Assembly: GCA_938038205.1 (NCBI GenBank)
Contig: CALHSA010000012.1
Location: 1 to 50,645 of the forward strand
From: an uncultured bacterium
GTDB lineage: Bacteria; Bdellovibrionota_C; UBA2361; JANWWW01
DNA length: 50,645 nucleotides
Direction: 5' to 3'
Part shown: one piece after another, positions 1 to 50,645 of the stretch
Layout of the letters: every line of letters begins with the position of its first letter
Position numbering within the stretch: position 1 is the stretch's first letter
The notes under the pieces: generated by a model
The model's database searches: none
What the model was told of the DNA's origin: nothing
Seen by the model: the letters and a program-made list of their open reading frames with translations, nothing else
Made by a program: the position numbers and the translations under genes

Positions 1-1
1 A

Positions 2-754
2 ACTCCAACCATAACTCCAAGCCCTACACGTACTCCTAGTCCTACCCCAACTCCAAGCCTTACACCTACACCAACTTCAACCCCTTCACCAACGCCGACA
101 CCTACTCTAACACCTACTGCAAGTCCCACACGCACCCCCACCCCTACACCAACGCCAAAACTAACTCCAAGCCCTACACGTACTCCTAGTCCTACCCCAA
201 CTCCTAGCCCTACGCCTACTCCAACTTCGAGCCCAACTTTAACCCCAAGCCCTACACCATCTCCTGCTAATTACTACTGTCAAACTGCAGTATTCAGGAT
301 AGATAAAAGGAATTTAGATCATTTTGTAAGAGAGAGCAGGGGCTTAATTGCAGAAGCTGAAGAGTTTATGCTGTCTCTGTCGAGAGATAGAAAATATCGA
401 ACAAAAGTAACTCAAGTCGCTAAATCAGCAAAAGGAAATGGTCAGAAAATTTTTTCAGCGACTTGGAAAGAAATTTTCTCTTTACCTGATCAAGTGGATG
501 AAATTCTTATAAATGGTATGTGTGTTTATCCATGTGAACCTCAGAGTTTTGAGGAAGAAAAATTAAAATTTGCGCAAGCTAACAACGCAATAATTAGAGA
601 ATCTTTAAGAGTATTGAATGTCAAACTTCCCCAAAAAACCCCTGGAAACATTAAACAAAAAGTGGGGAAATATAGAAATACAATTTTGGCCCGCTCTACT
701 TTCTTTGTGAATTACTTGGATAACAAACTTCCACGAACTTTTTGTAAACAGTAA
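2..754 (+). CDS. Exported protein with Thr/Pro-repeat linker and C-terminal four-Cys helical domain (5' truncated)
   Basis: The reading frame is open from base 2, so the gene starts outside the window; the ATG at 368 lies inside the frame and is not the start. The first ~90 visible residues are almost only Thr, Pro and Ser ([11 protein letters not shown] type), a typical extended linker of exported or surface proteins. From about base 275 follows a ~165-residue charged, mostly helical domain with cysteines in YYC, GMC, YPC and TFC near the end. Their spacing is C-80-C-3-C-69-C and the protein stops two residues after the last Cys. The same spacing ends the proteins at 32284-33930 and 47867-48889. 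The N-terminal part, including any signal peptide, cannot be seen. Function is unknown; export is inferred from the linker and the even number of spaced cysteines. Confidence 0.75.
12..204 (+). repeat. Imperfect Thr/Pro-coding repeats with an exact 43-bp direct repeat
   Basis: Bases 12-54 and 162-204 are identical over 43 bp and lie 150 bp apart, inside degenerate ACTCCA/CCTACA-type repeats that code for Thr-Pro-Ser. The offset is a multiple of three, so copy-number change would keep the reading frame. This suggests a recent internal duplication in the linker. Confidence 0.8.
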
Positions 755-797
755 GAGCAGGTGATTTTAAAAGGTAGACCTTGTAGAATTTTAACTA

Positions 798-2240
798 GTG
801 AGTGTTCGTACAAGGTTTGCTCCAAGTCCAACAGGGTATTTGCATATTGGTTCTGTTCGCACTGCCTTATACGCTTGGGCTTTAGCGAAGAAAAATAACG
901 GTAGCTTCATACTTCGAATAGAGGATACCGACAGAGAACGGTATGTTCCTAATTCAATTAAATTTATTATCCAAGAGTTAAACTGGCTTGGATTACAACC
1001 AACAGAAGGTCCAAGTAAGTCAGAATTAATTCAGGTCGGAGAGGATATTGAAGGCTTGAGCCTGGAATGGAGCAGCCACGGTGGACCATATATTCAAAGT
1101 TTAAGGAAAGATTTTTATAAAAGGTATGCTGAAGAGCTTCTTCAAGCAGGTTTTGCTTACAGATGTGAGTGTACACCCGAAATGCTAGAGAAAGAGAGAC
1201 GAGAGCAGATACTCGCAGGTAAAAGGCCTGGTTATAGTGGGAGATGCAGATATATAAACGTATCCCCAGAGAAACCGTATGCTATACGCTTGAAATTGCC
1301 CCAAAATTTTTCAGTTACAGCTAATGATGAAATTAGAGGCAAACTTAAATTTGAAAATCCTCCTTTAAGTGATCCAGTTTTACTGAAATCTGATGGTTTC
1401 CCTACATATCACTTAGCTGTAGTTGTTGACGATCATTTAATGAAAATTACTCATGTATTAAGAGGAGAGGAGTGGATATCAACATTCCCAATTCATTGGT
1501 ACTTATATGATCTGTTTGGTTGGGAGAAACCTAAATTCCTTCATTTGCCAGTCATACTTGGTGAGGATGGTAAAAAACTCTCAAAAAGGCACGGAGCACA
1601 AACAACAGCAGAGTTAAGAGAGGAAGGCTTTCTGCCAAGTGCAATCATAAATGCTTTAGCTTTGATTGGTTGGACCCATTCAAGCGGTCTAGAGATATTC
1701 TCAGTAGATGAGTTTTTAAGAGATTTTAGTTTGGAAAAGGTTCACTCAGCTTCAGGCATGTTCTCGCCAATTAAATTAAAGCGTATTAACCACGAGCATT
1801 TTAAGTTAATGCGGGTAGATGAATTTTTAGCTTTGATACAAAAAAACTTAGGATTAAGTTTACGGCTCTCCGAAAGTTATGTTAATGTTTTAAAAGAACG
1901 AACACATACACTCAAAGATCTTAGTCAGTTACTATGTTTTTTAATCTTTCCAAATGAATATGATTTTCAAGCTTTAGAGGATATAGATAAGCAATTGATA
2001 ATATCAACCCTTGAGCTCTTTAAAAAAACAGTAAACGAAAACCTTTCCAGAGACGAATTACAGGCTCAGATTAGTGCTATATCCGATTCCATTAACCTAC
2101 CAAAAAAGCATGTATTCAAGATCTTAAGAGTAGCTATTCTTCGACGTATGGAGACTCCACCTCTCATTGACACGATTCAAGAGTTCGGTTTTAATTGGAC
2201 TATAGATCAAATAAATCGATTTTTAAGTGAATTTCGATAA
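798..2240 (+). CDS. gltX: Glutamyl-tRNA synthetase
   Basis: Class I aminoacyl-tRNA synthetase that charges tRNA-Glu (or tRNA-Glu/Gln if nondiscriminating). The start is GTG at 798, giving MSVRTRFAPSPTG, the invariant N-terminus of the family. The HIGH motif appears as HIGS near residue 17, and the KMSKS loop as KLSKR near residue 260. Length (480 aa) is normal. One oddity is an extra stretch of roughly 15-20 residues between GLQPTEGP and GPYIQS, where most GltX proteins go directly from the EGP to the GPY segment. The stop overlaps the next gene's start by 14 bases, suggesting cotranscription. No second gltX or gatCAB is visible here, so discrimination against tRNA-Gln cannot be judged. Confidence 0.97.
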   Translation: MSVRTRFAPSPTGYLHIGSVRTALYAWALAKKNNGSFILRIEDTDRERYVPNSIKFIIQELNWLGLQPTEGPSKSELIQVGEDIEGLSLEWSSHGGPYIQSLRKDFYKRYAEELLQAGFAYRCECTPEMLEKERREQILAGKRPGYSGRCRYINVSPEKPYAIRLKLPQNFSVTANDEIRGKLKFENPPLSDPVLLKSDGFPTYHLAVVVDDHLMKITHVLRGEEWISTFPIHWYLYDLFGWEKPKFLHLPVILGEDGKKLSKRHGAQTTAELREEGFLPSAIINALALIGWTHSSGLEIFSVDEFLRDFSLEKVHSASGMFSPIKLKRINHEHFKLMRVDEFLALIQKNLGLSLRLSESYVNVLKERTHTLKDLSQLLCFLIFPNEYDFQALEDIDKQLIISTLELFKKTVNENLSRDELQAQISAISDSINLPKKHVFKILRVAILRRMETPPLIDTIQEFGFNWTIDQINRFLSEFR

Positions 2241-3735
2241 AAAAGCATTCTTTTCAGCAAGCGATGTCGAACAAGCGCCTCCTGATCCAGGAAATTTTCC
2301 ATTCACAAGAGGGATTTTTGCTGAGCTTTACAAGAAAAAACCTTGGACAATACGGCAGTACTCTGGCTTTGGAACTCCCGAACAAACAAATCAAAGATTC
2401 CACGAACTAATTAATAATGGACAAGAGGGTATAAGTATTGCATTTGACCTACCAACACAGATGGGCTTAGATGCTGATGATCCAAAAGCCGAGGGAGAGT
2501 TAGGTAAAGTTGGTGTATCTATTTCTACTCTCGAAGATTTCGAGATTTTACTCAAAGACATCCCCTTAGAAAGGATCTCGATTAGTATGACCATAAACTC
2601 AACGGCTCCGATACTAATGGGCTTTCTGATCAAACTGGCTGAAAAAAGAGGAGTGAGTTTGTCAAAACTTAGGGGTACAGTGCAAAATGACATTCTAAAA
2701 GAGTTTATAGCTAGAGGTACTCAGATATATCCATTGGAATGGAGTTTAAAACTCAACTCAGATCTATCAGAATACTGTATAAAAAATTTACCGAACTTTA
2801 ATTGGTCAAGCATTTCAGGTTATCACATTAGGGAGGCTGGGGCCTCTGCTGTACAAGAGCTTGCTTTTACGTTTATTAATGCATCAATTTACTTTGAGGA
2901 GTTAATACATAACAGAAATCTACCTCCCGAAGCAGTTTTTAGAAGAACTTCGTTTTTCTTTAACTGTATGTTAAATCTTTTTGAAGAAGTAGCTAAATTT
3001 AGAGCTGCTCGATCCATTTATGCAAAAATGGTCAGAGATGAATTTAATTGCTTAGATGAAAGCTGTCAAAAACTTAAGTTTCACACTCAAACTGGAGGTA
3101 GCGCTTTAACAAGTCAGGGATATTACAATAACATTGTTAGAGCTTGTATACAGTCTCTTGCTGCAGTTTTGGGTGGAACTCAAAGTTTACATTGTTCTAG
3201 TTTTGACGAAGCATTAGGTTTACCAACTGATGAAAGTGCTTTAGTTGCTTTGCGAACGCAACAGATAATTAGATATGAAACTGGGATAGTTGATGTAACA
3301 GATCCTCTGGGGGGAAGCTACTATGTTGAATGGTTAACAAACAAAATAGAAAAAGAAGTTACTAAATTAATTAAAGAAATCAAGGATATTGGAGCTTTAA
3401 ACTGTATAAAATCAGGTTACATAAAGAATTTGATTGAAAATAACGCTTATCAAATGCAGCTAGAGATTGAAAAAGGAGAGAGAATCATCGTTGGAGTTAA
3501 TAAATTTAGTGATTTTCAAAAACCCTACAAACCATTTAAAGTAGAAAATTCTGATCTTAATTACACAAAACAGAGACTTGAAAGATTTAAAAAACAGAGA
3601 GACTTAAAGAGAGTTAAAGAACTCATGGATTTACTTTCAAAGCAAAAGAGCGCAGACACGAATATTATGCCCTTTATTCTTCAGGCAATCGAGAACAAAT
3701 TAACTCTGGGAGAAATAAGTATGGCGTTAAGATAG
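2227..3735 (+). CDS. Methylmalonyl-CoA mutase, large (catalytic) subunit without B12-binding domain
   Basis: Interconverts methylmalonyl-CoA and succinyl-CoA using adenosylcobalamin. The GTG start at 2227 overlaps gltX. Family signatures are clear: QYSGFGTPEQTNQRF near residue 43, GISIAFDLPTQMG near 68, GKVGVSISTLEDF near 93, SISMTINSTAPI near 117, and the TGGSALTSQGYYNN and ALGLPTDESALVALRTQQI segments of the TIM barrel. At 502 aa it is the size of the separate alpha chain of two-component (archaeal-type) mutases. The C-terminal DxHxxG cobalamin-binding domain is absent and no such gene follows, so the small subunit must be elsewhere. Close relatives such as isobutyryl-CoA or ethylmalonyl-CoA mutase large subunits cannot be excluded. 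Confidence 0.9.
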   Translation: MNFDKKAFFSASDVEQAPPDPGNFPFTRGIFAELYKKKPWTIRQYSGFGTPEQTNQRFHELINNGQEGISIAFDLPTQMGLDADDPKAEGELGKVGVSISTLEDFEILLKDIPLERISISMTINSTAPILMGFLIKLAEKRGVSLSKLRGTVQNDILKEFIARGTQIYPLEWSLKLNSDLSEYCIKNLPNFNWSSISGYHIREAGASAVQELAFTFINASIYFEELIHNRNLPPEAVFRRTSFFFNCMLNLFEEVAKFRAARSIYAKMVRDEFNCLDESCQKLKFHTQTGGSALTSQGYYNNIVRACIQSLAAVLGGTQSLHCSSFDEALGLPTDESALVALRTQQIIRYETGIVDVTDPLGGSYYVEWLTNKIEKEVTKLIKEIKDIGALNCIKSGYIKNLIENNAYQMQLEIEKGERIIVGVNKFSDFQKPYKPFKVENSDLNYTKQRLERFKKQRDLKRVKELMDLLSKQKSADTNIMPFILQAIENKLTLGEISMALR

Positions 3736-3739
3736 TAAC

Positions 3740-4684
3740 TTGATTCGACTTAGTAAAAGCATTGTATCGAAATTTGAAGCTTTCTGCTTAGAGGTATTAT
3801 TTAAGCAATCAAATTTAATTAGCATTAAAAAATCTGGCTTACTAAAAAATCTTAGAGCCTTACACAATCGGTATATAAAACACAGAAAACCACTATATTC
3901 TGGAATAAAAGATTCCTTAGCTTATGCAATTTACTATGGTTTAATAACCTCTTTAAAGCTTTATCACATTCTATCTGAAATAAACTTAAAGCAAGTAAAA
4001 AAAATCCTCGATTTTGGAGCTGGCACCGGAGCTTCCTTGATTGCTTTGAAATTTTTAGAATACACCGGTGATTATTACGGCTATGACATCAATAGATTCA
4101 ATTTAAAAATTCTAAGTGAGTTTGCTAAGTGTGTCAATTTTAAGGTTCGGTATGGTACACATCTATTCAAAGATAAATATGATTTAATTTTGGTAATAAA
4201 TACTTTAAACGAATTAAAACATCCTAACGTATTAAAAAAAATAGTAACTTTACTAAGCTATGAGGGAATGTTAGTAATAGTAGAGCCAGGTGACAAAATT
4301 AGCGCACATAGGCTTGCCTCTACAAAACAAATGTTTGTTAATCTAGGACTTCATTGTATTTTTCCATGTGTCAATAACGCAAAATGTCCTTTAGTTAATT
4401 CAAATAATTGGTGTCATGCTCAAATTGAAATTGAAAGAGGGGATCTCCTACTAGAGATAGATAGAGCAGCTGGTTTAAACCACCATAGAGTAAAATACTC
4501 AATTTTAATTTTCTCGAAAATACAAAGAGATTTACCAACAGCTCGTGTAATAAATCTGATTAGCAAAGGGGGGAAACAGTTAATTCAGATCTGTAGAGGA
4601 GATCATATTCAAACCCTAAGCCTATCCAAAAAACTTAATGTTTTTGACGCTTTCGACGACGAATTTTTGGATAGCACTGTTTAG
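3740..4684 (+). CDS. Rsm22-like small-subunit ribosome methyltransferase family protein
   Basis: SAM-dependent methyltransferase-fold protein of the Rsm22/METTL17 family, linked to small ribosomal subunit assembly. A TTG at 3740 is used as start, four bases after the mutase stop. Visible are the SAM-binding motif ILDFGAGTGASLIAL (near residue 88), an acidic motif II (YGYDI), and the family's cysteine cluster near residues 203-225: FPC, KCPL and WCH. In METTL17 such cysteines bind an Fe-S cluster. The C-terminus has YSILIFSK, matching the family's SYLIL-type strand. Its 3' end overlaps the convergent rsfS by 50 bases. Neighbouring rsfS and rsmG support a ribosome-biogenesis role. Whether it really methylates RNA is not established for the family. 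Confidence 0.8.
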   Translation: MIRLSKSIVSKFEAFCLEVLFKQSNLISIKKSGLLKNLRALHNRYIKHRKPLYSGIKDSLAYAIYYGLITSLKLYHILSEINLKQVKKILDFGAGTGASLIALKFLEYTGDYYGYDINRFNLKILSEFAKCVNFKVRYGTHLFKDKYDLILVINTLNELKHPNVLKKIVTLLSYEGMLVIVEPGDKISAHRLASTKQMFVNLGLHCIFPCVNNAKCPLVNSNNWCHAQIEIERGDLLLEIDRAAGLNHHRVKYSILIFSKIQRDLPTARVINLISKGGKQLIQICRGDHIQTLSLSKKLNVFDAFDDEFLDSTV

Positions 4685-5033
4685 CTGCAAACCACAAATC
4701 CTCTAGTCTATAAAAATCTCGCATGGGTTTAGTCAAAATGTGAATCACGTAATCATAAAAATCAGCTAAAACCCATGAACCAGATTTATAGCCCTCAACA
4801 GCTCTAGGCTTAATAATTGATGATAAATCTCTCTCTAACCTATTCCATATTCCCTGGCTGTGTTTTTCACTTCGGCTTGAGCAGATTACTACATAGTCTG
4901 TTATGTCTGAAACCCCTTTAACATCATAAGCAACAATATCCTCTGCACCAGCCTCAATTAATGTATCAATGATTTGCTTAAGAGCACGCTGCCCGTTAGT
5001 TAAACTTTTATTAAACTTCTTAACAACTCTCAT
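4635..5033 (-). CDS. rsfS: Ribosomal silencing factor RsfS
   Basis: RsfS (Iojap/DUF143 family) binds ribosomal protein uL14 and blocks subunit joining when nutrients are short. Family landmarks are present in order: AGAEDIVAYDV, SDITDYVVICSSRSEKH, VEGYKSGSWVLADFYDYVIHIL and REFY-like RDFYRLEDLWF. The ATG at 5033 (MRVVKKF) is chosen; an in-frame TTG at 5045 would add four residues. The tail is strongly basic (RRRKRQK) and overlaps the convergent Rsm22-like gene. In many bacteria rsfS sits beside nadD or rlmH; here the neighbours are rRNA methyltransferases. Confidence 0.95.
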   Translation of the reverse strand: MRVVKKFNKSLTNGQRALKQIIDTLIEAGAEDIVAYDVKGVSDITDYVVICSSRSEKHSQGIWNRLERDLSSIIKPRAVEGYKSGSWVLADFYDYVIHILTKPMRDFYRLEDLWFAAKQCYPKIRRRKRQKH

Positions 5034-5169
5034 CTGCAAGTTCAAAAATTTATTCTAGAACTGATCAAATAAAAGAGCACAGAAGTACCTTTTAAACTGA
5101 CTGATTTGACAAAAATTAAACAAGCATTACGCAAACTTACTCTATAATTATATTTTACCGTAAAAAATT

Positions 5170-5808
5170 ATGAATCCAATAGAAAAACTTATTGATCGAA
5201 AAATAGAAGAAACTGAATTTGAGTTACTCATAAAGCTCAAAGATGAGATTTATAAGCTTAATAATCACCTAAATCTAACTCGAATACCTGAGGATCTATT
5301 CTTTCAACGACACGTAATTGACAGCTTACTTCTACAACCTTTTTTAATCGCTCTTAATCCAAAATCTGTTTTAGACTTCGGCACTGGAGCTGGTTTTCCT
5401 GGCATTCCGTTGGCAATATTTAATCCTAATATCGAATTTTTTCTGTATGACAAGAGTAAAAAAAAATTAGGAGCAGTAAATAAAATCGTAAAGTTTCTAA
5501 AATTAAAAAACGTTTGTGTTACGGAAAAAGAACATAAAACTGAACTTGTAGTAAGTCGTGCTGTAGCAATGACAGATGAATTAATCTCAATAACCAAAAA
5601 TTTATTTAGTATGTGTGGTCTTGCTATTAAGTCCATTCGAGTGCTTGATGAATTAAAGGTATTAAACAATACGCTTTACTGTAAGGTATTTTCTCATCAG
5701 ATTTTAGAATACCCATATAATAGCGTTGTGCTAATGTACTCTAACACTGAAATCTCGGTAGAGCCTCGTAATTTTCAGCTGATATGGACAAACACCCCTT
5801 TTAAGTAA
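5170..5808 (+). CDS. rsmG: 16S rRNA (guanine527-N7)-methyltransferase RsmG
   Basis: RsmG (GidB) methylates N7 of G527 in 16S rRNA; its loss gives low-level streptomycin resistance in other bacteria. Diagnostic segments are NHLNLTRIPEDLFFQRHVIDSLLL, the SAM loop VLDFGTGAGFPGIPLAIFNP (near residue 75), and a Asp-containing strand after it. The later SRAVA motif is the family's characteristic VSRAVA. Length is 212 aa, normal. The 3' end overlaps the convergent RlmI-like gene by 34 bases. The 136-bp gap to rsfS probably holds promoters for both directions. Confidence 0.95.
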   Translation: MNPIEKLIDRKIEETEFELLIKLKDEIYKLNNHLNLTRIPEDLFFQRHVIDSLLLQPFLIALNPKSVLDFGTGAGFPGIPLAIFNPNIEFFLYDKSKKKLGAVNKIVKFLKLKNVCVTEKEHKTELVVSRAVAMTDELISITKNLFSMCGLAIKSIRVLDELKVLNNTLYCKVFSHQILEYPYNSVVLMYSNTEISVEPRNFQLIWTNTPFK

Positions 5809-6905
5809 AGGGTGGGAGGTATATTTATCTTGAAAGGATGATCAGGAGATTGAAATAAACGGGCTAACACCCTCGGCAGTCGAAAATTATTTTTCAAAGC
5901 TTCCTGATAAATAATTCTTTCTAAATCAGACAAGGAAACATGGTGGGAGCAAGAAAAAAGTAAGAGAAAACCATCCTTGCTTAAAAAATTTAAACAACCT
6001 CTGACTAACCTTCGATATGCAACAATTGCAGTTGGTAAGTGCTTTTTCGATCGTGTAAAAGCAGGAGGATCACAAATTATAAAGTCAAAAGAGTGCCTTA
6101 ACTTTTGTTTCAAGAATTCAAAAACATTCTGTTGATAAATTTCAACTCTATCAAAGGAAATATTATTCAGTTCTAAGTTGCGTTTTAAGCATTCAAGACT
6201 TTTACTGGATTCATCAACAAAAACAACCTTTTTACAACCGGCTTTAAGGGCATTCAAACCAAAACCACCTGAATAACAAAAAAGATCTAACACAGTTTCA
6301 TTTCCTCTTAAGATATCTCTAAGAAATTTTCTGTTTATTCGCTGATCCAAGTACAATCCAGTTTTCTGAGGTGAGGCAAAATTCACCTCATAAAGTACAT
6401 CATGCTCTTTTACGATTTTTGAGATGCTCGCCTGTATTGGACTATCTCCAAATTTAAATACGATATGCCGAGGATTCAACTCTTGAGTAATTACACTTTC
6501 TATTAGCTCAATATGCTTATACAATCCCTTTGATGTTAAGTGAATCACAACTAAATCATCATACTTATCAATAATAAGCCCCGGAACATCATCTGCTTCA
6601 CTAAAAAAAACCCTAAAAGCATTAGAATCAATCTTTATTTTCGAACGAATCCTAATTGAGGTTGTTAGAGCCCTTTTTATATGTTCCGAAATGAGATTAG
6701 TATCAGCTGAAAAAACTTTAAGCGGAACCTTGGAGTCAAGACCTTCAAAATAAGCATAATAAATCTTGCCTTTTACTGATATACTTACCACATCTCCAAC
6801 TTTTTTTTTTCTTAGAATAGTAAGGCCCTGTTCAGAGATAAAATCAGCCCTAACCCAAGGTAGAAATTTAAGTGCTTTTTGATTTAAATAAATTATTTCT
6901 TCCAC
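5775..6905 (-). CDS. RlmI-like class I SAM-dependent rRNA methyltransferase
   Basis: Resembles RlmI/YccW, which makes m5C1962 in 23S rRNA. An N-terminal PUA-like segment (residues ~1-75) precedes an EEHI-type linker, with DVPGLIIDKYDD near 107, and the methyltransferase domain. The latter has TGLYLDQR, VLDLFCYSGGFGLNAL (SAM binding, near 210), CDPPAF (near 280) and the catalytic FSCSHH (near 320). This set is diagnostic for the COG1092 family. Length 376 aa is typical. Its start overlaps the end of gnd by 13 bases, so the two are probably cotranscribed. The exact target base is inferred only from family membership. Confidence 0.88.
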   Translation of the reverse strand: MEEIIYLNQKALKFLPWVRADFISEQGLTILRKKKVGDVVSISVKGKIYYAYFEGLDSKVPLKVFSADTNLISEHIKRALTTSIRIRSKIKIDSNAFRVFFSEADDVPGLIIDKYDDLVVIHLTSKGLYKHIELIESVITQELNPRHIVFKFGDSPIQASISKIVKEHDVLYEVNFASPQKTGLYLDQRINRKFLRDILRGNETVLDLFCYSGGFGLNALKAGCKKVVFVDESSKSLECLKRNLELNNISFDRVEIYQQNVFEFLKQKLRHSFDFIICDPPAFTRSKKHLPTAIVAYRRLVRGCLNFLSKDGFLLLFSCSHHVSLSDLERIIYQEALKNNFRLPRVLARLFQSPDHPFKINIPPTLYLKGVFVHIS

Positions 6906-8278
6906 TCAATGTTTGTGAGTTGACCTGAGCCATCCAGGTATACTCCATGTCTACCAAAGAAATCTCTCATTGCCTGGATAAGGCTGAAACCAAGCCTTTT
7001 GTTGCTGAAAGCTCCTAGCAGATAATTATACACTGAGAATATTACAGGAGCATATGAGTAAGAATCACTCACACAATTCACAAAATGCGTCAATGATCTA
7101 AATTTATCCTGAATCGAAGGGGAAAATCTTTCCACAAGATTCATATTTGATAATAAATCCAAGTAATTTGAGTTGTGAAACATCTGTGAAAGCTGGTTTA
7201 AATGAGAGGCTGCTAAGATGCAGCCAGCCCTCCAAACTTTAAAAACTAAAGATACATCTATCTTATAACCCAAATTTCTGTTTGCATGCGCAATCAACCT
7301 GAGTGCCTGATCATAAAAACACAAATAACACAAATTGAGAACATCATAGAGGATCTCCACACTTGGTGGTTTTAAAACCGAATTGTTAAAAACTTTGATT
7401 CCTGGACTTGAACGAAGACTGTTAAAATAAGTGCTTAGCTGTCTCGCCTCTACTGCACAGGTTATGCTAGGAACTCCTACCCCCCAATCTAATGATACTT
7501 GTGAACACCATTTCCCAGTTCCTTTTTGACCTGCCTCATCCACTATTCGATGAAGAATTCTATTCTCTAAATCATACTCTAGAATATTTATACAAATTCC
7601 TAAAAGATAACTGCTCATACCTCTATGCTCTAGCTCTCTAAGTTTTTGTATGATCTCTGCTTGCTCTTCTTTAAGGTTAAATAATAGAGTTATTATTTCA
7701 GTCAAACTTTGCATTACCGCATACTCAATTGCATTATGAATCATCTTTACAAAATGCCCTGCCCCATCTCCTTCAAAATAACCCAAACAAAATTCATCAC
7801 CAAATCTTGCACTAACCAGTTTAAGTACATCAAAAACTTGAGCTGGGAAATTACTTCCCCCTAGGACCAGACTTGGACCATGCCTAGCTCCCTCTTCACC
7901 ACCAGAAATTCCACAATCAACAAAATTAAATTTATTTCTGTACCTTTGATGCCTATCTCTTGAATCTAAGAAATAAGAGTTCCCTAGATCAACAACGTAA
8001 TCCTCTGAATCAAGTAATTTAGACAACTCATTAAGTACAACCTCTACAGCCTCACTTTTAATTAAAAGGAGAATAATTCGGGGACGTTCCAATGATGAGA
8101 TAAAATCATTCAAGTTCTCAAATCCTACTAAATTGGGGTGTTGATTTTCTTTTAAGAAAGAGTACGTAACAGAAGGAGTTCGATTAAATACAGAAACGGT
8201 AACTCCTTTGTCAACAAAATTTAATGCAAGATTTTTACCCATTGTAGACAGTCCAAAAATACCAACTCTATTAGTCAT
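6893..8278 (-). CDS. gnd: 6-phosphogluconate dehydrogenase (decarboxylating)
   Basis: Oxidative pentose phosphate enzyme, converting 6-phosphogluconate to ribulose 5-phosphate with NADP+. The ATG at 8278 gives MTNRVGIFGLSTMGKNLALNF with the Rossmann motif at the correct distance; an upstream ATG at 8326 would add 16 non-family residues. Further motifs: CGISGGEEGARHGPSLVLGG, the catalytic HFVKMIHNAIEY (Lys and His present; usual HNGIEY has Gly where this has Ala), DEAGQKGTGKW, and the C-terminal RDFFGRHGVYLDGSG. The 461-aa length fits the long bacterial form. No zwf or pgl lies nearby. The divergent protease gene shares the upstream spacer. Confidence 0.95.
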   Translation of the reverse strand: MTNRVGIFGLSTMGKNLALNFVDKGVTVSVFNRTPSVTYSFLKENQHPNLVGFENLNDFISSLERPRIILLLIKSEAVEVVLNELSKLLDSEDYVVDLGNSYFLDSRDRHQRYRNKFNFVDCGISGGEEGARHGPSLVLGGSNFPAQVFDVLKLVSARFGDEFCLGYFEGDGAGHFVKMIHNAIEYAVMQSLTEIITLLFNLKEEQAEIIQKLRELEHRGMSSYLLGICINILEYDLENRILHRIVDEAGQKGTGKWCSQVSLDWGVGVPSITCAVEARQLSTYFNSLRSSPGIKVFNNSVLKPPSVEILYDVLNLCYLCFYDQALRLIAHANRNLGYKIDVSLVFKVWRAGCILAASHLNQLSQMFHNSNYLDLLSNMNLVERFSPSIQDKFRSLTHFVNCVSDSYSYAPVIFSVYNYLLGAFSNKRLGFSLIQAMRDFFGRHGVYLDGSGQLTNIEWKK

Positions 8279-8306
8279 ATATTTTGTTTGATATAATACT
8301 TCATTA
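8279..8306. promoter_or_regulatory. Divergent promoter region between gnd and the protease gene
   Basis: The short AT-rich spacer contains TATAAT at 8292-8297 on the plus strand, and its complement offers TATTAT-like -10 sequences for gnd. No convincing -35 element was found for either direction. Confidence 0.35.
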
Positions 8307-8368
8307 ATGAGTTCTCTTAGGATCATTTTTTTTTATCCCTGGCATTAATCTCTGAAGACTCAAAAATC

Positions 8369-9358
8369 TTGGGTAGACTCATATCTAATAAAACCGATTC
8401 CTATGTACAAGCTTTTATTGTCTCAAGAAGGCTTGTAGCTCCAATGCACTTCGTAAAAGATCACTGTTCAGAGGATACGTGTGATTTAGAATTTAGAAGC
8501 CAAAAAGTTAATTGTTCAAAACTTAAAATAATTAAAAAGTTAGCGACGGTTGATTTAGCTATTCTTAGATGCAGAGAAAAAAAATTTCCTCAAGGTTTTA
8601 AATTCGAGAAAGATTTTAATCTTGGATTAAAGAAAGGAAAGGTTACTATTTATCTAACAGACTCTAATCTTAATGTGATACAAAAAAAGGGTAAGATTAA
8701 ATGGAACTCTAGGTTAATGTACGTCATTTCTACTCGACTAACTTTTGGTTCAAGTGGGTCACCTGTTTTTGATGAAAATGGTAAACTTGTAGGTGTAGTA
8801 GTTAGAGCTGAGACGCCACAACAGGGTTTACTGGGCAAGATTTTTCCGGGTTACAAATTCTCGATCAAAGCAGTTAAGAGTAAATACATTAAAAGTATTA
8901 TGAAAGGGAATCCTCGAATGCCAGAGATGATAAAAAATGATTTATTGAACCACTATCGTGCATATATTAGGAACAAAACCAAATTTGATCGATTTTTGGA
9001 ATCATTAGAGTTTACAAAATTAGTTAATTCATTTGCTTATGATTTCCCCCAAACATCAGATGTTTTAACCGTTAGGGAAGGTCCATTCTGGCAGAAAATA
9101 CCAAAGGTAAATTCAAGATTCTTTCCACTAATTATGGCTTATCATCTTGAAAAATATGGCTCATTTGATGTTAATCCTAATGTCCTCGATTCGAATTCCC
9201 TAGAACTTCTAAAAACATTTAATTCGACGCGTTACTTTGGTCAACAAGCTTTTTTTTTAGGTTCATTTATTCTTGGTCTGTTAATTTTGTTTCTTACTGT
9301 GTTTGTTGCAGTAGTTTCTAGTTTTGCAAGCTTACAAAAAATTAGAAATGGCGGCTAA
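8369..9358 (+). CDS. Membrane-anchored trypsin-like serine protease; signal peptide out of frame
   Basis: A chymotrypsin-fold protease is suggested by a His in RRLVAPMHFV, an Asp in TVDLAILRC and a Ser in FGSSGSPVFDENGKLVGVV, which appear in catalytic-triad order. A hydrophobic segment near the C-terminus (FFLGSFILGLLILFLTVFVAVV) is a likely membrane anchor. The longest in-frame start is TTG 8369, which leaves no signal peptide. However, ATG 8307 begins MSSLRIIFF and would read straight into FLSLALISEDSKILG and the protease if the T9 tract at 8326-8334 had ten Ts. Either the sequence has a one-base error, or expression depends on slippage. The stop overlaps def by 11 bases. Substrate unknown. 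Confidence 0.7.
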   Translation: MGRLISNKTDSYVQAFIVSRRLVAPMHFVKDHCSEDTCDLEFRSQKVNCSKLKIIKKLATVDLAILRCREKKFPQGFKFEKDFNLGLKKGKVTIYLTDSNLNVIQKKGKIKWNSRLMYVISTRLTFGSSGSPVFDENGKLVGVVVRAETPQQGLLGKIFPGYKFSIKAVKSKYIKSIMKGNPRMPEMIKNDLLNHYRAYIRNKTKFDRFLESLEFTKLVNSFAYDFPQTSDVLTVREGPFWQKIPKVNSRFFPLIMAYHLEKYGSFDVNPNVLDSNSLELLKTFNSTRYFGQQAFFLGSFILGLLILFLTVFVAVVSSFASLQKIRNGG

Positions 9359-9869
9359 GAAAATTATTTTTTATCCAGAGAACGTGCTCAGGACAAAAGC
9401 AGCTGAGATTAATCAAATTGATAAGGAGGTAAAAAAGCTAGTAACAGATTTGAAAGATACCCTAGTAAAAGAAGAGGGATTAGGTTTGGCTGCGAATCAA
9501 ATTGGCGTACCCCTTCGCGTATTTGTATTTTGGCTCTCTGACCAAGAAAATCAGTTCATTCAAGAAGTAATTAATCCCACGATTAAACCTATCGGAGGTT
9601 ACATTCCCTCGGAAGAAGGTTGTTTAAGCATTCCAGGTTTTAGAGACACAATAAAACGTGTGAATGAAATTGAATTAACTGGCCTCAATCTAAACGGAGA
9701 ATTGTTTACAATTAAACTAGAAGGTTTACAAAGCAGGTGTGCGCAACATGAATTAGATCATTTGAATGGTATTCTCTTTGTAGATCACTTAGCACCTCTT
9801 CAGAAAAGGAATTTTCTGGATTGGGTTTCAAAACAGCCTTGGTACAAAACCGGAATAACTAAGACTTAG
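9348..9869 (+). CDS. def: Peptide deformylase
   Basis: Removes the N-formyl group from nascent proteins at the ribosome exit; a metal (Fe2+) hydrolase. All three family motifs are present: GLGLAANQIG (residues ~45), EGCLS with the metal-binding Cys, and QHELDHLNG with the two metal His and catalytic Glu. The ATG at 9348 (MAAKKIIFYPENVLR) is preferred over the upstream in-frame ATG at 9324, because family proteins begin just before the 'YP...LR' segment. The gene overlaps the preceding protease gene by 11 bases and is probably translationally coupled. It ends two bases before the convergent infB. Confidence 0.96.
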   Translation: MAAKKIIFYPENVLRTKAAEINQIDKEVKKLVTDLKDTLVKEEGLGLAANQIGVPLRVFVFWLSDQENQFIQEVINPTIKPIGGYIPSEEGCLSIPGFRDTIKRVNEIELTGLNLNGELFTIKLEGLQSRCAQHELDHLNGILFVDHLAPLQKRNFLDWVSKQPWYKTGITKT

Positions 9870-9871
9870 TA

Positions 9872-12253
9872 CTATTTTAAGGTTCTTGATTTTTGCACTT
9901 CCTCAACTGCAACTATTAAATCTCCCTCTTTCAGATCATTAAAATCATTTAAGAGAATCCCACATTCATAACCTTGCTGAACCTCACTAACATCATCCTT
10001 AAATCTTCTTATACTCTTAATTTCACCAAAGAATATTTCATTCTCATTACGAATAACCTTAACTTTAAAATTTCTCCTTATACTACCACTAACCACAAAA
10101 CATCCCGCAATTCTGCCAAACTTGCTACTTTCAAAAACTTGCCTTACTTCTGCAACTCCTCTCTCCTCAAAAACTGTTTCGTAACCCAATAAACCCTCAA
10201 GTGCAAGTCTAATATCCTCTAAACACTCGTAAATAATCTTATATCTCCTAATCTCAACCCCTTTTGACTCTGCTTCACTCAGAGCCCTAGTGTCAACATT
10301 TGAGTTAAAAGCTATAATTACCGCCTCAGCAGCCTTAGCCAACTTAACATCGCTCTCGTTAACGGGCCCAACGCCTGAATGAACTATTTTTACACCAATT
10401 TCGTCTGCTTGAATCTCTGAAAGACTCTTTATTAGAGCATCAACAGATCCTTGAGTGTCTGCCTTGATAATTAAACGCAACTCACTTGATCTCTCTTCCT
10501 TAGCCATTTTAGAGAAGTCGGTTAAAGAGAAACCTCCCTTTGAAGTTTTTGAGACTCTTTTTTTTCTAAACTCAACTAATTCCTTCGCTCGAGCTTCGGA
10601 TTTTACAACTATCATCTCTTCACCCACCTCAGGCTGTTCAGTAAATCCTGAAACTTCTCCAGGTATACCACTAGGTAACTCTTTTAAAGTTTCACCCGTC
10701 GAGTTAATTATCAATCTAACCCTACCATACGATAAACCACATACAAAATAATCCCCATGTTTTAGTACACCTTTTTTAGGAATTACTGTTGCTACCCACC
10801 CTCGTCCCCGATCAAGCTTCGCTTCTAAAATGTAACAGCGAGCCGGAACATCTACTGGGTATTTGAGTTCCAGTAAATCTGCCAACAAGTTAATCGAATC
10901 CAAAAGCTTATCCAAATTAATATTTTTTAAGGCTGATATCGGAACATAAATAGTTTCTCCACCCCACTCCTCTGGGACTAACCCCTCTTCCGCCAAGCGA
11001 GTTTTTATTGCCTCAGGATTTACATCAGGCTTGTCTATTTTGTTTATAGCTACAATTATAGGCACATTTGCCTGTTTAGCGTGACTTATCGCCTCTAAAG
11101 TTTGAGGCATTACCCCATCATCTGCTGCTACAACAAGGACAGCTATATCAGTCACCTTAGCTCCCCTCGATCTAATTTCTGTAAAAGCTTCATGACCGGG
11201 TGTATCTATGAAGGTTATTAATCGGCCTCTATTTTCAACAGTGTACGCACCAATGTGTTGGGTTATTCCTCCAACTTCCTTAGCAGCTATGCTAGTTTTT
11301 CTTAAGGCATCAAGTAAAGTAGTTTTCCCATGATCAACATGACCCATAACAGTTACTACTGGCGGCCTTTTTTCAAATAACTTACCCTCCACGGAAAAAA
11401 TATCAGGAAATACTTCCTGCTCATCAGTTGATTGAAAATTCAATATAACGTTGTATTCATCGGCAAGCAGCAACATTGTATCTTGATCTATAACATCATT
11501 TATAGTCTTTGTCTCGCCATAAGAGAGCAACTTATGAATAACATCAGAGGCTTTCACATTCAATGCAAGGGAAAACTCTCCCACAGTCATTACCGGATAA
11601 ACCTTAACCTCACGTGGTCTACTGACTGTTACAGTTTTCTGCTTAAGAATCTGATCTTTTTTTTGTTCTCTTTTCTCTATTTTAGTAGGCAATTGAACAG
11701 GACTCGTCGGAACAAAGGATTTCGCCTCTTTAAACCTCAAAACTTTTCTTGCTCCTTCAGCTTGCGAAGACTTCTCACTCTGCTCGAATATCTCTTGAAG
11801 ACCAGACTGGTTAACTCTAGGTGAAGTTGGTAAAACGTCGAGTTTACCTAGAACCTTAATTTGAGATACAAACGGGTTAGACTTTTTTTCAGAAATTTCA
11901 GTCTCTACGGGTTTCTCTGCAGAGACTTCCGTCACTTGAATTTCAACCTCGTCCTTCTGTACTGTGGAATCAACCGAGCTAACAGATGTCTTCTCAGACT
12001 CAACTAAATTAACCGATTTTGATTTTTTTCTTATAATTGCCCCACTACTTGTAATATTAGTTGGCCTTACTGAACTTGCTTGTTCAGTAGGATAACTCTC
12101 AGAAAAAGCTTTAACAATTAAATCTTTCTCCTCCTCTGAAACTGAAGATGAGTGACTTTTAAGCTCTAAACCAACACTACGAGCCTTTTCAATGACAATC
12201 TTCGAATCGATGTTAAGCTCCTTGGCAATTTCGTATAATCTGTACCTTTTCAT
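9872..12253 (-). CDS. infB: Translation initiation factor IF-2
   Basis: GTPase that places initiator fMet-tRNA on the 30S subunit. An N-terminal IF2_N domain (MKRYRLYEIAKELNIDSKIVIEKA) is followed by a low-complexity Ser/Glu/Val-rich linker to about residue 210, a second IF2_N-like segment (VMTVGEFSLALNVKASDVIHKLL), and the G domain from ~300. G1 is GHVDHGKTTLLDAL, G3 DTPGHEAF and G4 NKID. Domains II-IV follow, with IKADTQGSVDAL and the C-terminal IF2C region. At 793 aa it is normal. In many genomes infB sits in nusA-infB-rbfA; here it stands alone, divergent from recJ, so that operon is broken up. Confidence 0.98.
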   Translation of the reverse strand: MKRYRLYEIAKELNIDSKIVIEKARSVGLELKSHSSSVSEEEKDLIVKAFSESYPTEQASSVRPTNITSSGAIIRKKSKSVNLVESEKTSVSSVDSTVQKDEVEIQVTEVSAEKPVETEISEKKSNPFVSQIKVLGKLDVLPTSPRVNQSGLQEIFEQSEKSSQAEGARKVLRFKEAKSFVPTSPVQLPTKIEKREQKKDQILKQKTVTVSRPREVKVYPVMTVGEFSLALNVKASDVIHKLLSYGETKTINDVIDQDTMLLLADEYNVILNFQSTDEQEVFPDIFSVEGKLFEKRPPVVTVMGHVDHGKTTLLDALRKTSIAAKEVGGITQHIGAYTVENRGRLITFIDTPGHEAFTEIRSRGAKVTDIAVLVVAADDGVMPQTLEAISHAKQANVPIIVAINKIDKPDVNPEAIKTRLAEEGLVPEEWGGETIYVPISALKNINLDKLLDSINLLADLLELKYPVDVPARCYILEAKLDRGRGWVATVIPKKGVLKHGDYFVCGLSYGRVRLIINSTGETLKELPSGIPGEVSGFTEQPEVGEEMIVVKSEARAKELVEFRKKRVSKTSKGGFSLTDFSKMAKEERSSELRLIIKADTQGSVDALIKSLSEIQADEIGVKIVHSGVGPVNESDVKLAKAAEAVIIAFNSNVDTRALSEAESKGVEIRRYKIIYECLEDIRLALEGLLGYETVFEERGVAEVRQVFESSKFGRIAGCFVVSGSIRRNFKVKVIRNENEIFFGEIKSIRRFKDDVSEVQQGYECGILLNDFNDLKEGDLIVAVEEVQKSRTLK

Positions 12254-12328
12254 TATAGCTTTAAATCTATTTATTCTTTTGCTAGTATTTTAACAACTTA
12301 AGTAAGAATTTTAAACTTAAGGAAAAAA

Positions 12329-13891
12329 GTGAAAGTTTTCTCCTCAGCGTTCCAAAAAATTTTAACAGTCCGAGGATTTCAAGATTATGAACTATTTTCC
12401 AGTGATCCAACTAGTTTTCATATGGACAGTATCCCAGAGGTTGATCATGCAAAAAATATCTTTAAACACTTTGTCAATAAAAAATCTAAGATCTGCATAG
12501 CAGCCGACTATGATTGCGATGGCATTACATCTGCAGCTCAACTTGTACTATACCTTCAAAGCCAGAATATATCTCCAATAGTGTTATTCCCAAATAGATT
12601 TACGGAAGGTTATGGCCTCAACCTAAGAATTGTTAATTACGCCATAAAAAATCATTTTGAGTTACTGATATGTCTTGATTTTGGCTCAACAAATATAGAC
12701 CTTATTCAATTTGCTGAGGATAATAACTTGACTGTACTAGTCTTAGATCATCACAAAATAGATCAAGTAGTCAAACTAAACAAAGGTCAAATATTAAATT
12801 CTTATTGTATGCAAGAACCTTTCAAACAGTTATGTACTAGTGGTCTAACTTTCTTCTTCTTGAAGAGTTTTATAAAGGATGAATTGATAAGTGAGTATAT
12901 TGAATTAGCAACTCTTGGGACATTGGCTGATATGGTACCACTACGTTTCATCAACAGGGTGCTTGTAAAAAAAGGCTTGGAGCTTTTTAAAAGTTGCTCG
13001 AACTTGGGAATAAAAATTTTAGCTGAGAAAAATGGTTTATCTGAAATATCTCAGCAAGCTTTAACTTTTACACTTGCTCCTCAAATTAACGCTGGTGGTA
13101 GGTTAGGTTATCCTCAACAAAGTTTAAACTTACTTGTTTCAAAAGACCCGAATTTGGTTTCTCAAATCGCTGATTCTTTGATTCAGGCAAATTTGGAGAG
13201 GAGAAAAAAACAAGAATTAGGTATTGAACTAGCTAAAAAAAAAATCATTAATCAATCGTCGTCAGTAGCTATTTATGATCCCTCGATAGATCTTGGTGTT
13301 ATTGGGTTAGTGGCACAGAAACTTGTGGAATCCTTAAAAATACCGGCTGCTGTTGCTTCACAAGATCATACTGGAGTAATCAAAGGCTCAGCTAGAGTAC
13401 CTAAAGGATACGATTGCTTCCAAGCCTTAAAGGCATGCGAGCAATTGATGAGCAAATTTGGAGGTCACCAATCAGCCGGAGGTTTTAGTTTGAAGCCAGA
13501 TGTTTCATTTGAAGAATTCATGGCCTTTTGGAATTCTTATTTTTTAAATAAGCAACCAAATCCAATGCAATCTTTTGACTTGGAAATAACTCCAACAGAA
13601 ATTACATTTGATTTTCTTGATGAGATTAATCTTCTAAAACCTTTTGGAATTGGAAATAATGAACCTAAATTTTTACTTAAAGGTTGTCAGATTGTGTCAA
13701 AATCCAGGTACGGAAATCAAGGATTCATAAACTTTAATAACTCAATATACGAGTTTGTTAAATCTAAAGATTTAACTGATCCAATACCAAATACACAATT
13801 TGATTGCGTTTGCTCACTTAGGGCACCACTTGAGTTAGGTTTAAGGCGCGTTATTTTGGTTTTAAAAGAAGTAAGTGCTAGTTCACCTTAA
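12329..13891 (+). CDS. recJ: Single-stranded-DNA-specific 5'-3' exonuclease RecJ
   Basis: DHH-family exonuclease acting in mismatch and RecF-pathway recombination repair. The metal-binding motifs appear in order: AADYDCDGITSAA (near residue 55), LLICLDFGSTN (~110), VLDHHKI (~140, the DHH motif) and GTLADMVPL (~205). The DHHA1 part has INAGGRLGYPQQSLNLL and a GG-rich FGGHQSAGGFS near 385. Start is GTG at 12329. At 520 aa it is somewhat shorter than E. coli RecJ. The 75-bp gap to divergent infB probably contains both promoters. The gene ends seven bases before the convergent glutathione peroxidase gene. Confidence 0.95.
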   Translation: MKVFSSAFQKILTVRGFQDYELFSSDPTSFHMDSIPEVDHAKNIFKHFVNKKSKICIAADYDCDGITSAAQLVLYLQSQNISPIVLFPNRFTEGYGLNLRIVNYAIKNHFELLICLDFGSTNIDLIQFAEDNNLTVLVLDHHKIDQVVKLNKGQILNSYCMQEPFKQLCTSGLTFFFLKSFIKDELISEYIELATLGTLADMVPLRFINRVLVKKGLELFKSCSNLGIKILAEKNGLSEISQQALTFTLAPQINAGGRLGYPQQSLNLLVSKDPNLVSQIADSLIQANLERRKKQELGIELAKKKIINQSSSVAIYDPSIDLGVIGLVAQKLVESLKIPAAVASQDHTGVIKGSARVPKGYDCFQALKACEQLMSKFGGHQSAGGFSLKPDVSFEEFMAFWNSYFLNKQPNPMQSFDLEITPTEITFDFLDEINLLKPFGIGNNEPKFLLKGCQIVSKSRYGNQGFINFNNSIYEFVKSKDLTDPIPNTQFDCVCSLRAPLELGLRRVILVLKEVSASSP

Positions 13892-13897
13892 TAAATA

Positions 13898-14410
13898 TTA
13901 TTCCTGAAGCAGTTTCGTTATAGCTTCTTTGATTGAAGGATCTGTAGGCGATGTTCGTGACCTAAACCTAAACCGAACTTTACCATTTTTATCAACGATG
14001 AATTTTTCAAAGTTCCATAAAACTCTTTTTGGTACACTATTCGAATGACTAGTTAAGTAATCAAAAATGGGATCTTTTATAGATAACCTGTCAGAGATAA
14101 GATATTTCGCCCCATGATTATTTGAACAATAAGATAAAAGCTCCTGACCAGATAATGGTTCTTGCCGGCCAAAGTCGTTAGTCGGGATTGCTAGTACCAC
14201 CAAACCTTTGGGAGCAAACTCTTCGTGTAGGATCTGAAGTTCAGATAATTGATTTGCATAGCCACATTTAGTTGCTGTATTAACTATAATAATTACCTTC
14301 CCTTTAAACTCTGATAAACTTTTTTCGGAGCCATCTGCCAATCTTATTGAAAATCCATAAATATCTTCCGCCATAATTAAGAGACCTAATAAGATTGTTA
14401 CTAGTCTCAT
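13898..14410 (-). CDS. Glutathione peroxidase-like thiol peroxidase, probably exported
   Basis: Reduces peroxides, in bacteria usually with thioredoxin rather than glutathione. A hydrophobic N-terminus (MRLVTILLGLLIMAEDIYG) looks like a short signal peptide or anchor, and the mature domain begins FSIRLADG. The catalytic tetrad can be traced: Cys in TKCGYANQL (non-seleno form), Gln in NDFGRQEP, and Trp-Asn in WNFEKFIVDKNG. The usual FPCNQFG is replaced by IPTNDFG, so the second (resolving-type) Cys found in some homologues is missing there. It is the last gene of a minus-strand run of envelope genes, which fits a periplasmic role. Electron donor cannot be told. Confidence 0.88.
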   Translation of the reverse strand: MRLVTILLGLLIMAEDIYGFSIRLADGSEKSLSEFKGKVIIIVNTATKCGYANQLSELQILHEEFAPKGLVVLAIPTNDFGRQEPLSGQELLSYCSNNHGAKYLISDRLSIKDPIFDYLTSHSNSVPKRVLWNFEKFIVDKNGKVRFRFRSRTSPTDPSIKEAITKLLQE

Positions 14411-14450
14411 CTAGTAATACTAGCGAATATTCACTTACTTAAAAATATCC

Positions 14451-15401
14451 TCAAGGAAGATTTTTCATAAAAAGATTGTAAGCTCTCCGAAAAAGTATGT
14501 CTGGATGAACATTATTTGCTCTTAGAATACGACCAAACCCCTCTGCATTCCGAAACTCAGGAATTGACCTGTTAAACCAAGTGCCAAAAAAATCAGTCCC
14601 TATCGCAGCAACCTCTCCCTTTTCCTCTAAGTAGCTAATATGCCGATACCATTTTTTGAAATTTATTTCTCCACTTTTCGCTATACTATCTTCTACCAAA
14701 CATATACCCATTAGGAAACCTCTATCTCTGAACCTGTTAGCTAGTGCAAATTTAACGTTTCTTTTAGTTTTATATACCTCCCAAACCCCCGTATGCGAAA
14801 AAATTACAGAAGAGGGATAGATTTTCTCAGTTTCAGCTATCGATGCCTCACTTGCATGAGCTAAATCAAGAATACATTTTAATGAACCTAAGTAGCGAAC
14901 CACCTCTTTACCAAATTTAGTTAACCCAAACTTTTTATTTCCTGTGGATGAGCCAGATAAATTCGAGTCATCCCGCCAATTTAATCCAAAACATCTCACC
15001 CCTAAGTTATATAATTTATCTAATTCAGAGATATCTTTTAAAAAATCAAGACCCTCAATACCAAGGATAATTCCAAACTTATCCTTTTTTTTTAAAATTT
15101 GTGACAAATCCTTTTTGGTAAAGATAAGTTCAAACTCATCATACTCAGATATCCAATCCTTAAATCTAGAAATTTTAGAAATCAATTCAGGAAACTCTAA
15201 GGGTCTATATTGGTACCTACCTTTCCCATTCTTAGTAAAAGGGAAAATGTTAGCAACAAAAAGTTTGTATCCTGAAGCTTTAAATTGTGGTATGTCCCCA
15301 TGTCTTTTAATATCCCTTCTTTTTAATGAATGGAACCTTTGCTTAAGTGCTCGATGCTCCGTCAAATAGCATTCAAGATCAAAATGTAAATCAAAGATCA
15401 T
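14451..15401 (-). CDS. Membrane dipeptidase (peptidase family M19)
   Basis: Zinc hydrolase of the renal-dipeptidase family, cleaving dipeptides, often with a D-residue at the C-terminal side. Metal-site motifs are visible: DLHFD at the N-terminus (DxHxD), the bridging Glu in GIEGLDFL, His in DLAHASE, His in FSHTGVWEV and Asp in IGTDFFGTW. The LGVRCFGLNWRDDSNL segment is the family's LGVRYxxLTHNxxN equivalent. There is no signal peptide, so it is probably cytoplasmic. It starts 20 bases after ldcA, which suggests that both process murein-derived peptides, though M19 enzymes have varied substrates. Confidence 0.88.
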   Translation of the reverse strand: MIFDLHFDLECYLTEHRALKQRFHSLKRRDIKRHGDIPQFKASGYKLFVANIFPFTKNGKGRYQYRPLEFPELISKISRFKDWISEYDEFELIFTKKDLSQILKKKDKFGIILGIEGLDFLKDISELDKLYNLGVRCFGLNWRDDSNLSGSSTGNKKFGLTKFGKEVVRYLGSLKCILDLAHASEASIAETEKIYPSSVIFSHTGVWEVYKTKRNVKFALANRFRDRGFLMGICLVEDSIAKSGEINFKKWYRHISYLEEKGEVAAIGTDFFGTWFNRSIPEFRNAEGFGRILRANNVHPDILFRRAYNLFMKNLP

Positions 15402-15421
15402 GCATCTTTTTTTCGTGGAAA

Positions 15422-16240
15422 TTAACCAGGCTCAAACACTATTTTATCACAAAAAAATTTGCAAAACCAAAATTGAGGTATTAAAACGCGTGTTTTACCT
15501 AAATGACCAAACGGAAAATAAAAAACTGGCAAATTTAACTTAAGACCCTCTAAAATTTTTTTAATTAACTCAAAATTGAAAATCCGGCCCTTATAATCAA
15601 AATTTCCTAAACCGATTGCTTTACAGTTTTTCAAGTAACTTGAGTTAATTAACTGAAAAAACATCCTATCTAATCGGTACAAAGGCTCACAAGTATCCTC
15701 AATGAATAAGATAAACGGCTCCGTCGGTGGCCTCAAGAATGGAGTTCCAAGCAGATCAGTAAGCACACTTAAATTACCAGCTATAGCAATGCCTGAGACT
15801 TTTAAATTTAAATTATATTTGATGCCTACAGAGAAACCTTTCCGCCTTAAGATGCTAAAAAAAATCTCTGGATTAGGTTTATGTTTTAACCAAGACCAAC
15901 ACCCATGTATTGATTCCTCAACTGCTTTCGTAACTTGTAAAGCTGTTATGTCACTGTAACCTAGTAGTATCTTACCCTTCAAAGGCTTAGATATAAATGG
16001 CAGCAATCTTTGACTGCCATATCCTCCTCGCAAACAGATAACTAGCTCAGATTTTGTTTTAAAGCTTTTTTTTAACTCTAGCAGTCTCACCTTATCTGGA
16101 TTAGATAAGTAATCTTTAGGGTTAGTTGAAATTGAGGGTAACATACCTACCTTAAATCCGAATGAGGTCATTATCTTAATAAGACTATCCAGCTGCTTCT
16201 TAGTACCTGGAGATGCCGGCTGAATAACGTCAAAAATCAT
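15422..16240 (-). CDS. ldcA: Muramoyltetrapeptide LD-carboxypeptidase (peptidase S66)
   Basis: Removes the terminal D-Ala from recycled murein tetrapeptide, giving the tripeptide that Mpl reuses. The N-terminal VIQPASPG, RGGYGSQRLLP and LGYSDITAL (nucleophile Ser) are clear family motifs, followed by the catalytic Glu in FIEDTCEPLYRLDRM and His in FGHLGKTRVLIP. At 272 aa it is slightly short. The ATG at 16240 directly abuts the stop of the upstream lipoprotein gene, so the two are almost certainly cotranscribed. With mpl at 28450-29889, this window encodes two key steps of peptidoglycan recycling. Confidence 0.92.
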   Translation of the reverse strand: MIFDVIQPASPGTKKQLDSLIKIMTSFGFKVGMLPSISTNPKDYLSNPDKVRLLELKKSFKTKSELVICLRGGYGSQRLLPFISKPLKGKILLGYSDITALQVTKAVEESIHGCWSWLKHKPNPEIFFSILRRKGFSVGIKYNLNLKVSGIAIAGNLSVLTDLLGTPFLRPPTEPFILFIEDTCEPLYRLDRMFFQLINSSYLKNCKAIGLGNFDYKGRIFNFELIKKILEGLKLNLPVFYFPFGHLGKTRVLIPQFWFCKFFCDKIVFEPG

Positions 16241-16795
16241 CTAGCTTACAATATTCTCCAACAGACAATTCATGAAAAACGTAGATGCTCGTATTGAAAA
16301 GCCCGCCTCACTCTCCTCCACTTCTGCAACAACTTTGTTTAATCGATACAATCTAAAGATTCTATGATTATCCTTCTTTACTCCTAAAGTTTTAGACTGA
16401 TTTACAAGAAAACCATCCTCTGAGACATATGTACAACAAACAAACTCATCCTTGAAAAAAAAAGGCCAAAGATTATGCAGCCCTAACTTTATAAGATCAT
16501 GGCTTTGTAGATTGGAGCTGGTTTGATGAGAAAGCTTTTCTCCATCTTTTTCAATTTTCAATAAGCTTATCTTGAATAGTTGAGAAACACTTTCTAACAG
16601 TATTTTTTTTCTATTTTCATCTTGTTTTTCTAATATCAATCTAAGATCAAAGGAAGGGCTAGAGCACCTGTAAACCTTCTTTGTCCAAATTTTATCATCA
16701 AATTTAATTACCGAAGGTGCTTTTGAAAGATAAAGACTACAAGATGAAGTGAACAAGAACAGTAAAATGATGTTTACGAGCCTCACTCTCGCCAA
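16241..16795 (-). CDS. Small predicted lipoprotein of unknown function
   Basis: A 184-aa protein with a lipoprotein signal: a hydrophobic stretch (LVNIILLFLFTSSC) ends in a Cys at residue 19. The mature part is mixed alpha/beta without a family I recognise; a second pair of cysteines occurs in VCCTYV. Its start overlaps the end of the glucan synthase gene by 13 bases and its stop abuts ldcA, so it is part of the envelope operon. It may be an outer-membrane or periplasmic accessory protein for glucan synthesis or export, but that is only inferred from position. Confidence 0.75.
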   Translation of the reverse strand: MARVRLVNIILLFLFTSSCSLYLSKAPSVIKFDDKIWTKKVYRCSSPSFDLRLILEKQDENRKKILLESVSQLFKISLLKIEKDGEKLSHQTSSNLQSHDLIKLGLHNLWPFFFKDEFVCCTYVSEDGFLVNQSKTLGVKKDNHRIFRLYRLNKVVAEVEESEAGFSIRASTFFMNCLLENIVS

Positions 16796-19700
16796 TCTAC
16801 AACAATATCGTTCTCGTTATTAAGTAAATCTTCCAGATTTATCATTTGATCAGAGGCTTTGTTGTTAATGAAGACCTTTGGAATCTTAGAAAATCCTGAA
16901 AAAATTATTACTTTAGAGCATCCCCACAAAAGTTCTAAATCACCTAACTGGGAAACAGGGGAATAATTAAACTTCACAAATCCAGATTCTAATTCAACCC
17001 CAATAAAATATTTGAGAATTAACTGAATTGCCCAACCTGAGCTGCCAGTGTACCAACTCCAACCTCCCCTTCCTATCATCGATGGATGAGAGTAAACATC
17101 CCCACACAACACATAAGGCTCAGTGACATACTTGTTTTTGGCATCAATGTCTGACAGATAAATATCAACAGGATTAATAAGCTTGAATAACTCAAACGCC
17201 TCCTCTCTTCTCCCTATGTGAGCAAATGCCATTATAAGCCATATTGCGGCATGGGTATATTGAGCTCCATTCTCCCTCAATCCTGGCATGTAACCTTGAA
17301 TGTATCCAGGACTTGGGTTTGATTTATCAAATGGGGGACTTAGAAGCTTTATTATTCTGTTACTCTTATCAACAAGAAATTTCAAACAAGAATCTAAAGC
17401 TGCCGAAGTTCTCTCCTTACTGCCTAAATCTGTTAATACTGCCCAACTCTGAACCAAAGAATCAATTTTGCACTCGCTATTCCTACTCGAGCCCAGCGGT
17501 GTTCCATCATCAAAAAACGCCCTTATGTACCACTCTCCATCCCAACAAAATTTCTCTACTGAATCAACTAGTTCTTCTGCTTTTATCTCTAACTGAGCAG
17601 CGAAATCTAGATCATTCAAATCGCGGGCTATTTTTGAAAACTGTTTGAAAATCCAAGCTTGAAACCATCCAAGCCAAACGCTTTGCCCTTTTCCTCCACT
17701 ACCAACCTCACTAAAACCATCGTTCCAATCACCAATTCCAATTAAAGGCAATCCTAAGTGCCCATATCTCATACCGTTTATTAGAGATTTTTTACAATGC
17801 TCATACAGTGACTCCTTAACATTTGAACTTTCAGGCACAATATAAATCTCATGCTGATCCTCCTTCAGCTGCGGACCTTTTATATACTCAATAAATGTAT
17901 TTAGAATGTTTTTATCTCCAGTTGAGTTAATGTACCTAATAACTGTATATGGCAACCATAAAAAGTCATCTGAAAATCTGGTCCTTGTTCCCTTACCCGA
18001 AGGTGGATGCCACCAATGCTGAACGTCTCCCTCAATAAACTGTCGACTAGCGTGTAAAAGAATTTGGTTTCTTGTTATATTCGGATTAACATACAACATA
18101 GCCAATGAATCCTGTAATTGATCTCTAAACCCGTACGCTCCGCCACTCTGATAGAATCCAGAACGGCCCCACAGTCTACAATTCAATGTTTGATGAAACA
18201 ACCAAGTAAACAGTATGTCAGTTGCCTTACAAGAGGATTTTAAATGAATCGTCGCAAGTTCTTTTTGATTTTTAAGATCCTCAAAGTTTAAGTTAAACTC
18301 TTTATTTTTTAACTTTTCAATGAAACTTTGTTTTTCTGATTCTTTTACCAAAAATTTAATTATTTCTACTGAGGTATCCTGTTCCTCAGTTAGCATTAAC
18401 TTTACCGCAATGCTTTTAAAACCCGAGGTTGAGATAGAATTAGATAATTTAACTTCCTCATTTGCTTTGAATTTGGAGAAAATCCCAGGCTCCCTTACAC
18501 TACCATACTGACCAATAAATTCTCTCTGAGAAAATGTAAAACTATCGATAGGTACGCTAAACCAAATTATCCAACACCATTCATTAAAATCTTCATTTGC
18601 AGGGTTGCTTACGATAATAGCATTTGCTGTTAGATCAATATCAAAAATTAAAAAACGATTTGTTTCAAAAAAGTTGACACCAAGAACAGGCTCTAGGTAA
18701 TAGAAAAATTCTGTTTTTTGATAATTCCCATATAGTTTAAAACTCGAAACAATCGAGTTTTCACAAACCCTGTGAGCTAATGTTACTGATTTATCACCAA
18801 AGATTCTCTTGTAAATAGCTGATGACTGATCATACTGCACTTTTATCGGTCCAAAATCATCTTTAAGAATTAGTTGAGGAGAGAAAATTTCACCAGTCAC
18901 AACATCCCTTAAATAAAAACACTCGCCGGAAGGATCTTTAACGGGGTCATTACTCCACGGTTGTAGCCTGAATTCTCTACTGTTAATTGCCCATGCAAAG
19001 CTAGACCCTCTCTCTGTAGTTAAAATACCTACTGTTTCATTAGCTAATACGTGACTCCATGGAGCATTTGGCAGGGAGTCAAAACGAAAAAAACCAATAA
19101 AATTATGATTGGTATCAAAGCCGCAAGTATCTGATATCGGTATATCTATTTCTTCAAGTTCCTTTATATCAAAGGTTTTAGCATGTTTTACTTTTATTTC
19201 ACTTGTGAATTCATCTCCCTTTTGCTTTTCCAACAATAACTTATCTAAAAGTTCAGGTAATGAAAGGTTACCCGGATTTACCTGTACAGCTGAAAAAGCT
19301 TTAAGCACCTCAAGATCACTCTCACTTACTTGCTCTTTTGATCTAATATAAATTCCACCCTTCCTCTCAATAAGATGACCAAACCCTTTACTTCTCATAA
19401 AATTTTCAATTCGCTCTCTAACAGATTGAATGTATCCCTCCGATATTAAATTTAAGATCACTAGATCGAAAATGAATCCTTTTAAGCTTGCATAAGCAAA
19501 AGCTTCAAGTATCTCAAACACTATTCTAAGATCTTTTTGTGATTTGAGAATTACTAGAACTATTCTGTTATCTCCCGAAATCCCTAGTTTCCACAAATCT
19601 CTTTGACTAAATTTAAACCCAGGTAAATTTTCAGGAGGATCGTAAAGAAGCAAAAGATTGACTAGTTGTTGATACGTAATGAAATTACCCGGGTTGAAGA

Positions 19701-22700
19701 TCTCTGATTTTAATTCAATATTATTCTGGCTCCAACTTAGTTCAAATTGATAATGCAGAGAGTACTTATCACTTAAGTTGTCTAAGATATACAAAAGTTC
19801 ATCTTCAGAGTTAGCAATCGCAGTTATGAAGTAAGCAAACTCAGTTTGTCCAGGAGGAACTCTAAAATATTGCTTTATTGCCATAATTGGATCAAGTACA
19901 AGCCCCGCTGAGTTTGTTAAAGTTTTTTGAGTCATTCCAATAGGGTGTGATTCGTCTCTACCTCTACCTATGAATTTTTCTCGCTTTGTTTCAAATTCAG
20001 TCGGCTTAAATACTCTGTCTAATACTATACGATGTCCAAGGAATATCGGTTTTTCGTTGTGACTACGAGGCCTTCTTTTAAAAATAAGGCAATCTTTTTC
20101 CCTCACAAATTTCGATTCAATAAATAATTTTTGAAAAGCTGGATGAGCAACATCGGAGGGGAAAGTTGCTAAACAAACCTCTGCATACGAGCAAATTGAA
20201 GCAACAATCGTTTTGGGTCCTAGATTAGTTAATGATATTTTTCTTATATCAGCATTAAACACAGTGGATACGGTACCCTCATAGTAACAGAACAAAGAGC
20301 CAAACCGCTGTTTTATCTCAAACTTATCCGGGGAAGTGAAAAACTCGTACAGTTCACCAAGTTTTTTTAAAGGTTGATAACTTGCACTATATAGCTCCTC
20401 TGTTCCTTCATCTTTTATGTAAAAAAAATAGCCATAATTTGCTTTCACAGGCTCTGGCCTCCAACGAGTTAAAAATAAATCTGGAGTAAATACGATAAAA
20501 CCACTTCCAGAGGAGTCAATTAACGATAGCAACTTAGAATTCGATACAAAATGTGTGCTTAATAAGCCACTCGAAGGCTTATTGAGTATTCTTGTAGTTT
20601 CTCTAGTTTTTGTGATTTGCTTATCAGGCTCAGTGTATAAAACATCCTCTACGGAAACAGTAACAATGACTTTCGGTTTTTTTTCAAAAAGTATACTCTC
20701 AGCTGCTGATACTTTCGGATCATCATGAAATAGTTCCTTTATGAAGGAGTTACATAATAGATTGCCCAAAGCTGATAAACTCATTCCTTGGTGATGCGCA
20801 AAATGAGCATCAACAACGAAATATGATTGGTTCGTTGGAAGCCTATCCCTAGAAAAATCGATTGACTCAACAAAACCAAGTGTTCTTCTTGCATTGTAGT
20901 TTGTTTCCAAATTAATTAAATTTTCATACGAATCTTTGGGTACATACATGGCTGCCATTAAAGATGAATATGGCGAAACAACTAGATCACTGAATAAGCC
21001 TCTTTTTAACCCTAAACCAGGAACGCCAAAAGCTTTATATTGAAAGTTTCCATTCAGATCAACTATTCCATAAGCACTCTCTGAAACCCCCCAAGGTACT
21101 TTATTTAACATGCCATATCTTTTCTGCACCTCTATAGCAGATTTGACTGCAAAACCCATGAATGATCCTTCAAACGTTTTTAAAAATATCTCTGGCATTA
21201 AATACTCAAACATGGTTCCAGACCAGCTCAACGGAGCTAGAATGTCATGCACGTCTCCAATGATGCGACTTAGTTTAAACCAAATCTTAGGATCAAAACC
21301 GTAATAAGAAATGGCCACAAAATAACCAAGTCGAGCCTCCGAGCAAAGAAAATCATAGCAACCTGTATCTCTCCTAGCTGAATCTACGTTATAACCGATT
21401 GAAAATAATTTTTTCGATTCATTGAACAGAATATTAAAATTCATTTCAGAGATTAATTTAACGGTCAAAGCCTTGCTTAGTTTTATTGCCTCGAAGAGTT
21501 CATTCTTTAAAATTTCAGGAATTTCATCAAAAGCGTTAGGATAATTAGATACTATTTCCAAATTCCTCTGAACTATTTCAGCGCAACTTGATCCCAAATT
21601 CGATATGTTTAGACTACTTGAGTCTAAAACTAAATCAATATTAAAGGTATTTTTCCAAAACGTGTAAGCTGATTTATCAAGTAGTGGTAGATTTGGTGCT
21701 CTAGATAGAAAGGATTTTATCACAATTAAACACGCAGCGAGGTTCCCACTATCCGCAAACGAGATATATCTTGGGTTAAGCGGACTACTAGTATTAGTGT
21801 CATACCAGTTATAAAGATGGCCAAAAAATTTCTCAAGCTTATCAATGTTAAGAAGTATATTCCTGATAGACATAACTGCAGTTTTGAGATCAATAATTCC
21901 AAGTTTGTACGCAACTGGATAAGCTAGCAGTGAGAAGCCAAGGTTTGTAGGACTAGTTCTTTCAGCTAGAATTTTTTCCGGAATATTCTGCTGATTATCA
22001 ATAATTAACCATTTCTGTGCTTTGTTTAAGTGCTCATAAAAAAATAGAAATGTTTCAAATGCAACTCCTCGAAAGTAATTCTCAATATGTGGAGTCAATT
22101 CTTGTTGAACTTTTTTAAATTCTTGATCGAGTAAAAATACAACAACAGGAGCAATAAAAAAGAGTGCGCTAAATATAAACCCTAAGAACGATGAGGAAAA
22201 AAATAACAGCAAAATTGCTGCAATCAATTGAACTACAACTAGCTGTAAGTAAGCGCCAATATTCTTACTAAGCTTTTCAGCTAGAGAAAAAGTTACCCAC
22301 TCCAATAGGTTCTTTTTTGTTCTCAATCTTACAAGAGTTGTTCCCACAGCACTTAAAGCATTCAAGCTTTGATGAGGTAATACACAGAACCAGTAAAGGG
22401 CTTGAGAGACGACTTTAATTACGTCCAGTCTAAAACCCTGTAACTTACTTGCAAAAGAAATGTTCCTAGGACCTAAAGCGAAAAGCTGAGAAAAGCTAAT
22501 AAATAGAGGGAATGTAAATATTACAAAAGCCATAAGCAAAGCAACTTTCCCCACATTGAAACCAATAATTGCAGATAAAAAAATAGAAACTAAAATTAGT
22601 GGAGGTATTAAACTTCGCCTCAAATTATCTAGTAACTTCCATTTACCTAAAATTGGCGTGGATTTTTTAAAAATCCAAGGTAATAACTGCCAGTCTCCGC

Positions 22701-24933
22701 GAAACCATCTATGAAGTCTTTTCGTGTATGACAAATAATTAGTGGGAACATCATCAAAAAATTCAACCTGAGAAACAAAAGCTGCCCTGGCAAAAATGCT
22801 CTCAATCAGATCATGACTTAGTATGCACTCATCTGGGAATCTGTTATCCAAGCATTTTAAAAAAGGGTCGACTACGATCAAGCCTTTACCCAAAAAATTA
22901 GCTTCACCAAAAACATCAAAATACAAATCACTCACCTCACGGGTATAAGGATCAAAGCCCTCCGAATCAGACATTAATCTTGAAAAAGGAGTTTTAAGAC
23001 ATGATTCTAAGTTGAAATTTATTCTTGGCTGAAAAATACTCCAACCAGAGCTGACAAAATACATGTTTTCAGAATCTAAAGTTACCTGAGCTTTATTGTA
23101 GGGGTGGGCAGCATAACCAATTAGACTTCTAACTGCCCCAAGAGACATCTGAGTATCAGCGTCTAGAGTAACTACATACTTTACTCCCTCAAGCTCATTT
23201 AAAAGATCGGTTGAGATATTATAGAAAGTTGTATTTGCTTGAGAATCCCTGATTAGTCGTAAAAACTCTAGTAATTTACCTCTTTTCCTTTCCCAACCTA
23301 TGTATTTACCCATTGTGTGAGACTTCACGGGCTTTCGTAAAAGTGCGAAGATTTTAATTGAGTGTTCCCTTCTAATCTCTGTAACTTTTCTGTTTATGTA
23401 AAGAGTTAACCTGTTTAAATATTCAGAATCATATGGTTCAGATCTATCTGGTAAATCTAGAAGAGCCACCCAAATGATAAAATCCGAATCCTGCTCACTG
23501 AAAGCTCGTTGAAGAAGACTATCTAAAAACTCTCCGATTTCCTCTTCAGAGGAAACTAAACCATGAGACACCACCGCAACTTTATGCTCTTCACTTAAGC
23601 TCTGCAAATCTAATTTTGGTAAGAATCTAGGTTTTATTAATCTCAGAGTAATAGCGTTTACGACTTGAAAAGATAATTCTAAAAGTAACAAAAACCAAAC
23701 AACGAGAAGCGTCAAATGCAAGAAGTTAAAACTGAGAGCGTAGCTGAAAATTAATAAAGAAAGTATTAAAGCCAAAAATATAACACACCCCAAATAAATA
23801 CTTAATTTAAACTCTCCTAGGGTTCTTAAAATCTTTGCTCTAAAAGAGAATCCTAGATCTTTGTCTAAAAACTCATACCGGTCGGCACCAAATAGTAAAT
23901 CGAACAAGCATTTGCCGGTTTTTTTTGATTTAAGAATTAATTTATTAGCTATTTCTATCTCAGTTAAACCAGATAGCCTTGCTAATCTCTCAATAGAGGA
24001 TCTTGTTTTTTCTCGAGAGTAAAAATCGCTAATCGAATATTGCTTATCTGCTAGACAAATCTCATGGAGAGATGAGGCCTTCTCTAATAATTCAGAAAAA
24101 TTAAAGTTATCTAGTTCATTTAAACTATGAAAACTTTCAGCTATGAATATCTGTCTCTCAGCTAGATGGTATTGTATTTGCTTGAATTGCTCTTCGATAT
24201 TAATTCCAATCTCTTTGTAGTAATTTTCTAGTAAGCTTAGTATTATCCATGAATTAGGCTTTTCTCTTAATTGTGAAATGATTAAACAAGCTTGCCTTTT
24301 TAGAAGATCTTTGCGTTTAAAAAGCTCTCTCAGTAAGTTTAAGGCAGTTTCTGATTCGGTTAATCCCTCAGCTTTAACCTCCTCAAAAAGTTGTAGAATA
24401 AGATCTCTGTCCCTAAGTTCTTGAAGGACCTCGTCATACACCTCACTCAGGTTTTGTAAAATGCCAATCCTAAGCATTTCTTTTAATGCCCACAACTCAG
24501 CTAATTTGAAGGATAGTTTCTTAGATAGGTCTGTAATTACATGTACTAGGGCTTCCCATGTTAGAGTTTGATTAAAGTTTTTAAGAAATTCTTGACATAT
24601 GATAAAAATTCTTGGATAGACACGGCCGTTTTTCTGAAGCTTAAGAACGGCTCTGTCAAAATCTTTTCGATATAATTTTTTAAACATCTTTAAATGTCTT
24701 TCCACAACGTAAAAATTGTCTAGAAGCCAATCACAACCAGCTGGAAGATAATTTTTATCATGTTCAATTTTTTTAAATTTTTCGTAGTACCCGTAAAACT
24801 TGGACATGAGTACATCCGGAACACTTAATAAATTAGAGGTGCCCCGCGCTACTGGAAGATGTGCTACTTCTTCAAAAAGTGCAGCTGATAAAGCATTAAA
24901 AAACTCCGTGGAAAAACCTTTAACCCTTTCCAT
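16783..24933 (-). CDS. ndvB: Cyclic beta-1,2-glucan synthase (NdvB/ChvB/Cgs family)
   Basis: A 2716-residue inner-membrane enzyme, near full length for the family. Such enzymes build cyclic beta-1,2-glucans from UDP-glucose: chain start and elongation by a GT84 domain, length control by the C-terminal GH94 phosphorylase domain. Visible are membrane helices at ~380-430, the GT domain with VVTLDADTQM (~590) and HRWFRGDWQLLPW (~743, the Q/RxxRW-type site), further helices at ~770-960, a glycoamylase-like region with RDTGCYDFLCSEARLGYF (~1190), and GH94 motifs RDQLQDSLAMLY (~2268) and GIGDWNDGFSEVG (~2400, catalytic Asp). It heads a minus-strand operon with a lipoprotein, ldcA, M19 and a peroxidase. 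Cyclic glucans serve osmotic adaptation and host interaction in Rhizobium and Brucella; the role here is unknown. Confidence 0.95.
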   Translation of the reverse strand: MERVKGFSTEFFNALSAALFEEVAHLPVARGTSNLLSVPDVLMSKFYGYYEKFKKIEHDKNYLPAGCDWLLDNFYVVERHLKMFKKLYRKDFDRAVLKLQKNGRVYPRIFIICQEFLKNFNQTLTWEALVHVITDLSKKLSFKLAELWALKEMLRIGILQNLSEVYDEVLQELRDRDLILQLFEEVKAEGLTESETALNLLRELFKRKDLLKRQACLIISQLREKPNSWIILSLLENYYKEIGINIEEQFKQIQYHLAERQIFIAESFHSLNELDNFNFSELLEKASSLHEICLADKQYSISDFYSREKTRSSIERLARLSGLTEIEIANKLILKSKKTGKCLFDLLFGADRYEFLDKDLGFSFRAKILRTLGEFKLSIYLGCVIFLALILSLLIFSYALSFNFLHLTLLVVWFLLLLELSFQVVNAITLRLIKPRFLPKLDLQSLSEEHKVAVVSHGLVSSEEEIGEFLDSLLQRAFSEQDSDFIIWVALLDLPDRSEPYDSEYLNRLTLYINRKVTEIRREHSIKIFALLRKPVKSHTMGKYIGWERKRGKLLEFLRLIRDSQANTTFYNISTDLLNELEGVKYVVTLDADTQMSLGAVRSLIGYAAHPYNKAQVTLDSENMYFVSSGWSIFQPRINFNLESCLKTPFSRLMSDSEGFDPYTREVSDLYFDVFGEANFLGKGLIVVDPFLKCLDNRFPDECILSHDLIESIFARAAFVSQVEFFDDVPTNYLSYTKRLHRWFRGDWQLLPWIFKKSTPILGKWKLLDNLRRSLIPPLILVSIFLSAIIGFNVGKVALLMAFVIFTFPLFISFSQLFALGPRNISFASKLQGFRLDVIKVVSQALYWFCVLPHQSLNALSAVGTTLVRLRTKKNLLEWVTFSLAEKLSKNIGAYLQLVVVQLIAAILLLFFSSSFLGFIFSALFFIAPVVVFLLDQEFKKVQQELTPHIENYFRGVAFETFLFFYEHLNKAQKWLIIDNQQNIPEKILAERTSPTNLGFSLLAYPVAYKLGIIDLKTAVMSIRNILLNIDKLEKFFGHLYNWYDTNTSSPLNPRYISFADSGNLAACLIVIKSFLSRAPNLPLLDKSAYTFWKNTFNIDLVLDSSSLNISNLGSSCAEIVQRNLEIVSNYPNAFDEIPEILKNELFEAIKLSKALTVKLISEMNFNILFNESKKLFSIGYNVDSARRDTGCYDFLCSEARLGYFVAISYYGFDPKIWFKLSRIIGDVHDILAPLSWSGTMFEYLMPEIFLKTFEGSFMGFAVKSAIEVQKRYGMLNKVPWGVSESAYGIVDLNGNFQYKAFGVPGLGLKRGLFSDLVVSPYSSLMAAMYVPKDSYENLINLETNYNARRTLGFVESIDFSRDRLPTNQSYFVVDAHFAHHQGMSLSALGNLLCNSFIKELFHDDPKVSAAESILFEKKPKVIVTVSVEDVLYTEPDKQITKTRETTRILNKPSSGLLSTHFVSNSKLLSLIDSSGSGFIVFTPDLFLTRWRPEPVKANYGYFFYIKDEGTEELYSASYQPLKKLGELYEFFTSPDKFEIKQRFGSLFCYYEGTVSTVFNADIRKISLTNLGPKTIVASICSYAEVCLATFPSDVAHPAFQKLFIESKFVREKDCLIFKRRPRSHNEKPIFLGHRIVLDRVFKPTEFETKREKFIGRGRDESHPIGMTQKTLTNSAGLVLDPIMAIKQYFRVPPGQTEFAYFITAIANSEDELLYILDNLSDKYSLHYQFELSWSQNNIELKSEIFNPGNFITYQQLVNLLLLYDPPENLPGFKFSQRDLWKLGISGDNRIVLVILKSQKDLRIVFEILEAFAYASLKGFIFDLVILNLISEGYIQSVRERIENFMRSKGFGHLIERKGGIYIRSKEQVSESDLEVLKAFSAVQVNPGNLSLPELLDKLLLEKQKGDEFTSEIKVKHAKTFDIKELEEIDIPISDTCGFDTNHNFIGFFRFDSLPNAPWSHVLANETVGILTTERGSSFAWAINSREFRLQPWSNDPVKDPSGECFYLRDVVTGEIFSPQLILKDDFGPIKVQYDQSSAIYKRIFGDKSVTLAHRVCENSIVSSFKLYGNYQKTEFFYYLEPVLGVNFFETNRFLIFDIDLTANAIIVSNPANEDFNEWCWIIWFSVPIDSFTFSQREFIGQYGSVREPGIFSKFKANEEVKLSNSISTSGFKSIAVKLMLTEEQDTSVEIIKFLVKESEKQSFIEKLKNKEFNLNFEDLKNQKELATIHLKSSCKATDILFTWLFHQTLNCRLWGRSGFYQSGGAYGFRDQLQDSLAMLYVNPNITRNQILLHASRQFIEGDVQHWWHPPSGKGTRTRFSDDFLWLPYTVIRYINSTGDKNILNTFIEYIKGPQLKEDQHEIYIVPESSNVKESLYEHCKKSLINGMRYGHLGLPLIGIGDWNDGFSEVGSGGKGQSVWLGWFQAWIFKQFSKIARDLNDLDFAAQLEIKAEELVDSVEKFCWDGEWYIRAFFDDGTPLGSSRNSECKIDSLVQSWAVLTDLGSKERTSAALDSCLKFLVDKSNRIIKLLSPPFDKSNPSPGYIQGYMPGLRENGAQYTHAAIWLIMAFAHIGRREEAFELFKLINPVDIYLSDIDAKNKYVTEPYVLCGDVYSHPSMIGRGGWSWYTGSSGWAIQLILKYFIGVELESGFVKFNYSPVSQLGDLELLWGCSKVIIFSGFSKIPKVFINNKASDQMINLEDLLNNENDIVVDWRE

Positions 24934-24982
24934 TTAAACGATTATGACTATTATTGCTATAATTTTTACTAATTTTGTAGCT

Positions 24983-25744
24983 ATGAAAATATCTGCTGTT
25001 ATCTTAACAAAAAATAATGAAAAAACAATTTCTAAAGCGTTGGACTCATTGAGTTTTGCTGATGAAATCGTCGTTGTTGATTCTGGGTCTACAGATAAAA
25101 CTGTATCGCTTGCTAACTTAGCGGGCGCTAGAGTGATTTTTCATCCTTGGGAAGGGTACGTAAAACAAAGACGTTTTGCTATACAACAAGCAACTTATGA
25201 TTGGGTCTTCGTGTTAGACTCCGATGAAGAGGTATCAAAGGAACTCGCTTCCTGGGTGCAAAATTTTAACCCCGAAATAGCAAAAATTAATGGAGTATGG
25301 ATTCAGAGAAAAATGGTTTTTTATGGACAATCAATTAACTACGTATGGCATAATGAGTTAAGACTTCGTTTTTTCAGAAAAGATTGTGCAGAGGTTGGAG
25401 GTGATGATCCACATGATAAAATTGTTGTTAAGGGTAAGACTATTAAAGCTCCATACCCTATTTATCATTACAGCTACGAAAGCTTTTTAGATCAAATTAA
25501 TAAACTAGTTAAACATGCACATACAGCCTCTCTGATATTAACTAAAAAGTCAACCTTAACCCTTACTTTTAAAATGTTACTCTCCCCTATTCTTCGATTT
25601 TTTAAGCTCTATGGCTTAAATTACGGGGTTATGTTAGGTTTAAACGGCCTTATCCTCTGCGTAAATGAATCCTTTTACGTTTTTTTAAAGTACGCTCTGG
25701 CTTTGGATTTAAAGTTAAATAAAAAACTTAAACCAACAAACTAG
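24983..25744 (+). CDS. Family 2 glycosyltransferase (WaaE/KdtX-like LPS core type)
   Basis: GT-A fold glycosyltransferase similar to LPS core beta-1,4-glucosyltransferases. Motifs: MKISAVILTKNNEKTI at the start, DEIVVVDSGSTDKTV (nucleotide-sugar binding), VFVLDSDEEV (DxD), and the downstream Asp-Pro-His (GDDPHDKI) characteristic of this subgroup. I place the start at ATG 24983 because the family starts with this strand; the in-frame ATG at 24944 would add 13 residues. The C-terminal region is hydrophobic (LSPILRFFKLYGLNYG and after) and may contact the membrane. Divergent from the glucan synthase. Sugar and acceptor are unknown. Confidence 0.88.
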   Translation: MKISAVILTKNNEKTISKALDSLSFADEIVVVDSGSTDKTVSLANLAGARVIFHPWEGYVKQRRFAIQQATYDWVFVLDSDEEVSKELASWVQNFNPEIAKINGVWIQRKMVFYGQSINYVWHNELRLRFFRKDCAEVGGDDPHDKIVVKGKTIKAPYPIYHYSYESFLDQINKLVKHAHTASLILTKKSTLTLTFKMLLSPILRFFKLYGLNYGVMLGLNGLILCVNESFYVFLKYALALDLKLNKKLKPTN

Positions 25745-25751
25745 GTTAATG

Positions 25752-25757
25752 TATAAT
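25752..25757 (+). promoter_or_regulatory. Probable -10 element of the tRNA-Pro gene
   Basis: TATAAT lies 15 bp upstream of the tRNA, right after the glycosyltransferase stop. A matching -35 box is poor. Confidence 0.4.
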
Positions 25758-25766
25758 TCTCTTGTA

Positions 25767-25840
25767 CGGGCTATAGCGCAGACTGGTAGCGCGCTCCCTT
25801 GGGGTGGGAGAGGTCAGCGGTTCAAATCCGCTTAGCCCGA
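25767..25840 (+). tRNA. tRNA-Pro (anticodon GGG)
   Basis: A complete cloverleaf can be folded by eye. The acceptor arms are CGGGCTA and TAGCCCG, the D stem GCGC/GCGC, the anticodon stem CTCCC/GGGAG with loop TTGGGGT, and the T stem AGCGG/CCGCT with loop TTCAAAT. Discriminator base A follows; the CCA end is not encoded, unlike in the tRNA-Ile at 45029. The anticodon GGG reads CCC and CCU. Confidence 0.96.
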
Positions 25841-25845
25841 TATTG

Positions 25846-26262
25846 TTAAAAATTTTTAACCAGATAATCATATACTCCCTCTAGATACTCTTCATCGTAA
25901 GTTAGAAACTCTTTCAATAATTCTATCGCTTCCAACTTACCCTTACTCTTAGCAATCATTAAAACCAAGTTTTGAATACGCGGCGATACAAGATGCTTCG
26001 CATCTTTATTAAACGTCAAATCTGATAAACAAGTTTTAGCTTTCTCAAAGTTTAGAGTATTTATGAAAAGATCACATAGCTCCAATTTGTAATACGCATA
26101 CTCATCGGTGCCTTTATCTTTAAAACCACTTAAGAAGGTGTTATAAAGTTTCTCAGCTTCAATTACCCTTGAATTTAGAGCAGCTTCTCTGGCCTCAAAA
26201 AGTGTCTTAAATTTGCTACTGCAGCCAAGAGCGAGAAGAAAAAAAATGAATGTACTCCTCAT
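25846..26262 (-). CDS. Small predicted lipoprotein, helical (TPR-like)
   Basis: 138-aa protein with a lipoprotein signal: MRSTFIFFLLALGC, where LALGC is a good lipobox with Cys at residue 14. The mature part is almost wholly helical with repeated paired helices (for example YKLELCDLFINTLNFEKAKTCL), like a short tetratricopeptide array. Its start overlaps the 3' end of the LpxL-like gene by 47 bases, so they are likely expressed together. No specific function can be assigned. Confidence 0.7.
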   Translation of the reverse strand: MRSTFIFFLLALGCSSKFKTLFEAREAALNSRVIEAEKLYNTFLSGFKDKGTDEYAYYKLELCDLFINTLNFEKAKTCLSDLTFNKDAKHLVSPRIQNLVLMIAKSKGKLEAIELLKEFLTYDEEYLEGVYDYLVKNF

Positions 26263-26944
26263 GATTAAAAATTTTATCTCTTCTGGATCTCCACCGTTTA
26301 TGAAACCAACACCATGAGCATAAATCTGTCTTTATAGCTGATTCAAGTAAAAGATTAAAAGTATTAGCCATCTGTTGTGGTGAAGTTGCTTTAATTTCTT
26401 CAAGATTTATCTGAACATAATTCTCCCTCACTGAGTATGATAAAAAAAACAAAGGTTTATTCATTTCAACTGCTAGTCTAAAAACAGTTACTGGAGTTTT
26501 AGCCTCTATACCAAAAAATGGTACAAACTCTCCTTTCGCCCGCGTATCTTGATCGATAAAAAAAACACACTTTGATGCAGCTTGTATCCTGCTAATGTTG
26601 AAGCGATAACAAATGTTAACCGGATATACCACTTCGAGTAAATGGTAAAGCAGCTCTAAAAAAACATTTCTTGGAGCTCTAACTACGATAGTTAACTTAG
26701 TATTCAGATTTTTAGTCCATTTAACCAAACTAGGAAGAAGAGGAGTGTGGTAAGAAAGAATATAACAATCTTCGATTATTGTTGGTCCCTTCACAGGTTT
26801 AAAAATCGAAAAAAAGGCAAGCCTTGTAAAATTTTTCCAAAAATCCTCCGCTGAAAGATTTATTCCCAGACCAGTAAAATGAGCAGTTATAATCTCAGTT
26901 TCTTTTTTTAAAAGAAACCTAAATATTCGGAAGGGAAGATTCAT
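26216..26944 (-). CDS. LpxL/HtrB-like acyltransferase with atypical active site
   Basis: Resembles lipid A late acyltransferases, which add a secondary acyl chain to the lipid A precursor at the inner membrane. Matches are FIDQDTRAKGEFVPFFGIEAKTPVTVFRLA (residues ~120-150, the family's DQ...G.FVPFFG.pA.T block) and CSWCWFHKRW near the end (W.HrR). The usual catalytic H-x4-D/E is not obvious: the position reads YHTPLLPSL, with His followed by Pro instead of an acid four residues on. At 242 aa it is also shorter than LpxL (~300 aa). It may be a divergent or inactive member. Confidence 0.7.
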   Translation of the reverse strand: MNLPFRIFRFLLKKETEIITAHFTGLGINLSAEDFWKNFTRLAFFSIFKPVKGPTIIEDCYILSYHTPLLPSLVKWTKNLNTKLTIVVRAPRNVFLELLYHLLEVVYPVNICYRFNISRIQAASKCVFFIDQDTRAKGEFVPFFGIEAKTPVTVFRLAVEMNKPLFFLSYSVRENYVQINLEEIKATSPQQMANTFNLLLESAIKTDLCSWCWFHKRWRSRRDKIFNHEEYIHFFSSRSWLQ

Positions 26945-26978
26945 AAAATTAATTTTATTCTTAATTCTGAAAATTTAA

Positions 26979-27010
26979 TTGACTTTTAATAAATTTTATT
27001 GCATCATAAA
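26979..27010 (+). promoter_or_regulatory. Candidate promoter for the structured RNA/speD leader
   Basis: TTGACT at 26979-26984 is a good -35; possible -10 sequences are CATAAA or TCATAA around 27004-27010. Spacing is loose (about 19-20 bp). Transcription would start near 27015, just before the structured RNA. Confidence 0.4.
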
Positions 27011-27025
27011 AGTATCGGCGAATCC

Positions 27026-27160
27026 AGGCTAGACAAGGTCGGTAGGCCTTAAAAGCTCTGGAAGGTTCCGATATATTTTTCTACCTGAAAAGGTAGTTTA
27101 TTTTTGAAAAATATATTTAGGAAGCCTTCTTAGGAGGGGCATGTAAGGCCTGTCTGGCTT
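27026..27160 (+). ncRNA. Long rod-shaped structured RNA upstream of speD (6S-like RNA or regulatory leader)
   Basis: This non-coding stretch is more GC-rich than its surroundings and folds into one long rod. Paired elements from outside inward are GCTAGAC (27028) with GTCTGGC (27152), AGGCCTT (27044) with AAGGCCT (27145), an asymmetric internal bubble, GAAGG (27061) plus TTCC with GGAA plus CCTTC (27120-27129), ATATATTTTTC (27071) with GAAAAATATAT (27106), and an apical hairpin CTACCT-GAAA-AGGTAG (27081-27096). A 9-nt bulge sits at 27035-27043. A rod with a central bubble recalls 6S RNA, but position just before speD also fits an mRNA leader. I do not recognise a known riboswitch consensus. 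Confidence 0.65.
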
Positions 27161-27209
27161 TTCAAAATGTCTCAAATAAGATCGCTTCCAAGAGTTTTTC
27201 ATAATTTCA

Positions 27210-27234
27210 CTGCTAGAATTTTTGATTCTAGCAG
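27210..27234 (+). terminator. Perfect 10-bp hairpin just before speD (terminator or attenuator)
   Basis: CTGCTAGAAT and ATTCTAGCAG form a perfect 10-bp stem around a five-base loop, followed by GTTTTG. The T-tract is short, so termination would be partial. It lies only nine bases before the speD Shine-Dalgarno, placing it to end the upstream RNA or to control read-through into speD. Confidence 0.6.
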
Positions 27235-27255
27235 GTTTTGAGTTTGGAGGGTGTT

Positions 27256-27630
27256 ATGGAGGCTCTTGGTAGGCATTGTATTTGTGAGTTTTACAGCTGT
27301 GACCCTAAGCTTCTCAACAACTCAGCTTACCTAAGAAAGCTGTTTGTTGAGACGGCTAAGGATGCTGGGGCTACTATAGTTAAAGTTATTTTTCATAAGT
27401 TTAGCCCTTTTGGGGTATCAGGTGTAGTTGTAATAGCTGAGTCTCACCTTACAATTCACACATGGCCAGAGTTTGGATATGCAGCCGTAGATGTTTTCAC
27501 TTGCGGACATCTGATAAACAACACGGCTTTGGTTGAAAAACTTAAGCTGGGCCTACGGGCTGTAAATGCATCAGTTAGTGTGATAGAGAGAGGTATTCTA
27601 ATGTCAAATCAAAAGGCGGTTTTGAACTAG
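27256..27630 (+). CDS. speD: S-adenosylmethionine decarboxylase proenzyme (SpeH/SpeD type 1b)
   Basis: Pyruvoyl enzyme that decarboxylates SAM, giving the aminopropyl donor for spermidine. It is made as a proenzyme that cleaves itself before the Ser in VIAESHLTIHTWPEFGYAAVD, which is present here with the conserved Glu and His. Further motifs are the Cys in VFTCG and an N-terminal GRHCICEFYSCD. The ATG at 27256 is chosen because GGAGG stands at 27247-27251; a TTG at 27238 would include the hairpin-adjacent sequence and the SD. At 124 aa it is standard for the bacterial short form. speE follows after 11 bases. Confidence 0.95.
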   Translation: MEALGRHCICEFYSCDPKLLNNSAYLRKLFVETAKDAGATIVKVIFHKFSPFGVSGVVVIAESHLTIHTWPEFGYAAVDVFTCGHLINNTALVEKLKLGLRAVNASVSVIERGILMSNQKAVLN

Positions 27631-27641
27631 GTGAGTTAAGC

Positions 27642-28499
27642 TTGAGGGGTAAATATTTTTTTGTTGATAACTCACTGGAGCCGTATAGAAAGGAAATTTG
27701 GCAAATTGAGAGCATCTTATTCTCCGGAAAGTCAGAATTTCAAAAAATAGATGTAGTAAAGCTTGATAAACTGGGTAAAACCTTATTTTTGGATGAAGCA
27801 ATTCAGTTCTCTGAATTTGATGAAGCTCACTATCATGAGTTATTTGTTCACCCAGCTTCAGCTGTAATTAAACCAGAGAGGGTTTTAGTTTTAGGGGGAG
27901 GAGATGGTGGTTGTGTCAGAGAATTACTTAAGCATGAATCTGTCAAGGAGGTTATCGTTTGTGAAATAGATCCGATGGTTGTCGATGTCTCAAAAGAGTA
28001 TTTTCCTCAAATGGCAAACTCTTTCAATGACAAACGCGTTATTCTTGAGTTTCAGGATGCAAAAAAATTCATTGAATCGGATAATTCCATGTACGACCTA
28101 GTCTTGGTTGACCTAACCGATTTGGGAGAGCTTAGCTCCGCAATTTATAACGTGTCTTTTTACAGTTTGTTACAATCAAGACTATCGCCTAAAGGGGGTA
28201 CAGTCATTCAAACCTCGGGAGTATACTTTTTTGATGATGATGCATTTTCGGTTTACTCATTCATTAAAGACCTAAAAAAATTTTTTAAATTTATATCATT
28301 AAGCTACGTACCAGTTTTTTCTTATCCGGGAGCAGAGAATAGTTTCCTTTATTGTTCAAACGAATATGATTTTAGTAACTTAAGACTGCCCCCATTGTCT
28401 TTTGAAAGTACTCTTAGATTTTACACCACTCAATATGCTGAGAGTACTTTTAAATTAAATTCTTGGATTCAGAAAAAATTGAACAAAGCAAATTTGTAA
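27642..28499 (+). CDS. speE: Spermidine synthase (polyamine aminopropyltransferase)
   Basis: Transfers the aminopropyl group of decarboxylated SAM to putrescine, producing spermidine. Motifs: FLDEAIQFSEFDEAHYHELFVHP near residue 47, the SAM-like binding loop VLVLGGGDGGCVRELL (~83), CEIDPMVV, and the catalytic-site VLVDLTD (usually D-x-x-D-P; here Asp-Leu-Thr-Asp without Pro). The start is TTG at 27642, with no better ATG. The last 50 bases overlap the convergent mpl. Together with speD this is a minimal spermidine operon; a putrescine source is not in the window. Confidence 0.92.
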   Translation: MRGKYFFVDNSLEPYRKEIWQIESILFSGKSEFQKIDVVKLDKLGKTLFLDEAIQFSEFDEAHYHELFVHPASAVIKPERVLVLGGGDGGCVRELLKHESVKEVIVCEIDPMVVDVSKEYFPQMANSFNDKRVILEFQDAKKFIESDNSMYDLVLVDLTDLGELSSAIYNVSFYSLLQSRLSPKGGTVIQTSGVYFFDDDAFSVYSFIKDLKKFFKFISLSYVPVFSYPGAENSFLYCSNEYDFSNLRLPPLSFESTLRFYTTQYAESTFKLNSWIQKKLNKANL

Positions 28500-29889
28500 T
28501 GTTATCAAATGAGCCATTAGACATAACACATACTACCCATTTTTCATTTTTGTCGAGATCTTTTAAACATCGCATAATTTCCTCTTGATTAACTTCATAT
28601 ATTTCCCTGCCTTTTTTCCCAGCAAGCTTGATTACCCTAGTAGCATCCAACATGTTTGAAGGATCATCATTAAATCGAACTATAGGTCGTTTAATGTACA
28701 GCATATCAGCATTAAAGAAAGATTCTGAGTACTCCTCCTCAAAAAGCTTGCTTCGAGAGGTATTTGTCCTAGGTTCAAAAAAAACGCATATTTTGTATCC
28801 CTTAAATCGATCTTTAATTGCTTCTAAACCACTTTTAACTTCTCTTGGGTGATGAGCAAAATCATCAATAAGAACAAAGTTATCTGAGTTAAAAATTATT
28901 TCAAGTCGTTTTTTGAGTGGATTAAAGTTCATCAGATCGTGATTAATTAAGCTTTTACCAAATCTCTCTAAGGTTAATTTGCATGCTAAAACTGCCGCTA
29001 AAATGTTTTCATAGTTATGTCTACCAAAAAGGTGTGTCTTCACTTTATACTCAGTTTCAAATATCTTAACTAGTATCTCAGACGCTTGTAGATCAATTTC
29101 ATACCTATAATTTTTATTTGGGTACTCAAAAATCTCTATGTTTGAGGGAATTTCCTTCTCTAATTTTTTAAGTGATTGAGAGTGTATTATTACTGTTTTC
29201 AGACTAGGTGTCTCTCTAATTAGCTTACAAAAATTCTTAAGGTAAGCCTCTTCATTTGGAAATATATCTCTATGATCAAAATCCAAAGGAAGAACTAAAA
29301 GTAATGAAGGTTTATAGTAAAAAAATTTCGAAAATTTTGCATAAAAAGCACTGTCATATTCATCTCCTTCAATCACAGCTAACTCTTGACTTTGTAATTT
29401 AATTTTGGGCTCGTAGTTTTTCCCTACAGCTCCAACAAAGTAATTAACAGGCAAGGAATTAGACTCTAGTAAATGCGCAATTAAAGCTGTTGTTGTCGAT
29501 TTACCATGCGTTCCACTAACAACTATTCTGAAACGCACATCTAGTATTAGATCTAAAAGAAGCTTAGGGAAGGAACAGAAAGGTATTCTCTTAGCTTCTA
29601 GTTTTGGTAAGGCAAGATGATTACGAGTCACACTATTTCCAATAACAACAAAGCCAATATCATCAAAAGGAATCTGATCAACATCATTAATGACTTCTAT
29701 TCCAACGTTTTTTAGAAGAGTCAAAGCCGGATCGTAAATACTTAAATCATATCCAAGGACCCTATATTCAAGAGTTTTTAAAAGATACGCAGCCTGACAC
29801 ATACCAATCCCTCCTACCCCCAAGATAAGTACATTTTTGCCTTTCTCGGCAAACCTGATATCTGATTCATTATCAATCGTAAAGTACAT
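28450..29889 (-). CDS. mpl: UDP-N-acetylmuramate:murein tripeptide ligase Mpl
   Basis: Mur-ligase family enzyme that joins the recycled tripeptide L-Ala-gamma-D-Glu-meso-DAP to UDP-MurNAc. It has GVGGIGMCQAAYLL at the N-terminus, the ATP loop VSGTHGKSTTTALIAHLL (~128), and VIEGDEYDSAFYAKFSKFFYYKP, whose EGDEYD..F pattern is diagnostic for Mpl rather than MurC. DFDHRDIF, FGRHNYENILAA and DDFAHHPREVK follow. 479 aa is normal. It is the last gene of a minus-strand group with a VWA protein and a coiled-coil protein, separated by two bases from the latter. It pairs functionally with ldcA at 15422-16240. Confidence 0.93.
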   Translation of the reverse strand: MYFTIDNESDIRFAEKGKNVLILGVGGIGMCQAAYLLKTLEYRVLGYDLSIYDPALTLLKNVGIEVINDVDQIPFDDIGFVVIGNSVTRNHLALPKLEAKRIPFCSFPKLLLDLILDVRFRIVVSGTHGKSTTTALIAHLLESNSLPVNYFVGAVGKNYEPKIKLQSQELAVIEGDEYDSAFYAKFSKFFYYKPSLLLVLPLDFDHRDIFPNEEAYLKNFCKLIRETPSLKTVIIHSQSLKKLEKEIPSNIEIFEYPNKNYRYEIDLQASEILVKIFETEYKVKTHLFGRHNYENILAAVLACKLTLERFGKSLINHDLMNFNPLKKRLEIIFNSDNFVLIDDFAHHPREVKSGLEAIKDRFKGYKICVFFEPRTNTSRSKLFEEEYSESFFNADMLYIKRPIVRFNDDPSNMLDATRVIKLAGKKGREIYEVNQEEIMRCLKDLDKNEKWVVCVMSNGSFDNITNLLCSIFSESKNLI

Positions 29890-29891
29890 CT

Positions 29892-30521
29892 CTAAACCTC
29901 CAACTCTCCAAATCTTTCAAACAGTTCCGCAAACTCAATATCTAAAGCATCAAATCTTGTCTTAAGATTTCGAATTACCTCTAAACTATTGTTAAAAATA
30001 GGTTCAAAAAGATTGATTTCTTTAATTACATCGCTAAATAACTGATCAACATTCTCAAGTTCAGTTTGATTTCCTAAGTTTTGTAAACTCTCCTTCCAAA
30101 TAGCCTCTTTTTCACTCAAGCTTTTACATGATGCAGCAATTGAATCCCAGTTAGTGTTAAAAGATTTTAAAATGTCACGGGTTTCTAAAGAGCTGCTCTC
30201 AAGCTCCTGCTCAATATCCGTAAACTCCCTTAGTCGGTTTTCAAGAGAAACCTGCTCAATTGAACTTATATTCAACTTACTCTTCTCATGAAGCAGAATA
30301 CTATTATACTCTTTAATTAGTGATACCAACTCTTCTGCTTCATTCATGTGAATTAGGGCGTTTATTTCACTTTTTAAATCATATAGGGTATTCTCAAAAT
30401 TATTCAGTTTATTTAAAACCTCAGAGATTTGATTAGAGTTATCTCTATTCTTTTTAATCCCTAAATAGAGGCCGCCTGAAATAAGGCAAGAAACGAGAAA
30501 AGAAACTAAAACCTCAAACAT
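29892..30521 (-). CDS. Membrane-anchored coiled-coil protein of unknown function
   Basis: A single N-terminal membrane helix (FEVLVSFLVSCLISGGLYLGI) is followed by about 180 residues rich in Glu, Leu, Asn and Ser that are nearly all helical, probably coiled coil, with no recognisable domain. I prefer ATG 30521; an in-frame ATG at 30548 would add nine residues and lengthen the overlap with the VWA gene. It lies between the VWA protein and mpl with overlapping or touching ends, so all three are likely one operon. Its partner may be the VWA protein; this is inferred only from position. Confidence 0.65.
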   Translation of the reverse strand: MFEVLVSFLVSCLISGGLYLGIKKNRDNSNQISEVLNKLNNFENTLYDLKSEINALIHMNEAEELVSLIKEYNSILLHEKSKLNISSIEQVSLENRLREFTDIEQELESSSLETRDILKSFNTNWDSIAASCKSLSEKEAIWKESLQNLGNQTELENVDQLFSDVIKEINLFEPIFNNSLEVIRNLKTRFDALDIEFAELFERFGELEV

Positions 30522-32160
30522 TATTAACCTCTCTTTCAGATAAAGCAATTAATAATTCATCGGGGCCCTTTCTTTTAAGGCTATCAATCTCAAGTTTCAG
30601 GGTTTCTAATGAATCTTCAAAATCGAAAGCTAAGTCGAGCTGCTTGTTTTGATTTAAATGTACTTGCATAAAATAAAAGAGAGTTGACAGTAAAATTGAA
30701 GTAACAACTCCTGTAAGAACGTAAAAAAAGTTAAATGTTTTGTTAGTCTGAGTAGGTTGAATAAGCAGATCCTCCGATATAAGTATGCGCCTAGCAAAGG
30801 ATAAATTATTTTTACCTGATCTACCGTAACCATTAATAGTTACAGACTGTGGTAATTTTTCACCAAAATGGACAAAAAAATGAGTTGAAGATAGCTTTGT
30901 AACCTCCAACTCAGGGTTTATGCTTAAATTTCTAATCTCATCAACACCTTTGAAACCAATAACTAACCCCTTCTCGCTTATTTTGTGACCCTTTAGGAGT
31001 GTGGCTCCAACTTTAGGATCAAGTACTTCAATGATTTTACCTCTTACATAAACTGTGTAATTTAGCTCTTTTCGAAAGAAAGGGAAGTTAACCTCTACAT
31101 TAATTAAAAAATCGCCTTCATCCTCGAATGCAAGCTCACCGTTAAAAGAGAATTGATTTGGGTCAAAACTAAGCTCGAAAGTTTTAATAGGATCACCAAG
31201 TAAATTTTTATTGAACACCTTAACTATGCCACTTCCTATTGATAAGAGATCAATAAAAGCAAGTCTGTAACCATTGTTCTCAAAATAGGCGCTTAAAGTT
31301 AAGTTCTGTCCCACCATAGCTTTCGTTGGCGCTTTTATTTTTAATTCAATCCCCTCAATTACACTCATTTTTTCATTTACCTGAAGGAGCCATTTGCCAG
31401 GGTTCCAAAGTGGTAAAAAACACAAATTATCAGTTAAATATGCTGAGTTTGATATCTCAGATCGGGATAAAAACTTAAATTTAGGATCAAAAATTTTAAG
31501 ATCACTACAATCTGACCTAGAAATAATTATACCTGGTAAATTTAAACTAGACACTTCCACTTCCCTGAGATTCCCTAGTTGCAGATCTGGATAAAAGTTG
31601 CTCAGAATTAGGTTAATTAAATCTTTTTTAAAAGCACTCGAATTTGAAAACTTAAACAAAGCACCCTTGGTAACAAAAGCCAACTTTTCGAGCAATAAAG
31701 AGCCTTCCCCAAAAACCACAGGATAAATTTGAGTACCCTTCTCTCTTAAATCTTTGAGCAAAATGTTTATTTCACTTGAAGCTGAATCGGCATCAGAGAA
31801 TAGACCATCTGTAAACATTAAAATTAATTTTGGCCCACCTTCCCTGAAATATTTTAAGGTGTTTGTTATTTTATCGTCATTCTGAGATATTTCCAGTAGG
31901 TGAAAAATGCCTTTTACTCGATCAGACATACTCTCATCAACTGTCGTGACAGGAATTATTTGTTTAACCTCGTCACTAAAGCTAACTGACTCAAGTCTTA
32001 TACCTTGAGGTAGTGCAATGATTAAGTCCTCTATAAAGTCATAAACTTCAGTATTTATGCCTGCTAATTTTGCCGACGCCGAATTATCAACCGCTATTGT
32101 AAGAATTCTTGTTTCAGTACAAACAAAAATAATTGAAAAAATCAAAAACCTAAGAAACAT
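30514..32160 (-). CDS. Exported VWA-domain protein with C-terminal membrane helix
   Basis: An N-terminal hydrophobic segment (FLRFLIFSIIFVC) precedes a von Willebrand factor A domain. Its metal site (MIDAS) is visible as AVDNSAS (DxSxS, residue ~26) and MFTDGLFSDA (~130). After ~200 residues follow beta-rich regions without a named family, then a second helix near residue 500 (FFYVLTGVVTSILLSTLFYFM) and a short charged cytoplasmic tail. The layout resembles BatA/BatB-type membrane VWA proteins. The ATG at 32160 is chosen; an upstream TTG at 32181 would add seven residues before the signal. No AAA+ MoxR gene is nearby, which argues against a full Bat operon. Confidence 0.8.
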   Translation of the reverse strand: MFLRFLIFSIIFVCTETRILTIAVDNSASAKLAGINTEVYDFIEDLIIALPQGIRLESVSFSDEVKQIIPVTTVDESMSDRVKGIFHLLEISQNDDKITNTLKYFREGGPKLILMFTDGLFSDADSASSEINILLKDLREKGTQIYPVVFGEGSLLLEKLAFVTKGALFKFSNSSAFKKDLINLILSNFYPDLQLGNLREVEVSSLNLPGIIISRSDCSDLKIFDPKFKFLSRSEISNSAYLTDNLCFLPLWNPGKWLLQVNEKMSVIEGIELKIKAPTKAMVGQNLTLSAYFENNGYRLAFIDLLSIGSGIVKVFNKNLLGDPIKTFELSFDPNQFSFNGELAFEDEGDFLINVEVNFPFFRKELNYTVYVRGKIIEVLDPKVGATLLKGHKISEKGLVIGFKGVDEIRNLSINPELEVTKLSSTHFFVHFGEKLPQSVTINGYGRSGKNNLSFARRILISEDLLIQPTQTNKTFNFFYVLTGVVTSILLSTLFYFMQVHLNQNKQLDLAFDFEDSLETLKLEIDSLKRKGPDELLIALSEREVNNV

Positions 32161-32283
32161 GAACAATTGAAATTCTATCAAAATTTAAGTGAGATTTTCT
32201 CTCAGAGATTTTTTAAAAAAATTCAGCATCCCTTTTTATTACTCTGTTATCATTAAAGATAGAGCCTCAATAGTAGAGTTAAA

Positions 32284-33930
32284 ATGAAAATTAGAATTTT
32301 TGGAACTTTGTTTCTGTTGTGTCTCAGTCAGTATTTAGTGGGAGTACCAGATACTTGCAGGTTACTAACACCTGAAGAAATTGAAGATTTAATACAAAGA
32401 AATCCTCCTTGCCCTGAAGGTTTCTCTCTTTCGGGGGGAGCATGTCCAAGTAATTGCCAGAATATTACTGAATGTGATTATGTTGGAGATAATCCTCCGA
32501 CACCACCAGAGGGTCACTACTGGGATTGCGAAATACTGCCAAGCTCTAATCGCTCTTGCAAAGATACCAGCTTTCCAACTTACCAATGTAACGATGGGAC
32601 CTACCGTAATTCCCCAGGATGCTGTTTTGGACCTGGTTATCCAAGTGGCACCAGATGCTGCAAATTAAAAAGAGGAGGCTGTTATATTTCAGGGGGAAGC
32701 TGCGCTTTCGGGTTTAATACACATTTATACCAGAGATGTTCATCAGTATCGGGTTGTCAGCCCGGTTGTCCTGCAGGATTTCAATTTTACAGTACTCAAC
32801 AAAACAACCAGGAATGCTATCCCAAGTCTTGGTCTAATTTTTGTTTCGATTTTGGTTCGGGTACTAACTGTCCCTCTGATACATGGGGTTGCTGTAGCAG
32901 TGCTGACTCAACTTTAGGCTACTGCTGTAGACCACAAGATAATACTCAGAATACCTCTAACAGTCAAAACACATCTAACTTTAATACACAAAACTCATCC
33001 AACACTCCTAACACCCAGAATACCTCTAATAGTCAAAACACATCTAACTCTAACACACAAAACACATCCAACTCTTCTAATAGCCAGAATACCTCTAACA
33101 GTCAAAACACTTCTAACTCTAACACACAAAACTCATCCAACACTCCTAATACCCAGAATACCTCTAACAGTCAAAACACTTCTAACTCTAACACACAAAA
33201 CTCATCCAACTCTTCTAATACCCAGAATACTTCTAACAGTCAAAACACTTCTAACTCTAACACACAAAACTCATCCAACACTCCTAATACCCAGGATCCT
33301 TCTGTAACGCCTAATAATCAGACTGGAAGCACGGGAACCCCGTCAAACTCTCAAACACCAAGACCAACAAACTGTAGTTTTCCTTGTATCACTACACCAA
33401 CTATTGTAAAAATTCCTTATAATTGTAAAGGAGTTGACCTATCAGTAAAACTCACATTACTTGATGAAATACTCAGAAATTATACCTACTCCGTCGCATT
33501 TAAACGAACCGAACATATTTGTAAACTAGCAATGCTTTACAAACAAATGCCCCCAAACACCTTAGCTAAACTTAAAAGAGAGATACGAAAAACTAAAAGT
33601 TTGGCAAACACAAAAATGTATTTAGCTTCTCAAAATATACTGGAAATGAGTATATATCCAATTGTTGAGTGCGAACCAGGTGCGCAATGCCAGCTTATAG
33701 ATCATCCTGGCTACAGTAGTTTTATTAGAAACTACACTGACTTTGTTAAAAGTTTAAGAAAAACTTACAACCTATGCCTAAAATCAGCCCCTTTACCTTT
33801 CTTTGTCAGACAAAATTATACAGGAAAATATGCAGCAACCTTCCTTGCATTCCATATAATACCGATGATTGAAAAATCAGTAAAAAAGATACACAGTCAG
33901 ATTCCAAGTAAAATATATAAGTGTAATTAA
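32284..33930 (+). CDS. Exported Cys-rich protein with Asn-rich tandem repeats and C-terminal four-Cys domain
   Basis: The ATG at 32284 starts a clear signal peptide (MKIRIFGTLFLLCLSQYLVG). Residues ~20-218 are extremely Cys-rich with spaced CC and CxxC pairs and Gly/Pro, like a disulfide-rich extracellular module; I cannot name it. Residues ~220-334 are five 23-residue repeats built from NTQNTSN units. After a short Pro/Thr linker a helical C-terminal domain (~365-548) follows with cysteines spaced C-81-C-5-C-77-C and one further residue to the stop. This spacing recurs in the genes at 2-754 and 47867-48889. The protein is probably secreted or on the surface, where disulfides can form. Function unknown. 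Confidence 0.8.
   Translation: MKIRIFGTLFLLCLSQYLVGVPDTCRLLTPEEIEDLIQRNPPCPEGFSLSGGACPSNCQNITECDYVGDNPPTPPEGHYWDCEILPSSNRSCKDTSFPTYQCNDGTYRNSPGCCFGPGYPSGTRCCKLKRGGCYISGGSCAFGFNTHLYQRCSSVSGCQPGCPAGFQFYSTQQNNQECYPKSWSNFCFDFGSGTNCPSDTWGCCSSADSTLGYCCRPQDNTQNTSNSQNTSNFNTQNSSNTPNTQNTSNSQNTSNSNTQNTSNSSNSQNTSNSQNTSNSNTQNSSNTPNTQNTSNSQNTSNSNTQNSSNSSNTQNTSNSQNTSNSNTQNSSNTPNTQDPSVTPNNQTGSTGTPSNSQTPRPTNCSFPCITTPTIVKIPYNCKGVDLSVKLTLLDEILRNYTYSVAFKRTEHICKLAMLYKQMPPNTLAKLKREIRKTKSLANTKMYLASQNILEMSIYPIVECEPGAQCQLIDHPGYSSFIRNYTDFVKSLRKTYNLCLKSAPLPFFVRQNYTGKYAATFLAFHIIPMIEKSVKKIHSQIPSKIYKCN
32941..33285 (+). repeat. Five in-frame 69-bp tandem repeats (23-residue Asn/Ser/Thr/Gln repeat)
   Basis: Each unit codes for an NTQNTSNSQNTSN-type segment and ends in NTP or NSS. 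The endings alternate TP, SS, TP, SS, TP, so there is a 138-bp higher-order period. The units are nearly identical at base level, so gain or loss of copies is likely and would stay in frame. Many N-x-S/T sequons occur. Confidence 0.9.
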
Positions 33931-33967
33931 TTCCTGAGTGTTAAGTTAAACTCAAAAACTTTTGCCA

Positions 33968-35050
33968 TCAATTTTTCCTTAAAAATGTTGGAATTTCACC
34001 ACTGTCATCTGGAGATAATGAGAGCTTACGAGTTAGAAAACTTAAAGAACCCTCGTTATTTTTTAAGTTTCTGTAATCTTGCTGTTGAGCGGAAAAATTG
34101 CTATCCCCAAGACCTGTCGCAATTACAGTAATCCTAACCGTGTCTACTAAATTAGGATCTATAACCATTCCCCAAATAATGTTAGCATCAGGATGGGCTC
34201 TTGATTGAATTAGTTCTGCAGCCTCAGTAACCTCTTGAAGTGTTACATCAGGTGAGCTGGTTATGTTCAAAAGCACCCCTTTGGCTCCATCGATGGATAG
34301 ATCTTCTAATAAAGGCGATGATATCGCTTTTTCAGCAGCTTCTACGGCTCTATTCTCACCCTTAGCCTCTCCTGTACCCATTAATGCCATTCCCATCTCC
34401 TGCATTACTGCTTTAACATCTGCGAAATCAACATTAACCAAGCCTTCAAACACTATTAAATCAGAGATACCTCTAACCGCTTGATACAAAACATCATCCG
34501 CTTTTTTAAAGGCATCAAGCAAACTGGAGCTCCTCCCTGAAATACTCAATAACCTTTGATTTGGAATTACGATTAAAGTGTCAACGTTATTTTTTAAACT
34601 TTGCAAACCTAATTCAGCATTCTTCGCCCTTCTTTTACCTTCAAAATTGAAAGGTTTAGTGACCACGGCAACTGTTAATGCTCCAATCTTTTTAGCAACC
34701 TCTGCAACAACTGAAGCCCCTAGCGTACCAGTTCCTCCACCCATACCCGCTGTAACAAAAACCAAATCAGCTCCCGATAAAGCAGCTTCTATATCTTGAA
34801 CAGATTCTCTTGCAGCTTGTTCACCTATAGAAGGATCTGCACCAGCACCCAGTCCTTTAGTAATACCTACACCAAGCTGAATTTTTCTCTCAGCTAATGA
34901 GCTTTTAAGTTGCTGACTATCGGTGTTAGCAACTATAAACTCAACCCCCTCTAAACCACTCTTAATCATGTTATTAACTGCATTAACCCCTGCTCCTCCT
35001 ATTCCAAGTACTTTTATTACTGCCCTATTACTAAATTCTTCAAAGCTCAT
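33968..35050 (-). CDS. ftsZ: Cell division protein FtsZ
   Basis: Tubulin-like GTPase forming the Z ring. The start ATG at 35050 gives [28 protein letters not shown]; the GTP signature is [16 protein letters not shown] (residue ~97). The T7 loop is around [11 protein letters not shown] (~205). After the core a short variable linker leads to a C-terminal conserved peptide, IPTFLRKN, which in other bacteria binds FtsA, ZipA and other partners. Length 360 aa. It is the last gene of the murC-murB-ftsQ-ORF-ftsZ cluster. The intact C-terminal peptide is notable because no full ftsA precedes it. Confidence 0.98.
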
Positions 35051-35083
35051 GAAACACTATTTTATTAGGGGCAAAAATCTAAT

Positions 35084-35662
35084 TCAACAAAAATCGTGTA
35101 AAAACCGTGAAACTTCAATAAAAGCTATATCTTCACAATCAACTGGATTAAATTTTTCAGTATCAATGGCAATTGTTTCACCAGATAAAAACGGTTTGAT
35201 GAGGTAAAAAAATTTTTTAAAGCTCATTCGTCCATACCAAATACACTCACTCTTCTTTGAAAAAAACAGGTTATAATTCCTTAAAATTAATAATCCAGAT
35301 AATGTTTTTAACCTTGAAAAAAATAATTCTCTTGAGTCAATTGAATCTAAATAGAAACCTTCTTCTTGGCAAACGTTAAAAATCTCAAGTTCATAACTTG
35401 GATCCAAGTGACACTCTAAATTTTTCAACTCAACAAATGCAAAGTACTCAGAGGAACCCTTTGAAAAGGTTACCTTGTTCGATAAGGTATAAATTGGAAG
35501 AAGCAATAAAACTTGACGCTCACGACAACCAGAAGAAGAAAGCATTCTCAATATTACTCTAGTGATATCTGGAAGTCGCTTTTGATCAAACTTACACTTA
35601 ACAGTGAAACAGCAACCTTTAACGAAAATTCTAGCGTTGTCAAATAAGTCAATAACAATCAT
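35084..35662 (-). CDS. 192-aa unknown protein in the ftsA position
   Basis: Sits exactly where ftsA is expected, between ftsQ (overlapping by four bases) and ftsZ (33 bases away). It is less than half FtsA's usual ~420 residues. It begins MIVIDLFDNARIFVKG, faintly like the phosphate-1 strand of actin-fold ATPases, then has alternating strands (RQVLLLLPIYTL, IAFIEVSRFL), but shows no convincing ATP-binding loops and lacks FtsA's C-terminal amphipathic membrane helix. No other reading frame in the gap holds the missing part, so a simple frameshifted ftsA is unlikely. It may be a strongly reduced FtsA-like or PilM-like protein or an unrelated replacement. Product expression is likely given the tight operon. 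Confidence 0.6.
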   Translation of the reverse strand: MIVIDLFDNARIFVKGCCFTVKCKFDQKRLPDITRVILRMLSSSGCRERQVLLLLPIYTLSNKVTFSKGSSEYFAFVELKNLECHLDPSYELEIFNVCQEEGFYLDSIDSRELFFSRLKTLSGLLILRNYNLFFSKKSECIWYGRMSFKKFFYLIKPFLSGETIAIDTEKFNPVDCEDIAFIEVSRFLHDFC

Positions 35663-36348
35663 ATATTTAAACTGATAACGATTGATCTATCGTGATTTAT
35701 TCTAACCTCTTTGACCTCTTTTAACTTATCAATCTTATGAAGAATACTCTTAATAAAGATTGATTGAAGTTCGGGGTATTCTCCAGGATCAGAGTAATAA
35801 AAGGTAATCGAAAAATCTTTACATAGATTAATTCTGGTAGTGTTTGCCGAAAGTAGGATACTACAAACATTCTTTTGGGAACTTTCAATCATATGAATTA
35901 ACTTAAGTATGCCTGGCAAAATACGTGATACTAAAGATTTGTCAAAAACATGAACCAGGATAAAGTCATCTTTAAAATTTTTATTTTCAGCTAAAACCAA
36001 CCTTCCTTGGAAATCAGATAAATAAACAGAATCATCCAAAAATACTAGTAACCTAGGATTTTCAAGATCAATAAAATACCTAATTTGTGGAGGAAACCAT
36101 GAAATCCTTCGGAAGCAATTCTTAACAAATGGGTATTCCTGAAGAAAAACACAACGGTTTTGTAGACCCAAAAACTCTAGTGTTGATCCGAATTTTTCCT
36201 TGATTTCTTTATTGAATACTCTCTCAATGGGTATACGCTCACTGTTTTCTCCTACAAAGGTAACCTCTGATTTAGTTAAGAACTCGAAAGAAATGTAAAT
36301 AAAACAAAATAAAAACAGAACTAAAATTGAGAACCTAAAACAACCCAT
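35659..36348 (-). CDS. ftsQ: FtsQ-like divisome protein (by position and architecture)
   Basis: A short cytoplasmic start, one membrane helix (FSILVLFLFCFIYISFEFL) and a ~200-residue extracytoplasmic part with a first strand (VTFVGENSERIPIERV) that fits a POTRA domain. This is the FtsQ/DivIB plan, and the gene sits between murB and ftsZ as in many division clusters. FtsQ scaffolds FtsL and FtsB with the septal synthase. Sequence is divergent, so identity rests mainly on context. Length 229 aa is slightly short. The start overlaps murB by 28 bases. Confidence 0.7.
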   Translation of the reverse strand: MGCFRFSILVLFLFCFIYISFEFLTKSEVTFVGENSERIPIERVFNKEIKEKFGSTLEFLGLQNRCVFLQEYPFVKNCFRRISWFPPQIRYFIDLENPRLLVFLDDSVYLSDFQGRLVLAENKNFKDDFILVHVFDKSLVSRILPGILKLIHMIESSQKNVCSILLSANTTRINLCKDFSITFYYSDPGEYPELQSIFIKSILHKIDKLKEVKEVRINHDRSIVISLNI

Positions 36349-37232
36349 TCTAATTCTAAGTCTATCAGAAAACTTTCTTTAACTCTTTGTATTGCCAAGT
36401 ATAACAGCTCCTCAACATCTTTGTAAGTCCCTTTTTTTGAGTAATTAATGATCCAGTTAGCATGTTTTTCAGAGAACTTACATCCGCCAATAGAGAGTCC
36501 TTTAAATCCGAGATGCTCTAAAATCTCGCCGGCGGATTTTGATTCTGGATTCTTAAACACAGAGCCAAGACTTGGATACTCTAATGGTTGTGTAGCTTTC
36601 CTATAATCTAAGTTTCGTCGAATAAGACTCATAATCATGTCTGTTTTAGCTTGACTTATATGTATATCACCCCAGAGTATAACTGCTTTGCTCGGAATCG
36701 AGGAGAATCTATACCCAAAATCAGGCTTAATAATTTCAAGTTTTCCCTCATAAAGAATACAAACCTCTGTAATAATATTGGCAATCTCAGAGCCATGAGC
36801 CCCAGCGTTCATTTTGATCGCACCCCCAACTGTACCTGGGATCCCTACGCCAAACTCAAGACCAGAATAACCATCCTTACTAAGAGCGCGACAAACTTGG
36901 TCAAAATGAGCACCTGCATACAATCTAAATTTGGTTGCAGAAATTTTCTCTATTTTATCGAACTCTCCTACCAATTTAATGATTGGAGCTTGTATACTCT
37001 CTCCCCTAAAAAAAGTATTACTACCTCGCCCTAAGATGTAAAACTCTTCTCCTATTATTGAGTTAAGGATTTGAAGTTCTTTAAGAGATCTTATTCGAAC
37101 AACAACACATGCACTACCTCCTCCAATCCTAAACGGGCTTAGTTTAGAAAAATCTACATTTGTATCAAAAACACAATTAAGTTTAGCTAACCTGTTTATT
37201 AAATCCCTTAAGAATTTTTCTTGCTCGCTCAT
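36321..37232 (-). CDS. murB: UDP-N-acetylenolpyruvoylglucosamine reductase
   Basis: FAD- and NADPH-dependent enzyme producing UDP-MurNAc. FAD-binding motifs: LSPFRIGGGSACVVV (residue ~32), YILGRGSNTFF (~72), and GLEFGVGIPGTVGGAIKMNAGAHG (~127). The proton-donor Ser is in YPSLGSVFKNP and the catalytic Glu near the end in IDLELEWVVLG. Length 303 aa is typical of the type II enzyme without the extra Tyr loop. The ATG at 37232 overlaps murC by 50 bases, an unusually long overlap, so translation is probably coupled. Confidence 0.96.
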   Translation of the reverse strand: MSEQEKFLRDLINRLAKLNCVFDTNVDFSKLSPFRIGGGSACVVVRIRSLKELQILNSIIGEEFYILGRGSNTFFRGESIQAPIIKLVGEFDKIEKISATKFRLYAGAHFDQVCRALSKDGYSGLEFGVGIPGTVGGAIKMNAGAHGSEIANIITEVCILYEGKLEIIKPDFGYRFSSIPSKAVILWGDIHISQAKTDMIMSLIRRNLDYRKATQPLEYPSLGSVFKNPESKSAGEILEHLGFKGLSIGGCKFSEKHANWIINYSKKGTYKDVEELLYLAIQRVKESFLIDLELEWVVLGSQF

Positions 37233-38451
37233 CTATATCTCCAGCACCTAAAAGTAAAATTACTTCAGATCTACTTAAAGCTTTTTCAAATTCAATCTCG
37301 AAATTCTGAATAAACTGAGCTCCACTAATATTAACAAGATCGTGCACAATCTCATTATTGATTTCACCTATACCTGGTTCAAAAACTGGTAGTATAAAAA
37401 CCTTGAGATTAGAGAAAAGATTTTTATATAGAGATAAAGTTAAAATTAACCTTGATAATCTATGTGGCTGATAGAAAACAACTAAATCTTTAAAAAGCTC
37501 TTTTAAAGATTCAATAACAACTTTTACTTCAGCAGGATGATGAGCATAATCTGAGATTACGAGAGGATTTAAATTGATCTTTTCTAGCCTTCTAGATAGT
37601 CCTGGATAACTTTTTAATCTCTCTAAGGCGAGATTGGGATTAATACTGAGTTCTTGTAATGCTAAAACTGAAATCAAAGCGTTCTGAGCATACTGGTTTC
37701 CATGGAAAGGGATAAAGCCTTCATAGCTCTTTCCATCAAGTGTAAATTCAAAAAAGGTTCCTTCCTTCAATAAATTAATCCGTTTTATTTGAGCCTTTGA
37801 GTGATAGCTTCTAAAGTCACATTTAATAGTAAAAAATGTGTTAGAGAGAATCTTTCTTGAAACTAACGATAACGAGTAAAAGCTCCATTCCAAACATTTA
37901 ATACTCCTCCAAAATTCCATATGTTCGTAGTCAATGGATGTTACAACACTAAGAAAAGGTTTAGCTTTTAAAAAAGACCCATCACTTTCATCTGCCTCAA
38001 TAACAAAAAAATCTCCTTTATCAAATTTCGCGTATCTTTGATCATCCAAAATTTTTGCTCCCAAATAGTAAGAAGCAGGCTCATGAGACCTAAGGACATA
38101 AGATATCATACCAGCAACTGAGCTTTTACCATGACTACCTGTAACTAAAATAATTTGCCGACCTTCAGCTATTTTTAATAGAAGATCAAACCTGTGTAAT
38201 AAAATTCCTCCATTTTCTCTAACACTTGCAAGCAAAGGATGATTTGGACTGAAAGCACCTGAAAAACATATCAAGTCATATGATTGTAATTGTGGAATCT
38301 GTCTCACAGGTCCCAGATAGTTAACGTATTTATTAGGTGATTCAGTATCATCCATCCCTGATGGCAAAACTCCTAGGTCACAAAGCAATTCAGCTAGACC
38401 TCTCATTCCAGATCCATGGCAACCTAAAAGAAGCACTGACTTCGGTATCAT
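37183..38451 (-). CDS. murC: UDP-N-acetylmuramate-L-alanine ligase
   Basis: First Mur ligase of the cytoplasmic peptidoglycan pathway, adding L-Ala to UDP-MurNAc. The N-terminal loop is GCHGSGMRGLAELLCDLG (residue ~9), where most MurC proteins have GIGGxGMSGIAE. The ATP loop is VTGSHGKSSVAGMISYVL (~102), then EADESDGSFLKAKP (~153) and HMEFW. The C-terminal domain has SDYAHHPAEVK. EADESDGSF marks it as MurC, while the paralogue at 28450 carries the Mpl pattern. At 422 aa it is slightly short. It heads the murC-murB-ftsQ-ORF-ftsZ operon, divergent from tatA. Confidence 0.93.
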   Translation of the reverse strand: MIPKSVLLLGCHGSGMRGLAELLCDLGVLPSGMDDTESPNKYVNYLGPVRQIPQLQSYDLICFSGAFSPNHPLLASVRENGGILLHRFDLLLKIAEGRQIILVTGSHGKSSVAGMISYVLRSHEPASYYLGAKILDDQRYAKFDKGDFFVIEADESDGSFLKAKPFLSVVTSIDYEHMEFWRSIKCLEWSFYSLSLVSRKILSNTFFTIKCDFRSYHSKAQIKRINLLKEGTFFEFTLDGKSYEGFIPFHGNQYAQNALISVLALQELSINPNLALERLKSYPGLSRRLEKINLNPLVISDYAHHPAEVKVVIESLKELFKDLVVFYQPHRLSRLILTLSLYKNLFSNLKVFILPVFEPGIGEINNEIVHDLVNISGAQFIQNFEIEFEKALSRSEVILLLGAGDIDERARKILKGFNKQVS

Positions 38452-38502
38452 CGTGGTAACCTATAACGTATGGATAGATAAGATTATAATAAGCATAAGT
38501 AA

Positions 38503-38760
38503 ATGTTAGGTATCGGGTCAACAGAATTAGCACTAATCTTTTTTGTCTTATTAATTTTTCTTGGGCCTAAAGATTTAGCAAAAGTTGCCAAAACTTTTGG
38601 AGATTTTATGGGAAAATTAAACTCAGCATATCTAAAATTTAGAAGAGAATTAAACATGAAACTTTTGGAAACGGAAGATGTTAAACCTTTAGATCAGATC
38701 GATAATGTAAAGCTTAAATTGGAACAGAAACTTTCTAAATTTGAGAAAAAGGATGATTGA
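38503..38760 (+). CDS. Sec-independent translocase protein TatA/TatB family
   Basis: An 85-aa protein with an N-terminal helix (ELALIFFVLLIFLG), the Gly-Pro hinge (LGPKDLAKVAKTFGDFMG) and a charged amphipathic tail. It forms the pore or, if TatB-like, the substrate receptor with TatC. The N-terminal IGSTEL and the longer charged tail are somewhat TatB-like, while the FG motif after the hinge is TatA-like. No second copy lies here, so either one protein does both jobs or the other is elsewhere. tatC overlaps its end. Confidence 0.88.
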   Translation: MLGIGSTELALIFFVLLIFLGPKDLAKVAKTFGDFMGKLNSAYLKFRRELNMKLLETEDVKPLDQIDNVKLKLEQKLSKFEKKDD

Positions 38761-39499
38761 AAAAGAGACTCTCCCAGAGTTTTCATTTTGGGAACACATC
38801 GAAGATTTAAGAAAGAGATTAATCGTATCTGCAATTAGTGTTTTAATTGTTGGATTATTTGTTTACATCTATTCCTCCGATATAATGGAGTTTTTACTTA
38901 AACCTTTTTACACAAACTTTAACAATTTGGAGGTTGTAGGCTTAACACCCAGCGAAGCATTCACAACTCGAATACTACTAGCAATCTGGTTAGGAGTGAT
39001 AATTAGTTCTCCAATTATTCTGTACCAAATTTGGTTATTTATTAGCCCAGGTCTATATAGCTACGAAAAGCGCTCCATAAAAAGTGTTTTGATTTATGCA
39101 ATTCTACTTTTCCTAACTGGGATCATGTTTGCTTATTTGATACTTTTGCCTTTTGCTTTGAACTTTTTTTACTCTCAGTTCAAGATTTTAGGAATTCAAC
39201 CAACTGTTAGAGTTACTGACTATCTATCAATGTTGATCAAGCTTACATTAGGATCTGGCTTGGTTTTTCTTACTCCAGTAGTAAGTTATTGTTTATCACG
39301 CTTTGGTTTGCTTTCATCTCAGTTTCTAATAGATAACTCCAGATTTTTCATCGTAGCTATCTTCATTTTAGCAGCTATACTGACACCTCCAGATGTATTA
39401 ACTCAGATTATTCTAGCTGGTCCTTTGCTAATATTGTATGGAGTTTCAATCTTGGTTGTTAAAAAAGTTGAGAAGGATGAGAGTTTCAGAGCTTTGTAA
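38753..39499 (+). CDS. tatC: Sec-independent translocase protein TatC
   Basis: Six-helix inner-membrane protein that recognises twin-arginine signal peptides of folded proteins. Motifs: [15 protein letters not shown] at the N-terminus (conserved ELR.RL), [29 protein letters not shown] (conserved F..PGL...E) and [10 protein letters not shown] with the TPPD motif. Start ATG 38753 overlaps the tatA stop by eight bases; a longer start at 38741 is less likely. Length about 248 aa is normal. Confidence 0.95.
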
Positions 39500-40451
39500 A
39501 TTTTTAAACCTTTCTTTTTTTGGTTTTGATTTCGAAATATCTGGAGTTTGTTCACTGAGTAATCAAAAGGATTTTTGTCTAACATTTAATAAATCTGACA
39601 CTGTCCCTACAATAAAAGTAAAACATTTGGCTGTTTTATCTAAGCTCGAGCCAAATGGTGGAGTATGGATTAAATCTAGTAATCCTCAAACAGATTTTAT
39701 AAGGGCTTGTAACCTATTTTTGCCCAAAATTAAACTTTCAGGCATTCATCCAACTGCAATAATTCATCCAGGAGCTAAAGTGAAAGGTGACTCAGTTTAC
39801 ATAGCACCATACGTAGTTATTGATGAGGATGCTGAAATCGATGAAGGGTGCATGGTGTATGCTCATGTATACGTAGGTAAATCAGTAAAAATTGGAAAGA
39901 ACACGATTCTGCTACCTGGAGCTAAAATCATGAACAACTGTGAAATCGGGAGTAACTGTGTTATTGGCCCTGGCACTGTTATTGGAGGTGATGGTTTTGG
40001 GTATGTTTTGCATAATGGTGAATTTTTAAAATTTCCTCAAATCGGGAGAGTAATTATCGAGGATTTTGTTGAGATAGGAGCAAACGTTACGATAGATAGA
40101 GGGGCTCTCGATGATACAATTATTAAAAGAGGTACAAAAATCGATAATTTAGTGCAAATTGGTCATAATGTTGAAATAGGCGAGAATACCTTAATATGTG
40201 GCCAGGCTGGTATAGCAGGGAGCGCTAAAATTGGATCTTACTGTGTATTAGGTGGTCAGGCCGGTGTCAGAGACCATGTGAGAATCACGGATTTTGTAAG
40301 AATTGCAGGTAAATCTGGCGTCTCAAATAATATACTAGAAAAAGGTGATTTTATGAACGTATTTCCACCTATGGAGGCAAATAAATGGAAAAGGTTTATT
40401 GCATTTTTAATAAGAAATTTTAAAAAAACAATAAATAAATATAGCATATAA
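39477..40451 (+). CDS. lpxD: UDP-3-O-(3-hydroxyacyl)glucosamine N-acyltransferase
   Basis: Third enzyme of lipid A synthesis. A short N-terminal uridine-binding domain is followed by a left-handed beta helix made of hexapeptide repeats ([15 protein letters not shown] onward) and C-terminal helices. The catalytic His lies in [22 protein letters not shown] and [12 protein letters not shown] are typical. The start is ATG 39477, inside tatC's end, preceded by a GAGAAGG-like site; an ATG at 39438 would add 13 residues. Length ~324 aa. Its presence shows the organism makes lipid A. The usual neighbours fabZ, lpxA and bamA are not here. Confidence 0.95.
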
Positions 40452-40486
40452 ATACTATATTTGTAGTATAGTATTAGTATACTATA
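40452..40486 (+). promoter_or_regulatory. Cluster of TAGTAT/ATACTA half-sites before imuA (operator candidate)
   Basis: The half-site ATACTA or its complement TAGTAT occurs five times in 33 bp, at 40452, 40464, 40469, 40475 and 40479. Together they form ATACTATA repeats on either side of TATAGTAT and the perfect palindrome TAGTATACTA (40475-40484). The cluster ends four bases before the ATG. It looks like a cooperative repressor site. LexA control is plausible for an imuAB cassette, but I do not recognise a known LexA box. Confidence 0.55.
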
Positions 40487-40490
40487 AAAA

Positions 40491-41012
40491 ATGAAACTAA
40501 TTACAGCAGACGAACTTGAGTCTATAGCTTTACGATTAAGCTCAAAATTAACCTTAAATTACGGTAACTTATATGGGATTAAGTATCCTAATTTTCCTCC
40601 TTTTAGTTTTTTAAAAATGATTATTAAAGAGTACTTACTCAATCAGGAGGAAGGATACATTATGATTCAAAAAACTGATTATCTAAATCCAATTTTCTTT
40701 AGGGAGTTTTTAGATAAAATTCTTTTCTTTAATTTTAGGGATCATAGATCATTAGTATTACAACCTAAATGTTTACTTATATTTTTTCTAAATAATATTT
40801 CTCGATGTGTAAATCTCAAGGTAAAGAAAACAAAAAGTATCTGTCTTATAGTAAACAAAAATCCAGAAATATGTGGTTGCTCAAAAATTTTACATGTTTC
40901 AACTAAATTTGACACTAACTTTAATCCACACATAATAATCTCCTCTCAGGAATATAAAGTAAGCAAAAATTTACAAACAATAAAAAGAACTAAAATTACC
41001 CATGTATATTAG
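40491..41012 (+). CDS. imuA: ImuA-like protein of a mutasome cassette
   Basis: 173-aa protein, directly upstream of and overlapping imuB by 11 bases. ImuA proteins are RecA-superfamily relatives lacking a Walker A motif that act with ImuB and DnaE2 in SOS mutagenesis. Here a beta/alpha pattern is seen (EEGYIMIQKT, CLLIFFLNN, SICLIVNKN) but sequence identity to ImuA is weak; the call rests mainly on the pairing with imuB. It is shorter than most ImuA proteins (~200-260 aa). It has a lower G+C content than the flanking lpxD and lon. An operator-like cluster precedes it. Confidence 0.5.
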   Translation: MKLITADELESIALRLSSKLTLNYGNLYGIKYPNFPPFSFLKMIIKEYLLNQEEGYIMIQKTDYLNPIFFREFLDKILFFNFRDHRSLVLQPKCLLIFFLNNISRCVNLKVKKTKSICLIVNKNPEICGCSKILHVSTKFDTNFNPHIIISSQEYKVSKNLQTIKRTKITHVY

Positions 41013-42402
41013 CATTAGTTTAAAAGAATTATTCTTTAAAAAGACTCAAAAAAGCAGCGCAGTTTTAATATACGATAATCAAGTAGTAATTACAAAAAAT
41101 ATACCAAATAGTTATATTGGCTATACAAAAACAGCGTTATTAGCTCATCATCCTGAAACGGAAATAATAAACATAAATAAATTTGAATTATGGAGTACCA
41201 TTATCGAACCTTTACAAAAGTTTGCAAACGATTTACCTAACATGTATTTTTTACCAGACTTACCAGGTATCTTGCCATTTACCTCAATTCATTTAACTTT
41301 GGACCCCTACATTCGATATTTTGGAAGCTTAAAAAAATTTAGAGATTTCTTAGACACAATCATGCTAAAACAGTTTAATACTAAATTAAACTACGTTATT
41401 TCTCCTAACCCTTTTGCTAACACTCTAATTTGTTTATTAAATGACGAGAATAAGATTTTTATAGATAAATCATATATTCAGGAAATAAGAAATATACCGA
41501 TCTCCAGTTGTTTTTTTATTTGCAAAAAAGATGTACTTAACCTTCAACATCTTAGAGTTTACTCTATAGGCGATATTATTAAAGAATTTGATTTAAAAGA
41601 TTTAAAAGCACTTCTTACAAAAGATACCGCAAACTTTCTCAATAACCTCTGCTCATTAAAGAATGAATTTAGATTGGTTAAAATCACCCCCATTGATACT
41701 GTTTATTACAACCTGAATTATCAGATAAATGAACAAAACGTTTTAGCAGAATCAATATTTAATGGATTGAATAGATTATCTATTAAATTACAAGAGAAAA
41801 ATCTAACATTAAAAAATGCTTTAATCCTCTTTCAAAGCCAAGAAAGCATTAAAACATTTAAAATATCCTTTTCAAAGGATTCAAAAGAGGCAAAAAGCCT
41901 ATGCAATAAAGTTGCAAGCACTGTTCCATTACCAATTATTAGTTATTGTATTATTCCAACTGAAATTAAAAAACCACAGCAGTTAACATTTTTTAAAATA
42001 AACGACGAAACAAACGGAATTTTAGAAAAAGCAATTACAAGTAATTACATTACACCTGAGCTTTGTTACAAATATGTTAAATCAAATGAATATCCAAAAA
42101 ACCTAAATCTTGATTTTAAATCTGATATTCCACCTTTTCTAATCAGCCCTCCAATTAAAATAGACATATTTGGTGTATTAAATTGTGCTCCTAGATATAT
42201 AGTTTTTAAAAATAAAAAGATTAAAATCTTAAAATCACAGATTCACTCACTTATCTTCCCGGAATGGTGGAATATCGACACGAAAGATGAGTTATTTAAA
42301 TCTAAAAAAAGACTTTATTATAAGCTCCTAACCGAGAATGGTTTGATTCTATGGGTAGCCATTATAGATAACAATGGATTCTTGAATGGTATCTGGTCTT
42401 AG
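41002..42402 (+). CDS. imuB: ImuB-like Y-family polymerase homologue (mutasome protein)
   Basis: Inactive relative of Y-family DNA polymerases that bridges the beta clamp, ImuA and DnaE2 during SOS mutagenesis. Sequence follows the ImuB plan: an N-terminal palm-like region (PNMYFLPDLPGILPF ... IRYFGSLKKFRDFL, matching the family's 'DitGc.hLfGGE..Ll'), a region with LQHLRVYSIGDIIKEF (the 'LrrlGLrriGdL' helix-hairpin-helix), a QLTFF at residues 327-331 that fits the beta-clamp motif QLxLF, and a diagnostic C-terminus with FPEWWN (419-424), RLYYKLLTENGLILWVA and GIWS. The catalytic carboxylates of true Y-polymerases are not seen, as expected. Very AT-rich. dnaE2 is not in the window. Confidence 0.85.
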   Translation: MYISISLKELFFKKTQKSSAVLIYDNQVVITKNIPNSYIGYTKTALLAHHPETEIININKFELWSTIIEPLQKFANDLPNMYFLPDLPGILPFTSIHLTLDPYIRYFGSLKKFRDFLDTIMLKQFNTKLNYVISPNPFANTLICLLNDENKIFIDKSYIQEIRNIPISSCFFICKKDVLNLQHLRVYSIGDIIKEFDLKDLKALLTKDTANFLNNLCSLKNEFRLVKITPIDTVYYNLNYQINEQNVLAESIFNGLNRLSIKLQEKNLTLKNALILFQSQESIKTFKISFSKDSKEAKSLCNKVASTVPLPIISYCIIPTEIKKPQQLTFFKINDETNGILEKAITSNYITPELCYKYVKSNEYPKNLNLDFKSDIPPFLISPPIKIDIFGVLNCAPRYIVFKNKKIKILKSQIHSLIFPEWWNIDTKDELFKSKKRLYYKLLTENGLILWVAIIDNNGFLNGIWS

Positions 42403-42448
42403 CAAATCATCTTTAAAATTAAAACTCAAATACTTATAAATTTATTGT

Positions 42449-42471
42449 GTTATTAAAAAGCATTTAATAAC
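42449..42471 (+). promoter_or_regulatory. 9-bp inverted repeat upstream of lon
   Basis: GTTATTAAA and TTTAATAAC flank AAGCA. The hairpin ends 15 bases before the lon ATG, with no T-tract after it, so it could be an operator rather than a terminator. It does not match the CIRCE element. Confidence 0.4.
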
Positions 42472-42486
42472 ATCAAAATTTAGAGA

Positions 42487-44976
42487 ATGACTAGTAAGCA
42501 AGATAGGAAAACTCATATTGTTCCTTTAATAGCTCTTAAAGAGTCTGTGGTTTTTCCAACCCATACAGCACCCCTGTTTGCAGGTAGAGCAAAGACAATA
42601 AGAGCAATAGAGGCGGCTGAAGATCAAGATTTAATGATAATGCTGGTTGCTCAAAAAGATGCATCAATTGAAGACCCAAAGGAATCTGATCTGTATACAG
42701 TAGGTTCCTTAGGAGAAATTCTACAAAGCGTTAGAAACCTTGAAATACAGCTTAGGCTAGCTGTTGATAGCAAAGTTAGAGCTAAAATAAAAAGGTTTTT
42801 AAAATCGGATGAGTATTTCTTAGTAGAAGTCGAGGAAGCACCTCCAGAGTGTGTCGATGATGAAGAAACAAGAGAGTTAGTAAAAAAACTTAAGGAGAAG
42901 TTCTCTGAATATGTCAATGTGTACAATGTAAACAACCCAAGTCTCCGTGAGAAAGAAAATATAGTAACACAACTCTCGGTTATAGAGGATCCAATACGAC
43001 TTGCTTACTCTGTGGCACACTACATAAACCCTAAATTCGAAGAGAAACAAGCTATTCTGGAGATTGATAATGCAAAAGAATTATTGTCTAAGCTAATTGA
43101 GATCCTTGAAAGGGAAATTGAATTATTTGAGGTAGAAAAGAGATTTAAAACCAGGGTTAAAAAACAAGAACAGAAAAGTCAAAAAGACTTTTTCTTTAAC
43201 GAAGGTATTAGAGTTCTTCAAAAAGAGCTTGGAGAAAAGGATGAGTTTCGAAGTGAGATACTAGAGCTTGAGGAGAGATTAAAAAATAAAAAAATGCCAG
43301 AAGAGGCTAGAGATAAAACTGAAAAAGAGATTCGTAAATTAAAAATGATGTCTCCAATGAGTGCAGAAGCAACAGTCGTAAGAAACTACGTAGATTGGAT
43401 GTTATCTTTACCTTGGCTTGAATATAGCCAGGATAATTTGGATATTGACCACGTTAGAAAGACTCTAGATGAAGATCACTACGGTCTTGAGAAGGTGAAA
43501 GACAGGATTTTGGAGCATTTAGCTGTACAAAAACTCAACAACAAAATAAAAGGACCGATTTTATGCTTTGTTGGACCTCCAGGTGTAGGTAAAACTAGTT
43601 TAGGAAAATCAATCGCTAGAGCCATTAATAGAAATTTCGTTAGAGCAGCATTAGGTGGAGTTAGAGATGAAGCGGAAATTCGGGGACACAGAAGAACATA
43701 TATTGGAGCTTTACCAGGTAAGATTATTCAGGGCTTAAAAAAAGCAGGAACCTCAAATCCAGTTTTTCTGTTGGATGAAATTGACAAAATGACTGTCGAT
43801 TTCAGAGGTGATCCATCAGCTGCGCTACTTGAAGTTTTAGATCCAGAACAGAACTCAACTTTTAATGACCACTATTTGGATTGCGATTATGATCTTAGCA
43901 AGGTAATGTTTATTTGCACAGCAAATCAACTTCATACAATCCCTCCTCCCTTGCTTGACAGAATGGAGATAATAAGAATATCTGGATACACTGAGGTTGA
44001 AAAGAAAGAGATTGCTAAGAGACACTTAATTCCAAAAGCTATTGAAGAAACTGGGCTAAAAAATGTTAATGTGCATATTGAAGAGAGTGCAATACTAGAT
44101 TTGATTCGGAAATATACAAGGGAAGCCGGAGTCAGAAATTTGGAGAGAGCAATTCAAAGTTTACTTAGAAAGGTTGCTGTAAAAGCTGTGAGAGATCCTG
44201 AGCTTACATCGCAACAAATAACAATCACTTCAGAAAATCTAGTTAAATATGTTGGTTACCCTATTTTCAAAGAAGGCGAGTTGGATGATATCGACCCGCT
44301 TGGATCTTGCACAGGGCTTGCGTGGACTGAAAAAGGAGGAGAACTTTTAGTTATAGAAGCATCGATAATCCCTGGCAAAGGTAGATTACAGATCACTGGA
44401 AAGTTAGGGGAAGTAATGCAAGAATCTGCCAAAGCTGCTCTCACCTATGTCAGAAGCAGATTCTCATTATTAGGGCTACCAAAAATGTTTTTTGATAATA
44501 TCGACATTCATATACATGTTCCTGAGGGTGCGATACCAAAAGATGGCCCATCGGCGGGAATAACAATAGCAACAGCTTTAATATCTGCTCTTTCGGGCAT
44601 TCCAGTTAGTAAGCAGGTTGCAATGACCGGTGAGATAACTCTTAAAGGAACAGTACTCCCAATCGGAGGCTTGAAAGAAAAGTGTTTAGCTGCTGTAAGA
44701 GGTGGTATTAAGAAAGTTATAATCCCTTCTAAGAATGAAATTGATATTGAGGAGATTCCAGCGAGGGTCAGGGATGTTCTTGAAATTGTTTTAGTTGACC
44801 ATTGTGATCAGGTTATCACTGAGGCCCTTGAGTTAAAAAGTTTAGAGGAATTTCAAAGATCAGTATTACGTTTCCAGAAACAGAAAGAACTTCTATTTAA
44901 TACCCCTGAGAAAAGTTCAGAGAAAACTGAAAGTGTTAAAATGAATGATGAAAGTTACATGGAGTTCACGTGTTAA
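42487..44976 (+). CDS. lon: ATP-dependent protease Lon
   Basis: Hexameric AAA+ protease that degrades misfolded and regulatory proteins. The N-terminal substrate-binding LON domain (VPLIALKESVVFPTHTAPL) is followed by a coiled region, the AAA module with Walker A GPPGVGKTSLGKS (~360), Walker B PVFLLDEIDKM, and the protease domain with the catalytic Ser in KDGPSAGIT and Lys ~43 residues on (GGLKEKCLAA). Length 829 aa is normal. The C-terminal ~40 residues form a poorly conserved charged tail. In many bacteria lon responds to heat shock; here only an inverted repeat is visible upstream. Confidence 0.98.
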   Translation: MTSKQDRKTHIVPLIALKESVVFPTHTAPLFAGRAKTIRAIEAAEDQDLMIMLVAQKDASIEDPKESDLYTVGSLGEILQSVRNLEIQLRLAVDSKVRAKIKRFLKSDEYFLVEVEEAPPECVDDEETRELVKKLKEKFSEYVNVYNVNNPSLREKENIVTQLSVIEDPIRLAYSVAHYINPKFEEKQAILEIDNAKELLSKLIEILEREIELFEVEKRFKTRVKKQEQKSQKDFFFNEGIRVLQKELGEKDEFRSEILELEERLKNKKMPEEARDKTEKEIRKLKMMSPMSAEATVVRNYVDWMLSLPWLEYSQDNLDIDHVRKTLDEDHYGLEKVKDRILEHLAVQKLNNKIKGPILCFVGPPGVGKTSLGKSIARAINRNFVRAALGGVRDEAEIRGHRRTYIGALPGKIIQGLKKAGTSNPVFLLDEIDKMTVDFRGDPSAALLEVLDPEQNSTFNDHYLDCDYDLSKVMFICTANQLHTIPPPLLDRMEIIRISGYTEVEKKEIAKRHLIPKAIEETGLKNVNVHIEESAILDLIRKYTREAGVRNLERAIQSLLRKVAVKAVRDPELTSQQITITSENLVKYVGYPIFKEGELDDIDPLGSCTGLAWTEKGGELLVIEASIIPGKGRLQITGKLGEVMQESAKAALTYVRSRFSLLGLPKMFFDNIDIHIHVPEGAIPKDGPSAGITIATALISALSGIPVSKQVAMTGEITLKGTVLPIGGLKEKCLAAVRGGIKKVIIPSKNEIDIEEIPARVRDVLEIVLVDHCDQVITEALELKSLEEFQRSVLRFQKQKELLFNTPEKSSEKTESVKMNDESYMEFTC

Positions 44977-45009
44977 AGTGTTCACTCTTTAACATAAGTT
45001 TATTTTTTG
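44971..45009 (+). terminator. Possible terminator after lon
   Basis: TGTTAAAGTG (44971) pairs with CACTCTTTAACA (44983) with a two-base bulge, followed by a T-rich tract (TTTATTTTTTGA). It overlaps the lon stop codon and the -35 region of the next tRNA gene. Confidence 0.45.
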
Positions 45010-45016
45010 ATATAGT
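44989..45016 (+). promoter_or_regulatory. Probable promoter of tRNA-Ile
   Basis: TTAACA (44989) and TATAGT (45011) are separated by 16 bp, and the tRNA begins 12 bp after the -10 element. Confidence 0.45.
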
Positions 45017-45028
45017 CGAAGACTCAAG

Positions 45029-45105
45029 GGGCCTGTAGCTCAGCTGGTGAGAGCGCACGCCTGATAAGCGTGAGGTCGGTAGTTCGAGTCTACCCTGGCC
45101 CACCA
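45029..45105 (+). tRNA. tRNA-Ile (anticodon GAT)
   Basis: Cloverleaf: acceptor GGGCCTG with CTGGCCC (one T-T mismatch), D stem GCTC/GAGC, anticodon stem CACGC/GCGTG with loop CTGATAA (anticodon GAT), T stem GGTAG/CTACC with loop TTCGAGT, discriminator A and an encoded CCA. It stands alone, not in an rRNA operon as tRNA-Ile(GAT) often does. Confidence 0.96.
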
Positions 45106-45109
45106 AAGA

Positions 45110-46642
45110 TCAGTTTACTCTATTAAGCTCCCCCTGTGACATCCTCCATATTGGGGAATTTGGAAAATATTTAAGTATACTCTCATTATGAATAACTACA
45201 ATGGCCGCATTCGACACTGTTTCAATAAAATCTAAAACTCTTACTTGAAGATTTTCAGATAAACTACTAATTGCTTCGTCAAATAGAAGAATAGGTCGCG
45301 AGCATAAAATTCCTCGAATAATATTTACTATTTGTCTTTGTCCCATACTCAGAGAGCTCGCAGATAGCTCCAGAAAAGATGAATCAAGATCAAACAACTT
45401 TAAATACTCAATAATTGCTGTGTAATTAGTGGAGAGTAAATTCTCTTTAACGGAGGCATCAAATAACCAAACTTGATTCGAGATATATACACAATAACTT
45501 GAGATTTCACTTAAATCCTTTCTAGACGAATTCAAGTAAATAAGGCTAGAGTCAACCGTTTCAAGTCCTGAAAGACACCTTAACAACAGTGTCTTACCAG
45601 ATCCATTTTCTCCAATGATAAAAGTCTTACCCCTGTGAACACAAAAATCTTTAATACATAAAGAGAAGTTAAAAAGGTTTTTCCTTAAAAATTTAATCTC
45701 CAAAGAGTTAAACCCAGGAAAAGTCTGTTTTGGTGTTATTAAATGTTGATCTTCTTTTAAGAAAAGCCCTTTAATAGCAAAATCAAGCTCCTTTTGTGAT
45801 TCAAAAAAACGAGGTAAAAATGAGAAAAAAACCACAGCTGTTACTATAAAAATTCCCAAAGATATCAGTAATCCTAATTTGTCGGTTAAGTCATATGCAC
45901 TTACCCGAAAGATTAAATACAAGAGTATAAGAAATAAAAATACTGTTAGTATAAGAACTGATAAGCTTTGAAGCAGAGCTGAGAAAAAAGCGCGATTTTT
46001 ATAGCTCTTTAAAAAAGAATCTACTCTTTGTATCCAGATTTTTTTAAATGGCTCAGGTGAAATTAAAAAGATAAGTGTTTCATTACCCTGAATTAACGAT
46101 GTTAAAGATGCAAAAAAGTCTGCAAGAACCTGATTAAACTTTTTTGTTCTGGAAAAACTTAACGAAAATAAGAAATTTAGTATCAGGCCAAGAGATAGAA
46201 GCATTCCAATTATAATAATCCCTGTAATCCAATCCATAATTAAGAGAGCAGTTAAAGAGAAAATTGCAGTTAAACCAAACCTCAGTATTAAGTTTAACTG
46301 GTGATTTAAAAAGTCATTCACTTTTAATAAACAAATCTTAACGTTCTCAGCTAGTGAGTTAATTTCAGGGATATGCTGTACGGTTACATATAAACCTAAT
46401 TTATTCAAAATTTGCGACTTTACTTTACACGTATACAATGCCCAAGAATAGTTCCTCAGAAAAATAACAAAACCAAATATAAAAGCGTAAAATAAAAGGG
46501 CAAGGATTAATAACCAACCGAATCCAAGATATGAAAGAAAAAACCTGATAGTGTAGCCCGTTAATCCTAAAATCAGGGAACTTATTACAGTTACTGTTAT
46601 GGGGGCAAAAATACTCTTATTAAGTAACAGTTGTCGATTCAT
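45110..46642 (-). CDS. ABC half-transporter (fused permease and ATPase)
   Basis: An N-terminal domain with about six membrane helices (residues ~10-290) is followed by an ATP-binding domain. Walker A is IIGENGSGKTLLLRCL (~355), the signature is LSMGQRQIVNI (Gly replaced by Met in LSGGQ), and Walker B is PILLFDEAISSL. It would work as a homodimer or with another half-transporter. The order resembles CydC/CydD or lipid/peptide exporters, but no substrate can be read from the sequence. ATG 46642 is preferred over GTG 46648. It faces mlaA across a 25-bp divergent gap. Confidence 0.85.
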   Translation of the reverse strand: MNRQLLLNKSIFAPITVTVISSLILGLTGYTIRFFLSYLGFGWLLILALLFYAFIFGFVIFLRNYSWALYTCKVKSQILNKLGLYVTVQHIPEINSLAENVKICLLKVNDFLNHQLNLILRFGLTAIFSLTALLIMDWITGIIIIGMLLSLGLILNFLFSLSFSRTKKFNQVLADFFASLTSLIQGNETLIFLISPEPFKKIWIQRVDSFLKSYKNRAFFSALLQSLSVLILTVFLFLILLYLIFRVSAYDLTDKLGLLISLGIFIVTAVVFFSFLPRFFESQKELDFAIKGLFLKEDQHLITPKQTFPGFNSLEIKFLRKNLFNFSLCIKDFCVHRGKTFIIGENGSGKTLLLRCLSGLETVDSSLIYLNSSRKDLSEISSYCVYISNQVWLFDASVKENLLSTNYTAIIEYLKLFDLDSSFLELSASSLSMGQRQIVNIIRGILCSRPILLFDEAISSLSENLQVRVLDFIETVSNAAIVVIHNESILKYFPNSPIWRMSQGELNRVN

Positions 46643-46667
46643 TAACACTTAGATAAACTAAAAAGCT

Positions 46668-47312
46668 GTGTCTTATAAACCTTTTAGTTTACTATTTTTT
46701 ACATTCTTTTTGATATCAGATCCTGACCCTTTCGAGAAGTTTAACAGACTAGTTTTTGAGTTTAATAATTATTTTGATCACAGTGTAACCAGGCCTTTAG
46801 CAAAAACATACCTCAACCTACCTGAAAAAGTGAGGAAAAGCTTAAACAACTTTTTCTCAAATTTATCTTTGCCAGCTCAAACATTGGCATATATTCTAGC
46901 GGGAAATGGTGAAAAAGCTTTAGAGAGTGCTGGAGCTTTTCTGTTGAACACTTCGATAGGTTTAGGAGGCTTTCTAGATCCATCAAGTGAGCTAAATTTA
47001 AAACCAGAAAATTTTGATTTTGACCTAGCTCTAAAATGTTGGGGCATTGATACCGGACCATACCTAGTTTTACCTTTTTGGGGACCAAGTAGTGTTCGTT
47101 CTGTGATTCCCTCTGCCCTGTCTAATTTGCTATCACCTGACTATTTTTTTATGAATGCACCTTATCTAGGTTTAAAAATTGTTGAGAGAAGAGCTAGCAT
47201 TGATAGCTTAATTGATCAGGCAGAGAGAATTTCATTTGATACTTACACATTTTTCAAAAACTTTTACCTCAGCAAAAGATCTATAAGCTTTACTCAAGAT
47301 GATACTGATTAA
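46668..47312 (+). CDS. mlaA: MlaA/VacJ-family phospholipid-transport protein without lipobox
   Basis: MlaA removes misplaced phospholipids from the outer leaflet of the outer membrane and passes them to the Mla system. Family blocks are present: DPFEKFNRLVFEFNNYFDHSVTRPLAKTYL near the N-terminus, LNTSIGLGGFLDPSSEL, and WGIDTGPYLVLPFWGPSSVRS. The N-terminus (MSYKPFSLLFFTFFLISDPDPFEKFNR) is hydrophobic but has no Cys, so the usual lipoprotein anchor is missing; E. coli MlaA is a lipoprotein. The GTG start at 46668 is the only good option. No mlaBCDEF genes follow here. Confidence 0.9.
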   Translation: MSYKPFSLLFFTFFLISDPDPFEKFNRLVFEFNNYFDHSVTRPLAKTYLNLPEKVRKSLNNFFSNLSLPAQTLAYILAGNGEKALESAGAFLLNTSIGLGGFLDPSSELNLKPENFDFDLALKCWGIDTGPYLVLPFWGPSSVRSVIPSALSNLLSPDYFFMNAPYLGLKIVERRASIDSLIDQAERISFDTYTFFKNFYLSKRSISFTQDDTD

Positions 47313-47347
47313 ATTAACTTTAAGAGTAATTTATCGATTACCAAGTT

Positions 47348-47803
47348 ATGAATTTAGCAAGAATAAACGAAGATTCAAACAATTTTGATACAAGATTGTG
47401 CGTAGATAATTATGTTAATAGGGTTATAACTCCAAAGTTAAGATGGATAGATAAAAAAAGCCTACGACTTAAAGCTATTGACAAAGCAACTGGAGTTATA
47501 ACTTTCTTGAGAGCATTTAGAAAAGACGCATGTAAAAATGATATTTCTGAGTTTACACAAAAGGCGTTGATTAAAGCAGTTTTTAAAACACCATTAGCTT
47601 TGAAAAGTGGTATTTTGGTTGGGGGTTTAGCAGCGGGATCACTCGCTTTAGGAAAAGTGGGATTAAGTTTAGGAATTTTAAGTCTTGGGGGAATTCTAAT
47701 ATTTAAAGTACTCCCTCAAGCCATAGATAGATTGGTAGATAAGGGTTATGAAGGATTAAAAAATTTAGGTAGCGAAACCCGCAATTACTTAAACAAGGAT
47801 TGA
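47348..47803 (+). CDS. Hypothetical protein with Gly-rich hydrophobic segment
   Basis: 151 aa. The basic N-terminal half (about 80 residues, WIDKKSLRLKAIDKATG) is followed by a Gly-rich hydrophobic stretch (SGILVGGLAAGSLALGKVGLSLGILSLGGILIF) that could form one or two membrane helices, and an amphipathic helical tail. No family is recognised. It lies 35 bases after mlaA on the same strand and may share its transcript. There is no signal peptide. Confidence 0.55.
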   Translation: MNLARINEDSNNFDTRLCVDNYVNRVITPKLRWIDKKSLRLKAIDKATGVITFLRAFRKDACKNDISEFTQKALIKAVFKTPLALKSGILVGGLAAGSLALGKVGLSLGILSLGGILIFKVLPQAIDRLVDKGYEGLKNLGSETRNYLNKD

Positions 47804-47866
47804 AAATCTCTGTGGATCTTGCGTAAATCTCAAAATTGTAGTGAACTATTAGTAAGCCAATATCTT

Positions 47867-48889
47867 ATGTCAATATTTATCCGTATTATATGTTTTTGTT
47901 TTTTAACCTCGATATATACTCAATCTTGTCTGTCTAATGTATGCTCTGGCTCTTTTAATTTAGGAGAAGTAGCCGTAAATGAAACAGCTGGCTCATATTC
48001 TTTTGACATTAGCGGTTATATCGAGGATTTTTTAGGTATTCATGGAGTTAATGTCGAGAGCTTAGAAACAACATGTGCTAATGCGAGCATTTCATCAAAT
48101 GGTTTAATAACTTACCCGGAACCAAATGATTGCACGGTGAGAGTGACTGAAATCTCTTATCAAGGCAGTAGGTCGCCTGACATAAACGAGGATGGTATAG
48201 TTGATGATGCAGATCTTTTAAGAATCTTATTTACATTTGGTAATCAGGATATTTGCCTAGCAGAAGATATTGACTACTCGGGAGTAGTTGATGATGCCGA
48301 TTTATTGAGTGTTCTTATGTGTTTTGGAGAGGACGGGAGTAGGTGCATTTCCCGAAGGAAAGAGCAGTGTAATTTAACAATTTCGTTGAAGCATGTTAGG
48401 TGTAGTGAAATCAACTTCAGGCCCTTTGCAAGAAGCATTGATCACAATTCGCGAAGAATTAGAAGTTCAGCTCTTGAGATACTAAGTTTTTTAGAGAATT
48501 CTAGGTTGGGAAGGAGTAGGAGATTTAGTTCCCATGTCTCAGCAGCCAAAGACGAAATTCAAAGGCTTTTTGCTGAAAATTGGAACTTTTTATGGGCCAA
48601 CTTGCCAGACAAAATTTCAAGCTGTGAAACAGAGTTGACATCTATTCAATGTATTGAAATGAATTTAACCCAGATTTATAACCAAATAATTTTTAGGAAC
48701 AAACAGATTAAAGCAGTGGTTATGAATTTACTACAAACTTACTCTCGGTATCTTGCTAGGCGTAATCTTAACCGGATGCTTAGTATCTTGGTAAACAATT
48801 TAAATTCTGAGATAAGAGACAGTGTTAATTTTATCAAATCCCTACCAAACAAATCAGTAGAGTGTTTAGCAGTGAATAATCTAAGTTAA
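47867..48889 (+). CDS. Exported dockerin-like protein with C-terminal four-Cys helical domain
   Basis: I choose ATG 47867, which gives a good signal peptide (MSIFIRIICFCFLTSIYTQS), over TTG 47819. After ~85 residues without a family come two EF-hand-like repeats, DINEDGIVDDADLLRILFTFG and DIDYSGVVDDADLLSVLMCFG, the tandem calcium-loop pattern of type I dockerin. The last ~175 residues form a helical domain with cysteines spaced C-73-C-8-C-70-C, ending nine residues later, with WNFLWANLPDKISSC before the second Cys. The same spacing ends the proteins at 2-754 and 32284-33930. A dockerin normally binds a cohesin; no cohesin is seen here. Function unknown. Confidence 0.8.
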   Translation: MSIFIRIICFCFLTSIYTQSCLSNVCSGSFNLGEVAVNETAGSYSFDISGYIEDFLGIHGVNVESLETTCANASISSNGLITYPEPNDCTVRVTEISYQGSRSPDINEDGIVDDADLLRILFTFGNQDICLAEDIDYSGVVDDADLLSVLMCFGEDGSRCISRRKEQCNLTISLKHVRCSEINFRPFARSIDHNSRRIRSSALEILSFLENSRLGRSRRFSSHVSAAKDEIQRLFAENWNFLWANLPDKISSCETELTSIQCIEMNLTQIYNQIIFRNKQIKAVVMNLLQTYSRYLARRNLNRMLSILVNNLNSEIRDSVNFIKSLPNKSVECLAVNNLS

Positions 48890-49288
48890 TTACAACATTT
48901 GCGAAATATAAAGAGTTGTTATAAGAATTTAATATCTTTTAATTGATAGCTATAAGGTAGTTAAAAATCGCAAAATAGTTAAATTTTAACAGTACGGTTA
49001 ATATAAGATGTTTTAAATATTCTGAGACTGCAATTTAAATTAAACTATATACTCTTAATTTTGAAATGTGTGATATGCAATTCAATCGTTTAAATAGAGC
49101 TTATTTTAGCTGCCAGGCAAAATATGAATTTGAAAAACATCAAAACTTAATCAATTTTAAAATCATAGCTAACTAATCCTTTAGTTTCTTCTAGAAACAA
49201 ATTACTATTCAGAAATACACATCCTTAAAAAGCTGGGCGCGAAATAGCTACCGGTTAATCCCCCATATATTTTTCCCCTAAAGCTTTT
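48890..49288. other. 399-bp non-coding spacer
   Basis: Very AT-rich, with frequent stops in all frames. The only distinctive part is a small GC-rich patch around 49230-49265 (GGGCGCG, CCGG, CCCCC). The palindrome CCTAAA-GCTTT-TTTAGG at 49278-49294 overlaps the stop of the minus-strand gene. I see no tRNA, known riboswitch or mobile element. Confidence 0.5.
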
Positions 49289-50374
49289 TTAGGAACCCGA
49301 GCCATGAGTTTCTCGTGGTATTAATGGTTCCGGCCTCGGAGCATCTGAAGGAGGTGTAGTTTGACCTGGAGGAGGGGAAGGATTTGTTGGGGGATTCTCT
49401 CCAGGCGGAAGGTTAGTTTCTTTACCTTTTGGTCCTCTCTCCCTTTTACTTGGGAATAGTAGTTCTGCACTACCTGATATCAATGCTGCTGTTAAGGCTT
49501 CATTATCTCTCCTTGGTTTGTAAGTTTTTACATCAATTGTATTATCACCAGTTGCTGCTAAGTTTACGGTTATTTCTGGCACCTTTAGTTCAGCCCCACC
49601 TAAACTCGACCCTTCAACTTTTTGTGCACTATCTAATATTACACCTTCCTGTAATGTTCTCTCTTGAGGATTACTTGTTTCGGGTGTCTGCTGTGCCGGC
49701 TGATTAGCTGCTCCCGCATCCCTTTGCGGATCAGAGCGTGGAGTTTCTTGGACTCTTCTAAAAACATCTGGCAGAATTTTTTCAAGCTTGGGAATTAATG
49801 AAGCATTCTGAGCCATACATCGCCCTTTAACACCTGGAATTCCTGCTTCAGATAGAATGTTTTTCTCTACTTTATCCCAAGCGCTACCTCCTGCTTTCTT
49901 AGCAAAAGCCCCATCTTTAATAATTAAATTTCCAGAGCCATCAAAAATAAGATCGTAATCTTTACCAAGTAAATTCCGCACCCTTTCTTGGAAATTCTTA
50001 TACGCTGCTTTAATATTCTCCGCTGTTAGCCCGCCTGGCATCTTCTCTGCTTCTTTTAATACATAAAGTGAGACTTGTATTTGAGCTAAATTTCTATTTA
50101 CTCCAATCTCGGAAGTTTTAAGATCCCTTTTGCTATCAATCAAACCATGAGCAACCTTAGCACAATTACCACGGTAAAAAATCTTACGGATGAGCTCCTT
50201 GCCCTCTCTTGGGTTCTCTGTAAATACACTCTGGACAACAGATCCCATTTGAGATTTAGTATCATCATATAATTTAGCTGCCTTATCACTTATTTCTTTT
50301 TGCTTAGGAACACTTTCAAGGTGCTTATCCCTGCTTTTCTCAAAAAAATTTGGTTTTATTACTTTCTCACTCAT
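49289..50374 (-). CDS. Hypothetical soluble protein with Pro-rich tail
   Basis: 361 aa, with a strong Shine-Dalgarno (GGAGG) ahead of ATG 50374. There is no signal peptide. The first ~200 residues are charged and helical, with isolated cysteines (RGNCAKV, GRCMAQN) and a Gly/Asp turn (DLIFDGSGNLIIKDG). A Gln/Pro/Glu linker and a second small region (~245-310, EITVNLAATGDNTIDV) follow, and the tail is Pro-rich (PPGENPPTNPSPPPGQ) ending GSGS. No family is recognised. The next gene upstream ends in the same kind of PPPG sequence, so the two may be related. Pro-rich ends on non-Sec proteins can belong to secreted effectors, but this is speculation. Confidence 0.65.
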   Translation of the reverse strand: MSEKVIKPNFFEKSRDKHLESVPKQKEISDKAAKLYDDTKSQMGSVVQSVFTENPREGKELIRKIFYRGNCAKVAHGLIDSKRDLKTSEIGVNRNLAQIQVSLYVLKEAEKMPGGLTAENIKAAYKNFQERVRNLLGKDYDLIFDGSGNLIIKDGAFAKKAGGSAWDKVEKNILSEAGIPGVKGRCMAQNASLIPKLEKILPDVFRRVQETPRSDPQRDAGAANQPAQQTPETSNPQERTLQEGVILDSAQKVEGSSLGGAELKVPEITVNLAATGDNTIDVKTYKPRRDNEALTAALISGSAELLFPSKRERGPKGKETNLPPGENPPTNPSPPPGQTTPPSDAPRPEPLIPRETHGSGS

Positions 50375-50398
50375 ATTTATCCTCCAAAAAATTAATAA

Positions 50399-50644
50399 TT
50401 ACGGATTCTCACCCCTTGGTAACCCTGGAGCCGGACTTTGTTGATTACTACCAGGGGGAGGACTGATAGTAGCATCGCCAGATCCAGAATTTGGAGCCGG
50501 GTCTATTTTGGGACCATTATTTGTACCATTTTGAGCTGTTCCTGGCGGTGTAGAGACTTGTGAACCATTACCAGTTTGCCCTGATCCTGGCGGTGGAGAT
50601 ACGTCTGTACCAGGAGATGATCCTGGCGGTGGAGATATGTCTGT
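50399..50644 (-). CDS. Pro/Gly-rich repeat protein, C-terminal part (5' truncated)
   Basis: An open minus-strand frame enters from the right edge and stops at 50399, 24 bases before the next gene's ATG. The visible 81 residues are low complexity, rich in Ser, Pro, Gly and Asn (repeats of SPPPGS), and end SPAPGLPRGENP. Nothing can be said of its function from this part. Position and tail suggest a relative of the following gene, perhaps one operon. Confidence 0.6.
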   Translation of the reverse strand, partial: TDISPPPGSSPGTDVSPPPGSGQTGNGSQVSTPPGTAQNGTNNGPKIDPAPNSGSGDATISPPPGSNQQSPAPGLPRGENP

Positions 50645-50645
50645 A
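50583..50645. repeat. 36-bp in-frame repeat in the Pro-rich gene
   Basis: The block beginning GATCCTGGCGGTGGAGAT occurs at 50583 and 50619, 36 bp apart, and runs off the window edge. It codes on the minus strand for TD(V/I)SPPPGS-type 12-residue units. Confidence 0.7.

Follow-up and report, generated by a model that had tools for sequence, protein, structure and literature searches.

Background

One spermidine riboswitch is established, a SAM-I variant that precedes polyamine genes, speD and speE among them, in Gram-positive genera and in metagenomic DNA; it has the four-stem SAM-I architecture and acts by termination (PMC10853860). In Salmonella, the leader of the polyamine-synthesis gene speF is a long RNA that can fold in alternative ways and conceals the gene's ribosome-binding region, and it needs the translation of a conserved upstream frame, orf34 (PMC6386406).

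The RNA considered here lies upstream of speD-speE in a contig of an uncultured bacterium of the phylum Bdellovibrionota_C; the whole stretch of DNA that was analysed, 50,645 nt, is referred to as the window. As with the spermidine riboswitch (PMC10853860), a structured leader stands before polyamine-synthesis genes and is thought to adjust spermidine production; unlike that riboswitch, it shows neither a SAM-I match nor a four-stem junction, and it appears to act on translation initiation. With the speF leader (PMC6386406) it shares length, alternative folds and the predicted hiding of the ribosome-binding region, but it has no conserved peptide, and no sequence relation is seen. The SAM-I riboswitch itself (RF00162) is likewise a leader linked to SAM use and occurs elsewhere in the phylum, although it has no match here. 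No description of this speD leader was found by literature search or in Rfam. If an uncultured lineage has a second, unrelated RNA in front of speD-speE, regulation of spermidine synthesis by RNA must have originated at least twice, and in the switch predicted below the gene's own coding start constitutes the displacing strand.

Genomic context and conservation of the leader

The RNA is located between a minus-strand acyltransferase-like gene and speD, which is followed by a speE-like gene (Table 1). It was compared with the only other member of the order included, the metagenome-assembled genome Deltaproteobacteria bacterium SKYG31 (genome G001, locus L007; "the relative"), which belongs to the same family and to another genus. 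The relative carries the same RNA before speD-speE, while its upstream genes are unlike those of the window and oppositely oriented. As the RNA and speD-speE have been kept together across genera with different genes upstream, the RNA is tied to these genes and not to the locus; conservation of the whole element in this arrangement indicates that it is very probably a cis-acting leader of speD rather than a 6S-like RNA. The two SpeD proteins share 71% identity, and only 14 of 40 fourfold-degenerate sites of speD are identical, so that unconstrained sites are near saturation.

The TTGACT element reported in a first-pass annotation of the region is present and belongs to a promoter-like site with 9 of 12 matches; the homologous position in the relative, TTGAAT-16-TATAAT, has the better form (10 of 12). 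Both sites precede the common 5' end AAGTATCGGCGAATCC, and since a -35/-10 site is kept directly upstream of this end, the transcript probably starts near 27010. Besides AAGTATCGGCGAATCC, the alignment reveals long unchanged runs in GGAAGGTTCCGATATATTTTT, GGAAGCCTTCTTAGGAGGGGCA and TCTCAAATAAGATnGCTTCCAAGAGTTT, and the invariant blocks include GGAAGGTTCCGATATAT, GGAAGCCTTCTTAGGAGGGGCA and TCTCAAATAAGATnGCTTCCAAGAG; between the invariant runs lie variable hairpin tips that differ in sequence with their pairing kept.

Upstream of the leader region, the minus strand contains an open frame of 2716 aa (16783-24933), which is very large for a 1.2-Mb assembly; judged by eye only, it looks like a cyclic beta-1,2-glucan synthase (NdvB-like).

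Table 1. Features of the speD leader region (positions in the window)
Feature	Position	Strand	Basis
Lipid A acyltransferase-like gene	26216-26944	-	5' flank of the leader RNA
Promoter-like site, TTGACT-17-CATCAT	26979..27007	+	sequence; homologous site in the relative by alignment
Core element: structured RNA leader, conserved	27010..27205	+	alignment with the relative; folding z-scores
H1: P1 GUAUCGG/CCGAUAU, P1b UCCAG/CUGGA, P1c AAGGUC/GGCCUU, invariant internal loop CGAA	27012..27074	+	folds; 4 two-sided changes, 0 broken
State B rod (the rod of the first-pass annotation)	27032..27163	+	computed pair list; z -5.8
H2: CUACCU-GAAA-AGGUAG, also the tip of the rod	27081..27096	+	2 pairs changed on both sides
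H3: GGAAGC/GCUUCC, UCUUA/UAAGA, GGGGC/GUCUC, variable tip	27105..27201	+	z -5.4; model R1
Leader-side strand of the long-range helix in state B, complementary to the speD start region	27164..27205	+	folding; pairing controls
H4: perfect 10-bp stem CTGCTAGAAT/ATTCTAGCAG, terminator-like, weak U-run; looped out in state B	27210..27234	+	sequence; counterpart in the relative
speD Shine-Dalgarno sequence GGAGGG	27246..27251	+	sequence
Coding strand of the state B helix: speD start codon (27256-27258) and codons 2-12	27253..27292	+	folding; synonymous identity
speD, S-adenosylmethionine decarboxylase	27256..27630	+	TIGR03330 (above cut-off), PF02675
speE-like spermidine/polyamine synthase gene	27642..28499	+	PF01564

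Two predicted, mutually exclusive folds

The leader alone folds into H1 (P1, P1b and P1c), H2, H3 and H4, an arrangement of local hairpins designated state A. In the interval 27015-27240 the folding energy is -80.5 kcal/mol, compared to a mean of -53.8 kcal/mol for shuffled sequences (z -5.8), and with the first speD codons included (27010-27295) the z-score reaches -7.1. The rod with a GAAA tetraloop that the first-pass annotation had described is real in that it folds beyond its shuffles (-55.5 kcal/mol, no shuffle equally good; z -6.5 in the relative), with the hairpin UACCU-GAAA-AGGUA at its tip. It is not, however, the minimum-energy fold of the interval 27015-27240 in which it had been placed: there state A with its local hairpins is favoured, and the rod prevails only once the speD start is included.

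The 3' strand of the leader, which is strongly conserved, resembles the reverse complement of the first codons of speD, as noticed while scanning the loci. When the first 13 codons of speD are added, both genomes change to the rod together with a helix between this strand and the start codon with codons 2-12 (state B). The folds, computed in both genomes, are mutually exclusive. The minimum, state B, lies at -102.0 kcal/mol in the window and -113.1 kcal/mol in the relative, against -93.0 and -106.9 kcal/mol, respectively, for state A with H3 enforced; enforcing both H3 and P1 in the relative yields -102.6 kcal/mol, a cost of about 4 kcal/mol. In the ensembles that include the speD start, the long-range pairs CCAAGAG:CUCUUGG have probabilities no lower than 0.998 in either genome. 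State B would thereby hold the start codon, together with the eleven codons after it, in a helix of about 28-30 kcal/mol, with the Shine-Dalgarno sequence in a loop. When the folds of a growing chain are calculated as equilibria at 37 C (not as kinetics), H3 dominates from its completion until about speD codons 1-5 and state B thereafter in both genomes, the two folds being more mixed at intermediate lengths in the relative than in the window.

Several controls bear on the long-range helix. With amino acids fixed and codons drawn by local usage, 2.2% of synonymous recodings in the window and 0.2% in the relative pair equally well (p=0.022 and 0.002), as do 5 of 2941 and none of 2405 random 42-mers from the same DNA, respectively; owing to common ancestry, the tests in the two genomes are not independent. 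It also speaks against the helix that some unrelated speD genes pair with the leader strand of the window nearly as strongly by chance, the best of 52 others (L065) at -28.0 kcal/mol, compared to -28.2 kcal/mol for the window's own gene. Between the two genomes, speD codons 3-13 are unusually conserved at synonymous level, with an identity of 9/11 as opposed to 92/218 over the remainder of speD-speE (Fisher p 0.011). At codon 2, GAG in the window and ATA in the relative, the facing leader bases (UUUUUCAU and UUUAUCAU, respectively) differ in step, amounting to one two-sided change and two compatible one-sided changes, and the AUG faces CAU in both genomes.

Compensatory changes in relatives had been named beforehand as a check on the fold, and an alignment upstream of speD does contain them. 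In a helix alignment of window and relative made by hand, the counted core pairs of state A comprise 38 unchanged pairs, 2 one-sided changes, 7 two-sided changes and no broken pair; those of state B include 1 two-sided and 8 one-sided changes, again with none broken. The covariation is thin because only two sequences are compared, and two sequences cannot settle the fold.

Pairing in both folds was considered as an explanation of the invariance, and the count of positions lends it no support: 77 of 101 positions paired in both folds are identical, versus 55 of 67 paired in one. Among the bases that are invariant and unpaired in both folds are the GAA within CGAA (H1) and the GGA within UUAGGAG (H3); a site for a ligand or a protein would most likely be sought among these bases.

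Relation to 6S RNA

The first-pass annotation had alternatively proposed a stand-alone 6S-like RNA. In one of its folds the leader is indeed a long rod like 6S RNA (RF00013); what it lacks is the closing stem around a central bubble that 6S RNA has, and it possesses a second fold besides. In state A the partner of its 5' end is an internal segment (P1), and in state B this end lies outside the rod, so neither fold has a stem closing the 5' and 3' ends. A covariance search of the region with the 6S model yielded no match at E up to 10, nor was there one in G000 or G001, while the same model gives matches in five control genomes. On the search result and the missing closing stem, a 6S RNA was rejected; the tie to speD and the second fold are further differences from it.

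More broadly, a small RNA of 6S or another type could end at H4, with speD expressed by read-through. Such an RNA would have its own promoter-like site, a terminator-like hairpin and a long rod, state A is the fold favoured for an RNA ending at H4, and a divergent 6S RNA could be missing from the annotation of G000 and G001, where Rfam finds none. This scenario is nevertheless improbable, as the element is tied to speD-speE in both genera despite the rearranged upstream side and its ends do not pair; besides, wherever both a weak 6S-like match and speD were found elsewhere in the phylum, the match lies on a contig other than that of speD.

Full-length 6S matches of 24-33 bits, below the cut-off of 46.4, occur in five genomes of the phylum (L089-L093 in G008, G013, G002, G027 and G019). 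They are probably the phylum's divergent 6S RNAs, missed by the Rfam cut-off.

A predicted translational switch

On the computed folds, the speD-speE mRNA probably begins with a bistable, cis-acting leader that regulates translation of speD by a start-codon clamp, and this leader would most likely switch spermidine synthesis on and off at the level of translation. The nascent RNA would first take its local hairpins (H1 closed by P1, H2 and H3), with the leader 3' strand held inside H3 and the speD start free. The first speD codons, as they emerge, could displace H3, the leader 3' strand pairing with the start codon and codons 2-12; the freed 5' half of H3 would then zip with the 3' strand of H1 into the long rod. 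With its start codon buried in state B, speD should be silenced. As the 30S subunit requires a single-stranded start region, state B is expected to be the off state and state A the on state. A signal linked to spermidine metabolism presumably biases the choice of fold: binding at the conserved internal loops CGAA (H1) and GGA (H3) of state A would hold the gene on, and stabilisation of the rod would hold it off. Computation shows the conservation, the two folds in either genome and a statistical excess of pairing with the start of speD; the order of events, the consequence for translation and a ligand are inferred.

The perfect 10-bp stem that the first-pass annotation had noted before the speD ribosome-binding site is present as H4. 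In the relative, a terminator-like hairpin of unrelated sequence occupies the same place (2945-2973 of its locus), followed by ATTTGTTTTTTTTT with a run of nine T. This correspondence, together with the termination mechanism of the known spermidine riboswitch (PMC10853860), is what speaks for transcription attenuation, in which the conserved leader would be the aptamer, H4 the terminator, and a ligand would decide whether transcription reads on into speD. Such a mechanism is unlikely. H4 is formed in state A and state B alike and competes with neither, the computed folds contain no antiterminator for it, the stem in the window has only four G-C pairs and is followed by the tail GUUUUGAGUU, and the pairing with the speD codons would be left unexplained. 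Looped out in both states and having no antiterminator, H4 resembles a spacer or a terminator in its own right more than the switch itself. Of the earlier proposal of a speD leader acting by attenuation, the leader stands, as the RNA moves with speD-speE and pairs with the speD start, while attenuation by H4 is not supported, given its presence in both states, missing antiterminator and weak U-run in the window; the evidence favours control at translation initiation.

The same start-codon clamp could serve an RNA thermometer, or an autoregulatory leader that binds a protein, instead of a metabolite sensor. Thermometers typically sequester the start codon, and the invariant unpaired bases could be a protein site; yet a bistable leader of 200 nt whose internal loops are invariant exceeds the needs of a thermometer, and no candidate protein is known here, which leaves this option rather improbable.

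As to the signal of the predicted translational switch, the genes make SAM or polyamine sensing plausible and suggest SAM, decarboxylated SAM, MTA (methylthioadenosine) and spermidine as the natural candidates. That the leader senses a metabolite at all is possible, with the balance somewhat against it. Similarly tentative is the specific proposal of a new riboswitch class, confined to the order and sensing SAM, decarboxylated SAM or spermidine, that would shut speD by strand displacement between the aptamer domain and the first dozen codons.

Known riboswitches and upstream reading frames

In agreement with the earlier remark that no known SAM or polyamine riboswitch consensus is recognisable, covariance search against the Rfam riboswitch families gave no match. 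Over the region, no Rfam family reaches its own threshold and only chance-level matches appear up to E = 10; other SAM riboswitches and all other cis-regulatory families of Rfam show nothing above the gathering score, only chance matches far below it. SAM-I (RF00162) is without a match in the window, G000 or G001, while the same model at the same settings, used as a positive control, has matches in 8 of 46 phylum members. Known riboswitches were rejected on these grounds.

Inside the leader, at 27133-27146, a perfect AGGAGG is followed by GGC-AUG-UAA, a start codon directly before a stop. The relative has the same AGGAGG, followed by a TTG-started frame of 13 codons. The AGGAG in the leader could be a ribosome decoy. 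It might also be the site of ribosome-mediated or leader-peptide control as at enterobacterial speF, a ribosome at the AGGAGG inside the rod altering the fold: UUAGGAGGGGCA is invariant, its GGA is unpaired in both folds, and each genome has a frame after the AGGAGG. However, the frame is empty in the window and 13 codons long in the relative, other small frames differ too, and the comparison of the two revealed no conserved upstream frame or peptide. A conserved upstream peptide was rejected on this comparison, and speF-like control has little probability.

Phylogenetic distribution

A model built on H3 (R1) recovered only the two known copies among 383 genomes, with none in the 381 others. 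Within the phylum (46 genomes), it found one copy in each of the order's two genomes and none in the remaining 44; across 81 sources (the window and 80 speD loci of other genomes, the relative's included), no credible copy appeared beyond that of the relative. The exact core pattern had no match in viral contigs, a search of both genomes for further copies of the 5' motifs gave chance-level matches only, and in 20 speD loci of other phyla Rfam recognised nothing but tRNAs. As far as searched, the leader is a lineage-restricted element carried by two genomes.

In four speD matches from other genomes of the phylum (L099, L100, L103 and L110), one in-frame stop lies inside the match; these may be cases of alignment run-over, pseudogenes or assembly errors.
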